Source: an uncultured Erythrobacter sp. (GTDB lineage: Bacteria > Pseudomonadota > Alphaproteobacteria > Sphingomonadales > Sphingomonadaceae). Taken from it: DNA of 64,000 nt. Position numbers and translations under genes: made by a program. Under the pieces are notes generated by a model that was not told the DNA's origin, made no database searches, and worked only from the letters and a program-made list of their open reading frames with translations. Location: positions 143,964 to 207,963 of the forward strand of contig CAJXJR010000006.1 of the NCBI GenBank assembly GCA_913055155.1. The letters are read 5' to 3'. How positions within the stretch are numbered: position 1 is the stretch's first letter; each line of letters opens with the position of its first letter. Below, one piece after another: positions 1 through 64,000 of this stretch.

Positions 1-806
1 TCTTCGGGCGCGGCGTCGCACGGCTCGCTCGGCGTCTCGTCGTGCGGGCTCAGCCAGATCCGGCCGTTGTCCGGGCGGAAATAGAAATCCCCGGCGATAT
101 CCAGCGTCAGCGGCAGTTCGGCGGGCGGCGCGGGATCGACTCGCAATTGCGCCACCGTGCGGCGCAGGGGCTGGATACCAAGCGCGTCTGCCCCGCACAG
201 CTGTGCCACCCGGTCTGCCCAGGCGCCCGCCGCATCCACCAGCACGGCGGCGCGCACTTCGCCCGCCGCGCCGAAATCAAGGCGCCAGGCCTGGCCGTCG
301 CGGTTTGCCGCCTGCAGGCGATGCCGCGTGCGCAAGTCCACGCCGCCGGACCGGGCGCGCGCGAGGTAATGCTGGTGCAGGCCCGCCACGTCGATATCGG
401 CACAATTGGGCTGGCTGAGCGCCTGCACCCATTCGCGGCGCACACCGGGCAGCATGGCCTCCAGTCCCGCACGATCCAGCCGGTTGATGGTCACGCCCGA
501 ATCGCAGAACCGTTCGAGGAAAGCCTCGACCTCGTCGTCCTGCCCCTCTCGCGCAACATACAGGCCGCCGCGCGGGCGCAGGAAGCCGCCATCATGCAGG
601 TATTGGCCCGAAGCCAGCGTCAGCGGCACGATGTCCGGCCCGCCATAGCATTCCTCGCGAAAGGCGGCTGAGCGGCCCGTGGTGTGATAGCCGGGGAAGT
701 CCTCGGCCTCGCACAGTGCCACACGGGCGTGCGGCGCCAGTTCGGCGGCAATGCTGGCGCCGGCCATCCCAGCGCCGATCACGGCGATGTCGTAGGTCTC
801 GTTCAT
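1..806 (-). CDS. FAD-dependent oxidoreductase (DAO family), 3' end off window
   Basis: The reading frame opens at an ATG at 806 and runs off the left edge, so the C-terminus is missing. The N-terminus carries a dinucleotide-binding glycine motif (IGAGMAG, residues 10-16) and the family's HTTGRSAA stretch near residue 41, typical of glycine/D-amino-acid oxidase-like flavoproteins that oxidise amines or amino acids with FAD. It begins 8 bases after the alpha/beta hydrolase stop, so the two are probably co-transcribed. The substrate cannot be told from the sequence. Confidence 0.85.
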   Translation of the reverse strand, partial: MNETYDIAVIGAGMAGASIAAELAPHARVALCEAEDFPGYHTTGRSAAFREECYGGPDIVPLTLASGQYLHDGGFLRPRGGLYVAREGQDDEVEAFLERFCDSGVTINRLDRAGLEAMLPGVRREWVQALSQPNCADIDVAGLHQHYLARARSGGVDLRTRHRLQAANRDGQAWRLDFGAAGEVRAAVLVDAAGAWADRVAQLCGADALGIQPLRRTVAQLRVDPAPPAELPLTLDIAGDFYFRPDNGRIWLSPHDETPSEPCDAAPE

Positions 807-814
807 GCCTTGGC

Positions 815-1723
815 TCAGCTCTTTACGCGGCGTGCCAGGAAGTCGTCGATGGCCGCCAGCGCCCGGTTTCGCACGCTGTCCTCCTCGCGCAGGATCTCGT
901 GCCGGGCATCCTTGCCGAACACCAGCGCCTCGACATCGGGAAGCCGTGCAACGGCGCTGCGGATCGCGGACGGGCTGACGAGCCGGTCTGCGTCGGTGGC
1001 GACGATGAAAACGGTCACCTGCACGCCTTCCAGCGCGCCGGACCGGAACATCTCGGTGGAGCTTTCGGCGGCCGCCTTCACCCAGGCCCAGCTGCCGGGG
1101 CCCAGCCGCAGTTCGGGCCGCTCCCGGCGCCACCAGGCCTCGTCCTCGTAGCGCGCATCGTCATGCGTCAGCAGCGTCTGCCGCCGCGCCAGCGTGGTTG
1201 CCGGCTTTTCGCTGATCTTCCACGCCGGTCGCCGGGGATCGCCCAGCTTCACCATCAGCCCGGCAAAGGCGCGCTTGGCGGGCAGCGGCAGGCTTTCGGG
1301 GAACACATCGAGCATCGGCGCCGACAGCACCAGCGCATCGGGCGCGGGTTGCAGCGCCTGTTCCATCACCGCGCGCAAGGTCAGGTGGCCGCCCATCGAA
1401 TGGCCTGCCAGCACCAGTGGGCCCTGGCGACCTTCGGCCCAGTCGCGCCAGAAGTGCGCAAGATCGGCAATCCACAGTGCGAAGTCGTCGATATGGCCTG
1501 TGCTGTCGTCCTTGCCGAGCCGCCCCGAACCGCCCTGCCCGCGCCAGTCGGCCGCAGTGACGCGCCAGCCCCGCAGGCGCCAGTGCTCGAAGCTTTCCAG
1601 GTATTTCTCGTAGGCATCGCCGCGCCCGGCCATGAACAGGATGGAACCACGCAGCGCCGTGCCCGCAGGCGGGTCGGGCCACTCGATAGCGCGGATTTCG
1701 TGCCCGTCGGGGGCCACCCACAT
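815..1723 (-). CDS. alpha/beta hydrolase (lysophospholipase-like)
   Basis: The protein of about 302 residues has the alpha/beta-hydrolase nucleophile elbow GHSMGGH near residue 108, an HG-type oxyanion region replaced by FMAGRGDAYEKY near residue 31, and a late Asp/His pair (TDADR; DARHEI) fitting a Ser-Asp-His triad. This matches the lysophospholipase/monoacylglycerol lipase-like hydrolases; the true ester is unknown. The ATG at 1723 has no ribosome-binding site. The frame stays open upstream and a perfect AGGAGG lies 5 bases before an in-frame ATT at 1795, so the real protein may be 24 residues longer. It is followed at 8 bases by the FAD oxidoreductase. Confidence 0.85.
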   Translation of the reverse strand: MWVAPDGHEIRAIEWPDPPAGTALRGSILFMAGRGDAYEKYLESFEHWRLRGWRVTAADWRGQGGSGRLGKDDSTGHIDDFALWIADLAHFWRDWAEGRQGPLVLAGHSMGGHLTLRAVMEQALQPAPDALVLSAPMLDVFPESLPLPAKRAFAGLMVKLGDPRRPAWKISEKPATTLARRQTLLTHDDARYEDEAWWRRERPELRLGPGSWAWVKAAAESSTEMFRSGALEGVQVTVFIVATDADRLVSPSAIRSAVARLPDVEALVFGKDARHEILREEDSVRNRALAAIDDFLARRVKS

Positions 1724-1792
1724 GGTCTCGCGCGCGGCCTGCGGAATGGCGCGGCGATCGAAATCCGCGGGAACCGGGGTACTTGCTTGGCT

Positions 1793-1806
1793 AATTCCAA
1801 CCTCCT
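1793..1806 (-). promoter_or_regulatory. strong Shine-Dalgarno positioned before an ATT codon
   Basis: On the minus strand AGGAGG (1806-1801) is followed after five bases by ATT (1795-1793), in frame with the hydrolase and 24 codons before its first ATG. There is no ATG, GTG or TTG in this frame between the ribosome-binding site and 1723. The natural reading is a rare ATT start, as known for infC. Confidence 0.45.
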
Positions 1807-1874
1807 GCCTGTGGTTACTTTTTGGTAAGCCATGCGCGCTAGCACAAGGCTCGAAGGACTAACCGGGGGCCTCG

Positions 1875-2366
1875 ATGCTAGACGATCCAATCAAGTACGG
1901 ACTGCTTGCCGCCTTGGCAATTGCACTGGTGGTGGCAGCTGTCACCGACCTCAAGAGCCGTCGTATCGCCAACTGGCTGAACGCAGCCATCGCCATCGGC
2001 GCACCGTTTTTCTGGATCGCCAGCGGGCTTTCGTTCTGGCCGGAAATCGCTGCACAGATCGGCATCGCCGTGGCGACCTTCGCGGTGCTTTCCGTGCTGT
2101 TCGCGATCAAGGCAATGGGCGGCGGCGACGTGAAGCTGCTGACCGCGCTGGCCCTGTGGATCTCTCCTGCACTCTACCTCAAGCTCATCATCATGATGGC
2201 GCTGCTGGGCGGCGTGCTGACCCTGGTCTTCGGCGGCTGGAATGTGATGCGCCGCAACAAGAACCGTCTCACCATCCCTTACGGAGTCGCCATTTCGGCG
2301 GCCGGCCTGTGGGTGCTCGGCACCTTCTACATGCCCGCTGCCGCCATGGCGGGCGTGGGGCAGTGA
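1875..2366 (+). CDS. cpaA: type IV prepilin peptidase CpaA (A24 family)
   Basis: A 163-residue, almost wholly hydrophobic membrane protein. The two catalytic aspartates of the prepilin peptidase family are visible: D25 in TDLKSRRI and D85 in the GGGDVK motif. It lacks the N-terminal methylase domain of PilD, as expected of the short CpaA/TadV type that cleaves the leader of Flp pilins at the inner membrane. It is the first gene of the cpa/tad operon. A GGGGG run precedes the ATG at good spacing. The prepilin itself is not encoded in this window. Confidence 0.93.
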   Translation: MLDDPIKYGLLAALAIALVVAAVTDLKSRRIANWLNAAIAIGAPFFWIASGLSFWPEIAAQIGIAVATFAVLSVLFAIKAMGGGDVKLLTALALWISPALYLKLIIMMALLGGVLTLVFGGWNVMRRNKNRLTIPYGVAISAAGLWVLGTFYMPAAAMAGVGQ

Positions 2367-2441
2367 ACCTGATTTTAACCAATCGTCCCGTATTCGACAC
2401 GAAGCATAATGCAAGGACCATCTGAGGGGGCTTGACGCACC

Positions 2442-3548
2442 ATGGACAAGAAGAAACTTATTCTGCTGGTGGGGGCGCTGATCGTTGCGATCGGCACGGC
2501 CTTCCTTGCCCGCAGCATGTTCGCCGGTGCCTCGGCACCCCAGGCCGAGGCCGCCGCCGAAGTCGAGCCGACCGGCCCGAAGGTGCTGGTTGCCAAGCGC
2601 GGCCTGCCCGTCGGCACCATCATCACGGCCGATGCCGTGGCTTACCAGCTGTGGCCGCAGGAACTGGTGCAGGACGCCTACTTCATCGACGGCGAAGCCG
2701 ACATGACCGCGCTGCTGGGCACCGTGGTGCGCCATCCGATTACTGCCGGCGAGCCGGTAACCCAGGGCTCGCTCGTCGCGCCGGGTGACCGTGGCTTCCT
2801 GGCCGCAGCGCTTGGTCCGGGCATGCGTGCCGTCACCGTTCCGGTGTCCGCGCGCACCGGTGTGGCCGGCTTCGTTTTCCCGGGTGACCGCGTGGACATG
2901 GTGCTGACGCAGACCGTGACCGGTGACGAGGGCGAGGCCCTGCGCACTTCGGAAACGATCCTTACCAACCTGCGCGTGCTGGCCACCGACCAGTCGACCG
3001 AAACCACCACCACCGAGGACGGTCGCACCGTGGTTCGCGCCTTCCGCACGGTGACGATGGAAGTAACGCCGCGCATTGCCGAGAAGATTGCCGTGGCGCA
3101 GACCATCGGCACGCTCAGCCTGTCGCTGCGCTCGATCGCCGACAACCAGGCCGAACTCGAACGCGCCATTGCCAACGGCGAAGTCGATCTGCCGGAAGAC
3201 GCCACGCCCGAAGAGGAAGAGCGTATCCTGCGGGCTGCCATGTCGCGTCCGGGCGAAGGTGCCACCACCTTCCAGACCGGCGGTGACGTGTCGCGCTTCC
3301 AGCGTCGCACCCTGCCCCCGCAGGGCGGCAACGACAACGGCGGTGGCCGCAATCAGGCCGCCGTGCAGATGACCCCGGGTATCACGGCCAATGCCGCGCC
3401 CACCGGTCCCACGGTCCGCGTGACGCGTGGCAAGTCCACCACCGAAACCCCCGTCGGTCGCGGCGCGGGTGCCCTGCTCGACCGCCAGGCCGGGGCCATG
3501 GGTGAAGGCGCACGTGTCGGCTCGGTCGGCATGTCGACCCTGCGGTGA
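2442..3548 (+). CDS. cpaB: Flp pilus assembly protein CpaB/RcpC
   Basis: The 368-residue protein starts with a short cytoplasmic segment and one transmembrane helix (about residues 5-24), then a SAF-like domain (VLVAKRGLPVGTIITADAV near residue 48) and the RcpC/CpaB beta domain with VTVPVSARTGVAGFVFPGDRVD near 128. CpaB is a periplasmic partner of the secretin in Tad pilus biogenesis. The C-terminal 90 residues are low-complexity and rich in Gly, Asn and Thr. Its TGA stop overlaps a GTG, and a ribosome can resume at nearby ATGs for cpaC. Confidence 0.93.
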   Translation: MDKKKLILLVGALIVAIGTAFLARSMFAGASAPQAEAAAEVEPTGPKVLVAKRGLPVGTIITADAVAYQLWPQELVQDAYFIDGEADMTALLGTVVRHPITAGEPVTQGSLVAPGDRGFLAAALGPGMRAVTVPVSARTGVAGFVFPGDRVDMVLTQTVTGDEGEALRTSETILTNLRVLATDQSTETTTTEDGRTVVRAFRTVTMEVTPRIAEKIAVAQTIGTLSLSLRSIADNQAELERAIANGEVDLPEDATPEEEERILRAAMSRPGEGATTFQTGGDVSRFQRRTLPPQGGNDNGGGRNQAAVQMTPGITANAAPTGPTVRVTRGKSTTETPVGRGAGALLDRQAGAMGEGARVGSVGMSTLR

Positions 3549-3613
3549 TCGCCATGACCATGATTCAAACCAAACCCACGATTTCCTCTGGAAACGCACC
3601 GAAAGGCAAGACG

Positions 3614-5188
3614 ATGAAAAGCCGCCTTTTCAAGACCGTGCTGAGCGCCGCATGCGCCCTTGCACCGCTGGCCGCCGTGCCGGCAGGGACCGCAAACGCC
3701 CAGTCCGCCGTCAGCCCGGCACAGGACATCGTCCTGTCCATCGGCCGCGGCGAACTGATTACGGTTCCCGGCAACATGGCCGACATCTTCGTGTCGAACG
3801 ACACTGTCGCCGACGTGCAGGTGAAGTCGCAGCGCCAGCTGTATGTCTTCGGTATCTCCGGTGGCGAGACCACGGTCTATGCCAGCAATGCCGCGGGCGA
3901 CATCATCTGGTCCGCCAATATCCGCGTGGGCTCGAACATCGACTCGATCGACCAGATGCTCAGCCTCGCCATGCCCGAAGCCGACATCCGCGTCGCCACC
4001 ATGGGCAGCAATACCGTGCTGCTGACCGGCACCGTGGCCGCGCCGGAAGACGCCGCCGAAGCGGAACGCCTGGTGCAGGCCTTCATCGGTGACGATGCCA
4101 ACGTGATCTCGCGCCTGCGCATGGCCACGCCGCTGCAGGTCAACCTGCGCGTGCGCTTTGCCGAAGTCAGCCGTTCGCTGACGCGTAACATCGGCGCCAA
4201 CCTGACCACGATCGACGGCACGGGCGGTTTCCTGTTCGGCCTCAACCGTGGCCGTGCGGCTGCCGAGACATTCGTACCGGGTTCCGGCGCGCTGGGCATG
4301 GGCACCGAAACCACCGTGACGCTGCCCGACGGCACCACCATCAGCGGCACCAATATCGTGCCCAACAGCCCGCAAACCACGCTGGGCGGTGTGGGTGAGT
4401 TCCTCGGCCTCGACATCGCCGGCGCGCTCGACCTGGGTGAACAGCGCGGCCTCGTTACCACGCTGTCGCAGCCCAACCTCACCGCGCTTTCGGGCGAAAC
4501 CGCCGAATTCCTCGCCGGTGGCGAATTCCCGATCCCGCTGTCACAGGGCCTGGGCACGACCACCATCGAGTACAAGAAATTCGGTGTCAGCCTGGCCTAT
4601 ACGCCCACCGTGCTGGCCAACGGTCGTATCGCCCTGCGCGTGCGTCCGGAAGTTTCCGAACTTTCCAGCCAGGGTGCCGTCACGCTGAACGGCTTCCAGG
4701 TCCCTGCCCTCACCATCCGCCGTGCGGAAACCTCGGTGGAACTGGGTTCCGGCGAAAGCATCATGATCGCCGGCCTGCTGTCGAACAACGCACAGCACAC
4801 GATCGACCAGGCACCGGGCGTGGGTGATATCCCGATCCTTGGCAACCTGTTCCGCTCGACCGACTTCCGTCGCGGCGAAACCGAACTGGTTATCGTTATC
4901 ACGCCTTACCTGGTGGAACCGGTCGACGACCGCGACATCCACCTGCCGACCGATGGTTTCCAGGTGCCCACGGCTGCTTCGCAGTTCCTGATGGGCCAGG
5001 AAACCAATGGCACCAGTGGTGCGCAGCGCCCGCTGCCGCGTGCCGCGAACCCGGCACCTGACGGACCGGAGGTCAGCGTGGCCGACCAGGACGGAACGGC
5101 GCTGGCCGCTGGCGAAAGCCCCGCCGGCAGCGCCACCAATACCGCCGCGGCCGCCGCGCCCGGCTTCAGCATCGCAAACGGGGAGTGA
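3614..5188 (+). CDS. cpaC: Flp pilus outer-membrane secretin CpaC/RcpA
   Basis: From the ATG at 3614, preceded by AAAGG at seven bases, the product has a clean Sec signal peptide (charged start, then a hydrophobic stretch ending AGTANAQ). A BON-like pilus/periplasmic domain follows (about 35-180), then the secretin domain ending in LVIVITPYLVEPV, the usual secretin C-terminal strand. It forms the outer-membrane ring through which the Tad pilus exits. The open frame extends 23 codons upstream to a GTG overlapping the cpaB stop, with ATGs at 3554 and 3560, but those starts would mask the signal peptide. An Ala/Gly/Pro-rich tail of about 70 residues follows the secretin core. Confidence 0.92.
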   Translation: MKSRLFKTVLSAACALAPLAAVPAGTANAQSAVSPAQDIVLSIGRGELITVPGNMADIFVSNDTVADVQVKSQRQLYVFGISGGETTVYASNAAGDIIWSANIRVGSNIDSIDQMLSLAMPEADIRVATMGSNTVLLTGTVAAPEDAAEAERLVQAFIGDDANVISRLRMATPLQVNLRVRFAEVSRSLTRNIGANLTTIDGTGGFLFGLNRGRAAAETFVPGSGALGMGTETTVTLPDGTTISGTNIVPNSPQTTLGGVGEFLGLDIAGALDLGEQRGLVTTLSQPNLTALSGETAEFLAGGEFPIPLSQGLGTTTIEYKKFGVSLAYTPTVLANGRIALRVRPEVSELSSQGAVTLNGFQVPALTIRRAETSVELGSGESIMIAGLLSNNAQHTIDQAPGVGDIPILGNLFRSTDFRRGETELVIVITPYLVEPVDDRDIHLPTDGFQVPTAASQFLMGQETNGTSGAQRPLPRAANPAPDGPEVSVADQDGTALAAGESPAGSATNTAAAAAPGFSIANGE

Positions 5189-5193
5189 TCGCC

Positions 5194-5844
5194 ATGACCA
5201 TCAGCTTCAAACGTGCTGCCAGTTCCGCACTGGCGATCTCGCTCGGCCTCGGCCTCGCTGCCTGCGGGGGCGCCATCGAAGGCAACAACTACTCGCTCAA
5301 CAGCGTGAAACAGCCGGTTGTCGAGCGCAGCAACTTCGTGCTCGACCTGCGCACCAGCCCTGCCGGCCTCGATGCCATGGAGCAGAGCCGCCTGAACGAC
5401 TGGTTCGCCACGCTCGACCTTGGTTACGGCGATCGCGTCGCCATCGATACCGCCGTCACCAATCCCGCCGTGCGCGAGGACGTGGCATCGGTTGCCGGAC
5501 GCTACGGCATCCTGGTGGCCGACGGTGCGCCGATCACCCAGGGTTATGTCGAGCCCGGCAATGTCCGCGTGGTCGTCACCCGCTCCACCGCTTCGGTGCC
5601 GGGCTGCCCGGACTGGTCGGAAGGCTACGGCTTCCAGCGTGACAACTTCACCTCCGACGGCTTCGGCTGCGCGGTCAACGGCAACCTGGCGGCGATGGTC
5701 GCCGATCCGGAACACCTGCTCGAAGGAGCAGAGGGCACCGGCGACACGGTCGTCATGAGCTCGAACCGCGCCATCGAGACCTTCCGCAACCAGGAGCCGA
5801 CCGGCGCCGGCGGCCTTCCGCAAATCTCGTCTGAAGGGAACTGA
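5194..5844 (+). CDS. cpaD: pilus assembly lipoprotein CpaD
   Basis: A 216-residue protein from the ATG at 5194 (GGGGAG lies eight bases upstream; a GTG at 5185 overlaps the cpaC stop). A lipobox, GLAACGG, marks an outer-membrane lipoprotein. The Caulobacter-type CpaD (TIGR02522-like) domain follows, including the GCAVNGNLAAMVADPEHLL segment near residue 165 that is typical of the family. CpaD is thought to help place or stabilise the CpaC secretin. It is followed by cpaE after three bases. Confidence 0.88.
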   Translation: MTISFKRAASSALAISLGLGLAACGGAIEGNNYSLNSVKQPVVERSNFVLDLRTSPAGLDAMEQSRLNDWFATLDLGYGDRVAIDTAVTNPAVREDVASVAGRYGILVADGAPITQGYVEPGNVRVVVTRSTASVPGCPDWSEGYGFQRDNFTSDGFGCAVNGNLAAMVADPEHLLEGAEGTGDTVVMSSNRAIETFRNQEPTGAGGLPQISSEGN

Positions 5845-5847
5845 TCC

Positions 5848-7146
5848 ATGAACTCGCCATTCAAAACCGGTTCGATGGGCAATCGCGAGCCCTTCTCCGC
5901 CTTCATCTGCGACGAAAGCGCGCTCGACGTGCTGCGTCCGGTGGTCATCGAAATGGGCTGGCAGCCCGAGAAGTGCAACAAGGGTGGCCTGCGTAACGCC
6001 ATCCAGTCGCTCTCGATCGCCGCAAGCCCGGCCATCCTGATGGTCGACCTGTCGGAAAGCGGCGACCCGCTGAACGACATCAACGCCCTGGCCGAGGTCT
6101 GCGAACCCGGTACGGTGGTGATCGCGGTCGGCCAGGTGAACGACGTGCGCCTCTATCGCGACCTGCTCGCCAGCGGCATCCACGACTACCTGCTGAAACC
6201 GCTTTCGGCCGGCCAGTTGCGCGATGCGCTGACACAGGCGCAGGCGGTGTTCTCCTCCCCTCGCAATGCCGAGGGCGAAGGCGAGCACGAACATGTCGCC
6301 ACGGCCGTTGTCGGCACGCGCGGCGGTGTGGGTGCCAGCACCCTGGCCACCTCGCTTGCCTGGCTGTTCGCCAGCGAACACCAGCGTTCGACGGCGCTGT
6401 TCGACCTCGACGTGCACTTCGGCACCGGCGCCCTGGCGCTGGACCTGGAGCCGGGCCGCGGCCTGACCGACGCCATCGAGAACCCCAGCCGCATCGACGG
6501 CCTGTTCATCGAACGCGCCATGATCCGCGCCAACGACAACCTGGCGATCATGTCTGCCGAGGCCCCGATCAACTCTCCGCTGATGACGGACGGCACCGCC
6601 TTCCTGCAGCTGGAAGAGGAGTTCCGCCAAGCCTTCGACATGACCGTGATCGACCTGCCGCGCAACATGCTGATCAACTTCCCGCACCTGCTGACGGACG
6701 TGAACGTGGTGACCCTGGTCACCGAGCTCACCCTGGCATCGGCGCGCGACACGATCCGCATCCTGTCGTGGCTCAAGCAGAACGCTCCGGCCTGCCACCC
6801 GCTGATCGTGTGCAACAAGGTGCAGTCGGGTGCTGCCGAAATCAGCAAGGCCGATTTCGAGGCTTCGATCGAACGCAAGATCAACTTCCAGATCCCGTTC
6901 GACCAGAAGGCCGCGGCCAATGCCGCAAAGCTGGGCCAGACTTTCGTCGAAGCCAACAAGGCATCGAAGACGGTCGCGCCGATCCGCGAGATCTCGAAGA
7001 TGATCGTGGGCGTGTCGGAAGACGACGGCGCCAGCATCGAAGAAGCCGGCAAGAAGGGCTCCATGCTCGGCGGTTTCGACCTCAAGTCGCTGCTGGGCGG
7101 GGCCACCGCCAAGAAGGACAAGGCCGCGGCAGAACCTGCCGAGTAA
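5848..7146 (+). CDS. cpaE: CpaE/TadZ, MinD-like pilus localisation ATPase
   Basis: The 432-residue protein has an N-terminal receiver-like domain (about 15-135) without a clear phosphorylation pocket, then a ParA/MinD-type ATPase domain that begins with the deviant Walker A GTRGGVGAST (156-165). In the Tad system this protein marks the site of pilus assembly, commonly a pole. The tail after residue 390 is charged and ends AAAEPAE. In related operons the motor ATPase gene cpaF comes next; here tadB follows after 80 bases containing a perfect hairpin. Confidence 0.92.
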   Translation: MNSPFKTGSMGNREPFSAFICDESALDVLRPVVIEMGWQPEKCNKGGLRNAIQSLSIAASPAILMVDLSESGDPLNDINALAEVCEPGTVVIAVGQVNDVRLYRDLLASGIHDYLLKPLSAGQLRDALTQAQAVFSSPRNAEGEGEHEHVATAVVGTRGGVGASTLATSLAWLFASEHQRSTALFDLDVHFGTGALALDLEPGRGLTDAIENPSRIDGLFIERAMIRANDNLAIMSAEAPINSPLMTDGTAFLQLEEEFRQAFDMTVIDLPRNMLINFPHLLTDVNVVTLVTELTLASARDTIRILSWLKQNAPACHPLIVCNKVQSGAAEISKADFEASIERKINFQIPFDQKAAANAAKLGQTFVEANKASKTVAPIREISKMIVGVSEDDGASIEEAGKKGSMLGGFDLKSLLGGATAKKDKAAAEPAE

Positions 7147-7154
7147 GCCTGACG

Positions 7155-7186
7155 ATACGCGGGCCCGGCCACCCCGGCCCGCGTAT
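7155..7186 (+). terminator. perfect hairpin between cpaE and tadB
   Basis: ATACGCGGGCC (7155-7165) and GGCCCGCGTAT (7176-7186) form an 11-bp perfect stem with a 10-base loop. No T-run follows, so it may attenuate or protect the mRNA rather than terminate fully. It lies where cpaF would be expected. Confidence 0.5.
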
Positions 7187-7226
7187 TCGACACTGCAACT
7201 GACCGACGTTTGAAAGAAGGGTTTCC

Positions 7227-8198
7227 ATGAGCATTATCCAGATTCTGCTGCTGGCCGGTGGCCTCATGACCCTGATGATCCTGGGCTATCTGCTGATGGC
7301 GGGCTCGTCCCCGTCGAAGGAGAGCCAGCGTCGTCTGCAGGCCGTGCGCTTCCGCCACTCGGAAAGCACCACGGACCGGGTCGAAAGCCAGCTGAAAAAG
7401 GCGATTGCCGCGCGCAAGCCCAAGCAGTTCAGTCGCGCCGGCGCCGACTCGCGCCTCGCCGCCCTGCAGCTGCGGCTGGATCGCACCGGCATGGGCTGGA
7501 CCCTGTCGCAATACATGTATGCCTCGCTGGGCATTGCCCTGACGGTTACGGCCCTGCTGTACCTGCGCTCGGGCGCGGCACTGCTGTCGCTGGGGATCGG
7601 CGTGCTGGCCGGTGCCGGCCTGCCGCACTTCATTGTCGGCTATTTCATCAAGCGCCGGACCAACAATTTCAATGCCAAGTTCCCCGACGGTATCGAGCTG
7701 CTGGTGCGCGGCCTGCGCTCCGGCCTGCCGGTGACCGAGACGCTGGGCGTTGTCGCCAGCGAAGTTCCCGGCCCCGTCGGCGCGGAATTCCGCGCGGTCA
7801 CCGAACGCATCAAGATCGGCCGTACGATGGAGGAAGCGCTCCAGGAAACCGCCGACAAGCTGGGTACGGCGGAATTCCAGTTCTTCGTCATTACCCTCGC
7901 CATCCAGCGCGAGACGGGTGGTAACCTGGCAGAGACGCTGTCGAACCTGGCAGACGTGCTGCGCAAGCGCGCCCAGATGAAGCTGAAGATCAAGGCCATG
8001 AGCTCTGAATCCAAGGCATCTGCCTACATCGTGGGTGCCCTGCCCTTCATCGTGTTCGGCCTGATCTACTGGATCAACCCCAACTACATCGGCGGCTTCT
8101 TCACCGATGACCGCCTGATCGTGACCGGCCTTGGCGGGCTGGTGTGGATGAGCATCGGCGCCTTTATCATGGCCAAGATGGTCAGCTTCGAGATCTGA
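7227..8198 (+). CDS. tadB: Tad pilus inner-membrane platform protein TadB
   Basis: A 323-residue type II secretion F-type (GSPII_F) membrane protein with transmembrane segments near residues 5-25, 88-125, 270-290 and 298-320. The F-domain core is present: KFPDGIELLVRGLRSGLPV near 150 and RETGGNLAETLSNLADVLR near 228. TadB with TadC forms the inner-membrane platform on which the CpaF motor acts. A GAAAGAAGG precedes the start. tadC follows after 20 bases. Confidence 0.93.
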   Translation: MSIIQILLLAGGLMTLMILGYLLMAGSSPSKESQRRLQAVRFRHSESTTDRVESQLKKAIAARKPKQFSRAGADSRLAALQLRLDRTGMGWTLSQYMYASLGIALTVTALLYLRSGAALLSLGIGVLAGAGLPHFIVGYFIKRRTNNFNAKFPDGIELLVRGLRSGLPVTETLGVVASEVPGPVGAEFRAVTERIKIGRTMEEALQETADKLGTAEFQFFVITLAIQRETGGNLAETLSNLADVLRKRAQMKLKIKAMSSESKASAYIVGALPFIVFGLIYWINPNYIGGFFTDDRLIVTGLGGLVWMSIGAFIMAKMVSFEI

Positions 8199-8218
8199 GC
8201 GCGGAGGACACAGGAACC

Positions 8219-9220
8219 ATGTTGATGATCGCTCCCGCATCCGGCCCCACGCTGCTTGGCGTCGATGTTATCCTCGTCGGCTCGATCCTGGCCGGCATCG
8301 CTGCCCTCGCCATGATCATGGCGGTCTATGCCGCGGTGACGGTGAAGGACCCGATGGCCAAGCGCGTGAAGGCGCTGAACGACCGCCGTGCCGAATTGAA
8401 ATCGGGCATGCTCACCCAGTCGTCGAAAAAGCGCCAGAGCCTGACCCGGCGCACCGACACGACCGACAAGATGAAGGACACCCTGCAGGGCATGAAGGTG
8501 CTGCAGGAAAGCCAGGTCAAGATGATCCAGCAGAAGCTGGCTCAGGCGGGCTACCGCAACAAGGAACTGGCCATCTTCATCATCTTCGCCCGCATGGTGC
8601 TGCCGGTGGTGCTGGGCCTGATCGGCGTGGTGATCTTCTACTGGACCGACATGTTCCCCGATTGGGGCAGCATGAAGCGCTTCATGGGCTTCGCCGGCCT
8701 GGTCGTGCTGGGCTACAAGGGGCCGGAACTGTACCTCGCCAACGTCTCGGCCAAACGTACCGCCGCTATCCAGAAGGGCCTGCCCGACGCGCTCGACCTG
8801 CTGGTGATCTGCGCCGAAGCCGGCCTGACCGTGGACGCCAGCTTCAACCGCGTCGCCCGCGAACTGGGCCGCGCCTATCCCGAACTGGGTGACGAATTCG
8901 CCCTGACCGCGATCGAGCTGTCGTTCCTCACCGAACGTCGCCAGGCTTTCGAGAACCTTGCCTACCGTGTGAACCTGGAAGCCGTGCGCGGCGTGGTGAC
9001 CACGATGGTGCAGACCGAACGCTATGGTACGCCGCTGGCCTCCGCCCTGCGCGTGCTCTCCGCCGAATTCCGCAACGAGCGCATGATGCGCGCCGAGGAA
9101 AAGGCCGCGCGCCTGCCCGCGATCATGACCGTGCCGCTGATCCTGTTCATCCTGCCGGTGCTGTTCATCGTGATCCTTGGCCCGGCGGCCTGTTCGATCT
9201 CCGACGCTTTCGCCGACTAG
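8219..9220 (+). CDS. tadC: Tad pilus inner-membrane platform protein TadC
   Basis: A 333-residue GSPII_F-type membrane protein with an N-terminal helix (about 12-40), a pair near 115-160, and a C-terminal pair around 302-325. The core LPDALDLLVICAEAGLTVD (near 190) is the TadC signature. The ATG at 8219 follows GGAGGACACAGGAACC; a second ATG two codons later is possible. It is the last gene of the operon, and a strong terminator follows at once. Confidence 0.93.
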   Translation: MLMIAPASGPTLLGVDVILVGSILAGIAALAMIMAVYAAVTVKDPMAKRVKALNDRRAELKSGMLTQSSKKRQSLTRRTDTTDKMKDTLQGMKVLQESQVKMIQQKLAQAGYRNKELAIFIIFARMVLPVVLGLIGVVIFYWTDMFPDWGSMKRFMGFAGLVVLGYKGPELYLANVSAKRTAAIQKGLPDALDLLVICAEAGLTVDASFNRVARELGRAYPELGDEFALTAIELSFLTERRQAFENLAYRVNLEAVRGVVTTMVQTERYGTPLASALRVLSAEFRNERMMRAEEKAARLPAIMTVPLILFILPVLFIVILGPAACSISDAFAD

Positions 9221-9240
9221 GGCCGGGAAAGCCGGACACC

Positions 9241-9285
9241 AACAAGAAGGCCCCGTCGGGATCGTCCCGGCGGGGCCTTCTTGTT
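9241..9285 (+). terminator. strong hairpin terminator after tadC
   Basis: Arms 9241-9261 and 9265-9285 pair over 21 bases with a single G-U or mismatch and a 3-base loop. The lower stem AACAAGAAGG/CCTTCTTGTT supplies a T-rich 3' side on both strands, so it can serve the tad operon (plus) and, less surely, the convergent marR gene. Confidence 0.85.
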
Positions 9286-9320
9286 GCTTCTTGCCTAACC
9301 GACTTGCGCCGGGCGTGAAC

Positions 9321-9797
9321 TCAGCCCATGCCGAAAGCGCCGACCAGTTCCTCCGCGTCCAGGTCTTCCGCCTGCTTCCTCGCGCGATCCAGCAGGGTGC
9401 GGAAAAGCGCCAGTTCCTCTTCGGAGAAACCGGAGAACAGGCGCTGTTCCATCTGCCGGGCCAGTGGCATGATTTCCGAATACATTTCACGCCCGCCATC
9501 GGACAGGTCGAGCAGGTGCGAACGGCCGTCCGCTTCGTTGGGCGTACGCTCTGCCAGGGCGCGCTCTTCCAGTCCCTTGCAGGCACGGTTCACGGCCACC
9601 TTGTCCATCAGCGTGCGCCGCGTCAGGTCGCGCTGGGTCAGCGGCCCAACATCGCCCAGCACCGCCATCACGCGCCACTCGGGAATGCTCAACCCCCAGC
9701 GCTGGCGATATTCGACCGCGATGCGCCCACTGACCGCGTTGGAGGCCAGCGAAAGCTGGTAGGGGAGAAACTGCGAAAGAGATGTCGTCGGTTGCAT
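9321..9797 (-). CDS. MarR family transcriptional regulator
   Basis: About 158 residues from the ATG at 9797, with the MarR winged-helix layout: GLSIPEWRVMAVLGDVGPLTQ as helix lead-in, then the recognition helix DLTRRTLMDKVAVNRACKGLEERAL and the wing ending RTPNEADGRSHLLDLSDGG. MarR proteins are dimeric repressors that usually respond to phenolic or oxidative ligands. A palindrome sits on its own start codon, which suggests autorepression. The regulated target is unknown; no efflux or degradation gene is adjacent. Confidence 0.88.
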   Translation of the reverse strand: MQPTTSLSQFLPYQLSLASNAVSGRIAVEYRQRWGLSIPEWRVMAVLGDVGPLTQRDLTRRTLMDKVAVNRACKGLEERALAERTPNEADGRSHLLDLSDGGREMYSEIMPLARQMEQRLFSGFSEEELALFRTLLDRARKQAEDLDAEELVGAFGMG

Positions 9798-9804
9798 AAG
9801 CAAC
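9791..9804. promoter_or_regulatory. palindrome at the marR start, candidate operator
   Basis: GTTGC-ATAA-GCAAC is a 5+4+5 inverted repeat covering the marR start codon (cat at 9795-9797). MarR repressors often bind such sites at their own promoter or start. Assignment as operator is inference from position only. Confidence 0.35.
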
Positions 9805-9844
9805 TACCTTGTTGGACTTTGCGCGGGTTTGCAAGTTTCACGCA

Positions 9845-10744
9845 TCATTTGCCCGCTTTCGGAAAGAATTTTACCAGGCGTCCCGCCACGGCATCCAGCC
9901 TGGCGGCTGCTGAAAGGTCCCAGCTTTCGCGCGGCGTGACTACGGCGGTGTCCAGCACGGTGTCGATCGGGCTGGCACTGCGGGTCTTGGGCAGGACCCC
10001 TGCCAGCTCTGCCAGCAAGGCGCGGGCCTTTTCGGCATTGGCGCGCATGACCTTGAGGATATCGGCCACGTCGACATCGCCCTGGGGATCGCGCCAGCAA
10101 TCGTAATCGGTGACCATGCCCAGCAGCGCGTAGGGCAGCTCCGCTTCCCGTGCCAGGCGCGCTTCGGGCATGGCGGTCATGCCGATCACGTCGGCGCCCC
10201 AGCTGCGGTAGAGATGGCTTTCGGCACGGGTGGAGAACTGCGGGCCCTCGATCGCCACGTAGGTGCCGCCCTTGTGGATCGTGGCGCCGGCTTTCTTCGC
10301 CGCCTTCGCAGCAAGCTCCGTCAGGCGCGGGCACACCGGGTCGGCCAGCGGCACGTGCGCCACGATGCCGTCGCCGAAGAAGCTTCGCTCGCGACCGCCT
10401 GCACCACTCAGGGTGCGGTCGATCAGCTGGTCGACGGCCACGAATTCGCCGGGCGCCAGCTCTTCCTTCAGGCTGCCGATGGCGGAAATGGCCAGCACGT
10501 CGGTCACGCCCGCACGCTTCAGCACATCGATATTGGCGCGGTAGTTCACGTGGGCGGGCGAGTGGACGTGCCCTGCCCCGTGGCGGGCGATGAAGGTAAA
10601 GCGCACCCCGCCGATCTCGCCGGTGGTGATCGGACCGGACGGCTCGCCAAAGGCGCTGGCCACGGCAATTTCCTGCGCGTTCTCCAGCGCGCCGGGCTCG
10701 TACAGGCCAGAGCCGCCGATAACGCCGATATGCCAGGCAGTCAT
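9845..10744 (-). CDS. mtnP: S-methyl-5'-thioadenosine phosphorylase
   Basis: A 299-residue purine/nucleoside phosphorylase family 2 protein. The opening WHIGVIGGSGLYE, the phosphate-binding RHGAGHVHSPAHVNYRAN near 54, and EGPQFSTRAES near 165 are characteristic of MTAP. It splits methylthioadenosine into adenine and methylthioribose-1-phosphate for methionine salvage. The segment GMTAMPEARLAREAELPYALLGMVTDYDCW near 190 also fits. It ends close to marR on the same strand and follows the short-chain dehydrogenase by 25 bases, though no functional link to that gene is evident. Confidence 0.93.
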   Translation of the reverse strand: MTAWHIGVIGGSGLYEPGALENAQEIAVASAFGEPSGPITTGEIGGVRFTFIARHGAGHVHSPAHVNYRANIDVLKRAGVTDVLAISAIGSLKEELAPGEFVAVDQLIDRTLSGAGGRERSFFGDGIVAHVPLADPVCPRLTELAAKAAKKAGATIHKGGTYVAIEGPQFSTRAESHLYRSWGADVIGMTAMPEARLAREAELPYALLGMVTDYDCWRDPQGDVDVADILKVMRANAEKARALLAELAGVLPKTRSASPIDTVLDTAVVTPRESWDLSAAARLDAVAGRLVKFFPKAGK

Positions 10745-10769
10745 GTGCGTTCCCCCTCCGCCACCAGGC

Positions 10770-11555
10770 CTACTTCGGCGGCATGCGGATGGCGCCGTCC
10801 AGCCGCACGCATTCCGCGTTCATGTATTCGGCTTCGACCATGAAGCACACCAGGTCGGCATATTCCTCCGGGCGGCCAAGGCGCTTGGGGAACGGCACCG
10901 ACGCGGCGAGCGATTCCTGCGCCTTTTCCGGCAGGCCCGCCATCATCGGGGTCATGAAGATGCCCGGCAGGATGGTGTTCACGCGGATGCCCTCGTTCAT
11001 CAGGTCGCGCGCCACCGGCAGGGTCATGCCCTTCACCCCGGCCTTCGATGCGGCATAGGCGACCTGGCCTATCTGGCCGTCTTCGGCGGCCACCGATGCG
11101 GTGGAGATCATCACCCCGCGCTCGCCGTGTTCGTTCACCGGATCCAGCGTCATCATGCCGGTGGCGGCCTTGGCCATGCAGCCGAAGGTGCCCATCAGGT
11201 TAACCTTGATGGTCTTCTCGAACAGGTCGAACGGCAGGTGGCTGATTTCGCCGGTCTCGCGGTCGCGCCGGGTCAGCTTGCCGATGGTGCCGATGCCGGC
11301 GCAGTTCACCAGCACGCGTTCCTGACCGTGCGCTTCGCGCGCCTTGGCGAAACCGGCTACGATCGACTCTTCGCTGGAGACATCCACCCTGCAGAACACG
11401 CCGCCGATTTCGGCGGCGACCGCTTCGCCGCGTTCCTCGTTGAGGTCGAACAGCGCAACCTTTGCCCCTTTCGCCGCAAGCGCGCGCGCGGTCGCTTCAC
11501 CCAGTCCGGATGCCCCGCCGGTGACGACTGCCGCAATAGTGTTGTCGATCTGCAT
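10770..11555 (-). CDS. short-chain dehydrogenase, HSD10 / 3-hydroxyacyl-CoA dehydrogenase-like
   Basis: A 261-residue classical SDR. The cofactor motif TGGASGLG (12-19) with an acidic residue after beta-2 (ALFDLNEE) favours NAD. The active-site YAASK follows a serine in ISTASVAAEDGQIGQVAYAASK. The long loop VNEHGERGVMISTASVAAEDG is characteristic of the 17-beta-HSD10 / 3-hydroxy-2-methylbutyryl-CoA dehydrogenase subgroup, so a role in fatty-acid or branched-chain acyl-CoA oxidation is likely. The next gene on this strand is mtnP. Confidence 0.85.
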   Translation of the reverse strand: MQIDNTIAAVVTGGASGLGEATARALAAKGAKVALFDLNEERGEAVAAEIGGVFCRVDVSSEESIVAGFAKAREAHGQERVLVNCAGIGTIGKLTRRDRETGEISHLPFDLFEKTIKVNLMGTFGCMAKAATGMMTLDPVNEHGERGVMISTASVAAEDGQIGQVAYAASKAGVKGMTLPVARDLMNEGIRVNTILPGIFMTPMMAGLPEKAQESLAASVPFPKRLGRPEEYADLVCFMVEAEYMNAECVRLDGAIRMPPK

Positions 11556-11856
11556 TATTGTTCCTCTCTGCTCCCGCCGTTCGGGATCGAATGTTGCTTG
11601 TCCGTCCTAACCGCCCACCGAGGCGCGTCAAGCGATGTCACCACCGCACTGCAACAGCGTTGTTGTGCATCTGCAACACGAGTGAAACAATCTGTGGAAC
11701 AAGGGCGTTTACAATTGCAACTGGTTGTACCTTCAAGCAGGTCAGTAGCAGGCAAGAACTGCCTTTTCGGTCGCCCGGGGACACTTAAGCGACCGAGTCA
11801 GGACATTTCCGATTCACCAGGCCGATGGGACTCGGTCACAACGTGGGGATATATCT
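11556..11856. other. 301-bp spacer with probable divergent promoters
   Basis: No gene is visible between the SDR (leftward) and the TonB receptor (rightward). The stretch is noticeably less GC-rich than its flanks and contains repeated GCAAC/GTTG words, including CAACA-GCGT-TGTTG (11652-11665). It must carry both promoters. GGGGA seven bases before the GTG at 11857 is the receptor's ribosome-binding site. Confidence 0.5.
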
Positions 11857-14800
11857 GTGAAGCTTAGAACAGCACTAAAGGGCGCATGTGCTCCTGTAGC
11901 CTTGTCCGTTGCGATGGTCGCCAGCCCGGCCTTCGCGCAGGACACGGGTGACGAAACCGACACCCAGACCGCTGAGGAAGAAGAGGCGCCGGTCAGCGCC
12001 ACCGGCCAGGCTACTGGCGGCACAATCTTCGTTACCGGTTCGCGCATCCGTCGCGACGAATTCTCCTCGGCCTCGCCGATCACCCTCGTCGATCCCGAGA
12101 TCGCCGTCCGTCAGGGCCTGATGGACACCGGCTCGATGATCCAGGGTTCTCCGATCGCAGCCGGTTCGTCGCAGGTGACGGCAGCAATCTCCAGTCAGTT
12201 CCTGGTCGACGGTGGCCAGGGCGTACAGACTATCTCGCTGCGTGGCCTTGGTGCCAACCGCACGCTGGTGCTGCTCAACGGTCGTCGTGCCGGTCCCGCC
12301 GGTACCCGTGGTGCCGTGTCGGCCTTCGACCTCAACGTCCTTCCGCAGTCGATCGTGGAACGCGTCGACATCCTGAAGGACGGTGCATCCTCGATCTACG
12401 GTTCCGACGCCGTGGCCGGCGTGGTCAACCTGATCACCAAGACCGATACCGACGGCATCGAGTTCGACTTCTTCGGCTCTGTTCCAGAGCAGTCGGGCGG
12501 CGAAACCTGGGCGGCTTCGGCCACCTGGGGTACCACTTTCGACCGCGGCCACATCATGGTCTCGGGCAACTACTACCGCCAGAACGAACTGGCTCGTGGC
12601 GACCGCGACTATCTCGGCTGCCCGACGGCCAACTTCTACACCGATCTCACTTTCGAGACCCGGGCCGACCTGATCGACCCGCGCACCGGCGAATACGCCT
12701 GTCAGGGTGACTCCACCACCACCTGGGGTCACGTGTGGACCTACGACTACAGCTACTACTACTCGCCCAACGGCACGAACGTGCCGGGCAGCCTTGGTGT
12801 CGGCGACGTGTCGCTGCTGCAATTCAGCTATCCGGGCGACAACCTGGGCCAGTACATCCCCGGCGTCTCGACCCCGCTCGATGCGGGTCAGCTGACGGTT
12901 CCGCCGGGCTGGTACCCGGTTGGCTACGATGCGGCTTCGGAAGCGGTGCAGAACAATTACCACCCGCTGATGGACCAGGATTCGCTGATCCCGACCACCG
13001 ACCGCTACACCCTGTACGTCGATGCGGCCTACGAATTCTCGCCCGCGGCAGAGGTCTACACCGAACTGCTGTACAACAAGCGCGAGACCTATTTCGACAG
13101 CTCGGGCCAGGTCTGGCAGTTCGGCTTCGGTTCAACCACCGGCGGCCTGTTCGGCATTCCCGACAGTTTCGGCGATCCGCTGGCGGTGGGCTTCGGTGGC
13201 CCGGCGCTCTACTCGCCGACCGCGTTCATCGACTGGTACGACAGCGAACAGTCGATCGACTACTATCGTGGCGTGCTGGGCCTGCGCGGCGACATCTCGT
13301 CGTCGTGGAGCTATGACCTGTACGGCCAGTACTCGCGTTCGGACGGCGACTATTCCAACCAGCGCGTACTTGCGGACTCGATCGCCACGCAGGACTTCCG
13401 CGGTTCGTTCAGCGATGCTCCGGTGCCTTGCTCGGGTTCCGGCTATGTCACGCCGATCGGCGGCAAGCAGTGCGTCGACGTCGACTGGTATTCCGGCCGC
13501 GTCATGTACGGCGATTTCACCCCGGAAGAGCTGGAGTTCCTGACCGACACCGAAACCGGCAACACCGTCTACACCCAGTGGTACGTCGAAGGTATCGTCA
13601 CCGGCGACCTGTTCGAACTGTGGGGTGACGGGCCGGTCGGCGTCGCCTTCGGCGCCAACTTCCGGACCGACGAAATCAACGACGTTCCCGGCGCCATCAC
13701 GCTGGCCAACAACGCCTGGCAGTCCGGCGGCGCTGGCATCACTGCCGGTAAGGCGGAATACCTGGAAGCCTTCGGCGAGGTGAACATCCCGCTGCTGGCC
13801 GACCTGCCGCTGATCCAGAGCCTGAACCTGACCGCCGCAGCGCGTGTCACCAACGTGAAGGCAACGCGTGCCTCCGACGGTGCAACCGACGAACGCAACG
13901 GCAACTGGACCTACAAGCTGGGCGCCGACTGGGAAGTGACCGACTGGCTGCGTTTCCGCGGCACCTACGGCACCTCCTACCGTGCCCCGGCGCTGTTCGA
14001 ACAGTTCCTGGCCGACCAGACCGGTGGGCTGTCGCAGCGCAACCTCGACCCCTGTATCCAATGGGGCCTGGCGCTGCAGCGCGGTGACATCACGCAGTCT
14101 TTTGCCGACAACTGTGCGGCTGACGGCGTGGCGGCAAACCACACCGGCGCCGGCATCAGCGGCTCGGTGATCACCGGTGGTGGCCTGGGCGTTCTCGACG
14201 CCGAGGAATCCACCGCGTGGACGGCTTCGGTCATCCTGACGCCGGAGTTCGACTTCCTGCCGAACACACGCATGAGCCTGGCTGTCGACTACTTCGACAT
14301 CGAAGTGACCGGCGAAATCGCTCGTTTCGGTGCCTTCAACGTGGTGGCCGGCTGCTACGGTTCGGACTTCTATCCGAACGATCCGCTGTGTACGCTGTTC
14401 GCCCGTGTCGACGACCTCGACCGCAGCGATCCGTTCTGGAACTCGGGTAACCCGTCGAACATCGCCTTCGTGCGTGACTCCTTCGTCAACATCGCCAGCC
14501 AGCAGCAGACCGGTGTCGACGTGACCGCGCGCATGATCCACGATTTCGCCGGCGACGTCACTCTGACCCTGCAGGGCCAGATGACCTGGCAGTTCGACGA
14601 CATCACCTCGGTCTTCCAGGGCTTCCCGGAAAACCAGAGCGAGGAAGTGGGTGAACCGACCTTCGTCGGCGACTTCTACGCCCAGCTCGATGTGGGTGAC
14701 TTCTCGTTCTACTACGGCCTGGACGTGATCGGCGATGCCGGTGAAGACACCATTCGCGACTATGTGGAGCGTCAGCTCTCCCCGGTCGATGCGAACGGTG

Positions 14801-15129
14801 ACGGCAATGCGTCGGTTGGCGAAGCCTTCGACCAGCTGTCGCAGGATGAAATCGATGGCTTCCTGTGCCGCCAGTTCACGACCTACCCGAACGAGGTCTG
14901 CTTCGACCTCACCACCCCGGCGACGTTCTATCACAGCGCGTCGGTCACCTATGACTTCAGCGAGCGCTTCCGTATGACGGTTGGTGCGTCGAACATCTTC
15001 GACACCCGTCCGCCGCTGACGTCGCAGGTCGGTGGTGACGGCATCCAGCAGTTCGGTACCGGCGTGCTGTACTCGCAGTACGACCTGCTGGGCCGCCGTT
15101 TCTTCGTGAACGTCAACGTCCGCTACTGA
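11857..15129 (+). CDS. TonB-dependent receptor, large, cysteine-paired
   Basis: The 1090-residue protein starts at GTG 11857 with a signal peptide ending SPAFAQ. A TonB-box-like IFVTGSRI lies near residue 53, and the plug domain holds SLRGLGANRTLVLLNGRR and DGASSIYGSDAVAGVVNLI. The beta-barrel closes with a C-terminal aromatic (FFVNVNVRY). It imports an unknown substrate across the outer membrane. Five locally spaced cysteine pairs (about residues 249/273, 528/543, 730/749, 832/848 and 1007/1020) suggest disulfide-stapled extracellular loops. A canonical EF-hand loop sits at residues 978-989. A sulfotransferase-like gene follows. Confidence 0.93.
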   Translation: MKLRTALKGACAPVALSVAMVASPAFAQDTGDETDTQTAEEEEAPVSATGQATGGTIFVTGSRIRRDEFSSASPITLVDPEIAVRQGLMDTGSMIQGSPIAAGSSQVTAAISSQFLVDGGQGVQTISLRGLGANRTLVLLNGRRAGPAGTRGAVSAFDLNVLPQSIVERVDILKDGASSIYGSDAVAGVVNLITKTDTDGIEFDFFGSVPEQSGGETWAASATWGTTFDRGHIMVSGNYYRQNELARGDRDYLGCPTANFYTDLTFETRADLIDPRTGEYACQGDSTTTWGHVWTYDYSYYYSPNGTNVPGSLGVGDVSLLQFSYPGDNLGQYIPGVSTPLDAGQLTVPPGWYPVGYDAASEAVQNNYHPLMDQDSLIPTTDRYTLYVDAAYEFSPAAEVYTELLYNKRETYFDSSGQVWQFGFGSTTGGLFGIPDSFGDPLAVGFGGPALYSPTAFIDWYDSEQSIDYYRGVLGLRGDISSSWSYDLYGQYSRSDGDYSNQRVLADSIATQDFRGSFSDAPVPCSGSGYVTPIGGKQCVDVDWYSGRVMYGDFTPEELEFLTDTETGNTVYTQWYVEGIVTGDLFELWGDGPVGVAFGANFRTDEINDVPGAITLANNAWQSGGAGITAGKAEYLEAFGEVNIPLLADLPLIQSLNLTAAARVTNVKATRASDGATDERNGNWTYKLGADWEVTDWLRFRGTYGTSYRAPALFEQFLADQTGGLSQRNLDPCIQWGLALQRGDITQSFADNCAADGVAANHTGAGISGSVITGGGLGVLDAEESTAWTASVILTPEFDFLPNTRMSLAVDYFDIEVTGEIARFGAFNVVAGCYGSDFYPNDPLCTLFARVDDLDRSDPFWNSGNPSNIAFVRDSFVNIASQQQTGVDVTARMIHDFAGDVTLTLQGQMTWQFDDITSVFQGFPENQSEEVGEPTFVGDFYAQLDVGDFSFYYGLDVIGDAGEDTIRDYVERQLSPVDANGDGNASVGEAFDQLSQDEIDGFLCRQFTTYPNEVCFDLTTPATFYHSASVTYDFSERFRMTVGASNIFDTRPPLTSQVGGDGIQQFGTGVLYSQYDLLGRRFFVNVNVRY

Positions 15130-15156
15130 TCAGCCAACTGATCGTTAGCCAAAGAG

Positions 15157-15187
15157 GGGCGGCGGGTGACAAACCCGCCGCCCTTCG
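15157..15187 (+). terminator. intrinsic terminator after the TonB receptor
   Basis: GGGCGGCGGGT (15157-15167) and ACCCGCCGCCC (15173-15183) make an 11-bp perfect stem with a GACAA loop, followed by TTCGTTT. It lies between the receptor stop and the sulfotransferase-like gene. Confidence 0.8.
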
Positions 15188-15231
15188 TTTATCCGCTGTC
15201 CGCAAGCCCAACCCACGCAGGAAATCCACGC

Positions 15232-16023
15232 ATGGTCCATATCCGCCTGAAGCCCGACACACTGGACGAGGAGAACCGCAAGTTCAGCCATGAACGGCTG
15301 GAACGCCCGCTGTTCCTCAACTCTGTGCCCAAGTCGGGCAGCCACCTGCTGAAGAACATCATGCGCATGTTCGTGCCGGTGGAAGACCACTTCAAGGAAC
15401 AGTTCATCCAGTGGGGGAACCTGCAACAGTACAAGCATGCCTTTCGCGCCGAGGGCAAAATGCTCAGCTGGGGCCACCTGCTGTTTTCCGATGCCTCGGC
15501 CGTCGAGGCGGCGCCCGCGCGCAAGATCATCCTCGTGCGCGATCCCTACAGCTGGGTACTGGCCCGCGCGCGGTTCTTCCTGTCGGACGAGTTCGGCGAC
15601 AATTCCGTGCTGGTGAAGAACGGTGAGCTGACCGTGGATTCGCTCATCAACCTGATGATCTTCGGCATCCACGGAAAGGCCATGTCGATGCGCGAGCTGT
15701 TCACCTACAACGCCGTCGCCTGGCAGGGCAGCGACTGCACGACGCTGCGCTACGAAGACCTGGTGCAGGCGGTGAAGACGCTCGGCTCGCCAGAGAGCGA
15801 TGCCTATTTCACGACAGTGTTCGAAGCGGCGGGCCTGCCCAAGGTGCCCGACGACTGGCGCGAACGCGTGCGTATCGGGTCTGACCGCAAACAAAGCGGC
15901 ACCGCGCGCGAGAACCTGTCGTCCGAAATCGGTATCGAGATCCCGAAGGAACTGACCGAGGCGCAAAAGGCGCTGGTGGAATTTTCCGCCCCCGGCCTCA
16001 GGAGCTTGCTCGGCTACACCTGA
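15232..16023 (+). CDS. sulfotransferase-like protein
   Basis: From the ATG at 15232 (AGGAA eight bases upstream) the 263-residue protein has the two PAPS-binding signatures of sulfotransferases: the 5'-phosphosulfate loop VPKSGSHLLKN (32-42) and a 3'-phosphate motif IILVRDPYSWVLARARFF (99-116). TLRYEDLVQAV near 180 also fits the P-loop sulfotransferase fold. It would move sulfate from PAPS to an unknown alcohol or tyrosine acceptor. No signal peptide is seen. It follows a TonB receptor after a terminator, a pairing that recurs in related bacteria but whose meaning is unclear. Confidence 0.75.
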   Translation: MVHIRLKPDTLDEENRKFSHERLERPLFLNSVPKSGSHLLKNIMRMFVPVEDHFKEQFIQWGNLQQYKHAFRAEGKMLSWGHLLFSDASAVEAAPARKIILVRDPYSWVLARARFFLSDEFGDNSVLVKNGELTVDSLINLMIFGIHGKAMSMRELFTYNAVAWQGSDCTTLRYEDLVQAVKTLGSPESDAYFTTVFEAAGLPKVPDDWRERVRIGSDRKQSGTARENLSSEIGIEIPKELTEAQKALVEFSAPGLRSLLGYT

Positions 16024-16041
16024 GCGTAGCCGAGCTTTGCC

Positions 16042-18621
16042 TTAGCTGACGGTCATCTGCAGGGCGCCGTCGCCTTCCTCGATGTGCACGGAGCTGCCAT
16101 CGGGCACCTCGCCTGCCAGCAGTTTCTCGGCCAGCGGATCCTGCAGGTAACGCTGCACCGCGCGCTTCAGCGGACGTGCGCCGTAGACCGGATCGTATCC
16201 CACCCGGCCAAGCCAGTTTCGCGCACCCTCGGTCAGGTCGAGCGTGATCTTGCGATCCTTCAGCAGCTTCTGCACGCGGGCCACCTGGATATCAACGATC
16301 GGTGCCATGTGTTCCTGGCCAAGGCGGTGGAACAGCACGATCTCGTCCAGCCGGTTGAGGAATTCAGGGCGGAAATGGCCGCGCACCACGTCCATCACCT
16401 GGTCCTCCACGTCCTCCACCTTCTGGTCGTCCGTCAGGTTCGACAGGAACTGGCTGCCAAGGTTGCTGGTCAGGATGATGAGGGTGTTGGAGAAGTCCAC
16501 CACCCGGCCCTGCCCGTCAGTCAGGCGACCGTCGTCGAGCACCTGCAGCAGTACGTTGAACACGTCCTGGTGCGCCTTTTCGACCTCGTCGAACAGCACC
16601 ACCTGGTACGGACGGCGCCGCACGGCCTCGGTCAGCACACCGCCTTCGTCGTAGCCGACATAGCCCGGAGGAGCGCCGATCAGCCGGGCAACGGCGTGTT
16701 TCTCCATGAATTCGCTCATATCGATGCGCACCATCGCCTGGTCGTCGTCGAACAGGAAGGCAGCCAGCGCCTTGGTCAGCTCGGTCTTGCCGACGCCGGT
16801 GGGGCCAAGGAACAGAAAGCTGCCAAGCGGACGGTTCGGGTCCTGCAGGCCGGCGCGCGCACGGCGCACTGCCTTGGACACCGCTTCCACGGCCTTTTGC
16901 TGGCCGATCACGCGCTTGCCCAGCACATCTTCCATCTTCAGCAGCTTTTCGCGCTCGCCTTCCATCATCTTCTCGATGGCGACACCGGTCCAGCGGCTGA
17001 CGACAGAGGCGATGTCGTCTTCGGTAACCTCTTCCTTCAGCAGCGCGTTGTCGGTCTGCCCTTCGGCTTCGGCCAGCGCCTTCTCCAGCTGCGGGATCCG
17101 GCCGTAGGAAAGCTCGCCCGCCTTGGCGAGGTCGCCCGCGCGCTGGGCCTGTTCCAGCTCGATGCGCGCGGCATCCAGCTCTTCCTTGATCCGCGCCTCT
17201 GCATGGATCTTGTCACGCTCGTTCTGCCAGCGCGTGGTCAGCTCGGTCGACTGCTGTTCAAGGTTGGCCAGTTCCTCGCGCAGGGCGGCAAGGCGGTCCT
17301 TCGAGGCCTCGTCGCTTTCCTTGGCGAGCGCCGATTCCTCGATCTTGAGCTGGATGATACGGCGATCGAGGCTCTCGATCTCTTCCGGCTTGCTCTCCAC
17401 CTCCATGCGGATGCGGCTGGCGGCCTCGTCCATCAGGTCGATCGCCTTGTCGGGCAGGAACCGGTCGGAGATGTAGCGTTCGGAAAGCTGCGCGGCAGCC
17501 ACGATCGCGGCGTCGGTAATGCGCACGCCATGGTGCAGTTCGTACTTTTCCTTGATCCCGCGCAGGATCGAAATGGTATCCTCCACGCTCGGCTCGTCCA
17601 CGAACACGGGCTGGAACCGGCGTTGCAGGGCAGCGTCCTTTTCCACGTACTTCTGGTATTCATCCAACGTGGTGGCACCGATGCAGTGCAGTTCGCCGCG
17701 AGCCAGAGCGGGCTTCAGCAGGTTGCTGGCATCCATGCTGCCTTCGCTGGCGCCGGCACCGATCAGCGTGTGCATCTCGTCGATGAACAGGATGATGTCG
17801 CCCTCGGCGCCTTTCACCTCGTCGAGCACGGCCTTCAGCCGTTCCTCGAATTCGCCGCGATACTTCGCGCCTGCGATCAGGCTGCCCATATCGAGCGCCA
17901 TCAGCTGGCGATCCTTCAGACTGTCGGGCACGTCGCCATTGGCGATGCGCAGCGCCAGGCCTTCGGCAATCGCGGTCTTGCCGGTGCCGGGTTCGCCGAT
18001 CAGCACGGGGTTGTTCTTGGTGCGGCGCGCCAGGATCTGCACGGTGCGGCGAATTTCCTCGTCGCGCCCGATCACCGGGTCCAGCTTGCCATCCCTGGCC
18101 TTCTGCGTCAGGTCCTGCGCGTACTTCTTCATCGCATCGTAGGCGGCTTCGGCGTTGGCGGTGTCGGCGGTCTTGCCCTTGCGCAGTTCGTTGATCGCGG
18201 CGTTCAGCGCTTCGGGCGTGAGGCCGGCGTCGGCCAGTGCCTCGCTCGCCTTGGTCTGCCGCGACAGCGCCAAAGCCAGCAGCAGCCGTTCGACGGTGAC
18301 ATAGCTGTCGCCCGCCTTCTCGGCGACCTGCTCGGCCTGGTCGAGCACGCGCACGGCATCGTTATCCAGCCCCGGCGTCTGCTGCGCCCCGCCCCCGCTG
18401 ACCGCGGGAATCTTGGCCAGCAGCGCATCCACCTGCTGCACGGCACGCAGGGGATCGCCCCCGGCGCGCTGGATCAGGCCCGAGGCCATGCCTTCGTCGT
18501 CCTCCAGCAGGGCCTTCAGGATATGTTCCGGGCTGATGCGCTGGTGGTTGTTGCGAATGGCGACGGTCTGCGCGCTCTGGAGGAAACCCTTTGCGCGGTC
18601 GGTAAATTTCTCAAGGTTCAT
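16042..18621 (-). CDS. clpB: ATP-dependent disaggregase ClpB
   Basis: The 859-residue length and domain order match ClpB: Clp-N repeats (1-150), first AAA+ module with GEPGTGKT, the long coiled-coil M domain (about 410-530; rich in Glu, Lys and Arg), and a second AAA+ module with GPTGVGKT. ClpB extracts polypeptides from aggregates with DnaK. The pore loop [10 protein letters not shown] is present. GAGGGA precedes the ATG by six bases. A heat-shock-like promoter lies 30-55 bases upstream. The gene is convergent with the sulfotransferase-like gene, with only 18 bases between. Confidence 0.97.
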
Positions 18622-18649
18622 GGCTGTCCCTCACATCCTTTCCACCGTC

Positions 18650-18677
18650 AGATAGTGTTGTATTTTCGCAACACAAG
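18650..18677 (-). promoter_or_regulatory. clpB: putative sigma-32 promoter of clpB with internal palindrome
   Basis: On the minus strand CTTGTG (18677-18672) and ACTATCT (18656-18650), 15 bases apart, resemble the alphaproteobacterial heat-shock promoter (CTTGAA / CYTATNT). A perfect 6-bp inverted repeat GTGTTG-N8-CAACAC (18655-18674) fills the spacer and overlaps both elements, as an operator would. Confidence 0.55.
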
Positions 18678-18894
18678 GGCTGTTGGGCGGCAAAATTCGT
18701 GCCGTCGTCGAAAACTTTGCACCGGCAAGAGATGCTCGCGCGGGTGCAAGGTTTCAACTGCGTCTAGCAGCGGCCAGGCAGAGGAACATTGACCTGCAAC
18801 AAGTCATCAGCCGCGCGCACGGGCCAACCGATCACATAGCGGACACACAACGGTCGCATGGTCGCAATCCGGCGCAGGCATCGCAAGATGCGCA

Positions 18895-19584
18895 ATGGCT
18901 ACACGAATGACGACATCCGATCTCGAGAACGACGGCGTGATCCGCGCCTACGATCGCTGGGCCCCGATCTACGACCTGGTGTTCGGCGGCGTCTTTCGTG
19001 AAGGTCGGCGCGACGCCATCGGCGCTGCCGAAGCCGCCCTGCCCGACGGCGGACGCGTGCTGGAAGTGGGTGCCGGAACGGGCCTGAACCTGCCGCTGTA
19101 CAAGCCTACCACGCGGCTGGTGGCGGTCGACCTGTCACCCGGCATGATCGCGCAGATCGCCAAGCGCAAGGCGCAGCTTGGCCTCGCCAACCTGGAAGAG
19201 GTGGAGGTGATGAACGCGCAGGCGATGACCTTCACCGACGATGCATTCGAAGTGCTGGTGGCGAATTACGTCGTCACCTCCTGCCCCGATCCGGAGGCCG
19301 CGCTGGACGAATTCGTGCGCGTCACCAAGCCCGGCGGGCACATCGTCATCACCACCCGCATCGGCGCCAACACCGGCCTGCGCGGCAGGATAGAGAAGGC
19401 GCTGATGCCGATCACCCGGCGTTTGGGGTTCCGCACCGACTTCCCCTATTCGCGCTACGAAAACTGGGCGAAGGCCAACGGCCAGGTCGAACTGCTGGAG
19501 AACCGCCCGCTGCCACCGCTCGGTCATTTCTCCATCCTGACCTACCGGAAGACCGCAAACTGCAACAATTCTGGGGTCAAATGA
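18895..19584 (+). CDS. class I SAM methyltransferase, PmtA-like
   Basis: A 229-residue SAM-dependent methyltransferase with motif I LEVGAGTGLNLPLY (near 56), VDLSPGMI (motif II region) and DAFEVLVANYVVTSCPDPE. The opening YDRWAPIYDLVFG and this motif set match the Rhodobacter-type phosphatidylethanolamine N-methyltransferase PmtA, which makes phosphatidylcholine at the membrane. UbiE-type menaquinone/ubiquinone methyltransferases are the alternative. Starts at 18895 or 18907 are both possible. An Mpo1-like membrane protein follows and phosphatidylserine decarboxylase lies 3.3 kb on, supporting a phospholipid role. Confidence 0.8.
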   Translation: MATRMTTSDLENDGVIRAYDRWAPIYDLVFGGVFREGRRDAIGAAEAALPDGGRVLEVGAGTGLNLPLYKPTTRLVAVDLSPGMIAQIAKRKAQLGLANLEEVEVMNAQAMTFTDDAFEVLVANYVVTSCPDPEAALDEFVRVTKPGGHIVITTRIGANTGLRGRIEKALMPITRRLGFRTDFPYSRYENWAKANGQVELLENRPLPPLGHFSILTYRKTANCNNSGVK

Positions 19585-19629
19585 TCCGAACGGGGCTTGC
19601 CCCACCTCTTCACCTGGACGGAGCACATC

Positions 19630-20232
19630 ATGGGTCGCTTTCGCGAGCAACTGCGGGAACAACGGTGGGACGATCATCGCTATTACCACCAGAGCATCAT
19701 CAACCAGGCACTGCACTTCTTCAGCGCGTGCACCTTCCTGCTGAGCTACGTGCTCTTGTGGAACTACCCGTGGCTGGCCGCCCTGCTGGCGTGGGGCTTT
19801 GCCATGACGAGCCGCCAGGCGGGCCATTTCTTCTTCGAGCCCAAGGGCTATGACCACGTGAACGAGGCCACGCACGAGTACAAGGAAGAGATCAAGGTCG
19901 GCTACAACCTTGCGCGCAAGGTGGTGCTGATGAGCCTGTGGGCGATCCTGCCGCTGGTGCTGTGGCTGGAGCCGAGCCTGTTCGGCCTCTTTGCAGAGCC
20001 GCACACCACGGTACGCGGCTACCTGGAAAACCTCGGCATCGCCTGGTTGATCCTTGGGGTGGGCGCGATCGTGTTCCGCATGGTGCAGTTGTTCATCATC
20101 CGCGACGTGGAAACGGGCGTGGTCTGGGCGACCAAGATCATCACCGATCCGTTCACCGACTTCATGCTCTATCGCAAGGCGCCCGCCGAATGCGCCAGGG
20201 CCGCTGTCGCCTGGCGCCCCTCGCGCGGCTGA
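19630..20232 (+). CDS. membrane protein, distantly Mpo1/DUF962-like
   Basis: A 200-residue protein starting at ATG 19630, six bases after GGAG. Three to four hydrophobic helices lie at about 30-45, 48-60, 105-125 and 135-155. The pattern HQSIINQALHFF (20-31) followed by RQAGHFFFEPKGYDH (62-76) recalls the His-rich core of Mpo1/YGL010w-type proteins (H-x-N-x-H and GHxxFE), which are Fe(II) dioxygenases acting on 2-hydroxy fatty acids in yeast. I infer the relationship from this spacing; it is not certain. The gene lies 45 bases after the PmtA-like gene and may be co-transcribed. Confidence 0.6.
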   Translation: MGRFREQLREQRWDDHRYYHQSIINQALHFFSACTFLLSYVLLWNYPWLAALLAWGFAMTSRQAGHFFFEPKGYDHVNEATHEYKEEIKVGYNLARKVVLMSLWAILPLVLWLEPSLFGLFAEPHTTVRGYLENLGIAWLILGVGAIVFRMVQLFIIRDVETGVVWATKIITDPFTDFMLYRKAPAECARAAVAWRPSRG

Positions 20233-20291
20233 CGAAAGACGCCATTCAAGGGAAATGGGCGAAGTGGCTGAACGCAGGCGGCTTGCGTTCG

Positions 20292-20329
20292 GGCGACGCT
20301 CCAGGGGTTTGGCACCCCGGCGTCTCGCC
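20292..20329. terminator. GC-rich hairpin between convergent genes
   Basis: GGCGACGC and GCGTCTCGCC pair around an inner stem GGGGT-TTGGC-ACCCC. It sits between the convergent Mpo1-like and mtfA genes and could act as a two-way terminator, though no T-run is present. Confidence 0.4.
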
Positions 20330-20358
20330 AGTCCAGCTCCGCCTTGCGCAACGACGCT

Positions 20359-21174
20359 TCAGGTCCACTCCGCCGGATCGAGCGCGAACAGCTCTGCCAG
20401 CTGCGCGTAAAGCGCAGGCTCATCACGCCTGAGCGCAGCAGGCTTCTCGAAAAAGGCTACGGTCGCTTCGGCGAAGAACTCCTGGTGGTTGACCGCGCCG
20501 TAGGGGTCGATCACGGGATGGTGTCCGCTTTCCACCCGCTCCACCTGATCGTGATAGGCGTCCAGCATGGCCTTTTCCCAACCGGCGTAAGCCTGTCCCT
20601 TGCTCAGGATGGGGATGCCATTGGTGTGCCCCGTCAGGCTGTCCAGTTGGTGTGCGAACTCGTGGATCACGACGTTGTGGCCATCTTCCGCGTCGAGGCC
20701 GCCCTGCAGCGCGTGGTCCCATGACAGGACGACCGGCCCCCGCTGCCAGCTTTCCCCGGCCAGGTGCGAATTCTGTTCGTGGACCACAAAACCGTCGTGC
20801 ATGTTGCGAGGCGCATGAATGGTCGACGGATAGATCACCACGGTCCTGATCGTCTCGTACCAGACCGGACTGTTGACGATCAGCAGGCAAGCCTGCGCGG
20901 CAATCGAAAGCCGCATTTCATCGCGAAGTTCCAGCCCCTGGTATGCATGAAAGGTGACCTGGTCGAGGAACAGGTTGATCTTGCCTTCCAGTCTTGGCCG
21001 CAGCGAAGGCGGCAACCGGCGGACGATCGGAACAAGCCGCTCCAGCACATCGCGCTGCTCCGGGGTGAGCGGTGTCGCCAGCAATCGTTCGCGCCGCAGC
21101 CGTCGCGAAATGCTGCGATAGGCAAGACCGCCGACAACCAGCAGGGCGACGAGGAGGAACGACGCGAGAGTCAT
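20359..21174 (-). CDS. mtfA: zinc-dependent peptidase MtfA (M90 family)
   Basis: From the ATG at 21174 the 271-residue protein has one N-terminal transmembrane helix (about 3-19), then the MtfA catalytic domain with HEFAHQLD (171-178), the metal-binding HExxH, and a downstream glutamate in NHQEFFAEATVAFFE. The E. coli protein binds the glucose repressor Mlc and has peptidase activity; many alphaproteobacterial members carry this membrane anchor. It is convergent with the Mpo1-like gene and lies downstream of the aminotransferase on the same strand. Confidence 0.9.
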   Translation of the reverse strand: MTLASFLLVALLVVGGLAYRSISRRLRRERLLATPLTPEQRDVLERLVPIVRRLPPSLRPRLEGKINLFLDQVTFHAYQGLELRDEMRLSIAAQACLLIVNSPVWYETIRTVVIYPSTIHAPRNMHDGFVVHEQNSHLAGESWQRGPVVLSWDHALQGGLDAEDGHNVVIHEFAHQLDSLTGHTNGIPILSKGQAYAGWEKAMLDAYHDQVERVESGHHPVIDPYGAVNHQEFFAEATVAFFEKPAALRRDEPALYAQLAELFALDPAEWT

Positions 21175-21242
21175 GCAAGACACATTGGGTCGCAACGGTC
21201 ATCGCGCAATATGTCAGCAGACCGGGAACTGCGGCTTGCCGA

Positions 21243-22895
21243 TCACCCCCGCCCGATCTTTGCTCGCAAACTCTCTTTCAGGATCGATCGCTTGATGCCC
21301 GTGTCGGTCACGCCGTCCTTGCTCCAGGTCCAGCCATCGGCCTCGAACTTGCGCGCCGCTGCGACAAAGCGGTCGGCGACTTCGGCGAACTCCGCTTCGC
21401 CATAGGCGAAGGAGAAGATGAACCGTCCGGTGCCGGTCCAGCCCAGTGCCAGCCCTTCGGCGCGCAGGTAGTACTGGAACATCCAGTTATAGCGGCAGGG
21501 CCTGGTGTAGAAGCAGGTCCACACGGTGGAAAGGTTCGCTACCCGCGGCGACAGGCCTTCCGCCTCCAGCCGCGCATTCAGTGCTGCGGCGCGCGCGTTC
21601 CAGCGCTCGTCCAGCCCGCCATAGGCCGCGCGCGCATCGTCGCTGGCATGCCACTGCAGGAACTGGTCCATCGCGCCCATCACGTAAGGGTGCGAATTGA
21701 ACGTGCCGCGAGCAAAGCAGATGTCGGCGGGCTTGTCGTCCTTGTAGCGCTTCATCAGGTCGCCCCGGCCGCACAGCACGCCCACCGGCAGGCCGCCACC
21801 CAGCGTCTTGCCATAGGCGACCATGTCGGGCGTGATGCCGAAATATTCGCAGGCCCCGCGCCGGGCGAGGCGGAAGCCGGTAAAGACCTCGTCCACGATC
21901 AGCACCACGCCCGCCCGTGTGCACACCTCGCGCAGCCGCGCCAGCCATGCCGAATAGGCCTCGCGGTCCACATGCGCCCGGCGGCTGGAATCCACCAGCG
22001 CACTGTCGCCTGGCGCATTGGCATTGGGATGCATCGCCTGCAGCGGGTTCACCAGGACGCAGGCGATGTTCCTGCGCGTGCGCAGCACCTCCAGCGTCGC
22101 CTCGCTCATGTCCGCCAGCGTATAGGTGCGGTCCGCCGGCACCGGGTTGCCGATGCCCGGCTGCACCTCTCCCCACCAGCCGTGATAGGCGCCGGCAAAG
22201 CGCACCAGCCTGTCCTTGCCGGTGTGATAGCGCGCCAGCCGCACCGCCTGCATCACGGCCTCGGTGCCGGACATGTGAAAGCTGACACCGTCAAGCCCGC
22301 TGATTGCCTTCAGCCGCTTCACGTTTTCGGCCACCACCGGATGCAGTCCGCCCAGCACCGGGCCAAGGTCCGCCACGATGGCCGCACCGCGTTCGATCAT
22401 GCCCTTGTAGGCATCGGTGCCCAGCAGGTTCACGCCATAAGAGCCGGTGAGATCGTAGAGCCGGTTGCCGTCGAGGTCGGTCAGCATCACGCCGTCGCTG
22501 GACTGGTAGAAGCTGCCCGAAGGCAAGTTCTCGCGCACCACGCGGCTGAACTGGAACGGCACCCGGTACGTGCCGGTGAAGGCGATATCGGGGATCGAAT
22601 CCTGCATCTCTGCGCTGGCCGCAGCGGTTTTCGCAAACCGCTGCCGGTAGGTTTCGGACAGGGCGAAGAAACCCGCCTCGCGCCGGGCGACCACCTCTTC
22701 GGGCACTCCGTCGGCGCGGAAGAAAGCATCTCGGTCGAATTCGTAGAACGGCAGCAGGCCCGCCACCCGTTTCGCCATGCGCACGTGACCCACCAGCCCC
22801 TTGTGCTTGGCGCGGCTCAGCTTCAGCCGGTTCCAGCCCCAGCTGGCACCATAGGCAAGCCCGGCAGCCCCGGCGAGAACACGTGCGGCTTTCAT
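21243..22895 (-). CDS. class III PLP-dependent aminotransferase, GSA-aminomutase-like, long N-terminus
   Basis: About 550 residues from the ATG at 22895 (AAGGA seven bases upstream). The PLP site is plain: phosphate-loop SGTEAVMQAVRLAR (209-222), cofactor aspartate in VDEVFTGFR (334-342) and Schiff-base lysine K363 in YGKTLGGGLPVG. The core resembles glutamate-1-semialdehyde aminomutase, but a 100-residue N-terminal extension and the divergent partner psd argue for a different, unidentified reaction. This organism type makes aminolevulinate by ALA synthase, so hemL itself is unlikely. The gene is divergent from psd with only 34 bases between. Confidence 0.8.
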   Translation of the reverse strand: MKAARVLAGAAGLAYGASWGWNRLKLSRAKHKGLVGHVRMAKRVAGLLPFYEFDRDAFFRADGVPEEVVARREAGFFALSETYRQRFAKTAAASAEMQDSIPDIAFTGTYRVPFQFSRVVRENLPSGSFYQSSDGVMLTDLDGNRLYDLTGSYGVNLLGTDAYKGMIERGAAIVADLGPVLGGLHPVVAENVKRLKAISGLDGVSFHMSGTEAVMQAVRLARYHTGKDRLVRFAGAYHGWWGEVQPGIGNPVPADRTYTLADMSEATLEVLRTRRNIACVLVNPLQAMHPNANAPGDSALVDSSRRAHVDREAYSAWLARLREVCTRAGVVLIVDEVFTGFRLARRGACEYFGITPDMVAYGKTLGGGLPVGVLCGRGDLMKRYKDDKPADICFARGTFNSHPYVMGAMDQFLQWHASDDARAAYGGLDERWNARAAALNARLEAEGLSPRVANLSTVWTCFYTRPCRYNWMFQYYLRAEGLALGWTGTGRFIFSFAYGEAEFAEVADRFVAAARKFEADGWTWSKDGVTDTGIKRSILKESLRAKIGRG

Positions 22896-22929
22896 ACGAA
22901 TGTCCTTTTTCACCCGTTAAGGGCGGCAA

Positions 22930-23799
22930 ATGTCGTTCGGACGCACCTTTCGGACATTCTTAAGTCAGGAAAATGTCAATTTCCTGCTGACCAACCGAAT
23001 TCCGCGCCACGCGCTGACGCGCTTCATGGGCTGGTTCGCGCGGGTGGAGTTCGCCCCGGTGCGTGCGGCCAGCATCGCCACCTGGAAATTCTTTTGCGAC
23101 GTGGACATGCGCGATGCGGAAGACACGCGCTTCCGGTCGCTGCGCGAGGCCTTCATCCGCCCCTTGCGCGAAGGGGCCCGCCCGCTCGACAGCGATCCGG
23201 ACATCATCGCCAGCCCGTGCGACGGCATCGTCGGCGCCTTCGGCCGGATCGAAGCCGGCACTGCCTTGCAGGTGAAGGGCATGCCCTATCCCGTGGCGGA
23301 CCTGCTCGGCTCAGCAGCGGAGGCGTCGGCGCTGGAGGGCGGCTGGTATGTCACCCTGCGGCTGACGGCGGGCATGTACCACCGATTTCACGCCCCGCAC
23401 GACATCACGGTGAAGCAGTTGCGCTATATCTCCGGCGATACCTGGAACGTGAACCCGATTGCACTGAAGCGGGTGGAGCGCCTGTTCTGCAAGAACGAGC
23501 GCGCGCCGATCACCGTGCGGCTGGACCGATCGGGCAGGCAGCTGGTGCTGGTGCCGGTTGCCGCCGTGCTGGTCGCCAGCATTCGCCTGCCCTGGTACGA
23601 CGAGGCACACGGCGTGCGAGGCACGGGCGAGCGGGTAGAGAACCTCGATGCGCATTTCTCCAAGGGGCAGGAAATGGGCTGGTTCGAACACGGTTCCACG
23701 ATCGTGGTGCTGGCCCCGCCCGACTGCCCGCCGGTCGCCACTCTGGAAACCGGGCAGACGATCCGCATGGGCGAAAGGCTGATGGTGATCGACCAATAG
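22930..23799 (+). CDS. psd: phosphatidylserine decarboxylase (proenzyme)
   Basis: The 289-residue length equals that of the classical proteobacterial enzyme. ASPCDGIVGAFGRIE (near 97), KGMPYPVADLLG and the substrate-site AGMYHRFHAPHD are family hallmarks. The self-cleavage site is the HGST near residue 257, giving the alpha-subunit pyruvoyl group from the serine. It converts phosphatidylserine to phosphatidylethanolamine at the inner membrane, which could feed the PmtA-like methyltransferase nearby. AAGGG precedes the ATG by about six bases. Confidence 0.93.
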   Translation: MSFGRTFRTFLSQENVNFLLTNRIPRHALTRFMGWFARVEFAPVRAASIATWKFFCDVDMRDAEDTRFRSLREAFIRPLREGARPLDSDPDIIASPCDGIVGAFGRIEAGTALQVKGMPYPVADLLGSAAEASALEGGWYVTLRLTAGMYHRFHAPHDITVKQLRYISGDTWNVNPIALKRVERLFCKNERAPITVRLDRSGRQLVLVPVAAVLVASIRLPWYDEAHGVRGTGERVENLDAHFSKGQEMGWFEHGSTIVVLAPPDCPPVATLETGQTIRMGERLMVIDQ

Positions 23800-23856
23800 C
23801 ATGGCCAGCCGAGGAAACGGGTTTCGCTCTGGCGACAGCGTGCTATCCCGTTTCAC

Positions 23857-26742
23857 ATGAAAAGGTCTTTCGCGCTTCGCACGCTCGCTCCACTCGCCGC
23901 CGCCTTTGCGCTGCTGGGCTGTTCCACCACCCCCACCGCACCGGCACAGACGACCGCCGCACCCGCAGTCGAAGCCGAACCGCAGATCGCCTCGCTCGAC
24001 GATATTATCGCCGCAGTCGATATTCCGTACGAGACTTTCACGCTCGACAACGGCCTCACCACCATTGTCCACACCGACCGCAAGTCGCCGCTGGTGGGGG
24101 TGACGGTGTACTACCGCGTCGGCTCCAAGTCCGAACCACGCGGGCGCACGGGCTTTGCCCACCTGTTCGAACACATCATGTTCACCGGCAGCGAGAACGT
24201 GCCCAATTTCGACATTCCGCTGGAGGCCGCCGGTTCCACCGGCACCAACGGCTCCACCAGCTACGACCGCACCAACTACGTGGAAACGGTGCCCACCGGC
24301 GCACTGGACCTGGCGCTGATGATGGAAGCCGATCGCCAGGGCTACCTGCTGGGCGCGGTGACGCAGGAGCGACTCGATAACCAGCGCAGCGTGGTGCAGA
24401 ACGAAAAGCGGCAGGGCGACAACCAGCCCTATGGCCTGGTGGAATACCAGCTTTCCGAAGGGCTGCTGCCCGTGGGCCACCCCTATCGCCACTCGGTGAT
24501 CGGCTCGATGGCGGACCTGTCTGCTGCTTCGCTGGAAGACGTGCGCCAGTGGTTCATCGACAATTACGGCCCCAATAACGTGGTGCTCTCCCTCACCGGC
24601 GATATCGACGCCGAAACCGCCCGCCCGATGGTGGAACGCTGGTTCGGTGCCATCTCGCGCGGGCCCGAAGTGCAGCAGTTCGAAGGCGGCCCCGTTACGC
24701 TGGCAGAGCCGCGCTATGACACCATGACCGACCAGGTGCCGCAGGTGCTGCTGATCCGCGCCTGGACCGGGCCGGACATGCAACATCCCGATGCCGTGCC
24801 GCTGCAGGTGGGCATGCATATCCTCGGCGGGCTCAACTCCTCGCGCCTGGACAATGCCATGGTGCGCGGGGCCGAACTCGCCACCAGCGTATCGGGCTAT
24901 TACCAGGCTTACGAACAACTGGGCATGGCGCAGGCCATGGTGCAGGTGCGCCCCGACGCGACGCAGGAAGAGGCGCAGGCCCTGCTGGAGGCCGAGATCG
25001 CCCGGCTGATCGCGGAAGGCCCGACGCAGGACGAACTGGACCGGGCCACCACCCAGATCGCCTCTGGCCTCGTCGGTTCGCTGGAACGGATCGGGGGCTT
25101 CGGCGGCAAGGGCGCCATCCTTGCCGAAGGGCTGCTCTATACCGGCAATGCCGATTTCTACCGCACCGAACTGGAACGCATGGACGCGCTTTCGCCCGAA
25201 GACGTGCGCGCGGCGATGGACCGCTGGCTTTCGCGCCCGGCCTACAACCTGGCCGTGGTGCCGGGGGAACGCACGCTGGACGGCGGCGATATGGGCGGCT
25301 GGGGTGACGAACACCTGAACCCGCCGCCGGAACCCGACAGCGGCAGCGAAGTGGAAGTCACCCGCACGGGGCCCGAAATCGAGCTGCCTACGCCCGCTCC
25401 GGTCGGCGAACTGACCTTCGCGCAAGTGGAGCGCGCGACACTGTCCAACGGGATCGAAGTCGTGCTGGCGCGCCGCGCCTCGGTGCCCAAGGTCTCGCTC
25501 GCGCTCACTTTCGATGCCGGTTCCGTGGTCGATCCGCAGGGTCAGTACGGCGTGCACGAAACGATGGTCGACCTGCTTCCCGAAGGCACCACGACCCGCA
25601 GCGCGCTGGACATTGCCGTGGCGCAGGAAACGCTGGGCGCCTCGCTCAGCATCAATGCAGGCGCGGAAAGCACCCCCGCCTACCTCACCGCGCTAAGCCC
25701 CAACCTTGTGCCTTCGCTCGACCTGCTGGCCGACGTGGTGCGTAACCCCGCCTTCGAAGCCGACGCGCTGGAGCGCGTGCGCAGCCAGCGCATGGCCGCT
25801 GTCGCGCAGGAACTGTCCTCTCCTTCGGGCCTGGCCAACCGCGCCTTCATGCCGCTGGTCTATGGCCAGACGCACCCCTACGCCCACGCTTCAAGCTCTG
25901 GCGATACCGAGGTGATCGCCGCGATCACCCGCGAGGACATGGTGGCAGAACACGCCGAATGGCTTCGCCCGGCCACCGCCACGATTACCGCCGTGGGCGA
26001 TGTGACCATGGACGAGCTGGTCGCCGCGCTGGAAGCCACGCTGGGTGACTGGCAGGATCCGGGCACCCCGGTGCCGGCCAAGCAGGTCGACCAGCCGCCC
26101 ATGCTCGCCAACGCGCCGCGCGTGGTGGTGGTGGACCGGCCCAATTCACCATCCAGCTACCTCGTGCTCGGTCGCCCGGCTGGCCTTGTCGGCTGGCAGC
26201 CGGGGATGGAGGCGCTGGAGCTGGCCAACGAAGTGCTCGGCAACGGCTTCCTCTCGCGCCTCAACAGCGATCTGCGCGAGACGAAGGGCTGGACTTACGG
26301 CATCCGTTCCAGCCTGCCCGATGCGCAGGGGCCGCGTGTGCTGCGGATCGCCACCCAGGTACAGGCAGACCGCACGGCGGATTCGATCGAGGTGATCCTC
26401 GGCCATCTCGAAGCTTTCCCCGCCACCCGCCCGGTCGACGATGTCGAACTGCAGCGCGTGACCGACGGCAACGTGCGCAACCTGCCCAACCGCTTCGAAA
26501 CCAACGGCCAGGTGCTGGGCGCCCTGCTGTCGAACGAGCGCGCCGGGCGCGACCTGCGCTACCACGTCCAACTGCCGCAGCTTTACGGCGCGGTGGATGC
26601 AGATGCCATCAATGGCGCCGCTGCCGAATACCTGCAGCCGGGCAACATCACCATCGTGGTGGTGGGCGACCGCGAAACGGTAGAGCCGCAACTGGCGGAC
26701 TTGCCGATCATGGTCGAATATGTCGACGCCGAAAGCCTGTAA
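23857..26742 (+). CDS. M16 family zinc peptidase lipoprotein, two-domain
   Basis: A 961-residue protein with a lipobox (ALLGCSS-type, Cys22), hence membrane-anchored and facing the periplasm. The first M16 domain has the inverted zinc motif HLFEH (102-106) and the more distant glutamate region. The second half (from about 520) repeats the M16 fold but has VHETMVDLLPEGT where HxxEH would be, so it is the catalytically silent partner, as in pitrilysin-type clamshells. It probably degrades peptides in the envelope. It stands alone, 57 bases after psd. Confidence 0.9.
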   Translation: MKRSFALRTLAPLAAAFALLGCSTTPTAPAQTTAAPAVEAEPQIASLDDIIAAVDIPYETFTLDNGLTTIVHTDRKSPLVGVTVYYRVGSKSEPRGRTGFAHLFEHIMFTGSENVPNFDIPLEAAGSTGTNGSTSYDRTNYVETVPTGALDLALMMEADRQGYLLGAVTQERLDNQRSVVQNEKRQGDNQPYGLVEYQLSEGLLPVGHPYRHSVIGSMADLSAASLEDVRQWFIDNYGPNNVVLSLTGDIDAETARPMVERWFGAISRGPEVQQFEGGPVTLAEPRYDTMTDQVPQVLLIRAWTGPDMQHPDAVPLQVGMHILGGLNSSRLDNAMVRGAELATSVSGYYQAYEQLGMAQAMVQVRPDATQEEAQALLEAEIARLIAEGPTQDELDRATTQIASGLVGSLERIGGFGGKGAILAEGLLYTGNADFYRTELERMDALSPEDVRAAMDRWLSRPAYNLAVVPGERTLDGGDMGGWGDEHLNPPPEPDSGSEVEVTRTGPEIELPTPAPVGELTFAQVERATLSNGIEVVLARRASVPKVSLALTFDAGSVVDPQGQYGVHETMVDLLPEGTTTRSALDIAVAQETLGASLSINAGAESTPAYLTALSPNLVPSLDLLADVVRNPAFEADALERVRSQRMAAVAQELSSPSGLANRAFMPLVYGQTHPYAHASSSGDTEVIAAITREDMVAEHAEWLRPATATITAVGDVTMDELVAALEATLGDWQDPGTPVPAKQVDQPPMLANAPRVVVVDRPNSPSSYLVLGRPAGLVGWQPGMEALELANEVLGNGFLSRLNSDLRETKGWTYGIRSSLPDAQGPRVLRIATQVQADRTADSIEVILGHLEAFPATRPVDDVELQRVTDGNVRNLPNRFETNGQVLGALLSNERAGRDLRYHVQLPQLYGAVDADAINGAAAEYLQPGNITIVVVGDRETVEPQLADLPIMVEYVDAESL

Positions 26743-26766
26743 GGCGACCCGAGAAGGAGAATTTCC

Positions 26767-27075
26767 ATGTCCGATGTAGGCGGTACCTACGATTTCGTGG
26801 CCCAGACCCCGATGGGCGAACAGACCGGCACCTTCACCGTGGTGCCCAGCGACGGTGGCACCAGCTTCACCGGCCAGCTTTCGGGCGGCATGGGATCGAT
26901 GGATGTCGACGACGGCAAGATCGACGGCAACGTGCTGACCTGGTCGATGAAGATGTCCATGCCCATGCCGATGACGCTGGAAGGCGAAGCCACCGTGGAT
27001 GGCGACGCGGTGACCGGCACGATCTCGGCAATGATGTTCGGCAAGATGCAGTTCACCGCCCAGCGCCAAGGCTGA
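26767..27075 (+). CDS. small beta-rich protein of unknown function
   Basis: A 102-residue acidic, glycine-rich protein without signal peptide or cysteines. It alternates short polar strands (GTYDFVAQTPMGEQTGTFTVV; ISAMMFGKMQFTAQRQ), suggesting a small beta-barrel of the lipocalin-like type often found alone in this group. A clear AAGGAG precedes the ATG, and it lies 24 bases after the M16 gene, so the two are probably co-transcribed. I do not recognise a function. Confidence 0.75.
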   Translation: MSDVGGTYDFVAQTPMGEQTGTFTVVPSDGGTSFTGQLSGGMGSMDVDDGKIDGNVLTWSMKMSMPMPMTLEGEATVDGDAVTGTISAMMFGKMQFTAQRQG

Positions 27076-27085
27076 GCGGAAAGCC

Positions 27086-27550
27086 TCAGAACTTCCCGCG
27101 CAGCGCCTGGTAGGCGGCTGCCGTTACGGTATTCGCGAGGTTGAGTGAGCGGATGTGCGCAGAGCGCATCGGCAGGCTCACCTCGCATTCCCGGTACGCA
27201 TCACGGATGGCCGGCGGCAGGCCCCTGGTCTCGCTGCCGAAGACGAGGATGGCGTCCTCGGGATAGTCCGGCTCGTAGAACGAACGCGGCGCGTCTTCCT
27301 CGAACAGGAACATCTGGCTGGAGCGCGGGTCCCGGTCGGCAAGGAAGGCTTGCCAGTCGGCATATTCGCTCAGCCGCACATGTTGCCAGTAATCCAGCCC
27401 CGCACGCTTCAGCTGCCGGTCGCTGAGCGTAAATCCGTAAGGCCGGATCAGCACCAGCTCCATATCCAGCGCCACGCAGGTGCGCCCCACTGCCCCGGTG
27501 TTGTGCGGGATCTCCGGGTGGACGAGGACGATGGTGGGGCGGGCCGTCAT
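27086..27550 (-). CDS. trmL: tRNA (cytidine(34)-2'-O)-methyltransferase
   Basis: A 154-residue SPOUT-class methyltransferase from the ATG at 27550. VLVHPEIPHNTGAVGRTCVA (near 8), LVFGSETRGLPP (near 102) and the knot segment SLNLANTVTAAAYQALR are the TrmL signatures. It methylates the wobble ribose of tRNA-Leu isoacceptors. It is convergent with the small protein (10 bases apart) and lies downstream of the secreted protein gene. Confidence 0.93.
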   Translation of the reverse strand: MTARPTIVLVHPEIPHNTGAVGRTCVALDMELVLIRPYGFTLSDRQLKRAGLDYWQHVRLSEYADWQAFLADRDPRSSQMFLFEEDAPRSFYEPDYPEDAILVFGSETRGLPPAIRDAYRECEVSLPMRSAHIRSLNLANTVTAAAYQALRGKF

Positions 27551-27579
27551 GCGGCCTGCACTACCCCGTTCGCCGGGCT

Positions 27580-28524
27580 TCAACCAGCCGGCGTTTCGTC
27601 TGCCGAGGCTTCGCCCTCAGCCGCCATCGCCGCTTCCGCTTCGGCTGCAGCCCGGGCTGCGGCTTCCTCCGCCTGCAAATCGATCACACGGTCGCGGTCG
27701 TAATCGATCACGCCGGGGATTGGCAGCACGCGGTTGACGGTGCCGCCAAACCAGTTTGACAGGCTTCGCACCGGTGCGAATTCCGCAGCCACGATCCTTT
27801 CCCGCGGAATGCGCGGGTCGAACACCGCCTGGCTGGGCTCACCGATCATGATGGCCGTGCGGGTGGCGAGATCGGTCGAATCCGCATCCTCCGGCCGCAT
27901 GGCGATCACATTGCCCTGTGCATCGAGCAATTCATAACCGACTCGCACCGCAGTAACGCTGCCCGCCGCAACATCGAACCGCACCGAACCCATGCAGGCG
28001 CAATCGTTGAAGCCGATCATGCCCAGGCCATAGAACAGGTATTCACCGGCAGGTACTTCAAGCAGCCACAACGATGCCTCGTCCGACTTCGCGAAGCGAT
28101 TGAGGTGACCCACGGTAACGACCTTGCGCGATTCGAGCTCGGGCCAGGAGAAGGTTTCCTCGGTCGGTTCGACCGGCGGCGACGGCCTGTCGTTGCGACG
28201 CCGGCGCGTGGCTTCCCAGAATTCCAGGTCGCGCTCGTACCGGCGCAGGTCGCGCGGGTAGTCTTCTATCGCTTCGGCCAGTTCTTCCTGCCGCTGGCGC
28301 TCCCAGTCGGCGCGCTCCGCATCGCCCGGCACCAGCACGAAGCTGGAGACGATGGGCGCCGAGGCTTCCACCAGTAGGTAGGTCTTGGCGGGATCGAGAG
28401 ACACGTCGTCGCGGTCGCGGACCAGTTCGACATTCACGGGCTCGGAATCCTGCGCCACGGCAGGCGATGCGACAAGCGATGCTGCCAGCAAGGCGGCGGC
28501 GGTCATTCTGGCGAGATGTGTCAC
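27580..28524 (-). CDS. secreted protein of unknown function, coupled to the next upstream gene
   Basis: A 314-residue product starting at a GTG at 28524 whose last two bases lie in the TGA of the upstream gene (GTGA overlap). A signal peptide ends SPAVAQ. The body has a charged helical segment (WERQRQEELAEAIEDYPRDL near 90) and a beta-rich part with LLEVPAGEYLFYGLGMIGFNDCACMGS, where two cysteines may pair. The tail is Ala/Glu-rich. No known domain is recognised. Such proteins that read out 'surcharge' of envelope lipids or heme are known, but nothing here proves that. Confidence 0.75.
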   Translation of the reverse strand: MTHLARMTAAALLAASLVASPAVAQDSEPVNVELVRDRDDVSLDPAKTYLLVEASAPIVSSFVLVPGDAERADWERQRQEELAEAIEDYPRDLRRYERDLEFWEATRRRRNDRPSPPVEPTEETFSWPELESRKVVTVGHLNRFAKSDEASLWLLEVPAGEYLFYGLGMIGFNDCACMGSVRFDVAAGSVTAVRVGYELLDAQGNVIAMRPEDADSTDLATRTAIMIGEPSQAVFDPRIPRERIVAAEFAPVRSLSNWFGGTVNRVLPIPGVIDYDRDRVIDLQAEEAAARAAAEAEAAMAAEGEASADETPAG

Positions 28525-29111
28525 AGGCCCAACTCCTGTGCCGTGGGTTGCGGGCCGGAAGCCACCAGGGCCTGCTGCGCCAGCATGCGCTGCCGATCCT
28601 CCTCCGGCACCGAGGAGTTGCCTTCCTCGAAGTTGAATTCTTCCCACAGGTCCTCGTCGAGGCCGTAGCGGGCATAGCCCTTGAAGAACATGCACCGGCG
28701 CATGTTGATGCGGCGCTTGCGGCGGATTTCCGCCGAGCCATAGATGGCATCGCCGATGGCCGCACCCAGCAGGCCGCCCACGGCCCCGCCCAGCATGCCG
28801 TACTGGATCATCGCCGGCCCCATATCCACGTTCTGGTTGCCGCGAAACAGGCCGCGCGCATGGGCATCGCATTCGCGGATGTCGGCAAACGCAGTCTCGA
28901 AATCGGTCTCGGGACGGTGGAAGTAGTAGTACTTCTCGTAGTTATCGATGTTTTCCTGCGTTTCTTCGTAAGCCAGCTCGGGCATGCTCACGCTGTCGGC
29001 AGACGGCACCCATGCCATCCACTCGGCATCGGTCTGCGGTGCGTCCGCTTCCTGCGCAAGTGCAGGCACGCTGCCGCAAGCCAGCGCCGCGGCCAATAGA
29101 TATCGTTTCAA
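28521..29111 (-). CDS. secreted glycine-zipper protein of unknown function
   Basis: A 196-residue product. The best start is TTG at 29111, six bases after GGGGAG, giving a clean signal peptide ending VPALAQ; the open frame extends further but without a binding site. A glycine-zipper helix, MLGGAVGGLLGAAIGDAIYGS, lies near residue 106, as in outer-membrane-associated proteins that oligomerise. Two other features are IRECDAHARGLF and a C-terminal MRRCMFFKGYARYGLDEDLWEEF. It is translationally coupled to the following secreted protein, so the pair likely acts together in the envelope. Confidence 0.75.
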   Translation of the reverse strand: MKRYLLAAALACGSVPALAQEADAPQTDAEWMAWVPSADSVSMPELAYEETQENIDNYEKYYYFHRPETDFETAFADIRECDAHARGLFRGNQNVDMGPAMIQYGMLGGAVGGLLGAAIGDAIYGSAEIRRKRRINMRRCMFFKGYARYGLDEDLWEEFNFEEGNSSVPEEDRQRMLAQQALVASGPQPTAQELGL

Positions 29112-29185
29112 GAAAAGCTCCCCTCGATCCTCTCGAAACAAGGGGTAATTGCAGCCTTTCGATCAGGCAAGCGGAAAGCGGAAAG

Positions 29186-30685
29186 TTACCCCAGCTTGTC
29201 CTTCAGGATCTGGTTCACCACCGCCGGGTTGGCCTTGCCCTGCATCGCCTTCATCGTCTGGCCGACGAAGAACCCGAACAGCTTGTCCTTGCCGCCCTTG
29301 TACTGCTCCACCTTGTCCTGGTTGTTGGCCAGGATTTCATCGATCGCAGCTTCGATCGCGCCGGTGTCGCTGACCTGCTTCAGGCCTTCGGTCTCGGCGA
29401 TTTCGGCAGGCTCGCGGCCCTCTTTCAGGACGATCTCGAAGATCTCCTTCGCCTGGCCGCCGGAAATCTCCCCCTTAGCCTGCATGTCGAGGATCGCGGC
29501 CTGGCGTTCGGCGGTGGCGTTAGCGGGATCGCCCTCGTCGCCCAGCGCCTTTATCACGCCTGGCGCGACCGAAAGCGACCAGTTGGCGACCTGTGTTGCC
29601 ACGTCCTTCTCCGGCTTGCCGATGCCCTTGGCCGTGGCGGCCAGCAGCGTTTCGAAGCGGGCGAAGGTTTCCACTTCGGCGGTCAGTTCGCGCGCGTTGT
29701 AGGGCGTCAGGCCCAGTTCGTTCTCGTACCGGGCGCGCTTGGCGTCGGGCAGTTCGGGCAGCGAAGCGCGGCATTCCTCAAGGAAATCCTCGTGCAGCAC
29801 CACCGGCAGCAAGTCGGGATCGGGGAAATAGCGATAGTCGTGCGCGTCTTCCTTGCTGCGCATGGAGCGGGTGGTGCCCGTGTTGGGGTCGAACAGGCGG
29901 GTTTCCTGCACCACCGTGCCGCCGTCCTCGATCACGTCGATCTGGCGCTGCACCTCGTGCTCGATCGCCTGCATCACGAAGCGCACCGAGTTGACGTTCT
30001 TCGTCTCGGTCCGGGTGCCCAGCTCGGTATCGCCCACGCGCCGCACCGACACGTTCACGTCGGCGCGCATGGAGCCTTCTTCCATGTTGCCGTCGCACGA
30101 TCCGACATAGCGCAGGATCGAGCGCAGCTTGCGGATATAGGCCCCGGCTTCGGCGGGCGAAGTCATGTCCGGGCGGCTGACGATTTCCATCAGCGCCACG
30201 CCGGTGCGGTTGAGGTCGACATAGGACATGGTCGGATGCTGGTCGTGCATCAGCTTGCCTGCGTCCTGCTCCACGTGGATACGCTCGATGCGGATCACCT
30301 TGTCTTCCGGAATGCCGGCCTTCTCGTCGGCTTCGATCACCAGTTGCCCCTCGCCCACCAGCGGGTGGTAGAGCTGGCTGATCTGGTAGCCCTGCGGCAA
30401 GTCGGCGTAGAAGTAGTTCTTGCGGTCGAAGCGGCTCCACGTGTTGATCTGCGCCTCGATCGCCATGCCGGTGCGCACGGCCTGGCGGATGCACTCGCGG
30501 TTGGGCACGGGCAGCATGCCGGGCATGGCCGCGTCGACCAGCGAGACCTGGCTGTTGGGCTCTGCCCCGAAAGCGGTGGAGGCGCCGCTGAACAGCTTCG
30601 CCTTGCTGGTGACCTGCGCATGGACTTCAAGGCCGATCACGACCTCCCATTCGCCCGTTGCGCCGTGTACTCGATAATTGCTCAT
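29186..30685 (-). CDS. gatB: Asp-tRNA(Asn)/Glu-tRNA(Gln) amidotransferase subunit B
   Basis: The 499-residue protein opens with [13 protein letters not shown] and contains [13 protein letters not shown] and the [23 protein letters not shown] segment of GatB. The C-terminal YqeY-like helical domain binds tRNA. It phosphorylates the mischarged tRNA and hands ammonia from GatA to it. The start at 30685 is one base after the stop of the DUF1877 reading frame, so its translation may depend on ribosomes arriving from that disrupted gene. Confidence 0.96.
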
Positions 30686-30686
30686 C

Positions 30687-31264
30687 TTAATAGCTCACTG
30701 TGAAAATCACATTCTTGCCGTTTGAAGCCGCCTTGCGGAAAAAATCGACCAGACCGGAATACCAACTCTGCCAATATTCTACGGCATTGTCTGCACTTCC
30801 TGACGCGCCGAATTTCACGAGTGCGGCGCGCAATCCCCTCTCAAGGTCATTCGGAGATATGCGCTCCAAGTCTTCAGCCACCAATGCTACCGTTGAACTC
30901 GTCATCAATCCAACGGTGCCATTTTCGTCATTTCGAAGTTGCTCTTCGCCGAGGAATGCCATTTGTGCGGGCCGACGCTCAAATTCCTGCGGCTTCTTTC
31001 CAAGAAGGCGATCAAGAAAGCCCGGTTGTTCCGCAACCCTAAAAATCAGCGGTCCATCGGGATCAGTCAGGTTCAGAGCGGAGTGAATGTAGGCCCACGC
31101 ACGATCAGTCTCGCAACAATCATCTGTTCCGAATTTCGATTGCTCAAGCTCTTCTGCGATATGGTCAAACAGCCCTGCTTTGGAGACCGTTCGCAACTGC
31201 TGCAATTCACTAACTGCTGCAATTCACTCTCGTCAAGAGCGATGTGTAGCCCTAGCATCCCCAT
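30687..31264 (-). pseudogene. DUF1877 (YfbM-like) gene frameshifted by a 17-bp tandem duplication
   Basis: The ATG at 31264, two bases after gatA, opens MGMLGLHIALDESELQQL, a DUF1877-type beginning. A perfect 17-bp duplication then shifts the frame and the ribosome stops at 31073 after 64 codons. The other frame carries the rest of the family (RTVSKAGLFDHIAEELEQ, DRAWAYIHSALN, FFRKAASNGKNVIF) to the stop at 30687. Removing one copy joins the two parts into one protein of about 186 residues. By hand count the gene is about half GC against roughly 70% in gatA, suggesting acquisition. A truncated product from TTG 31205 is possible. Family function is unknown. Confidence 0.8.
31195..31228. repeat. 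17-bp perfect tandem duplication
   Basis: AACTGCTGCAATTCACT occurs at 31195-31211 and again at 31212-31228 with no change. Since 17 is not a multiple of 3, it causes the frameshift in the DUF1877 gene. Identical copies suggest a recent event. Confidence 0.95.
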
Positions 31265-31266
31265 CG

Positions 31267-32748
31267 CTACCACCACTTCTCCGGCTGCGCGGTGAACCCG
31301 GCGCGCTGTTCGATGGCGAGGCCGGCGTTCAGCACGCCTTGCTCGTCCATCGGCTTGCCCACCAGGTGCAGGCCCAGCGGCAGGCCGTCCTGGGTCAGCG
31401 TGGCGGGCACGCTCATGGCGGGCAGGCCTGCCAGCGATGCCGGAACCGAGAACACGTCGTTCAGGTACATCGACAGCGGATCGTCGGTCTTCTCGCCCAG
31501 CGCGAAGGCTGCCGTCGGCGTGGTCGGCGTCAGGATCACGTCCACCTGTTCGAAGACGTCCATGAAGTCCTTCTGCACCAGTGTGCGCACCTTCTGTGCC
31601 TGTGTGTAATAGGCATCGTAGAAGCCTGCCGAGAGCACATAGGTGCCGATCAGGATGCGGCGCTTCACCTCGTCGCCGAACCCGTCGGAACGGGTGGCGG
31701 CATACATGTCCTGCAAGCCAGCGCCCTCGGGCAGGTCGCGCAGGCCGTAGCGCACGCCGTCATAACGGGCGAGGTTGGAGGACGCTTCGGCAGGGGCGAT
31801 GATGTAATAGGCGGGCAGCGCATATTTGGTGTGCGGCAGCGAAATGTCGACCACCTTGGCCCCTGCATCGCGCAGCCACTGCTTGCCCTGTTCCCAGCTT
31901 GCCTCGATCTCCGGGTCCATGCCGTCCACGTGGTATTCGCGCGGGATGCCCACGGTCTTGCCTTCGAGGTTGGAATCCAGCGCGCCTGCCCAATCAGGCA
32001 CCGGGGCATCGATGCTGGTCGAATCCTTGGGATCGAAACCCGCCATCGCGCCCAGCATGATCGCGCAGTCTTCCACGCTGCGCGCCATCGGGCCAGCCTG
32101 GTCGAGCGAGCTGGCAAAGGCGACGATGCCCCAGCGGCTGCACCGGCCATAGGTCGGCTTGATCCCGGTAATGCCGGTGATCGCGGCGGGCTGGCGGATC
32201 GAACCGCCGGTGTCGGTACCGGTCGCCGCCGGGCACAGCCGCGCGGCCACGGCAGCTGACGAACCGCCCGAGGAACCGCCCGGCGTCAGCGTGGCATTGC
32301 TGCCCAGCTTCTTCCACGGGCTGGCGACATTGCCGAAATAGCTGGTCTCGTTGGACGAGCCCATGGCGAACTGGTCCATGTTCAGCTTGCCCAGCATGCC
32401 CGCGCCGGCATCCCACAGCTTCTGGCTGACGGTGCTTTCGTAAGGCGGCTTGAACCCTTCCAGGATGTGGCTGGCAGCAGCGGTCTGCACGCCCTTGGTG
32501 GCAAACAGGTCCTTCATGCCGATCGGCACACCGGCCATCGGGCCCAGTTCTTCCCCGGCAGCGCGCGCGGCGTCAACCTTGTCGGCAGCGGCCAGCGCGT
32601 GGTCGGGTGTGGCCACGATGAAGGCGTTGAGTTCGCTCGCGGCGGCAACGGCATCGTTATGCGCTTCGGCCACTTCGCGCGCAGTGAAGTCGCCGGCGGC
32701 CACGCCGTCGCGGATGGCCTTCAGGCCCATTTGCGTGAAATCGGTCAT
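31267..32748 (-). CDS. gatA: Asp-tRNA(Asn)/Glu-tRNA(Gln) amidotransferase subunit A
   Basis: The 493-residue amidase-signature protein has the catalytic lysine in PIGMKDLF, the cis-serine in [14 protein letters not shown] and the nucleophile in [11 protein letters not shown], the Ser-cisSer-Lys triad of Gat[30 protein letters not shown] near the end is typical of the tRNA-dependent subunit rather than a general amidase. It frees ammonia from glutamine for GatB. It lies between gatC and the inserted DUF1877 gene. Confidence 0.96.
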
Positions 32749-32803
32749 CTCGTCTTTCCGTGCGCTCCGGCGAAAGCAGGAGCCCAGAGCAATTCGTTGC
32801 TGG

Positions 32804-32840
32804 ATCCCCGATCGGTCGCGGCTACGCCGCTGTCGGGGAT
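32804..32840. repeat. two-step inverted repeat in the gatC-gatA spacer
   Basis: ATCCCCGA (32804-32811) pairs with TCGGGGAT (32833-32840), and inside it GCGGC (32818-32822) pairs with GCCGC (32826-32830) over a TAC loop. The 115-base spacer is otherwise non-coding and includes a CCGGCGAAAGCAGGAG word typical of short dispersed intergenic repeats. It could form an mRNA hairpin inside the gat operon. Confidence 0.55.
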
Positions 32841-32863
32841 GTTCGAGTTCTTCGCCACGCTCA

Positions 32864-33166
32864 TCACTCGATCACCTTGGGCACGCCGAAAAAGCCGTGT
32901 TCGGCCACAGGCGCATTGGCCAGCACGTCGTCGCGGCGGCCGCCGCCGGTCAGCGGGTCGGCATCCACCACGTCGTCGCGCAGGCGCTGTTCCTGCGGGA
33001 TCACCGCCGTCATCGGCTCCACCGCGCTGGTATCGACCTCGCCCAGTTGCTCGACGAAGGCGAGGATATTGTTGAGTTCGGGCACCATGTGGTCGAGCGC
33101 AGCCTCGTCCATGCTGATGCGCGCCAGACTGGCAATCTTGGCGACTTCTTCTCGGGTTACAGACAT
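32864..33166 (-). CDS. gatC: Asp-tRNA(Asn)/Glu-tRNA(Gln) amidotransferase subunit C
   Basis: A 100-residue protein from the ATG at 33166. [36 protein letters not shown], and the C-terminal RDDVV...[17 protein letters not shown] are the GatC pattern. GatC wraps around GatA and stabilises the complex. It is the first gene of the operon gatC-gatA-(DUF1877)-gatB. A 115-base spacer with a hairpin separates it from gatA. Confidence 0.95.
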
Positions 33167-33226
33167 GGCCCTCGCGTTAGCCGCGCGGCGGCTGCGCTTC
33201 AAGCGGGTCTGTGCAGCGAAAAGCGC

Positions 33227-33793
33227 TTATTGCGGCGCGGGTCCGGCCTCGCCAGCGCCCTGCTCTTCCATCTGCTGCTGCATCATCATCTGCTGGAAGG
33301 CGGCAACCCGGTCCTGGAAGTCCTGGCGCGACATGAAATCGATCACTTCGATGTCGAAATAGAGGTCGGCATTGGGCGGGATCGGGCCGCCTTCGGGCAC
33401 GTCTTCGCCATAGGCCTGATCGGACGGGATGAAGATCTCGTACTGGCCGCCCTTCTGCGTCTGCATCAGCGCGTCGCGGAAGCCGGGGATCATGTCGCCC
33501 AGCGGCAGCGGGGTGCCATCGGGGAAGATGCCTTCGATCGGCAGCGGCATGGTTTGCGACTGGTCGAACACGGTGCCGTCGGCCAGCTTGCCGGTGTAGT
33601 TGACGAAGACCACGTCTTCCGCCGTGGGATTGGGCCCTTCGCCCGCGCGTACGGTATCCACCGACAGTCCCTTGGGCATGGCGGCCCAGGCAATCGCCAC
33701 GGCCAGCACCACGGCCACCAGTACGCCCAGCCAGAGCTTGGTGAGCGATCCCTTGGCAATCGGCTGCAGCGGTACGCGGGTGACTTCGGCCAT
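33227..33793 (-). CDS. membrane-anchored FKBP-type peptidyl-prolyl isomerase
   Basis: The 188-residue protein has a cytoplasmic start, one transmembrane helix (about 20-38) and an FKBP domain: VFVNYTGKLADGTVFDQS (near 62), LPLGDMIPGFRDALMQTQKGGQYEIFIPSDQAYG and a final strand YFDIEVIDF. It would fold proteins on the periplasmic side. A Met/Gln-rich tail (QQMMMQQQMEEQ) follows. A 16-bp perfect palindrome lies 20 bases upstream of its start. Confidence 0.9.
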   Translation of the reverse strand: MAEVTRVPLQPIAKGSLTKLWLGVLVAVVLAVAIAWAAMPKGLSVDTVRAGEGPNPTAEDVVFVNYTGKLADGTVFDQSQTMPLPIEGIFPDGTPLPLGDMIPGFRDALMQTQKGGQYEIFIPSDQAYGEDVPEGGPIPPNADLYFDIEVIDFMSRQDFQDRVAAFQQMMMQQQMEEQGAGEAGPAPQ

Positions 33794-33813
33794 GGTGATA
33801 TGATCCTGTCAAA

Positions 33814-33829
33814 GTTTGGCGCGCCAAAC
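33814..33829. promoter_or_regulatory. 16-bp perfect palindrome upstream of the FKBP gene
   Basis: GTTTGGCGCGCCAAAC is fully self-complementary. It lies 20 bases before the FKBP start on the minus strand and directly next to the rpsU terminator hairpin. It could be a protein-binding operator or part of the terminator region; no regulator is identified. Confidence 0.4.
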
Positions 33830-33831
33830 GA

Positions 33832-33863
33832 AAAGGGCGCGGAAAATGTTTCCACGCCCCTTT
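33832..33863 (-). terminator. terminator of rpsU
   Basis: AAAGGGCGCGGAAA (33832-33845) pairs with TTTCCACGCCCCTTT (33849-33863) with one mismatch. On the minus strand the hairpin is followed by T-rich sequence, as expected for termination after rpsU. Confidence 0.7.
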
Positions 33864-33926
33864 GGCTTAGCTGCGATGTGCTTTCAAGCTTCGTGAGCCT
33901 GAAATCCGGCGCTATTGCCGCCCGTC

Positions 33927-34133
33927 TTACCGGACGCCGTCACGCTCTGCGCGCTTGCGCTCCAGCTTGCGGGCGCGGCGAACGGCGGCAGCCTTTTCAC
34001 GCGCACGCTTTTCTGACGGCTTTTCATAGTGGCGGCGCAGCTTCATCTCGCGATACACCCCCTCACGCTGCAGCTTCTTCTTGAGCGCGCGCAGGGCCTG
34101 CTCCACATTGTTATCGCGAACGATGATCTGCAT
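33927..34133 (-). CDS. rpsU: 30S ribosomal protein S21
   Basis: A 68-residue, highly basic protein from the ATG at 34133. [43 protein letters not shown] and the Arg/Lys/Ala tail are S21 throughout. S21 sits near the decoding site and helps initiation through anti-Shine-Dalgarno exposure. It has its own terminator downstream, and a leader hairpin lies about 95 bases upstream. Confidence 0.97.
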
Positions 34134-34222
34134 AAATCTAAGCCACCTTTTCCAATCTCGACAATGGCGAGAGCCCGCTGCGATCAGGCGCGGGATGCAC
34201 CACTTAATTAAACGAAAAACGC

Positions 34223-34245
34223 GTCGAATCCTGCACAGGATCGAC
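34223..34245. promoter_or_regulatory. hairpin in the rpsU upstream region
   Basis: GTCG-A-ATCCTG (34223-34233) pairs with CAGGAT-CGAC (34236-34245) over a CA centre with one bulged base. It lies between rpsU and the divergent crcB operon, near an AT-rich TTAATTAA (34205-34212). It may be an operator or a leader-RNA structure. Confidence 0.3.
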
Positions 34246-34342
34246 TGAACGAGTGCGCAGATAGGCGAATCGCTGGCAAAAAGCAAGGCGAGGCTTAGCT
34301 TTTGGGTTCCGCATGCCCGCCAGCACGGCTAAGGCAGCGCCC

Positions 34343-34753
34343 ATGTCGAATGCTACTCCGCAATTATATGCCTCCGCCTTCGTTGCCCTTGGCGGAGGGG
34401 CCGGTGCGCTGCTGCGCTACCAGCTTGGGCGCCTGCTGACGCACTGGATGGGCGTGCAGGCCGTTACCACCTTTCCCTGGGCCACGCTGGCGGTGAACGC
34501 GATCGGCAGCCTTCTGATGGGCGTGCTGGCCGGCTGGCTTGCCCGCTATGGCCAGGGCGGCGACCACTTGCGCCTGCTTCTGGGCGTGGGCCTGCTGGGC
34601 GGCTTCACCACCTTCAGCGCCTTCAGCCTGGAACTGGCCATGCTGATCCAGCGCGGGCAGCTGCTGTTCGCGGCGCTCTATATCATGCTGTCGATCGGGC
34701 TGGGCGTTACGGGCCTGGTCTTCGGCCTTACCGTTACACGGCTGTTCTCATGA
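34343..34753 (+). CDS. crcB: fluoride exporter CrcB/Fluc
   Basis: A 136-residue protein from ATG 34343 with four transmembrane helices. GGGAGALLRYQLGRL near 15, TLAVNAIGSLLMGVL near 48 (the conserved Asn) and GLLGGFTTFSAFSLE near 83 (the Phe box) are Fluc signatures. It is a dual-topology dimeric fluoride channel in the inner membrane. I found no fluoride riboswitch upstream. It leads a five-gene operon with 4- to 8-base overlaps, beginning with rluC. Confidence 0.94.
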   Translation: MSNATPQLYASAFVALGGGAGALLRYQLGRLLTHWMGVQAVTTFPWATLAVNAIGSLLMGVLAGWLARYGQGGDHLRLLLGVGLLGGFTTFSAFSLELAMLIQRGQLLFAALYIMLSIGLGVTGLVFGLTVTRLFS

Positions 34754-35895
34754 GCAAGCCTGCCGATGAAGTCCGCCAGTTTACCGTCGGCGAAGACGAT
34801 GACGGCGTGCGGCTGGACCGCTGGTTCAAGCGCCACCTGCCGCAAGTCGGCTTCGGCACGGTCAGCCGCTGGGCGCGCACCGGGCAGCTGCGCGTGGATG
34901 GCAAGCGCGCCAAGGTGGACGACAGACTGAGCACCGGCCAGGTGCTGCGCGTGCCGCCGGGCGGAGAGGATACCGCCCGCACCCAGCGCAAGCGCCGCGA
35001 ACTGACGCCCGAAGACGAGGCGCTGGCCGAAGCCATGCTCATCACCCGCACCAAGGCGGCGCTGGTGCTCAACAAGCCGCCGGGCCTTGCCACGCAGGGC
35101 GGCACCAAGACCACGCGCCACGTCGATGCCCTGCTGGATGCCTATGCCGGCGAGGACGAGCCACGCCCGCGGCTGGTCCACCGGCTGGACAAGGATACCA
35201 GCGGCATCCTGCTGGTCGCCCGCACGCCGGGCAGCGCGGCCTTTTTCTCCAAACGGTTTTCCGGGCGCAGCGCCAAGAAGATCTACTGGGCGCTGGTGGT
35301 GGGCGTGCCCGACATCCACGAAGGCACGATCGAGGCACCGCTGGCCAAGCAGCCGGGCAGCGGCGGCGAGAAGATGCATGTGGACATGGATAACGGCCAG
35401 CCCGCCAAGACGGTCTACCGCGTGGTGGAACGCGCCGGGAACGCCGCCGCCTGGGTGGAACTGCAGCCCTTTACCGGGCGCACCCACCAGCTGCGCGTGC
35501 ACATGGCGGCGATCGGCCACCCCATCGTGGGCGATGGCAAGTACGGCGGCCAGGATGCCTTCCTGACTGGCAGCATCAGCCGCAAGATGCACCTGCACGC
35601 CCGCCGCCTGATCATCGATGCCCCCGGCGGTCAGACGCTGGACGTGACTGCCGATCTGCCCGAACACTTCGCCCAGAGCATGGAGCAGCTGGGCTTCGAT
35701 CCCGCGATGAGCGATGCCGGCCCTGTCGCCACCCCGCCGCCAGAGCGCAGCCAGGAAGAAAAGAAGCAGGCCGCGCGCCAACATGCCAAGCAATACCGCA
35801 AGGCCCGGCGCGGCGAGCGAAAGGCCCGCGGCGCGCCCGATGGCAAGAAGCGCGGCAAGCCGAGAGGCACCAAGCCAAAGGGCCGCCGCAAGTGA
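34750..35895 (+). CDS. 23S rRNA pseudouridine synthase, RluC/RluD type, basic tail
   Basis: The 381-residue protein has an S4-like RNA-binding N-terminus (RLDRWFKRHLPQVGFGTVSRWARTGQLRVDG) and the RluA-family catalytic motif RLVHRLDKDTSG (near 140) with the essential Asp. PFTGRTHQLRVHMAAIGHPIVGDGKYGG follows. About 60 residues of Lys/Arg-rich tail (KKRGKPRGTKPKGRRK) extend beyond the catalytic domain and likely bind RNA. It starts inside the crcB stop (ATGA). RluC is likelier than RluD, but target uridines cannot be read from sequence. Confidence 0.9.
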   Translation: MSKPADEVRQFTVGEDDDGVRLDRWFKRHLPQVGFGTVSRWARTGQLRVDGKRAKVDDRLSTGQVLRVPPGGEDTARTQRKRRELTPEDEALAEAMLITRTKAALVLNKPPGLATQGGTKTTRHVDALLDAYAGEDEPRPRLVHRLDKDTSGILLVARTPGSAAFFSKRFSGRSAKKIYWALVVGVPDIHEGTIEAPLAKQPGSGGEKMHVDMDNGQPAKTVYRVVERAGNAAAWVELQPFTGRTHQLRVHMAAIGHPIVGDGKYGGQDAFLTGSISRKMHLHARRLIIDAPGGQTLDVTADLPEHFAQSMEQLGFDPAMSDAGPVATPPPERSQEEKKQAARQHAKQYRKARRGERKARGAPDGKKRGKPRGTKPKGRRK

Positions 35896-36548
35896 CTATC
35901 CGGCTCGCCGTCTTCGATTGCGACGGCACGCTCAGCGACGGGCAGGCCGGCGTAGTGAACGCGATGGAAGCCGCCTTTGCCGAAGTGGGCGAGCCCCTGC
36001 CCCACCGGGTGCAGGTGCGCCGCATCGTCGGCCTCAGCCTGCCGCAGGCGATCCGCCAGCTTGCGCCCGACCTGCCCGAAGAGAGCCAGATGGCCGTTGT
36101 GCAGGCCTACAAGCACGCCTTTCGCCAGTCGCGCGAGAACGGATCGCTGCGCGAACCCCTGTTCGAGGGCATGAAAGACCTGCTGCACCGCCTGCACGCT
36201 GGCGGCTGGACGCTGGGCGTAGCGACCGGCAAGTCCGACCGCGGGCTGACGAGCACGCTGGCGACGCACGGGCTTAGCGACCTGTTCGCCACCACCCACA
36301 CGGCAGATCGCCACCCGTCGAAGCCCCATCCATCCATGCTGGAAGCGGCCATGGCAGACGTGCTGGCAGAGCCCAATACGACCTGCATGATCGGCGACAC
36401 GGTGTTCGACGTGCAGATGGCGCATGCGGCAGGCGTGCGCGCCATCGGCGTATCGTGGGGCTATCACGAGCCGGACGAACTGCTGGCGGCAGGGGCCGTC
36501 GCCGTGGCAAACGATATGGCCGAACTGGAGAGACTGATCGATGGATGA
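35892..36548 (+). CDS. HAD-family hydrolase (phosphoglycolate phosphatase-like)
   Basis: A 218-residue HAD phosphatase starting at a GTG that overlaps the rluC stop (GTGA). Motif I FDCDGTLSD (8-16), motif II VATGKSDRG, and motif III/IV CMIGDTVFDVQMAHAAGV are intact, with an alpha-helical cap. The layout fits Gph/PGPase-type enzymes acting on a small phosphate ester; the substrate is unknown. It sits inside the crcB-rluC-HAD-ATP12 operon. Confidence 0.88.
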   Translation: MTIRLAVFDCDGTLSDGQAGVVNAMEAAFAEVGEPLPHRVQVRRIVGLSLPQAIRQLAPDLPEESQMAVVQAYKHAFRQSRENGSLREPLFEGMKDLLHRLHAGGWTLGVATGKSDRGLTSTLATHGLSDLFATTHTADRHPSKPHPSMLEAAMADVLAEPNTTCMIGDTVFDVQMAHAAGVRAIGVSWGYHEPDELLAAGAVAVANDMAELERLIDG

Positions 36549-36780
36549 TCGCGAAGCCGCCGAAGCCCGCGCCAGGGGGCGCTTCATGCTGATCAACGCC
36601 ATGCGCATTGCCGGCGTGGTGATGATCCTGGCCGGGATCGCGGTGTTCAACGGGGCGCTGCCGCTGCCCGACTGGGCGGGCTACGTGCTGCTGGTGCTGG
36701 GCATGATCGAGACCTTCCTTACCCCCACCCTGCTGGCCCGCCTGTGGAGCACCAACGACAAGCACGATCGGCGCCGATGA
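36541..36780 (+). CDS. small two-helix membrane protein
   Basis: A 79-residue protein with two hydrophobic segments (about 19-39 and 46-66), a charged start (MDDREAAEARARGR) and a basic end (DKHDRRR). It overlaps the HAD gene by 8 bases and the ATP12 gene by 4, so it is translated as part of this operon. The function is not known. Confidence 0.8.
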   Translation: MDDREAAEARARGRFMLINAMRIAGVVMILAGIAVFNGALPLPDWAGYVLLVLGMIETFLTPTLLARLWSTNDKHDRRR

Positions 36781-37472
36781 AGCGGTTCTGGAAAGAGGTT
36801 TCGGTCGAGCAGCGCGACGGCGGCTGGCAAGTGCTGCTGGATGGCCGCGCGATTCGCACACAAGGGCGCGCCGCGCAATTGCTGCCCACGCGCGCAGCGG
36901 CAGAACTGGTGGCCGCCGAATTCGCCGCGCAGGGCGAAGAGATCGAGCCGAAAAGCTTTGTCCACCGCGACATCGCCGATTTCGCTATCGACATGGTCCG
37001 CCCCGACCGCACCGGCCACGTGGCCAAGCTGCTATCTTACGCAGAGACCGATACCCTGTGCTATCGCGCCGATCCGGACGAGCCGCTGTGGAAGCGCCAG
37101 CAGGACGTTTGGGAACCCCTCGTCAGCGCCTGCGAGGCGGCCCACGGCATCACCCTGGAACGCGCCAGCGGCATAATCCACCGCCCGCAATCGGCTGAGA
37201 GCCTTTCCGCCTTGCGCCAGCGGCTGGAGGAAGAGGACGACTTCACCCTCGCCGCGCTGGTGACGCTGGCCTCCATCGCAGCATCGCTGGTGGTGCCGCT
37301 GGCCGTGCTGGAACAGGGCGCCGACGTGGACGCGCTGTTCGCTGCCGCGAACCTGGAGGAAGACTGGCAGGCCGAGCTGTGGGGCTGGGATTACGAGGCC
37401 GAGGACGCGCGCAAGGCCAGGCTGGAAGCCTTCAGGCAGGCCGCCCGGTTTGCCGAGGCAGCGCGGGGCTAG
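36777..37472 (+). CDS. ATP12-family F1-ATPase assembly chaperone
   Basis: A 231-residue protein opening MKRFWKEVSVEQRDGGWQVLLDGR, with FVHRDIADFAIDMVRPDR and LLSYAETDTLCYRADPDEPLWKRQQDVWEPL: the ATP12 pattern (mitochondrial alpha-subunit chaperone and its alphaproteobacterial homologues). Its presence is itself a mark of Alphaproteobacteria. It ends at 37472, one base before the stop codon of the convergent lipoprotein gene. Confidence 0.92.
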   Translation: MKRFWKEVSVEQRDGGWQVLLDGRAIRTQGRAAQLLPTRAAAELVAAEFAAQGEEIEPKSFVHRDIADFAIDMVRPDRTGHVAKLLSYAETDTLCYRADPDEPLWKRQQDVWEPLVSACEAAHGITLERASGIIHRPQSAESLSALRQRLEEEDDFTLAALVTLASIAASLVVPLAVLEQGADVDALFAAANLEEDWQAELWGWDYEAEDARKARLEAFRQAARFAEAARG

Positions 37473-37473
37473 C

Positions 37474-38055
37474 TCAGCCTACCCACTCCGCGACTTCGTC
37501 TGCCACCACGTTCGCCGCTTCGTTCAGCGCGGCGCCCACGTCGTTTGCTTCGGGCAAGGCGGGTACGGCGTGTTCGAACCGGCGGGTACGGATCGTGCCG
37601 TCGGGCATTTCCAGTACCGCGTCATATCGCACCACGGCATTGCCGCTGGCGGCATCGTAGCCCATGTCGACCAGCTGGCCGGTCAGCTGTGTGCGCGCGA
37701 CATATTCCAGCTCACCACCGCCCACGACCAGGCGGTTGCCCTTGGCGCGGATGGTTTCGGCCAGCACGTTGCGGAACAGCTGGGCCGGCTTTTCCACCCA
37801 GAAGGCATCGGCAAGGTAAGCCAGCGAGCTGTCGCTGGTGGTTACCGGCACGCGGGTGACATTCAGGCGCTGCGTTACCGAGGGCACCTGCACCGCCAGC
37901 GCGGCGGCGGCTTCGCCTTCGGCGGCCGCCCCCGCGGGAATGTTTGCGGCCGGCGTCAGCGTGAGCAATTGCTCGGGCGGTTCGGAGCCCAGGCTGATGC
38001 AGCCCGACAGCAGGCCGAGCGTAGCCGCGGCGGCGAGGATCTTGGTCTTGGTCAT
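37474..38055 (-). CDS. ABC-type transport auxiliary lipoprotein (Mla/PqiC-like)
   Basis: About 193 residues with a lipobox (LLSGC). The body matches the ABC_trans_aux family: RVPVTTSDSSLAYLADAFWVEKPAQLFRNVLAETI and a C-terminal helix VADEVAEWV. It is the outer-membrane lipoprotein of MCE-type lipid transporters. Three consecutive ATGs (38061, 38058, 38055) follow GGGGGAGC; the third has the best spacing. It is the last gene of the mlaE-mlaF-mlaD operon. Confidence 0.85.
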   Translation of the reverse strand: MTKTKILAAAATLGLLSGCISLGSEPPEQLLTLTPAANIPAGAAAEGEAAAALAVQVPSVTQRLNVTRVPVTTSDSSLAYLADAFWVEKPAQLFRNVLAETIRAKGNRLVVGGGELEYVARTQLTGQLVDMGYDAASGNAVVRYDAVLEMPDGTIRTRRFEHAVPALPEANDVGAALNEAANVVADEVAEWVG

Positions 38056-38072
38056 CATCATGCTCCCCCGCC

Positions 38073-39020
38073 TCAAGGCTCGTAATCCGGCAGTGCCGGG
38101 CCGCTGATCAGCGAGCCTGCACCTTCCGATTCCAGCCGTTCCGTCATCATCCGCAGGTTCTGGCTGGTCTGCCGCAAGTCACGCAAGGTGGCCGTGGCCG
38201 CAGGCAGCGTGTCCTGGTTCAACTGCTGGGTAATCGGTTCGACATTGGCCAGCGTGGTTTCCAGCGAATCCGCTGCCACGCGGGCAGAGGCGAGTGTCTC
38301 GCGCAGTTCGGTGGCGATGGCGGGCCCTTGCGTTTCCAGCAGCGCGTCGGTGGTTTCCAGCGTGTCTTCGAAAGCGGCCAGCGTTTCCGTCGATTGCGCC
38401 AGGGTTAGCTGCAGTTCCTGCATGGTGCGCTGCACTTCGGGCGAGCTGCGCGCCAGTTCGGCACTGATGGTGTCGGTGTTGCGCAGGATGCCGGCGATCG
38501 AATTCTGGTTGTCGTCGTCCAGCACCCGGGTGAGGCGATCGGTCAGCGTGGCCAGCCGTTCCAGCAGCAGTGGCGCAGAGGCGAGGATTTCGCCCACCGC
38601 ACTGTCGGACGGCGGGATCACCGGCACGCCTTCGGGGCAATCGGTGGTTTCGCAGGTGATCGGCGGCTGGCTGGAGCGGCCACCGGCCAGGCTGATGTTG
38701 GCAACGCCGGTAAAGCTGGCGGAAATGCTGGCGGTGGTGCCAACCAGGATCGGCGTATCGCCATCCACCGTGATCCGCACCTTCACGAATTCCGGGTCGC
38801 GTTCCCAGATGGAGATATCCGCCACCTGCCCCACGGGCACGCCCGAATAGGTGACGACGGAGCCTTCCGCGACGCCACCCACGGACTGTTCGTAGAAGAT
38901 GTCGTATTCCTTGTTGTCACGGTCTCCCAACCGCGCCAGCCAGATGAAGAAGCCCGCCGCCGCTGCCAGCAGCAGCAGGGTGACGGCCCCTACCCAGATA
39001 TGGTTTGCCCGTGTTTCCAT
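38073..39020 (-). CDS. mlaD: MCE-domain lipid transport protein MlaD
   Basis: A 315-residue protein with an N-terminal transmembrane helix (about 8-28), an MCE domain (YDIFYEQSVGGVAEGSVVTYSGVPVGQVADISI near 40) and a long coiled-coil C-terminal half (about 150-300). MlaD forms a hexameric ring that carries phospholipids between the membranes. The coil is longer than in E. coli MlaD and more like the tube-forming MCE proteins. The upstream partners are mlaF and mlaE. Confidence 0.92.
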   Translation of the reverse strand: METRANHIWVGAVTLLLLAAAAGFFIWLARLGDRDNKEYDIFYEQSVGGVAEGSVVTYSGVPVGQVADISIWERDPEFVKVRITVDGDTPILVGTTASISASFTGVANISLAGGRSSQPPITCETTDCPEGVPVIPPSDSAVGEILASAPLLLERLATLTDRLTRVLDDDNQNSIAGILRNTDTISAELARSSPEVQRTMQELQLTLAQSTETLAAFEDTLETTDALLETQGPAIATELRETLASARVAADSLETTLANVEPITQQLNQDTLPAATATLRDLRQTSQNLRMMTERLESEGAGSLISGPALPDYEP

Positions 39021-39029
39021 CTGTCTGGA

Positions 39030-39848
39030 CTATGCCTCCCCGCCGGTGTTCTTGTCCAACGCTTTCCCCCGCTCGTGCGTTGCAGTGGCCGCACGCGCAC
39101 GCGGGCCGTTGAAATATTCCTGGATCCACGGGTGGTCGATTTCGAGCAGTTCCGGGATCGTGCCCACGGCGATCACCTTCTTGTCCGCCAGCACTGCCAC
39201 GCGGTCGCAAATGGCGTAGAGCGTGTCGAGATCGTGGGTGATGAGGAACACCGTCAGGCCCAGTGTGTCGGTCAGCTCACGGGTCAGTTCGTCGAACTTT
39301 GCCCCGCCGATGGGGTCGAGGCCCGCCGTCGGTTCGTCAAGGAACAGCAGCTCCGGGTCCAGCGCCAGCGCGCGGGCCAGGCCGGCGCGCTTCCTCATCC
39401 CGCCCGACAGTTCCGACGGATACTTGCTCGTCGCGTCTTCCGGCAGTCCGGTCAGCACCACCTTGTAGCGGGCGATCTCGTCCAGCAGCTGCTGGCTGAG
39501 CTCCGGGTAGTACTGCTTCAGCGGCACTTCGACGTTTTCCGCCACGGTAAGCGTGGAGAACAGCGCCCCGCCCTGGAACAGCACGCCCCAGCGGTTGCGC
39601 ACGCCCAGTTCCTCGTCAGGCTCGGCGTCGGTCATGTTCTGTCCGAACACCTCGATGTCGCCCGCCTGCGGGTGCTGCAGCCCGATGATGGAGCGCATCA
39701 GCACGCTCTTGCCCGTGCCCGAACCGCCCACGACACCCAGGATCTCTCCGCGCCGCACGTCAAGGTCCAGGTCTTCGTGCACCACGAAGTCGCCGAAGGC
39801 ATTGGTCAGCCCGCGGATACGGATGGGGAAGTCGTTTTCCTCGCTCAT
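39030..39848 (-). CDS. mlaF: ABC transporter ATP-binding protein MlaF
   Basis: A 272-residue ABC ATPase with Walker A GGSGTGKSVLMR (near 42), signature LSGGMRKRAGLARALA (near 147) and Walker B ELLFLDEPTAGLDP. It powers MlaE/MlaD lipid transport. The C-terminal extension ERGKALDKNTGGEA is typical of the MlaF subfamily. Its start overlaps the mlaE stop by 4 bases. Confidence 0.94.
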   Translation of the reverse strand: MSEENDFPIRIRGLTNAFGDFVVHEDLDLDVRRGEILGVVGGSGTGKSVLMRSIIGLQHPQAGDIEVFGQNMTDAEPDEELGVRNRWGVLFQGGALFSTLTVAENVEVPLKQYYPELSQQLLDEIARYKVVLTGLPEDATSKYPSELSGGMRKRAGLARALALDPELLFLDEPTAGLDPIGGAKFDELTRELTDTLGLTVFLITHDLDTLYAICDRVAVLADKKVIAVGTIPELLEIDHPWIQEYFNGPRARAATATHERGKALDKNTGGEA

Positions 39849-40954
39849 ATCCAGCCGATCCGTTCGAAGAACACGGCGAAGAAGGCATCGAGCACGATCA
39901 CCATGAAGATCGCCTGCACCACCGCCGCAGTGGTGCGCAGGCCCACTTCCTCGGCGTTACCCTTCACCTGCATGCCCTGGTAGCAGCCGGCCATCGCCAC
40001 GATCAGGCCGAACACCGGGGCCTTTACCATGCCCACCCAGAAATCGTGGATCGGCACCACTTCCTGGATGCGGGCGAGGAAGGTCCAGAACGGGATGCCC
40101 AGCATGACATCGCCGATCACCGCGCCGCCGATAATGGCCACGCAGGAGGAGAAGAAGCCCAGCAGCGGCATCATCAGGATCGCGGCCATGATGCGCGGGA
40201 TCACCAGCGCTTCCATCGGTGAAACGCCGATGGTGCGCATGGCGTCGATTTCCTCGGTCAGCTTCATCGTGCCCAGCTGCGCGGCGAAGGCAGAGCCGGA
40301 TCGGCCCGCGACCATGATCGCCGTCATCAGCACGCCAAGTTCGCGCAGGGTAATGCGCCCGACCAGGTTTACCGTCAGCGTTTCCGCGCCGAACTGCTGC
40401 AACTGCACCGCGCCCTGCTGGGCGATGACGATACCGATCAGAAAGCTCATCAGGCCGATGATCGGCAGGCTGGTGACGCCTACCAGCTCCATCTGCCGCA
40501 CCAGCGCCTTCAGGCGGAAGCGGCGCGGATGAATCAGCAGGCTGGCAAAGGCGACCAGCACGCTGCCAAGGAATCCGATCGAGGCGACCACGCCTTTCAG
40601 GAATTCGATCACCTTGATGCCGACAAGTTCGGAAATCTGCCCGAAGCTGCGCGCCGGTGGCGGAGCGATCTCGGCATCGCTCTCGCAGCCCTCCACCGCA
40701 TCCAGCAACACTTCGGCCTGTTCGCTGGCACCGATGATGTCGGCCCCGGTACGCTTGGCAAAACGAAACACGATCCACGCACCGACGGTGTCGATCGGAG
40801 TGGCGTTCGAGATGTCGATGGCCTGTACCGATTCGTCGATGGCGCGCAATTCGGGGTCGAGCTTGCCGATGCTCGACACCAGCAGGGGCCCGGTGACGAC
40901 CACGGTGGCCCGCCCCCCGGACTCCTCGATGGTGAATTCGGCCCATTCGCGCAT
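39845..40954 (-). CDS. mlaE: STAS-MlaE fusion permease
   Basis: The 369-residue protein joins an N-terminal STAS domain (about 5-95; the part played by MlaB in E. coli) to an MlaE permease of five to six helices from about residue 110. [26 protein letters not shown] and [23 protein letters not shown] are MlaE hallmarks. The STAS part binds the ATPase. It starts the operon and is divergent from valS, 86 bases away. Confidence 0.92.
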
Positions 40955-41040
40955 TGTGTGCAGCTATGCGGACAAAAGGCGCGCGCAGCAAGGCTCTAGC
41001 GTGTTGCCCTTGGGGTAAAGCGGTGGCAGTGGCCTCTGCC

Positions 41041-43752
41041 ATGACCAGCGAACTGTCAAAGACCTTCGATCCCGCCGCCATCGAGGCGAAATGGTATTCC
41101 CACTGGGAAGGGACCGGCGCGTTCCGCCCGGATCGCCCCAATGCCGAACCCTTCACCATCGTCAATCCGCCGCCCAACGTGACGGGCAGCCTGCACATCG
41201 GCCACGCGCTGGACAACACGCTGCAGGATATCGTGATCCGTTACGAACGCCTGCGCGGCAAGGATGCGTTGTGGGTGGTGGGCACCGACCATGCCGGCAT
41301 CGCCACGCAGATGGTGGTGGAGCGCCAGCTGGAAGAGCGGCAGGACAAGCGCACCAACTACGCCCGCGAGGAATTCATCGACAAGGTGTGGGAGTGGAAA
41401 GAGGAAAGCGGCGGCACGATCACGCGCCAGCTGCGCCGCCTGGGCTGTTCGATGGACTGGAGCCGCGAGCAGTTCACCATGGACGAGCATTTCACGCGCG
41501 CCGTGCTCAAGGTGTTCGTGGACCTCTACAACGACGGGCTGATCTACCGCGACAAGCGGCTGGTGAACTGGGACCCGAAGCTGAAAACGGCGATTTCCGA
41601 CCTAGAGGTGGAAACGCGCGACGTGCAGGGTTCGTTCTGGACCTTCATCTACCCGCTGGCCGACGGCAGCGGCGAAATCCGCGTCTCTACCACCCGGCCC
41701 GAAACCATGCTGGCCGACATGGCCGTGGCGGTGCACCCCGATGACGAGCGTTACAAGGACCTGGTGGCGCGCGGCGCCAAGGTGAGACTGCCGATCACGG
41801 GCCGCGAGATTCCCATCGTGGCGGACGAACACGCCGACCCCGAACTGGGTTCGGGTGCGGTGAAGATCACGCCGGGGCACGATTTCAACGACTTCGAAGT
41901 GGGCAAGCGCGCCGGCATCGCTCCGGCTGACATGCTCAACATGCTCGATGCCGATGCCGCCGTGTGCCAGACCGCAGACGGGCTGGTGCCGGACGAGCTG
42001 GTCGGCCTCGACCGCTTCGATGCGCGCAAGCGCGTGGTGGAGATGCTGAAGGACAGCGGCCACCTTGTGCTGCACAAGTCCAAGACCAAGAAGGGCGAGG
42101 AAATCGAACTCGACGCCGAACCGCGCACCATCGCCACACCTTTCGGTGACCGCGGCGGCGTGGTGATCGAGCCGTGGCTGACCGACCAGTGGTATGTCGA
42201 TGCTGAAAAACTGGCGAAGAAGCCCATCGAGGCGGTGAAATCGGGCGAGATCGAGATCGTCCCCGCGACGTGGGAAAAGACCTTCTTCAACTGGATGGAA
42301 AACATCCAGCCGTGGTGCGTGAGCCGCCAGCTGTGGTGGGGGCACCGGATTCCGGCGTGGTACGATGCCGATGGCAACGTCTACGTCGCGGAGAGCGAGG
42401 AGGAGGCGCAGGAGAAGGCTGGCGCAGGCGTCACCCTCACCCGCGACGAGGACGTGCTCGACACCTGGTTCTCTTCCGCGCTGTGGCCCTTCGCCACGCT
42501 CGGCTGGCCTCAGGACAACGCGCTTGTCGCCAAGCACTATCCCAACAGCCTGCTTATCAGCGGCTTCGACATCCTGTTCTTCTGGGACGCCCGCATGATG
42601 ATGATGGGCTATTACAACATGGGCGAGCGCCCGTGGGAGAAGCTGTACCTGCACGGCCTCGTTCGCGCGGCGGACGGCTCCAAGATGAGCAAGTCCAAGG
42701 GCAACGTGGTCGATCCGCTGGGCCTGATCGACCTCTACGGTGCCGATGCCTTGCGCTTCTTCATGGCGGCGATGGAAAGCCAGGGCCGCGACATCAAGAT
42801 GGATGAAAAGCGCGTCGAGGGTTATCGCAACTTCGCGACGAAGCTGTGGAACGCCACGCGGTTCTGCCAGTCCTACGGCATCGGCGCGAGCGACACGATC
42901 ACTGCGCCCCCTGCCCGCCTTGCCGCCAACCAGTGGATCATCGGCGAAGTGCAGCAGACCGTGGAGGCGCTGGACAAGGCGATGGCAGAACTGCGCTTCG
43001 ATGCCGCGGCCAACACCGTCTACCACTTCGTGTGGGACCGCTTCTGCGACTGGTACCTGGAACTTATCAAGCCTGTGCTCCAGTCGGACGAGGACGGTCC
43101 GGTTCAGGCCGAGACGAAGGCCGTGGCCGGCTGGGCGCTCGACCAGATCCTGGTGATGCTGCACCCCTTCATGCCCTTCGTGACCGAGGAACTGTGGCAC
43201 GCTCAATCTGACCCCGCCCACCCGCGCAGCTACGACCTGATCCTGGCCAAGTGGCCGAACCCGCGCGCCGAGGTGAGCAAGGATGCCACCGACGCCATCG
43301 ACTGGGTGATCGCGCTCACCACCGCCACGCGCGGCGCACGCAACGAACTGGGCATTTCGCCGGGCGAGAAGCTGGCCGCCTATATCGAAAACCCCTCAGC
43401 CCTGGCGCAGGGCCTGATCGACCGCAGCAGCGCCGCCATCGAACGCCTCGCCCGACTGGCCCCGATCACCGTGGGCGAAGCGCCTGCCGGGGCCGCGATG
43501 CAGGTCAGTTCGGGCAGCGACGTGTTCGTGGTGCCGCTGGAAGGCGTGATCGATATCGACGCCGAACGCACCCGCCTGGAAAAGGCGCTGGCCGCCTCGC
43601 AGAAGGAGGCAAAGTCGCTCGAAGGGCGGCTCTCCAATGCGAACTTCGTCGAACGTGCCAAGCCCGAAGCGGTGGAGAAGGCCAAGGCCGACCACAGCTT
43701 CCACCTCGACGAGATCGCGCGTCTGGAAGCGGCGTTGGAGCGGCTTGGATAG
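41041..43752 (+). CDS. valS: valyl-tRNA synthetase
   Basis: A 903-residue class I synthetase. The HIGH signature is in [14 protein letters not shown] (near 43), [12 protein letters not shown] near 543, and the editing (CP1) domain between ([28 protein letters not shown]). The C-terminus is a coiled coil ([23 protein letters not shown]) as in ValS but not in IleS or LeuS. The start at 41041 places M-T-S-E before the family's FDP start; a weak binding site is present. Confidence 0.97.
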
Positions 43753-43904
43753 CGGCTGCGATTTCCTACTCCGGCAAGAATGTGCCAGAGCAGCCGAATG
43801 ACCCGCAGCCGCATCCTTCCCGCCTCGCAATTGCGCCCGTTTTCGGGAGGGCAGGATTCTTGCCTCAGGACCGTGCTCCATGTGCTCCACATTAGGGTGA
43901 CACG

Positions 43905-44639
43905 ATGACGCTGGTCCTCGCCACACAGGCTCCCGGAGAGCCGGAGATCTTCGCCTCCGTGCAAGGCGAAGGCCCGTCGGCAGGCATGCCCGTCGCTTTC
44001 CTGCGGCTGTCGCGCTGCAACCTTGCCTGCGTGTGGTGCGACACCGCCTACACCTGGCATTTCGAAGGCGACAATCGCCCGCACCGCGATGGTGAGACCT
44101 TCGCCCGCAAGGCCAACCAGCTGGAACTGGACGAGGCCGATGTGGCCACGCGCGTGGCGGTGCTTGGCCAGAACCGCCTCGTCATCACCGGGGGCGAGCC
44201 GCTGATGCAGGCCGGCAAGCTGGCCGAGATGCTGAAGCACCTGCCCGATATGCGGGTGGAGATCGAAACCAACGGCACGATCGATCCGCCCGGATCGCTG
44301 GATATCCGCGTGGACCAGTACAACGTCAGCCCCAAGCTGGCGCACAGCGGCAACCCGGCTGACCTCGCGTTGAAGCCCGCGATGCTCGATCGCTGGGCGA
44401 CGGACGAGCGCGCGTTCTTCAAGTTCGTGGTGGCAGAGCCCGGTGACGTCGACGAGGTCCGCAAGCTGGTCAAAACCCACATGATACCGCCCAGCCGCGT
44501 ATTCCTGATGCCCGAAGGCACCGACAGCGAAACCCTGCGCGCGCGTGAGGAATGGCTGGTGCCGTTGTGCATGGAGCACGGCTTTCGCCTGTCTGATCGC
44601 TTGCACATCCACCTTTTTGGCGACACACGCGGAACATGA
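43905..44639 (+). CDS. queE: 7-carboxy-7-deazaguanine synthase
   Basis: A 244-residue radical-SAM enzyme. The [4Fe-4S] cysteines C38, C42 and C45 are in LSRCNLACVWCDTAYTW, preceded by FASVQGEGPSAG. GGEP (ITGGEPLMQ) follows. QueE makes 7-carboxy-7-deazaguanine for queuosine. The usual QueC/QueD/QueF partners are not in the window. Its stop overlaps the start of the MATE gene (ATGA). Confidence 0.92.
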   Translation: MTLVLATQAPGEPEIFASVQGEGPSAGMPVAFLRLSRCNLACVWCDTAYTWHFEGDNRPHRDGETFARKANQLELDEADVATRVAVLGQNRLVITGGEPLMQAGKLAEMLKHLPDMRVEIETNGTIDPPGSLDIRVDQYNVSPKLAHSGNPADLALKPAMLDRWATDERAFFKFVVAEPGDVDEVRKLVKTHMIPPSRVFLMPEGTDSETLRAREEWLVPLCMEHGFRLSDRLHIHLFGDTRGT

Positions 44640-46093
44640 GCGACGAACCGCAGCAGAAACAGGCGCCGATGCGCGGAGACCTCACCAGCGGCCCAATCCC
44701 GCGCACCCTGCTGATGTTCTCCATCCCCGCATTGTTGACCAACGTGCTGCAGTCGCTGTCGGGCACGGTAAATTCGATCTGGGTCGGCCGGCTGATCGGG
44801 GAAGAGGCGCTGGCGGCCACCGCCAATGCCAATATCGTGATGTTCCTCGTCGCCTCCATGGCCTTCGGCTTCGGCATGGCCGGCACGGTGATGATCGGCC
44901 AGCGGTGGGGCGCGCGTAACGTGGACGGTGCGCGCCGCACCTTCGGCAGCGCCGTGGGCTTCTGCGCCCTGCTGATGGCGCTGATCGCCGGGATCGGCTT
45001 CGTGACCGCGCCCGGCCTGCTGCACCTGCTGGCAACGCCCCCCGATGCCTATCCGCTGGCGCTCATCTACCTTCGGCTGATCTTTCTCTCGATGCCGTTC
45101 GGCATGGTCTCGATCATCCTGTCGATGGGCCTGCGCGGCACCGGCGATGCCAAGACGCCGCTGATCTTCATGGGCGTGACCGTGCTGATCGATGCCGTGT
45201 TGAACCCCGTTTTCATTGCCGGTGTCGGCCCGCTGCCCGCGATGGGCATTGCCGGCTCTGCCACGGCGACCATCGTGGCCTCGATGCTCAGCTTCATCGG
45301 CATGGTCATTTACGTCTATCGCAAGGACCTGCCGCTGCGGCTGCGCGGGGCAGAACTGCGCTACCTGAAACCGGCGCGCGACGAGTTGGGCTTCATCGTC
45401 ACCAAGGGCCTGCCCATGGGGGCGCAGATGGCGGTGATGGCGGCAGCGGGCATCGTGCTGGTGGGCCTGGTCAACCGCGAAGGGCTGATGACCACGGCCG
45501 CCTATGGCGCGACCATGCAGCTGTTCACCTATATCCAGATGCCCGCCATGGCCATCGGCGGCGCGGTCAGCGCGATGGCGGCCCAGTTCATCGGCGCCAG
45601 GAAGTGGGACGAACTGCACCACGTCACCCGCGCCGGGCTGGTGATGAACCTGCTGTTCACCGGCGTGGTGACCTTGCTGTTGATCGCGTTCGACCGCCCG
45701 GTGCTGGTGCTGTTCCTGGGGCCGGAAAGCCCGGCAGTGGAGATCGCCCGGCATATCCAGCTGCTGGCCAGCTGGAACTTCATCATCTTCGGCGTGACCA
45801 TGATCTACACCGCCACCATGCGCGCAGCGGGCGCGGTGTGGGTGCCGCTGCTGATCGTGGCGATCGCGCTGTTCCCGGTGCGGCTGGGCTTCTACTTCGC
45901 CACCTACGACTGGCTGGGCGCGGATTCGCTGTGGCTGTCCTACCCGGTCTCCGCCGCCAGCGGGCTTATCATGGGCTGGTGGTTCTACCATCGCTGGAAC
46001 TGGCGCAAGGAATTGCCCATCGGCCCGAGGGAGGCCGAGGAAGGCAGTCACGCCGATGGCTATCCGGCGGGACGGATGACGCCTGACCTTTAG
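44636..46093 (+). CDS. MATE family efflux transporter
   Basis: A 485-residue protein with 12 predicted membrane helices in two homologous halves (about 25-235 and 250-455). IPALLTNVLQSLSGTVNSIWVGRLIGEEALAATANA is the MATE N-half signature and GAQMAVMAAAGIVLVGLVNREG its partner in the second half. MATE proteins export cationic drugs in exchange for Na+ or H+. It begins within the queE stop, and a structured spacer follows. Confidence 0.92.
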   Translation: MSDEPQQKQAPMRGDLTSGPIPRTLLMFSIPALLTNVLQSLSGTVNSIWVGRLIGEEALAATANANIVMFLVASMAFGFGMAGTVMIGQRWGARNVDGARRTFGSAVGFCALLMALIAGIGFVTAPGLLHLLATPPDAYPLALIYLRLIFLSMPFGMVSIILSMGLRGTGDAKTPLIFMGVTVLIDAVLNPVFIAGVGPLPAMGIAGSATATIVASMLSFIGMVIYVYRKDLPLRLRGAELRYLKPARDELGFIVTKGLPMGAQMAVMAAAGIVLVGLVNREGLMTTAAYGATMQLFTYIQMPAMAIGGAVSAMAAQFIGARKWDELHHVTRAGLVMNLLFTGVVTLLLIAFDRPVLVLFLGPESPAVEIARHIQLLASWNFIIFGVTMIYTATMRAAGAVWVPLLIVAIALFPVRLGFYFATYDWLGADSLWLSYPVSAASGLIMGWWFYHRWNWRKELPIGPREAEEGSHADGYPAGRMTPDL

Positions 46094-46339
46094 TTTTGCG
46101 AAGCCGCCTCCGCGGCTTCGTCCTCGCTAGACGCGCAGCAAAGCTGCGCCCGCTGCGGGCGGCCGTTCGGCCTTGCGGGCTGCTAAGCGCTGCCCGAATT
46201 GGCGCGGCTTTCGAAGGAAGGTGCAAGTCTCGGCCGCGACCAGCGACCGACCGAGCGCACGGCGCGAGCCGCAGGTGCCGCGCAGCGAAGCGGAGCGAAC
46301 AGCACCGAGGACGAAGCCGCGGAGGCGGCTTCGGAAAAC
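46093..46339. repeat. structured spacer bounded by 34-nt inverted repeats
   Basis: A 34-nt left arm (46093-46126) and right arm (46306-46339) are inverted copies with a single mismatch; the inner 28 bases are perfect. Each arm is itself a hairpin: CGAAGCCGC-CTCC-GCGGCTTCG. Between them lie further stems: GCGCAGC-AAA-GCTGCGC (46133-46149) and GGCCG-TT-CGGCC. No coding frame is convincing. It separates the convergent MATE and herA genes and may act as two terminators or be a small non-autonomous mobile element. Confidence 0.75.
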
Positions 46340-46346
46340 CAGGGGA

Positions 46347-48194
46347 TCAAGTACCCTGCGCGCGCCAGCGCTGGACGGTGCGGTAAACGGCGTCCTCCTC
46401 GCCGCCGCCCTCGCTCCACAGTTCCACGAAGCTCGGGTCTTCCGACGCCGGGCGCTTGCTTTCCTCGAGGTTGTCGAAGGACACGCGGATGGGGATCGAA
46501 ACGCCCTCGCCGCAGATGATGCATTCGCGGTTGCGCAGCGCCGGTATGGAATCGAGGAACCCCCGCGCGCCTTCGGGCATGGCGGCCTTTACGAAGGCCT
46601 GGTCGCGATCGTTGTTGAGACGCATCGAGATGATCGTACCGCACTGCGACAGCACACCTTCGGCAAGGTCGGACGGGCGCTGCGTTATCAGGCCAAGGCT
46701 GATGCCGTACTTACGGCCTTCCTTGGCGATACGCGACAGCACGCGGCCCACCGAGTTGCCATCGGCGTTCTTCTCGTTCGGCACGTAGCGGTGCGCCTCT
46801 TCGCAGACCAGCAGGATCGGGTTGGTCTTTTCGTTGCGCCCCCAGATGGCAAAGTCGAACACCAGGCGGCTGAGCACGGCCACCACGGTGCTGGTGATAT
46901 CGGACGGCACGCCCGACACGTCGATGATGGAAATCGGCTTTCCGGCACCGGGCATGCGGAAGATCTTCGACAGGAATTCGGTCATCGTGTCGCCCACCAG
47001 CATGCCGGAGAACATGAACTGGTAGCGCGGATCTCCCTTGAGTTCCTCGATCTTGGTCTTGATGCGCATGTAGGGCGCAGTGTTGGTCGCCTTGTCCAGC
47101 TTGCCCATCTCGTCCTGGATCAGGCCGGTGAGGTCGGAAAGCAGGTAGGGGATGGGCGAATCGACGGTGATCTTGCCCATGCTTGCGGCCAGGCGGTTCT
47201 TGCTGCGCGCGGCCAGCAGGCACTTGGCCAGGATGTCCTTGTCGTTCTGCAGGTCGTTGCCGCTGGATTTCAGCAGCACTTCGCAGTGTTCCTCGAAGTT
47301 CATCAGCCAATACGGCATCTGCAGGTTCGAAACGTCGAAGATCATCCCGTAGTTCTTGAACGCGGCGGAATATTCGCCGTGCGGGTCGATCATCAGCACG
47401 TGGCCCTGTGGCGCGGCCTCGCAGATGCGGTGCAGGATCAGCGCGGCACTGGTGGATTTACCCGTACCGGTGGAACCCAGCAGGGCGAAGTGCTTGCCCA
47501 GCATGGCATCGATATACATGCCGGCGCGAATATCGCTGGTAGGATAGACGGTGCCGACCTGGATCGAGCTGCGCCCGTCGCTGGCGTAGATCTGGCGAAG
47601 ATCCTCTGTCGTGGCGGGATAGACCAGCGCGCCGGGGATGGGATAGCGCGTCACACCACGGCGGAAGCTGTGGATCTTGCCGGTCAGCTTTTCTTCCAGG
47701 CCTTCACCCATGAAATCGATGTTCGCCACCACGGAATTCGCTGCGCCGCGGCGATCCTGCTTCTGGTTGCGGACAGAGGCGAGCAGCCAGCCGTCGCGGG
47801 TGCGGATCTTGATCTGGCTACCGACCTGCCCGGCCAGCGCGATCGAGGGATCGGGGTGATCCATGCATTCGTTGAGGCGTTCCAGGTCCAGCGCGATCTG
47901 CGAGCCGGAACCGGCGATGTCCAGCACCACGCCGATCGGTTGGCGCGCACTTTCCATGGTCTCTTCGTCCACCTGCCTGGGCTCCGATTCCGCTTGCGGT
48001 TTTGCAGTTGCCTGCGGCGGCGCCTGCGTGGCGGAAGGCACAGGATTGGTGACCGGATTCGCGGCAGCCGCCGGGCTTGCCTGCGCTGGAGCGGGAGCCG
48101 GGGCGGGCCGGGCTTGCGGCGAACGCGGCTGCGCGCCGACATCGGCGGCAGGCACGGAATTGAAGCTCGACATGTTCCCGGGCATTTCAGTCAT
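46347..48194 (-). CDS. herA: HerA-type ATPase/helicase
   Basis: The 615-residue protein has a Pro/Ala-rich low-complexity start (about 15-75), a HAS-barrel-like beta domain (near 90-200) and a HerA/FtsK-fold ATPase with Walker A LLGSTGTGKST near 238, Walker B-like LLVCEEAHRYVP and an arginine-finger region SRIAKEGRKYG. HerA hexamers work with the NurA nuclease in DNA end processing or, elsewhere, with defence nucleases. No NurA, SIR2 or other partner is adjacent. Starts at 48194 or 48173 are possible. Confidence 0.9.
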   Translation of the reverse strand: MTEMPGNMSSFNSVPAADVGAQPRSPQARPAPAPAPAQASPAAAANPVTNPVPSATQAPPQATAKPQAESEPRQVDEETMESARQPIGVVLDIAGSGSQIALDLERLNECMDHPDPSIALAGQVGSQIKIRTRDGWLLASVRNQKQDRRGAANSVVANIDFMGEGLEEKLTGKIHSFRRGVTRYPIPGALVYPATTEDLRQIYASDGRSSIQVGTVYPTSDIRAGMYIDAMLGKHFALLGSTGTGKSTSAALILHRICEAAPQGHVLMIDPHGEYSAAFKNYGMIFDVSNLQMPYWLMNFEEHCEVLLKSSGNDLQNDKDILAKCLLAARSKNRLAASMGKITVDSPIPYLLSDLTGLIQDEMGKLDKATNTAPYMRIKTKIEELKGDPRYQFMFSGMLVGDTMTEFLSKIFRMPGAGKPISIIDVSGVPSDITSTVVAVLSRLVFDFAIWGRNEKTNPILLVCEEAHRYVPNEKNADGNSVGRVLSRIAKEGRKYGISLGLITQRPSDLAEGVLSQCGTIISMRLNNDRDQAFVKAAMPEGARGFLDSIPALRNRECIICGEGVSIPIRVSFDNLEESKRPASEDPSFVELWSEGGGEEDAVYRTVQRWRAQGT

Positions 48195-48293
48195 GGATTT
48201 TTGCTCTCGCGGCCAAGTGGTTACGCAAGGTGCGATACCCCCAACGGGGTTAAAATCGCATAAATCACTGGCGGCGCTGCAAGGCCGGGCGGA

Positions 48294-49082
48294 TCAGATC
48301 AGGGCAAACAGCCGTCCGGCGGCCCAGCCCATGCCGACCGACAGGAACACGGCGAACAGGCCGTAGAACAGCGAATAGTCGTTCGCGGCCTCTTCCACGC
48401 CCAGTTCGAAGCCTTCCTTCAGCACCTGTACTTCAGATGTTGCCGACGAAATCACCCGACCATCGGAAATGGCAAAGGTTTCAGCTACATAACGCCCGGC
48501 AATCACGTTGGACGGGATGGGGATACGGGCGCGGTAGAGCACGCCTTCGGATATCTCCACGCCTTCGTCGTACTGGGCATAGAGGCCCTGCCGCTCGCGC
48601 AGGTCCACCAGCCCTTCGGCAAAGCGTTGCTGTTCTTCGGGATCGATCGAGCCCGTGGGCGACAGCTGCAGGTAATCCAGCCCCAGTTCGTAAATCGCTG
48701 CCGTCCGGTCATCCACGATATCGAGGATGGGGCGCGAGCTTGCCATGGCATAGAAGGAAGGGACCGAGCGATAGGCGCTGTCGTCGGAATTGAGCCAGAT
48801 GCCGAACACGCGTGCCTTCTCGCGCACCAGGATCGGCTGGCTGGGGCCTTTCAGCACCACCACCACGTCATACTCGGCCTCGCTATCGGCGGGGTCGAGC
48901 ACGGCACCGTACAGCAGCAGGTTGGCGCCGGTGAAGCCTTGCCGCAGGATGATCTCGTGCTGCGAGATATCGGGCACGAGGATGGGCTCGTCGTCCTGCG
49001 CGGCGGCGGGCATGGCCAGCACGGCCAGCAAGGCCGCCACAATCGGGCGCAGCAGCGCCAGCAAGGCCGCGCGCGCCGTCAT
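48294..49082 (-). CDS. TIGR02186 family envelope protein
   Basis: A 262-residue protein with a signal peptide ending MPAAAQ, a body matching TIGR02186 (VPDISQHEIILRQGFTGANLLLYGAV; VVLKGP; EGVLYRARIPIPSNVIAGRYVAETF) and a C-terminal membrane helix (near 240-258). In alphaproteobacteria this gene is regularly next to a TauE/SafE-type permease, as here. The pair is thought to form a transporter, but its cargo is uncertain. It starts inside the stop of the permease gene. Confidence 0.85.
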   Translation of the reverse strand: MTARAALLALLRPIVAALLAVLAMPAAAQDDEPILVPDISQHEIILRQGFTGANLLLYGAVLDPADSEAEYDVVVVLKGPSQPILVREKARVFGIWLNSDDSAYRSVPSFYAMASSRPILDIVDDRTAAIYELGLDYLQLSPTGSIDPEEQQRFAEGLVDLRERQGLYAQYDEGVEISEGVLYRARIPIPSNVIAGRYVAETFAISDGRVISSATSEVQVLKEGFELGVEEAANDYSLFYGLFAVFLSVGMGWAAGRLFALI

Positions 49083-49996
49083 AGCGGCACCACGGTGTAG
49101 ACTTCGTCGGGCCGTACGCCCAGGCTGAAGGCCATGCGCAGCGCGATGGCCAGCACGATGGCGGCCAGTACCAGGCGCAGGAATTCGGGCTTGGCCAGGC
49201 TGGCGATCTTGGTGCCCAGCTGCGCGCCGATCACCGATCCGACCAGCAGCAGCCCGGCCAGCACGATATCCACTGCGCGGGTGGTGAAGGCGTGCACCAT
49301 GGTCACCAGCATGGTGATGAAAAGGATGTTGAAGAGGCTGGTGCCCACCACCACGCGCGCACTCATGCCAAGGATGTAAAGCATTGCCGGCACCATGATG
49401 AAGCCGCCGCCCACGCCCATCAGCATGGTCAGGATACCCACGATTATGCCCAGGATCAGCGGGCCGATCGGCGAGATGTAAAGGCCCGAGCGATAGAAGC
49501 GCCAGCGATAGGGCAGGCTGGCAATGGCCGGGTGGTGGCGACGCTTGGCCGCCCCCTTCTTGCCGCCGCCAAAGCGGTTTGGAAACACGCCCTGCAAGGC
49601 CTCGCGCCCCATCAGGCCGCCAATGGTGCCCAGCAACAGCACGTACAGGATGTTGATGACGACATCGATCTGCCCGATCTCGCGCAGCAGGGTGAACAGC
49701 CCCGCGCCCACCAGCGCGCCCAGCATGCCGCCGGCCACGATTACCCCGCCGATCTGGTAATCGACCCCATTATTGCGACTGTGTGCGAAGACCCCGGAAA
49801 CGCTGGCACCCGTTACCTGCGTTGCGGCCGATGCAGCGGCCACCGTTGGCGGGATGCCGTAGAAGATCAGCAGCGGTGTCGTCAGGAACCCGCCACCCAC
49901 GCCGAACAGGCCGGAAAGGATGCCGGTTGCCGCTCCCAATGCCACAATCAGCAGTCCGTTGACCGCAAGATTGGCGATGGGGAGGTATACGTCCAT
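49079..49996 (-). CDS. TSUP family permease (TauE/SafE type)
   Basis: A 305-residue integral membrane protein with about eight helices, in two repeats: GILSGLFGVGGGFLTTPLLIFYGIPPTVA (near 25) and ILTMLMGVGGGFIMVPAMLYILGMSARVVVGTSLF (near 195). These paired G-x-GGGF motifs are diagnostic of TSUP transporters, which move sulfonates, sulfite or similar anions. It precedes the TIGR02186 gene, which begins in its stop codon. Confidence 0.92.
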   Translation of the reverse strand: MDVYLPIANLAVNGLLIVALGAATGILSGLFGVGGGFLTTPLLIFYGIPPTVAAASAATQVTGASVSGVFAHSRNNGVDYQIGGVIVAGGMLGALVGAGLFTLLREIGQIDVVINILYVLLLGTIGGLMGREALQGVFPNRFGGGKKGAAKRRHHPAIASLPYRWRFYRSGLYISPIGPLILGIIVGILTMLMGVGGGFIMVPAMLYILGMSARVVVGTSLFNILFITMLVTMVHAFTTRAVDIVLAGLLLVGSVIGAQLGTKIASLAKPEFLRLVLAAIVLAIALRMAFSLGVRPDEVYTVVPL

Positions 49997-50050
49997 GAGC
50001 AGTCTCTAATATAACGAGGCCGCAAGTTGAAGGCGCTTGCTGCGCGGCGT

Positions 50051-51181
50051 TCAAAAACCTGCCGTTAGTGTGAGTGCAGGGCCACTAGCAGGCTCTACAT
50101 CGCCCGCCACGCGAAAACGATAATCGGCGGAAACCCGCCCGCGCGCCTGCCCCAGGCGGAAGCTGACGCCCGCGCTGGGCCCGATATCCAGCCGCTCTGC
50201 ATCCTCTTGCGCCCCGCCCCAGGCGCCGCCGCCGGCGGTGAGGCGGAAGTTTTCCGTCCCCGCCAGTTCGCCGGTGATTCGCGCCTGTCCGTCGACGAAG
50301 GCAGTAGCGAAATCGCCGCTGACATAGCCGCCCTGCACGTAAGCCTCGCCGGTCAGGCCGCCGGGCAGTGCGACCGGGGGCAATTCGGTGACGGCAAAGG
50401 CCGCGCCGCGCAGTTCGGTGCCGCCATCGGTCTCGCTCACCCGGGCCTCTGCGGCAAGGCGGACCGGGACATCGCGAAGCGGCCTTGCCGATGCGCCCAG
50501 CGCCACGTCGGTCTCACTTTCGCCGTCCAGCGCACGGGTTACGCGCAGGTGCAGCTGCGGCGCGTGACGACTAGCCGGATCGAGGCGATAGCGCAGCACC
50601 GCGCCCACCTGGCTGCGGCCATAGCTGGGCCTGCCCGAGGTGATCGGTGTGGTCGTATCCTCGCGCCACAGCGCCCACAGGTCCATCGACCATCGCTGCC
50701 CGGACGAGAGGTCGGCAAAATCGCGGGCGGCCTCGGGCGCGTAAACCACGCCAGGCGCGATCGGCCCGACACCCGGGCTGTACGGCGCTTCGTCGGCGGC
50801 CCAGTTCTCGTGTCGGTAGGCGGCGGCCAGCAGCATGGTGTGCGCGATAATGCGATCGGCACCACGCAGGCCCGCGCGATTGGCCGGGCCCCGCGCGCCG
50901 CCGTCGGCCGGCGGAAGCATACCGAAATCGGGGCGCTCCAGCGGCTCGGGCGCCGGAGCGCGCAGCAAGTCGTCTGCCACAGGCTGTGGAACGAGTGCCG
51001 GGATCGGCGCCGGATTCGCAGGCACTGCAGCGGCCTGCGGCGCTTCGGGCGCAGGCGGCGCGATGGCCGAGGCAAAGGGCGTTTCCCACATGGCGACGCG
51101 CAGCAGCACCCAGCCGCCCAGCACGATGCCGAGCGACAGCAGCGGCCAGCCGCGCCTGCCGGCGGTGTTCGCCGCCTTCAC
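50051..51181 (-). CDS. envelope protein coupled to an NfrB-like glycosyltransferase; probable outer-membrane barrel
   Basis: The product of 376 residues starts at a GTG that overlaps the glycosyltransferase stop (GTGA). A single membrane helix (about 11-29) leads to a Pro/Ala-rich linker, then a beta-strand-rich C-terminal region ending ALTLTAGF, with the terminal Phe of outer-membrane barrels. Repeated strands such as LHLRVTRALDGESETDVALG support a barrel. By position it corresponds to NfrA of the E. coli NfrAB pair, but I see no TPR region, so homology is uncertain. Confidence 0.65.
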   Translation of the reverse strand: MKAANTAGRRGWPLLSLGIVLGGWVLLRVAMWETPFASAIAPPAPEAPQAAAVPANPAPIPALVPQPVADDLLRAPAPEPLERPDFGMLPPADGGARGPANRAGLRGADRIIAHTMLLAAAYRHENWAADEAPYSPGVGPIAPGVVYAPEAARDFADLSSGQRWSMDLWALWREDTTTPITSGRPSYGRSQVGAVLRYRLDPASRHAPQLHLRVTRALDGESETDVALGASARPLRDVPVRLAAEARVSETDGGTELRGAAFAVTELPPVALPGGLTGEAYVQGGYVSGDFATAFVDGQARITGELAGTENFRLTAGGGAWGGAQEDAERLDIGPSAGVSFRLGQARGRVSADYRFRVAGDVEPASGPALTLTAGF

Positions 51182-52581
51182 GAAGACCACTCCAGCTGGA
51201 TGGTACGCGCGGGATGCGCGTCGTGCGCGGTCTTTTCCCACCGCGCCGCTTCGCCACGCAGCGTCCTGGTGTAGGCAAACAGCGCCCGGTACCCCGCCAT
51301 GATGGAGATGACATTGGCCACGGGAATACGCAGCACCGCGCGCACGCCTTCGCGCCAGCCAAACTCGGTGGTGGTAAAGGCAAAGCGCATGAAACCGCGC
51401 CAGGCGAAGCTGGCCACATTCACCGCCAGCAAGGCCAGCAACAGGCCGCTGGGCTGCCACGGCACGGCATATCCGGCCAGGTTGAGCAGGGCGATGACCA
51501 GCGCCAGCGTCATCAAGGTGTAGCCGGCAAACAGCACCAGCGCGGACAGCGGCCCACGCCGGTCGCGCAGACGCATCCACCATTCGCCGGGGCCGCCGGT
51601 CCAGCCCAGCCGGTCCCAGCCCTGCAGGGCAATGCCGTGCATCCAGCGCGCCTTCTGCCGCACCGCCTCTCCCAACTGGCTGGGGAAATAGGCGCGGGTG
51701 GCGACCAGGTGGCCATCCTCGCCGCGCACCCGCAGGAAACGCGACTTGCCGCCCAGCGCGGCAACCTTCACACCCAGTTCGTAATCCTCGGTCAGCGATT
51801 CCTCGTCGAACGGGGCATCGCTACCGGCCTGGCGTGCAATCTCGGACAGCATGCGCCGTTCGAAGGCACAGCCGACACCCGCGGCGGGCAGGCTGGCGCC
51901 CAGGGCGTTGCGTACCACTATGGCCTTGCCATGCGCCTCGGCGAATTCCTCGCAATAGTGGCTGCCAACCCAGCGCGATCCTTCTTGCGGCATCGGCAGC
52001 ACCGGCAATTGCACGAACTGGGAAGAGCCGATGGCACGATCGAGCAGCGCCAGCGCGGCGGCATCCACCATGTCTTCGGCATCGTGCAGCAGCACCATGC
52101 GCGCCGGGCGGCCTTCGCGCAGCTCGTCCTGCTGCATGGCCTTGTACAGGCGATTGAGGCAGTCGGCCTTGGTCGAGGGGCCGTCGCGGTCGTGCACCAC
52201 GATCCGCATCCGGGCATCGCCATTGGCGCCGCGCGCGGCGGCTTCCAGCGTCGCCGGATCGTTACGGTAGACACCGACGTAGATGCGCAGGTCATCCTGC
52301 GGCCAGACCGCCAGTGCATGCTGCAAAGTGTCCGCAATCACGCGCGCTTCCTGCCATGCCGGAATCAGCACGGCGGCGCGGCCTGCCAGGCGGCGATGGT
52401 GGATCTCGCGGCGGCTGAGCGTAGGCGTATCGGCCCGGCCCGTCAGGCGCAGCCAGAACCACACGAGATCCATCGACAGTTCATCGACAGCGCCGAGCAG
52501 GAAGAGGAACCCTGCAAACAGCAGCAATTCGTGTTCGACCAGCGCCAGCCATTCCAGTGCGGTCGCGGCGGTTACGCCCAT
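51178..52581 (-). CDS. NfrB-like family 2 glycosyltransferase
   Basis: From ATG 52581 the 467-residue protein has an N-terminal helix, a GT2 domain (AVLIPAWQEARVIADTL; LLHDAEDMVDAAALALLD; LTEDYELGVKVAALG; QKARWMHGIALQGW, which are the D, D, ED and QxxRW motifs of processive synthases) and several C-terminal membrane helices. E. coli NfrB, which makes the N4-receptor glycan, is the closest named type. The c-di-GMP-binding MshEN domain of NfrB is missing here, as the protein ends soon after the helices. Confidence 0.85.
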   Translation of the reverse strand: MGVTAATALEWLALVEHELLLFAGFLFLLGAVDELSMDLVWFWLRLTGRADTPTLSRREIHHRRLAGRAAVLIPAWQEARVIADTLQHALAVWPQDDLRIYVGVYRNDPATLEAAARGANGDARMRIVVHDRDGPSTKADCLNRLYKAMQQDELREGRPARMVLLHDAEDMVDAAALALLDRAIGSSQFVQLPVLPMPQEGSRWVGSHYCEEFAEAHGKAIVVRNALGASLPAAGVGCAFERRMLSEIARQAGSDAPFDEESLTEDYELGVKVAALGGKSRFLRVRGEDGHLVATRAYFPSQLGEAVRQKARWMHGIALQGWDRLGWTGGPGEWWMRLRDRRGPLSALVLFAGYTLMTLALVIALLNLAGYAVPWQPSGLLLALLAVNVASFAWRGFMRFAFTTTEFGWREGVRAVLRIPVANVISIMAGYRALFAYTRTLRGEAARWEKTAHDAHPARTIQLEWSS

Positions 52582-52716
52582 CCCCGTGCCCCCGGTGTAA
52601 GTATCTGTGGGCAGGGTTAAACCTTGTGGCGAAAAAGGCAACCGCGCCGCCTGCCCCGATACACGGCCTGTTTGCGGGCTTGCATATGCGCGCGATTTTC
52701 GAGAAGGGCATGTTCC

Positions 52717-53943
52717 ATGTCAGAACCCAGCTTGATCACCGCCGTCGCCCGCAACTTCAAAGCCCTGTTCAAGGCCGATGCCTTCGAAGGGATCCTGCTG
52801 ATCGCCGTGGCCGTGGTAGCCATGGTGGTGGCCAATTCGGGCGTGGCCCAACCCTATTTCGACCTGTTCAACGGCTATCTTTGGCCGAAGGAAACGTTCT
52901 ACCTGAACACCCTCCACCTGTGGATCAACGACGGGTTGATGGTGGTGTTCTTCTTTGTTGTCGGGCTGGAAGTGAAGCGTGAACTGGTGTGCGGCAACCT
53001 GTCGGACCCGGCCCAGCGCACCCTGCCGATCATGGCCGCCGTGGCCGGCATGGTGCTGCCGATCCTGGTGTTCCTGGGCGCAACCGGCGGCGCGCCCGAA
53101 TACCGCGCGGGCATGGCCATCCCGGCGGCGACCGACATCGCCTTTGCCATGGGTGTGATCGGCTTGCTGGGCACGCGCGTGCCCAAGTCGCTGCGGCTGT
53201 TCCTGCTGACCGTGGCCATTGTCGACGATATCGGCGCTGTCGCGATCATCGCCATCTTCTATTCCGACCCCAAGATCATGTGGCTGCTGATCTCGCTCGG
53301 CGTGTTCATCGGCATGCTGGCGATGAACCGCTACAAAGTGCGCTTCCTGCCTCTCTATGTCCTTGGCACGCTGCTGCTGTGGTACTGCGTTCTCAATTCT
53401 GGCGTCCACGCCACGATTGCAGGCGTGCTGGCGGCCTTCACCATTCCCATCCGCACCAGCGACGGCAAGTCGATGCTGGAAGACGTGGAGCACGCACTGG
53501 TGCCGTGGAGCGCCTATCTGGTGGTACCGATCTTCGGCTTTGCCAATGCCGGGGTCAGCCTGGAGGGGCTGGGGCTGGAAAACCTGCTCGACCCGCTGCC
53601 GCTGGCAGTGGGCGCGGGCCTGGTCATCGGCAAGCAGGTGGGTATCTTCAGCAGTGTGTGGGCCATGGTGAAGCTGGGTGTGGTCAAGATGCCGCAGGGC
53701 TGTTCGTGGCCAGAGGTGTGGGGCGTATCGATCCTGTGCGGGATCGGCTTCACGATGTCGCTGTTCATCGGCGAACTGGCCTTTGCCGGAACCGACGAAG
53801 CCGCACGCCTGCTGCGCGACGAGGCCAAGATCGGCATCCTCATGGGCTCGCTGATCTCGGCGATCCTTGGCTATGTGGTGCTGCGCCTTACCACCGATCG
53901 CCCGGAATCGGCAGAAGACGATCCGAGCAGCCCGGTCGTCTGA
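52717..53943 (+). CDS. nhaA: Na+/H+ antiporter NhaA
   Basis: A 408-residue protein with 12 helices. GAPEYRAGMAIPAATDIAFAMGVIGLLG and FLLTVAIVDDIGAVAIIAIFY hold the paired aspartates of NhaA, and NDGLMVVFFFVVGLEVKRE and SGVHATIAGVLAAFTIPIRT are family blocks. It trades Na+ for H+ across the inner membrane. The start at 52717 follows GAGAAGGG. It is divergent from the NfrB-like gene. Confidence 0.95.
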   Translation: MSEPSLITAVARNFKALFKADAFEGILLIAVAVVAMVVANSGVAQPYFDLFNGYLWPKETFYLNTLHLWINDGLMVVFFFVVGLEVKRELVCGNLSDPAQRTLPIMAAVAGMVLPILVFLGATGGAPEYRAGMAIPAATDIAFAMGVIGLLGTRVPKSLRLFLLTVAIVDDIGAVAIIAIFYSDPKIMWLLISLGVFIGMLAMNRYKVRFLPLYVLGTLLLWYCVLNSGVHATIAGVLAAFTIPIRTSDGKSMLEDVEHALVPWSAYLVVPIFGFANAGVSLEGLGLENLLDPLPLAVGAGLVIGKQVGIFSSVWAMVKLGVVKMPQGCSWPEVWGVSILCGIGFTMSLFIGELAFAGTDEAARLLRDEAKIGILMGSLISAILGYVVLRLTTDRPESAEDDPSSPVV

Positions 53944-53976
53944 CCGGGCTATCGGCGCAAACAGCCAGGCGGTCGC

Positions 53977-54273
53977 TCAGTCGGCCTTGGCTACCGGCGG
54001 GTTTTCGCCCAGGTCTTCGTACCAGGCTTCCACCGGGCCTTTCAGCTTGATCGTCAGCGGGCGGCCCTTGCGGTCCATTGTCTTGCCCGCCTGCACGCGC
54101 ACCCAGCCTTCGGAAATGCAGTATTCCTCGATATCGGTGCGCACCCGGCCCTTGAACCGGATGCCGACGCCGCGCTGCAGCTTGTCGGCATCGAAGTGCG
54201 GGCTGCGGGGATCGATCGCCAGGTGATCGGGCGGGGTGTTGCCAGAGGGCGTGGAAGTGTTGTCGTCGCTCAT
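53977..54273 (-). CDS. DUF3297 family protein
   Basis: A 98-residue soluble protein. DHLAIDPRSPHFDADKLQRGVGIRFKGRVRTDIEEYCISEGWVRVQAGKTMDRKGRPLTIKLKGPVEAWYEDLG (read across residues 16-90) is close to the DUF3297 consensus. The function is unknown; homologues are common in proteobacteria. It is convergent with nhaA, 33 bases away. Confidence 0.85.
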   Translation of the reverse strand: MSDDNTSTPSGNTPPDHLAIDPRSPHFDADKLQRGVGIRFKGRVRTDIEEYCISEGWVRVQAGKTMDRKGRPLTIKLKGPVEAWYEDLGENPPVAKAD

Positions 54274-54427
54274 GGGCCAAAGCCCCTAACCGCGCGAACG
54301 CAAAAATCAATCGCCCAGACCGGCCCAATCCCAAATGCCTTGCAGCAGACCGTTGCCACAGGCGTAAACAGGCCCTATGGGCACCGCTTCGTTTCGCAGG
54401 CAGCACGCCTGCACGGTTCGTCGGGCC

Positions 54428-54512
54428 GCGGGCGTGGCGGAATTGGTAGACGCGCTGGTTTTAGGTACCAGTATCGCAAGATGTGGGGGTTCGAGTCCCT
54501 TCGCCCGCACCA
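54428..54512 (+). tRNA. tRNA-Leu (anticodon UAG)
   Basis: Acceptor arms GCGGGCG (54428-54434) and CGCCCGC (54502-54508) pair perfectly, with encoded CCA at 54510-54512. The anticodon stem CTGGT/ACCAG closes the loop TTTAGGT with anticodon TAG at 54462-54464. A T-arm GGGGGTTCGAGTCCCTT and a class II variable arm are present. It reads CUA/CUN leucine codons. Confidence 0.95.
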
Positions 54513-54575
54513 GTTCCGCTGGCCGCAGAAATCCGACCTGCCGGACCGGAAGAGAGAGTTGAACAAAGGCTAGTC

Positions 54576-56144
54576 ATGCAGATTGTCGAAACCACCAACG
54601 AAGGCCTCAAGCGCGCCTACACCGTCACCATCACGGCCAAGGATATCGATGCGAAGATCGATGCCGAGGTGAAAAAGGTCGCGCCGCAGGTGCGCATGCC
54701 CGGCTTCCGCCCCGGCAAGGTGCCCGCCAACCTCGTGCGCAAGATGCACGGCGATGCCCTGCATGCCGACGTGCTGAACACCACCGTGCGCGAATCGGTC
54801 GATAGCCTGATCAAGGACAAGCAGCTGCGCCCGGCGCTGCAGCCGAAGGTGGAAATGGTCGAAGGCTACGAGCAGGGCAAGGATGCCGAGCTGACCGTGG
54901 AAGTGGAAGTGCTGCCCGAGATCGAGGCGCCGTCCATCGATGGCCTGAAGCTGGAAAAGCTGGTTGTTCCCGTGACCGACGAACAGCTGGACGAAGCGCT
55001 GGGCCGCCTCGCCGAAGGCCAGAAGAGCTACAAGGACGCTGCCAAGACCAAGAAGGCCGCTGAAGGCGACCAGCTGATCATCGACTTCGTCGGCAGCATC
55101 GATGGCGTGGAATTCGAGGGCGGCAAGGCCGAAGACGCGCCGCTGGTGATCGGTTCGGGCCAGTTCATCCCCGGTTTCGAGGAACAGCTGACCGGCGTGA
55201 AGACCGGCGACGAAAAGACCATCACCGTCACCTTCCCCGAAGATTACCAGGCCGAGCACCTGGCCGGCAAGGATGCCCAGTTCGCGATTACCGTGAAGCA
55301 GGTGAAGGTCGAAGCCGAAACCAAGATCGACGACGATTTCGCCAAGGGCCTTGGCCTGGAAGGCCTGGACAAGCTGAAAGAGCTGATGAAGGGCCAGATC
55401 GAGCAGGAAAGCGCCGGTCTCACCCGCACGCAGATGAAGCGCCAGCTGCTCGACAAGCTGGCCGCGGACCACGATTTCCCCGTGCCGCCGACCATGGTCG
55501 AAGCCGAGTTCGAGCAGATCTGGAACCAGCTGCAGCAGGAAGCCGCGCGCGAAGACGATCCCGAAGCCGCGCTGAAGGAAATCGAGGCGGAGAAGGACGA
55601 TTACAAGCGTATCGCCGAACGCCGCGTGCGCCTGGGCCTGCTGCTGAGCGAGATCGGCCAGGCCAACGGCGTGGAAATCAGCCAGCAGGAAATGCAGATG
55701 CTGATCCAGCAGGCCGCCCAGCAGTATCGCCCGGAAGACCGCGAGCGGTTCGTGGAATACATCCGCAACGAACCGATGGCCCAGGCCCAGCTGCGCGCCC
55801 CGCTGTATGAAGACAAGGTGGTCGACTTCCTGTTCGACAAGGCCGACGTGACCGAACGCGAAGTGACGCGCGAGGAACTGGAAGCCGCGATCGAAGCCGA
55901 GGAAGAAGCTGCCATCGAAGCTGCCAAGTCGAAGCCTGCCGCCAAGAAGAAGGCCCCGGCAAAGAAGGCTGCGGCGAAGAAGCCGGCGGCGAAAAAGGCT
56001 CCCGCCAAGAAGGCCCCGGCCAAGAAGGCCGATGCTGACGCCAAGCCTGCTGCGAAGAAGGCACCGGCGAAGAAGGCTCCGGCCAAGAAGCCGGCGGCGA
56101 AGAAGGCTCCGGCCAAGAAGGCCGCTGCCAAGAAAGACGCCTGA
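54576..56144 (+). CDS. tig: trigger factor with H1-like Lys/Ala tail
   Basis: The 522-residue protein has the ribosome-binding signature GFRPGKVP (near 41) in the N-domain, a PPIase domain (GDQLIIDFVGSIDGVEFEGG; LVIGSGQFIPGFEEQLTG, near 160-245) and the helical C-domain to about 445. From about residue 449 a 70-residue tail of AAKKAPAKK-type repeats follows, resembling eukaryotic linker histones. E. coli trigger factor (432 residues) lacks it. The gene starts 64 bases after the tRNA with no clear terminator between. Confidence 0.95.
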   Translation: MQIVETTNEGLKRAYTVTITAKDIDAKIDAEVKKVAPQVRMPGFRPGKVPANLVRKMHGDALHADVLNTTVRESVDSLIKDKQLRPALQPKVEMVEGYEQGKDAELTVEVEVLPEIEAPSIDGLKLEKLVVPVTDEQLDEALGRLAEGQKSYKDAAKTKKAAEGDQLIIDFVGSIDGVEFEGGKAEDAPLVIGSGQFIPGFEEQLTGVKTGDEKTITVTFPEDYQAEHLAGKDAQFAITVKQVKVEAETKIDDDFAKGLGLEGLDKLKELMKGQIEQESAGLTRTQMKRQLLDKLAADHDFPVPPTMVEAEFEQIWNQLQQEAAREDDPEAALKEIEAEKDDYKRIAERRVRLGLLLSEIGQANGVEISQQEMQMLIQQAAQQYRPEDRERFVEYIRNEPMAQAQLRAPLYEDKVVDFLFDKADVTEREVTREELEAAIEAEEEAAIEAAKSKPAAKKKAPAKKAAAKKPAAKKAPAKKAPAKKADADAKPAAKKAPAKKAPAKKPAAKKAPAKKAAAKKDA

Positions 56145-56157
56145 CAGGTTGCGCTCA

Positions 56158-56297
56158 CCCTCCCCCTGACGAGGTCATGGGGAGGGGAACTGCACGCAGT
56201 GCGATGGAGGGCAATTGCATGACTTGCCCCTCCGCTCACTGCGCCTGACGGCGAAGCGCCACCTCCCCATCGCTTCGCGACAGGGAGGAACTCAAGA
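56158..56297. repeat. intergenic hairpin repeat
   Basis: CCCTCCCC (56158-56165) and GGGGAGGG (56179-56186) make a hairpin, and further on GGAGGGCAA and TTGCCCCTCC pair around a 9-base loop. The CTCCCC/GGGGAGG words recur to the right. It looks like a dispersed intergenic palindromic repeat of the sort common between genes in sphingomonads, and may terminate both tig and the convergent receptor gene. Confidence 0.6.
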
Positions 56298-56299
56298 AC

Positions 56300-58402
56300 T
56301 CAGAAGCTGCCCGCCACGCTCAGGTTGAACACCTGGCCGATCTTGCGGCGGCGTTCCTCGGTGAACAGCACCAAGCCGCCATCGCGCGGCCCGTCGTAGA
56401 CGGTGCGCAGCAGCGTGGTGTTGGCGTTGAACACGTTGCCCACGCGCAGCCGCACGGTCGCGCCCAGCACGTCCTTGTGCTCCACGAACACCGCGCCGAA
56501 GGTGCTTGGCGGGTGGTCGAAGAAGACCTCTTCCACGCGGTATGTAGGCGCGCGTTCGGTATCGCGGAATTCCAGCCCCCAGGCAAAATTGGTCGCCGGC
56601 ACATCGTGGCGGAAGTCCACCTCGATCTGGAACGGATTGTTGCCGTCGAAACGGCGGTCGATCCCGTCCACGGGGTCGGTCAGCTGCGAATCCTCGATCT
56701 CCAGGCGCACATCCAGCTGTCCGCCGCGCAGGCCCAGCGGTTCCAGTTCCAGCCGACCGGTGAAATTTGCACCATAGCGGCGGGCATCGGAGATATTGCC
56801 GCGTGCTTCGCCGCCGCCGGCGACGGGCACGATCAGCACCAGGTCCTCGATCTGCTCATGGAACAGCGTGAGCGTGGCGGTGCCCCAGTCGCCGAAGTTC
56901 TTGGTTGCCTCCAGCGTCACGTCCCAGTTCTGCTGCGGGCGCAGTTCGTTGTTGCCGGCGTTTTCCTGGTCGTCGGTCAGGTTCACGCTGGCCAGGAAAT
57001 CGCCGAAGTCGAGCTGGCCCACGCGGCGCGCCACTTCCAGGTTGATGTCGAGACCGTCAAAGGGCGCCCAGGCCAGGCTGAGCGAGCCCTTGGGCCGCTG
57101 GAAGGTGCGCGACAGGGCATTGCTGCCGGTTTGCGCGATCGTCGAGTATTCGCCGCCGCCAACGAATTGCACGGAAAGGTTCGGCGTGATCGGGAAGCCG
57201 ACGCTTAGCAGCCCTTCGTAGCGGTCCTCGCGCACCCCGCCCACGCCCGAAGGGAACGGGATCTCGGCGTATTGTTCTGCCACCGGATCATACAGGAACA
57301 GCCTTCCGACCTGGTCCAGCCGGTTGAAGGCGGCTTCTCCGGAAAGCTGCCAGTCCGCCCCCAGCATGGCCCAGGTGTATTCGGCGCGGCCGATGCGTTC
57401 ACCGGTCTGCCGGTCGCGCGTGTACTGCGATCCGCTGGCGGGCAGGTTGCCGAGGTCGAGCACCGAGTTGGTGAGGAAGTCGCCATCCTCGAAGGCTTCC
57501 AGCGCAATCAGCTTGAGGCGTCCGGGGCCCAGCGGGAACTCGATATCCGCGCCGATCTCGTAATACCATTCGTCGTTAGTGGAGCGGATACGTTCGTCGA
57601 AGGGATCGAGCGGGTTGCCCTCGATCCGCTGCTCGCGTTCCTCGCTGCGGAAGATGGTGAGGCCGCCGGTCAGGTTCAGGTTGGCCACCACGTCCGGGCC
57701 GAGGTCGAACTGAAACTGGCCATTCAGCGAGGGCCGGTTGAAATCGGCGCGCGAGAGGTTGTTGCGTTCATCCACCACGCCGAAAGCATCGGTGAAGATC
57801 GCCGGACCTTCGGACCCGCGGATGAAGGAGCCGTTTTCCAGCGCAATGGTGAAATCCACCGGGCCGCTGCTGCCCGAAACCGAGATGTCGCCTTCGAACC
57901 AGCCGGGGTTGGCCGGTCCGGTGGAGAATTGCGGGCGCCATTCGAACTGGCCTGAAAGCCCGCCCTGCTGGACGATGATATTGGCCACGCGGCCCGACAG
58001 GCCGGGAATGTCCAGCGTCGCGCCATCGACCACCTCGATGCGGATCACGTTGGAAACGGAGATGCGCGCCAGCGCTTCGGCCGTGCTGGTGGACTTGCTG
58101 GAAATGCGCGCACCGTTGATCAGCAGGTTTTCCTGCGCCTGGCCGAACCCACGCTCGCCGCCGCCGCGATCATCGATATCGAAGCCGGGAATCCGCTCGA
58201 TCAGGTCGGCCGCGTTGCGCGGGGCGAAACGTTCGAAATCGGCGAGAACATAGACCTCGCGCGCGGTCGCACCGCTGCCTTCCCGCTCGGCCTCTTGCGG
58301 TGGCGGGGCGCTTTCCTCGGCCAGGGCCGGAGCAGAAGGAAACAGGAAAGCCGCGACCAGCGCCAGACGGGCGGCCTGCGGACAGCGAAGACACACGCGC
58401 AC
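56300..58402 (-). CDS. TonB-dependent receptor-like outer-membrane protein (paralog 2)
   Basis: A 700-residue protein with a signal peptide ending APALAEE. The plug has [21 protein letters not shown] and LLINGARISSKSTS; the barrel ends NLSVAGSF, with a terminal Phe. It is a clear paralog of the receptor at 60226-62313 (shared [31 protein letters not shown]-like and FGDFLASV segments). The amidase lies between them on the same strand, so the three are likely one locus. No TonB box is obvious. Confidence 0.9.
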   Translation of the reverse strand: MRVCLRCPQAARLALVAAFLFPSAPALAEESAPPPQEAEREGSGATAREVYVLADFERFAPRNAADLIERIPGFDIDDRGGGERGFGQAQENLLINGARISSKSTSTAEALARISVSNVIRIEVVDGATLDIPGLSGRVANIIVQQGGLSGQFEWRPQFSTGPANPGWFEGDISVSGSSGPVDFTIALENGSFIRGSEGPAIFTDAFGVVDERNNLSRADFNRPSLNGQFQFDLGPDVVANLNLTGGLTIFRSEEREQRIEGNPLDPFDERIRSTNDEWYYEIGADIEFPLGPGRLKLIALEAFEDGDFLTNSVLDLGNLPASGSQYTRDRQTGERIGRAEYTWAMLGADWQLSGEAAFNRLDQVGRLFLYDPVAEQYAEIPFPSGVGGVREDRYEGLLSVGFPITPNLSVQFVGGGEYSTIAQTGSNALSRTFQRPKGSLSLAWAPFDGLDINLEVARRVGQLDFGDFLASVNLTDDQENAGNNELRPQQNWDVTLEATKNFGDWGTATLTLFHEQIEDLVLIVPVAGGGEARGNISDARRYGANFTGRLELEPLGLRGGQLDVRLEIEDSQLTDPVDGIDRRFDGNNPFQIEVDFRHDVPATNFAWGLEFRDTERAPTYRVEEVFFDHPPSTFGAVFVEHKDVLGATVRLRVGNVFNANTTLLRTVYDGPRDGGLVLFTEERRRKIGQVFNLSVAGSF

Positions 58403-58492
58403 GAAACTCCAGATTGATAATGTCCGGCCCGCTAGACCAAATCAACATAGAGGTAAAGCAGGACTATGGGCCCCGTCCCCCGCGAACCATGG

Positions 58493-60184
58493 TCACTCAG
58501 CGTCCGAATGGTCCCAAGGTTCCCACGGCGCCAGCGACGCCTGCGGTGTCGTTGTCGTGCGGGCGCGTTCGTAGGCAGCCCCTGCCTGCAGCACGGCGTG
58601 ATCGTCCCACTGTGCGCCGATAAAAGACAGGCCCACGGGCAACCCTTCCACGTGGCCCATCGGCACGGTGAGGTGCGGATAGCCTGCCACCGCGGCGATG
58701 CTGCCGATACCGATGCCGGGCACCCACTGGTCGCCCAGCACCAGGTCGATGTTCCACGCCGGGCCTTCGGTCGGTGCGATCAGGAAGGCGACGTCGTTGT
58801 CGGCCAGCAGCTTGTCGATCCCTTCCTCGCGCGACAGGCGACGCGATGTTGCAAGGGCAGCCTCGTAGGCTTCGGTATCGGTGGTCTGCAGCGCCATCTC
58901 GAACAGTTCCTGCCCGAACCAGCGCAATTCCTGCTCGGCATGCTGCCGATTGAAAGCGATCAGGCCTTCCAGCGAACGCGCCGGGATCTCGGCGGGCGAG
59001 CCTTGCAGGTAGGTGTTTATGTCGCGCTGGAATTCGTACAGCAGCACGGTGAATTCGGCTTCGCCCATTTCATCGCTGGGCTCGTAGGTCACATCGACCA
59101 GTTCGGCCCCGGCATTGCGCAGGTCGGTAAGCGCTTGCTCCCACACTTCGCCCAGCGGTGCGAACCCGCCATAGCGGTTCCGCACAACGCCGATGCGTAC
59201 ACCCTCCAGCGAAGCATCGGCCAAGCCGACGGTGAAGTCGGTGGCGTGGGCATCGGCCTCCAGCGTTGCGGGGTCCAGCGGATCGGTGCCGGCAATCGCG
59301 CTCAGCAGCAGCGCCGCGTCGTGCACGTTGCGCGTCATCGGCCCGGCCGTGTCCTGGCTGGCGCTGAGCGGCACCACGTAAGTGCGGCTGACCATGCCAA
59401 CCGTGGGCTTGAAGCCGACCACGCCGTTGACGCTGGCGGGGCAAGTGATGGAGCCGTCGGTCTCCGTGCCGATGGCGGCCCAGGCAAAGCCCGCCGCCAC
59501 CGCCGCGCCGCTGCCGCTGGACGAACCGCAGGCATTGCGATCCGTCGCATGCGGATTGCGCGTCTGCCCGCCCACCCCGCTCCACCCGCTGGTGGAAGCG
59601 GTGCTGCGGAAGTTGGCCCATTCGGAAAGGTTGGTCTTGCCGAGCACGACGCCGCCGTTTTCGCGCAGGTTGGCAATAAGGGGCGCGTCGCGCCCGGTCA
59701 TGTTGCCAGCCAGCGCAAGGCTGCCGGCCGTGGTCGGCCATTCGCGGGTCTCGATATTGTCCTTTACCAGCACCGTGCGGCCTTCGAGTATCGTGCCCGG
59801 AACCTGCGGCGCCTCCAGCGCGCTGGCATCGTAGGCAATCAGGGCATGCAGCCGGGTATTGAGCTGCGCGACCTCGCGCGACGAGCGGCCCGTCCACGGA
59901 TCGATGACCAGCGGCTGCGCAGCCACTTGGGCGGGCTGCAGGCCGCTGGCAACAGCCGCAGCCTGGCCGTGGATACCCGGAACCGGCGGCGGACTTTCCT
60001 CGGTCCGCCGTGCCTCTACCGGATTGCCCTCTTCCCGCAGGCTGCCGAGCGTTGCCGGCCCACGGTCCAGCCGCTCCTCAAGCGTGCGCGCAGAAGCTTC
60101 GCGCTCTGCGCTATCCTGCGCCTGGACGGATTGGGGAAGAGCGAGCGACGTCGCGGCGAGCAGGAGCGGAAGGAGCCTTTTCAT
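58493..60184 (-). CDS. secreted amidase (amidase-signature family)
   Basis: A 563-residue protein with a signal peptide ending VQAQDS, so it acts outside the cytoplasm, unlike GatA. The amidase-signature triad is intact: K141 (TVLVKDNI), cis-Ser near S221 (ACGSSSGSG) and nucleophile S245 (ETDGSITCPAS). It should hydrolyse an amide; the family includes peptide amidases and acylamidases. It stands between two paralogous outer-membrane receptors, which suggests periplasmic processing of an imported amide or peptide. Confidence 0.92.
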   Translation of the reverse strand: MKRLLPLLLAATSLALPQSVQAQDSAEREASARTLEERLDRGPATLGSLREEGNPVEARRTEESPPPVPGIHGQAAAVASGLQPAQVAAQPLVIDPWTGRSSREVAQLNTRLHALIAYDASALEAPQVPGTILEGRTVLVKDNIETREWPTTAGSLALAGNMTGRDAPLIANLRENGGVVLGKTNLSEWANFRSTASTSGWSGVGGQTRNPHATDRNACGSSSGSGAAVAAGFAWAAIGTETDGSITCPASVNGVVGFKPTVGMVSRTYVVPLSASQDTAGPMTRNVHDAALLLSAIAGTDPLDPATLEADAHATDFTVGLADASLEGVRIGVVRNRYGGFAPLGEVWEQALTDLRNAGAELVDVTYEPSDEMGEAEFTVLLYEFQRDINTYLQGSPAEIPARSLEGLIAFNRQHAEQELRWFGQELFEMALQTTDTEAYEAALATSRRLSREEGIDKLLADNDVAFLIAPTEGPAWNIDLVLGDQWVPGIGIGSIAAVAGYPHLTVPMGHVEGLPVGLSFIGAQWDDHAVLQAGAAYERARTTTTPQASLAPWEPWDHSDAE

Positions 60185-60225
60185 GGCTTCCCTTGTGTCG
60201 TGTCACCGGAGCCTGCGCAATCCCC

Positions 60226-62313
60226 TTAGAAGTCGCCCGTCAGCCGGAAGTTGAAGATCGGCTGCACCGACAGGTCCTGCGTCTCGCAGAACAGCAGCGG
60301 GCTGCGGTCGCGATAGCCGTCGTAGACGTAGCGATCCTGCACCGCGCGCCCGTTTGTCAGGTTGAACACCGTCAGGCTGGCGGTCATGCCGAACACGTCC
60401 TTATGCTCGATGAAGGCATAGCTGTAGGTCGGGCCTTCGTAGTTGAACCCGGTTTCACCCAGCCGGTAGTAAGGCAGCGCGTGGTTGTAGTTCAGCCCCA
60501 GCCCCCAGGCCCAGTCGGAGCGGGGCACGTCGTGCCGCAGTTCCACGTCCACCGAGCGGTCGCGGTGGCCGCCGAAGGGGCGGCTCTCGCCCGTCAACGG
60601 GTCGGTGAGGTCGCTTTCCTCCAGTTGCAGGGTGACTTCCAGCTGGGCGCCGTTGAAGCCCACCGGCTCCAGCTTGAAGGTGCTGTTCCAGCGCAGGCCA
60701 TACAGCGATGCGCTGTCGATATTGCCGCGCGTCTCCAGCCCGCCGGGCACGGGGATGAACTCGATGTAGTCCTCGATTTGCCTGGCATAGAGCCGCAGCT
60801 CGCTGCTGCCCCAGGGCCCCAGGTCCTTGGTCGCCTGCAGTTCCACTTCGGTGGTCTGCGGCGGCACCAGCTCCACGTTGCCCGCGTTCGCCTGGTTCTG
60901 GTTGAGCGAAACACTGGCGAGGAAATCGCCGAACGACAGCTGGCCGACGCTGCGTGAGAGTTCCAGCGACAGGTCCAGCCCCTCTTCCACCGCCCAGGCG
61001 AGGTTGACCGAGCCCTTGGGCCGCCAGAAGCTGCGCGTCAGGCCGCCCGCCCCGGTCTGCGAAATGGTGGAATATTCCCCGCCCCCGCCGATCTGCAGCG
61101 AGAGGTTGTCTGCCAGCGGGCGGCTGTGAGTCAGGATCATCTCATAGCGATCCTCTGTCACCCCGCCGGTGCCGTTGGGAAAGGGAATTTCCACGAAGTT
61201 GCCCGAGGGATCGAGGTCGAACAGCTGAGACGAGCGGTCCAGCCGGTTGAACGCGGCTTCCGCATCCAGCTGCCAGTCACCGCCCAGCATGGCCCAGCTG
61301 TATTCGGCGCGGCCAATGCGCTCGCCGGTCTCGGTTTGCGAGGCGAAGCGGCTGCCAGCATCGGGGCTGGCGTCGTCGAACACCAGGATCGAATCCGAAC
61401 GCCCCCGGTTGCGGCTGTAGCGTTCCAGCCCGATCAGCTTGAGCGAGCCGGGGCCCAGGTCGAACTGCACGTCGCCGCCCAGTTCGTAGCCCCAACCGCG
61501 ATCGCGGTTTTCGAAATTGCGCTGGCGATCGACGCCCGTTGCCAGGTCGCGGTACTGGTTGTCGCGGAAATTCTCGTAGGCGCGGCGGTAGTTGGCATTG
61601 GCGTTGACCACTGTGCCGCCGGGGCTGGTCCATTGCACCTGTCCGGACAGGCGCGGGAAATCGCCGTTGAACTGCATGCGGATATCGCGCGTTTCCAGCA
61701 CGTTTCCGTCAGAGTCGAAGATGAAGGCCTCGCCCCCGCCCGCCGCGCCGCGACCCACGCCGTTGGACAGGGCCACGGTCCATTCCAGCGTTTCGCCCGA
61801 TCCACTCAGCGACACCTCGCCGCCAATGAAGCTGGGCCTGGCGTAGCGCGGGCGGAAGCCTGCGCGATAGGTGAAGCGACCGCTGATATCGCTGGGCCGG
61901 GTGATGACATTGGCAATCTGTCCGGAGAGCCCGGCAATGCCCAGCGTCGCGCCGTCGACGATCTCGATCCGCTCCACCCGATCAGTGCTGATGCGCTGGA
62001 GCTGGGTGAACACGCCCTCGGACTTGTTGGTAATCCGCTCGCCATCGATCAGCACGTTGGCGCTGGCCTGCCCCAGCCCGCGCGCACCGTCTTCGCCGCG
62101 AATGGTGAAGCCGGGCACTTCCTCCAGCATGTCGAGCGCGTTGCGCGGGGCGAAGCGTTCGAAATCGGCGGGCGTGAACACGCGGGTGCCGCTGGCGACT
62201 TCGAGCGCTGCGGTGGATGCTGCCAGCGGCTCTGCATCGGTATCCTGCGCCTGCGCGGGCAAGGCTGCGGCCAGCAAGGCTATCGCAGCGGCGCTGTGAA
62301 AAAATTTCGGCAA
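60226..62313 (-). CDS. TonB-dependent receptor-like outer-membrane protein (paralog 1)
   Basis: About 695 residues. TTG at 62313, after GGATGGGG, gives a short signal peptide ending PAQAQD; an ATG at 62337 would add eight residues but has no binding site. The plug holds [21 protein letters not shown] and [14 protein letters not shown], and the barrel ends FNFRLTGDF. It is paralogous to the receptor at 56300. It begins the three-gene locus receptor-amidase-receptor, and the clpP promoter region lies upstream on the other strand. Confidence 0.9.
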
Positions 62314-62507
62314 TTCAACCCCATCCCTCAACCACATTTGTAGTCGCGGGCGGTTACAGGGGAAACGAGAACCGTTCGCTCCAGCTTATCGACAAGCGAC
62401 AATGCTGGTCCGATAAACGGATTTCCGAAGGGAACCTGCTGCACCCCCTTGAACGAACGGGAGCAAAGCGCGACATAGGCCTTCGCAATTCAACAAGAGG
62501 AACACGC

Positions 62508-63203
62508 ATGTTCGACCTGTTCGGCGACAACAAAGACCGTTTCACCACCGACCCCGTAACCGGCGCCCTGGTGCCCGTCGTCGTCGAATCGACCAGCCGC
62601 GGCGAACGCAGCTTCGACATCTTCAGCCGCCTGCTGCGTGAACGCATCGTCTTCGTCACCGGCCAGGTGGAAGACAACATGGCCAGCCTGATCGTGGCCC
62701 AGTTGCTGTTCCTCGAAAGCGAGAACTCGCAGGATATCTCGATGTACATCAACTCGCCAGGCGGCGTGGTGACCGCCGGCATGGCGATCCACGACACCAT
62801 GCAGTACATCAAGCCCAAGGTGCGCACCGTGGTGGTGGGCCAGGCGGCATCGATGGGCAGTTTCCTGCTTGCCGCAGGCGAGCCAGGCATGCGCGTGGCC
62901 CTGCCCAATGCGCGCGTGATGGTGCACCAGCCCAGCGGCGGCGCACGCGGCATGGCCAGTGACATCGAGATCCAGGCGCGCGAGATCCTGCGCATCCGCG
63001 AACGGATGAACGATCTTTACGTGCAATACACCGGCCAGAGCCTGTCCGACATCGAAAAAGCGATGGATCGCGACACCTTCCTGGAGGCCGAGGAAGCCAA
63101 GAAGTTCGGCATTGTCGATGCGGTTTTCGCGCACCGTCCCAAGGACGACGAGGAACACGATCGCAGCGGCAGCGGCGGCGCACCCACCGGCGACAGCGAG
63201 TAA
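62508..63203 (+). CDS. clpP: ATP-dependent Clp protease proteolytic subunit
   Basis: A 231-residue protein from ATG 62508 (AGAGGA six bases upstream). The catalytic serine is in [14 protein letters not shown] (near 110), the histidine in [11 protein letters not shown] and the aspartate near [18 protein letters not shown], giving the Ser-His-Asp triad. The tail [17 protein letters not shown] is longer than in E. coli. It forms the tetradecameric barrel used by ClpX, whose gene follows after 198 bases. Confidence 0.97.
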
Positions 63204-63401
63204 TTTCGCGCCGGTGCAAGCGTTAACCAGCAGTGTTCGGGTTGTAGCATTTTGGCAACCCTGAACCTTCAGGCTGGCGCAAGCCGGGGATGATAGGCTT
63301 TCATTTGATTGATATTCAGCGTGCCTGCCCTAGATTGGTAGGCCGACTCCCGCGCACGCGCCCAAGCTGGGGCTTTGCGCCGGGCATATAGGACGTAAGG
63401 T

Positions 63402-64000
63402 ATGACCAAGTTGAGCGGAACCGATAGCAAGAGCACCCTCTACTGCAGTTTCTGCGGCAAGAGCCAGCACGAGGTTCGCAAGCTGATCGCCGGCCCCACG
63501 GTGTTCATCTGCGACGAATGCGTGGAACTGTGCAACGACATCATCCGCGAAGAGGCCAAGAGCGGCCTTGGCGGTCGCAAGGACGGCGGCGTGCCCGCCC
63601 CCATCGAAATCTGCGAAACACTGAACGACTACGTGATCGGCCAGGACCGCGCCAAGCGCGTGCTCTCGGTCGCGGTGCACAACCACTACAAGCGGCTGAA
63701 GCATGCCGGCAAGTCGGGCGACGTGGAACTGGCCAAGTCGAACATCCTGCTGGTCGGCCCGACTGGCTGCGGCAAGACGCTGCTGGCGCAGACGCTGGCA
63801 CGCACATTCGACGTGCCCTTCACCATGGCCGATGCCACCACGCTGACCGAAGCGGGCTATGTCGGCGAGGACGTGGAAAACATCATCCTCAAGCTGCTGC
63901 AGGCCAGCGACTACAACGTGGAGAAGGCGCAGCACGGCATCGTCTACATCGACGAGATCGACAAGATCACCCGCAAGGCGGAAAACCCCTCCATCACCCG
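63402..64000 (+). CDS. clpX: ATP-dependent Clp protease ATP-binding subunit ClpX, 3' end off window
   Basis: The first 199 or so residues are present. The N-terminal zinc finger has C15, C18, C37 and C40 in YCSFCGKSQ and [10 protein letters not shown], which binds adaptor and substrate. Walker A is GPTGCGKT (near 120), and [11 protein letters not shown] and YIDEIDKI follow. The gene runs past 64000. It unfolds substrates for ClpP. An AGGACGTAAGG precedes the ATG. Confidence 0.97.

Follow-up and report, generated by a model that had tools for sequence, protein, structure and literature searches.

A likely foreign, frame-broken DUF1877 gene lies in an insertion hotspot between gatA and gatB of Sphingomonadales

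The window analysed in this study, by which we mean the whole 64,000-nucleotide stretch of DNA from an uncultured Erythrobacter species, carries gatC, gatA, a DUF1877 gene and gatB in this order on its minus strand (Table 1). The stop codon of gatA (TAG, positions 31267-31269) is followed after 2 nt by the ATG of the DUF1877 gene (31262-31264), whose own stop codon (30687-30689) is separated by a 1-nt spacer from the gatB ATG, which begins at position 30685. Coordinates and Pfam matches therefore agree with the original prediction that a DUF1877/YfbM-like gene is placed exactly between the two gat genes. The downstream frame of 172 amino acids matches PF08974, named in Pfam as a family of unknown function, with an E value of 1.7e-15 over profile positions 17-163, and its 58 bits lie above the gathering cut-off of 22. 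A contrast in GC content of 50% versus 70% had also been described for this gene and its surroundings. This contrast is real but smaller, as the gatA-gatB gap has a GC content of 51% and flanking segments mostly range from 63 to 67%.

Table 1. Positions in the window of the gat genes, the DUF1877 gene and its reading frames, and the two copies of the tandem repeat.
Feature	Positions	Strand	Basis
gatB, downstream border, starting 1 nt past the DUF1877 stop	29186..30685	-	Pfam GatB_N, E 1.2e-118
DUF1877 (YfbM-like) cargo gene, frameshifted by the 17-bp duplication	30687..31264	-	Pfam; intact 184-aa relatives P0002-P0005
172-aa frame with TTG start, holding nearly all of the DUF1877 match	30687..31205	-	ORF list, Pfam and relatives
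Frame from the DUF1877 ATG, ending prematurely 388 nt before gatB	31073..31264	-	ORF list, where its start is a GTG further upstream (31276)
17-bp tandem repeat, copy 1	31195..31211		repeat scan
17-bp tandem repeat, copy 2	31212..31228		repeat scan
gatA, flanking the insertion site upstream, with stop codon TAG	31267..32748	-	Pfam Amidase, E 6.9e-146
gatC, start inferred at an internal ATG of ORF 32864-33202	32864..33166	-	gatC annotated at the same place in L162

Near its start, the DUF1877 gene contains a 17-bp sequence in two perfect, directly adjacent copies. Within the 64-kb window, this is the sole perfect tandem repeat with two full copies and a period of 10-60, and the 35 perfect tandem repeats in this range of periods that were found in 1.85 Mb of other loci include 26 with a period of 12 or 15 and none with a period of 17. 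The frame upstream of the repeat (MGMLGLHIALDESELQQL...) resembles the N-terminus of intact relatives that are 184 amino acids long (family start MGMLGLHIAL...), and past the repeat only the other frame matches these relatives. The start (MGM...) and the body of the window gene thus lie in different frames, leaving no complete ORF and a broken member of PF08974. These findings confirm that a perfect duplication at 31195-31228 is present and that it shifts the frame. They also bear out the expectation that the shifted frame would end about 390 bases before gatB, since translation from the DUF1877 ATG meets a stop codon at 31073. Judged from the frame alone, it is likely that the gene has been inactivated by the duplication.

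DUF1877 genes are rare among relatives of the window. They are present in 14 of 298 genomes of the family Sphingomonadaceae and, in a sample of seven genomes of the genus, only in the window's own genome. Reading the ORFs in the gatA-gatB gaps of the other 36 genus genomes revealed no DUF1877 gene. Given this rarity and the low GC content, it is likely that the gene was acquired horizontally, as had been suggested for it. A search of plasmids yielded seven records, with matches covering 7-22% of the query, and none of them carries this DUF1877 gene. One of them, an 853-kb replicon of Sphingomonas parapaucimobilis (L162) that is recorded as a plasmid, bears gatCAB, trigger factor and ruvX, and here a different, hypothetical gene separates gatA from gatB.

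The only near-identical database protein, P0001, exists in the same 172-aa form. It represents two member sequences on four contigs, the longest of which is 231,486 bp. The window's own contig is 207,963 bp in length, so at least one further assembly, perhaps from the same isolate, likely carries the two-copy allele. These records also bear on whether the second copy is absent from the cell and was created by an assembly or sequencing error. Such an error seems very improbable, since the same protein, and none longer, is stored for all four contigs, which may still stem from one isolate.

To place this insertion in context, we compared the lengths of gaps between core genes. Among 37 genomes of the genus, the window's own included, the gatA-gatB gap is empty in three, measures 129-130 bp in four and exceeds 200 bp in 30, with a maximum of 5,205 bp (of the 40 genomes searched, G016 and G026 lacked a match and the locus of G038 is split between contigs). 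The gatC-gatA junction served as a control, for which the window gatC was used as the tblastn query. When one genome per genus was sampled from the family (the best 57 of 96 genera, which are biased toward genera nearer the window), gaps of more than 200 bp were found at 31 of 56 gatA-gatB junctions versus 0 of 55 gatC-gatA junctions, all of which are 151 bp or shorter (Fisher p 2.7e-12). For 78 named loci, partly outside the family, the gatA-gatB gap is longer than 200 bp in 33, and the gatC-gatA gap is at most 249 bp (n=74). Three loci (L144, L160 and L211) were left out of the gap measurement because a gat end lies outside the stretch. The second control junction, rplK-rplA, is covered by one continuous match in 38 of 40 genus genomes, the other two having no match or a partial match and being unmeasured.

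The gatA-gatB junction is occupied less often in other families of Alphaproteobacteria, where gaps exceed 200 bp at 8 of 53 gatA-gatB junctions (p 1.9e-5 versus the family) and at 1 of 52 gatC-gatA junctions. Of 113 genomes in which GatB was matched, this set comprises the best 60, with entries from the family and some near contig starts skipped, and 53 of the 60 were measured because seven have no gatA inside the retrieved stretch. From these counts across genus, family and class, and from the contrast with the two control junctions on which they rest, we conclude that the gatA-gatB junction is an insertion hotspot of Sphingomonadales, that it is stronger in the family than elsewhere in the class, and that within the operon it is confined to the gatA-gatB side. 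Its occupancy is far higher than that of control core junctions, which is one property by which a hotspot can be recognised. The insertion in the window is one case of a family-wide hotspot and not the single event that was originally envisioned.

Gaps of 1.9-6.9 kb between gatA and gatB were observed outside Sphingomonadales in L143, L145 and L157 (titled Rhodopila, Acetobacteraceae and Neorhizobium). Elsewhere in the window, a dispersed repeat of about 80 bp lies downstream of rplA at positions 46105-46205 (G000:C6:190068-190168; about 1374-1453 in L284), with several further copies in the window's own genome and in congeners. An ORF for 315 amino acids is located just downstream of rplA in the own genome (L284 342-1289), and the DNA match to most listed congeners stops at the end of rplA; this is perhaps another variable site.

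A further property of hotspots, rapid turnover of gene content, is apparent from the cargo. The 37 genus genomes carry 26 cargo states, some of them defined by small unnamed ORFs, and a minimum of 31 changes is required on a tree built from the gat flanks, which may themselves recombine and which leave 12 of 34 inner branches open. Cargo differs even among close species. For example, the nearest relative of the window on this tree (L047) and the other three members of its clade carry, in place of DUF1877, a protein of 122 amino acids whose start is hydrophobic, which makes a replacement likely.

We scanned 115 of the 133 cargo ORFs of at least 100 amino acids (alignment A1), with most loci outside Sphingomonadales left out, for matches to known families. 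Among the best 25 of 31 Pfam families are Acyl_transf_3 (26), which we take to be OafA-like, PIN (7), group-1 and group-2 glycosyltransferases (6 and 5), FkbM (4), Flavodoxin_2 (4), Sulfotransfer_2 (2) and GtrA (2), and none is an integrase or transposase. The Flavodoxin_2 cargo is KefF-like according to the best 25 of 58 NCBIfam families. Matches to PHROG with E values up to 1e-8 fall into nine families, including O-acetyltransferase (25), O-antigen acetylase (19) and GtrB-like proteins (4). These nine are O-antigen- or sugar-modifying save for a methyltransferase and an unnamed family, and again no integrase or transposase is present. The cargo in this respect resembles phage genes of the oac/gtr type, which serve O-antigen serotype conversion. 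It differs from them in residing within a core operon and in the absence of any phage structural or integration family from the nine PHROG hits. A defence role for the cargo was considered and rejected, as PADLOC matched just two of the 115 ORFs (mad2).

A small ORF of about 48 amino acids was also seen between gatA and gatB in L055, L068, L078, L079, L105, L110, L168, L172 and others. It encodes a hydrophobic segment followed by an end resembling KHGEARFD..GKLIDDE, and it overlaps the start of gatB. This ORF may be the oldest resident of the site.

Neither GlnRS nor AsnRS was found above cut-off in the window's own genome, and GatCAB is therefore predicted to be essential. We sorted 146 loci into 47 coupled, 55 uncoupled and 44 empty junctions, excluding loci outside Sphingomonadales and occupied repeats of one genome. 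Junctions were called coupled if the last cargo stop codon falls in the interval from 8 nt inside gatB to 2 nt ahead of its start (one of the 47, L139, measured 17 nt inside), and uncoupled if the cargo end is further from gatB or was not resolved. Thus, at 47 of 102 occupied junctions the cargo stop overlaps or touches the gatB start, where we predict translational coupling of cargo and gatB. By position, the DUF1877 junction of the window belongs to this coupled class, as do most or all junctions with PIN pairs or with the 122-aa protein.

A promoter-like motif, TA(T/A)(C/G)(G/C) starting 16 to 11 nt before the gatB ATG, is present at 21 of the 55 uncoupled junctions, leaving 34 with neither feature. 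The motif occurs at a single one of the 47 coupled junctions and in 3 of 44 empty loci (2 of 43 once a duplicate is removed), and in 1,000 letter shuffles of the 55 uncoupled sequences it turned up 2.1 times on average and at most 8 times, versus the 21 observed. In 20 of these 21 junctions, 8-9 nt separate its end from the ATG. In 19 of the 21, CTT is found 21-27 nt before the motif, and many of them read CTTttC, about 17-18 nt, cTATCG, 8-9 nt and ATG. A looser -35-like pattern is unspecific, being found in 15 of 55 uncoupled, 2 of 47 coupled and 11 of 44 empty loci. Acyltransferase loci (n=20) include 17 that are uncoupled, 11 of them with the motif. From these sequence features, we predict that the motif is a promoter whose transcript begins at the gatB ATG, yielding a leaderless gatB mRNA. 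A search of the open-access literature for leaderless promoters in Sphingomonas returned nothing.

The original proposal was that the duplication could be a reversible phase switch on an essential operon. In such a switch, it would be gained and lost at a high rate and would tune DUF1877 and gatB. Phase variation by tandem-repeat slippage is a known mechanism, and the window indeed has a tandem repeat whose change in length shifts a frame. The repeat is perfect, its length is not a multiple of three, and gatB begins 1 nt downstream, where the promoter-like motif of the 21 uncoupled relatives is missing. Unlike in systems that vary by slippage, however, only two copies of the 17-mer are present, and neither another copy number nor a second allele was found among database proteins. 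The gene is also absent from the six other sampled genomes of the genus as well as from the other 36 genus gaps, and chance lowering of a predicted essential enzyme would presumably be costly to the cell. Comparison of the locus across relatives, which had been recommended for this proposal, thus yielded the absence of the gene from those 36 gaps but no one-copy allele. Moreover, broken or ORF-poor cargo is found elsewhere at the site: L048 and L166 carry pieces of an acyltransferase, and the gap in L075 holds only an antisense ORF of 138 amino acids. With a single allele seen and broken cargo in relatives too, the switch is not supported, and we consider it very improbable. The window DUF1877 gene is instead likely to be a decaying passenger, which accounts for the single allele, the rarity and the broken cargo elsewhere with fewer assumptions than a switch.

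Another possibility is that the operon has grown under selection, such that DUF1877 and the other occupants are retained for useful co-expression with GatCAB and recombination at this site is not unusual. This would fit the orientation of the cargo ORFs of at least 100 amino acids, of which 110 of 133 are co-directional with gat, the 47 junctions that look translationally coupled, and the recurrence of the 48-aa ORF in many species. We nevertheless judge this explanation to be quite unlikely. The remaining 23 of 133 cargo ORFs are antisense, cargo turnover is very high, and the commonest recognised cargo consists of surface polysaccharide or toxin-antitoxin genes, which have no evident link to tRNA amidation.

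Clues to how cargo arrives come from eight buried remnants of the gatB 5′ end in six loci (L056, L059, L080 and L094 with one each, L166 and L171 with two each), downstream of which an intact gatB start is present. Seven of the eight match from gatB base 1, and the weaker second remnant of L166 matches from base 17; the matches range in length from 35 to 91 nt. The remnant in L056 runs into the last 57 nt of gatA, with the two matches overlapping by 7 nt. By eye, the remnant in L080 is followed by 12 nt typical of the gatA end, an apparent gatA 3′ fusion. Also by eye, the promoter-like motif precedes the remnant in L056 and the second remnant in L171, and the end of an earlier coupled ORF is retained at those in L059, L080 and L094. 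We did not include among these scars the weak matches in L067 and L143 or the match in L156, where the gatB start is mis-set.

The buried fragments suggest that cargo moves together with gat flanks, and recombination anchored in gatB is the likely route. Together with the fusion to the gatA end in L056 and the apparent one in L080, they make it seem that new units entered at the gatB side, bringing a new gatB start and in some cases the end of gatA. The remnants would be explained best by recombination in gatB combined with end-joining on the other side. Alternatively, an integrase encoded elsewhere might recognise the 5′ end of gatB and insert cassettes that each carry a replacement gatB start and promoter, as at prfC or dusA. 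This would agree with the seven remnants that begin at gatB base 1 upstream of an intact start and with the 21 inserts that end in the promoter-like motif, and elements behaving in this manner do exist (PMC8409611). Three observations make site-specific insertion unlikely. No recombinase is found among the cargo matches (nine PHROG families and the best 25 of 31 Pfam families); the inserts consist of one or a few ordinary genes; and the remnants vary from 35 to 91 nt, with one or two running into the gatA 3′ end, which is not expected of a fixed core site.

Raised recombination in the flanking core genes, as reported for known hotspots, might show as additional divergence in the gat flanks beside occupied sites. 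No clear difference from empty sites at matched distal distance was found for gatB 5′ or gatA 3′ regions. For gatB 5′, occupied versus empty divergence is 0.176 versus 0.170 and 0.201 versus 0.195, values that derive from few empty pairs and one genome per species, which gives the comparison little power; it lends flank recombination no support but is not decisive. Since recent exchange is hidden when each species is represented by a single genome, the data revealed no donor-recipient pair. A gene transfer agent was rejected as the carrier, as GTA_TIM (PF13547) is absent from the window's own genome.

The explanation that we favour, to which we assign a probability of roughly 0.65, is that the gatA-gatB junction holds genes that differ by species, that DUF1877 is one of these genes, likely acquired horizontally and likely inactivated by the 17-bp duplication, and that entry is proposed to occur by recombination. 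Under this explanation, cargo would move as gatA'-cargo-gatB' DNA, and its entry would involve either homologous recombination in the gat flanks or a recombination event in gatB with end-joining on the opposite side. Insertions would survive only if gatB continues to be expressed, given the predicted essentiality of GatCAB. The frameshift in DUF1877 would be expected to weaken coupling to gatB, which the window's cell may tolerate or compensate for. A bolder version, which we regard as possible and advance only tentatively, holds that surface-sugar and toxin-antitoxin genes move among Sphingomonadales as integrase-free cassettes. Each unit would comprise cargo, a leaderless gatB promoter and the first gatB bases, and would land on, bury and replace the old gatB start, so that an essential gene would be restored behind each insertion and would act as a universal landing pad.

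These findings indicate that a junction inside the operon of a predicted essential enzyme is highly changeable, often with genes that likely alter the cell surface, and that many inserts show one of two repeatable features predicted to keep the downstream gatB, itself predicted to be essential, on. If the proposed explanation is correct, the site offers a directly testable case of surface-antigen gene exchange that needs no mobile-element machinery, and the junction would be a convenient place to look for surface-antigen genes in Sphingomonadales. Our search of the open-access literature found nothing on gatA-gatB as an insertion site; the one paper that it returned deals, judging by title and abstract, with the sugar phosphotransferase system of E. 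coli.

The DUF1877 gene itself belongs to the YfbM/DUF1877 family (PF08974), of which E. coli has a member, as its score is far above the cut-off; unlike intact members, the window copy is frameshifted. The elements SXT at prfC and those at dusA are integrase-carrying mobile elements. Two papers provide the closest parallels to the gat site. Hotspots between two fixed core genes are described as undergoing fast accessory turnover, often with no recognisable mobile elements, and homologous recombination in the flanks has been proposed for them (Oliveira et al. 2017, PMC5635113). The gatA-gatB site is similar in having fast-changing accessory genes and no recognised mobile element among the matches listed. 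The same work states that new genes integrate rarely within operons. The gat site differs from the hotspots described there in its position within gatCAB, where it separates the genes for two subunits of a single, predicted essential enzyme, and in the many inserts that carry an overlap with the gatB start or a promoter-like motif. Insertion of SXT at prfC and of IMEs at dusA occurs at the 5′ end and resupplies the promoter and N-terminus of the target (PMC8409611). The gat inserts are distinct from such elements in comprising one or a few ordinary genes, with no integrase among the matches listed. Buried old gatB starts (six loci) and promoter-like motifs (21 of 55 uncoupled junctions) are seen before an intact gatB, and these may reflect a comparable resupply.
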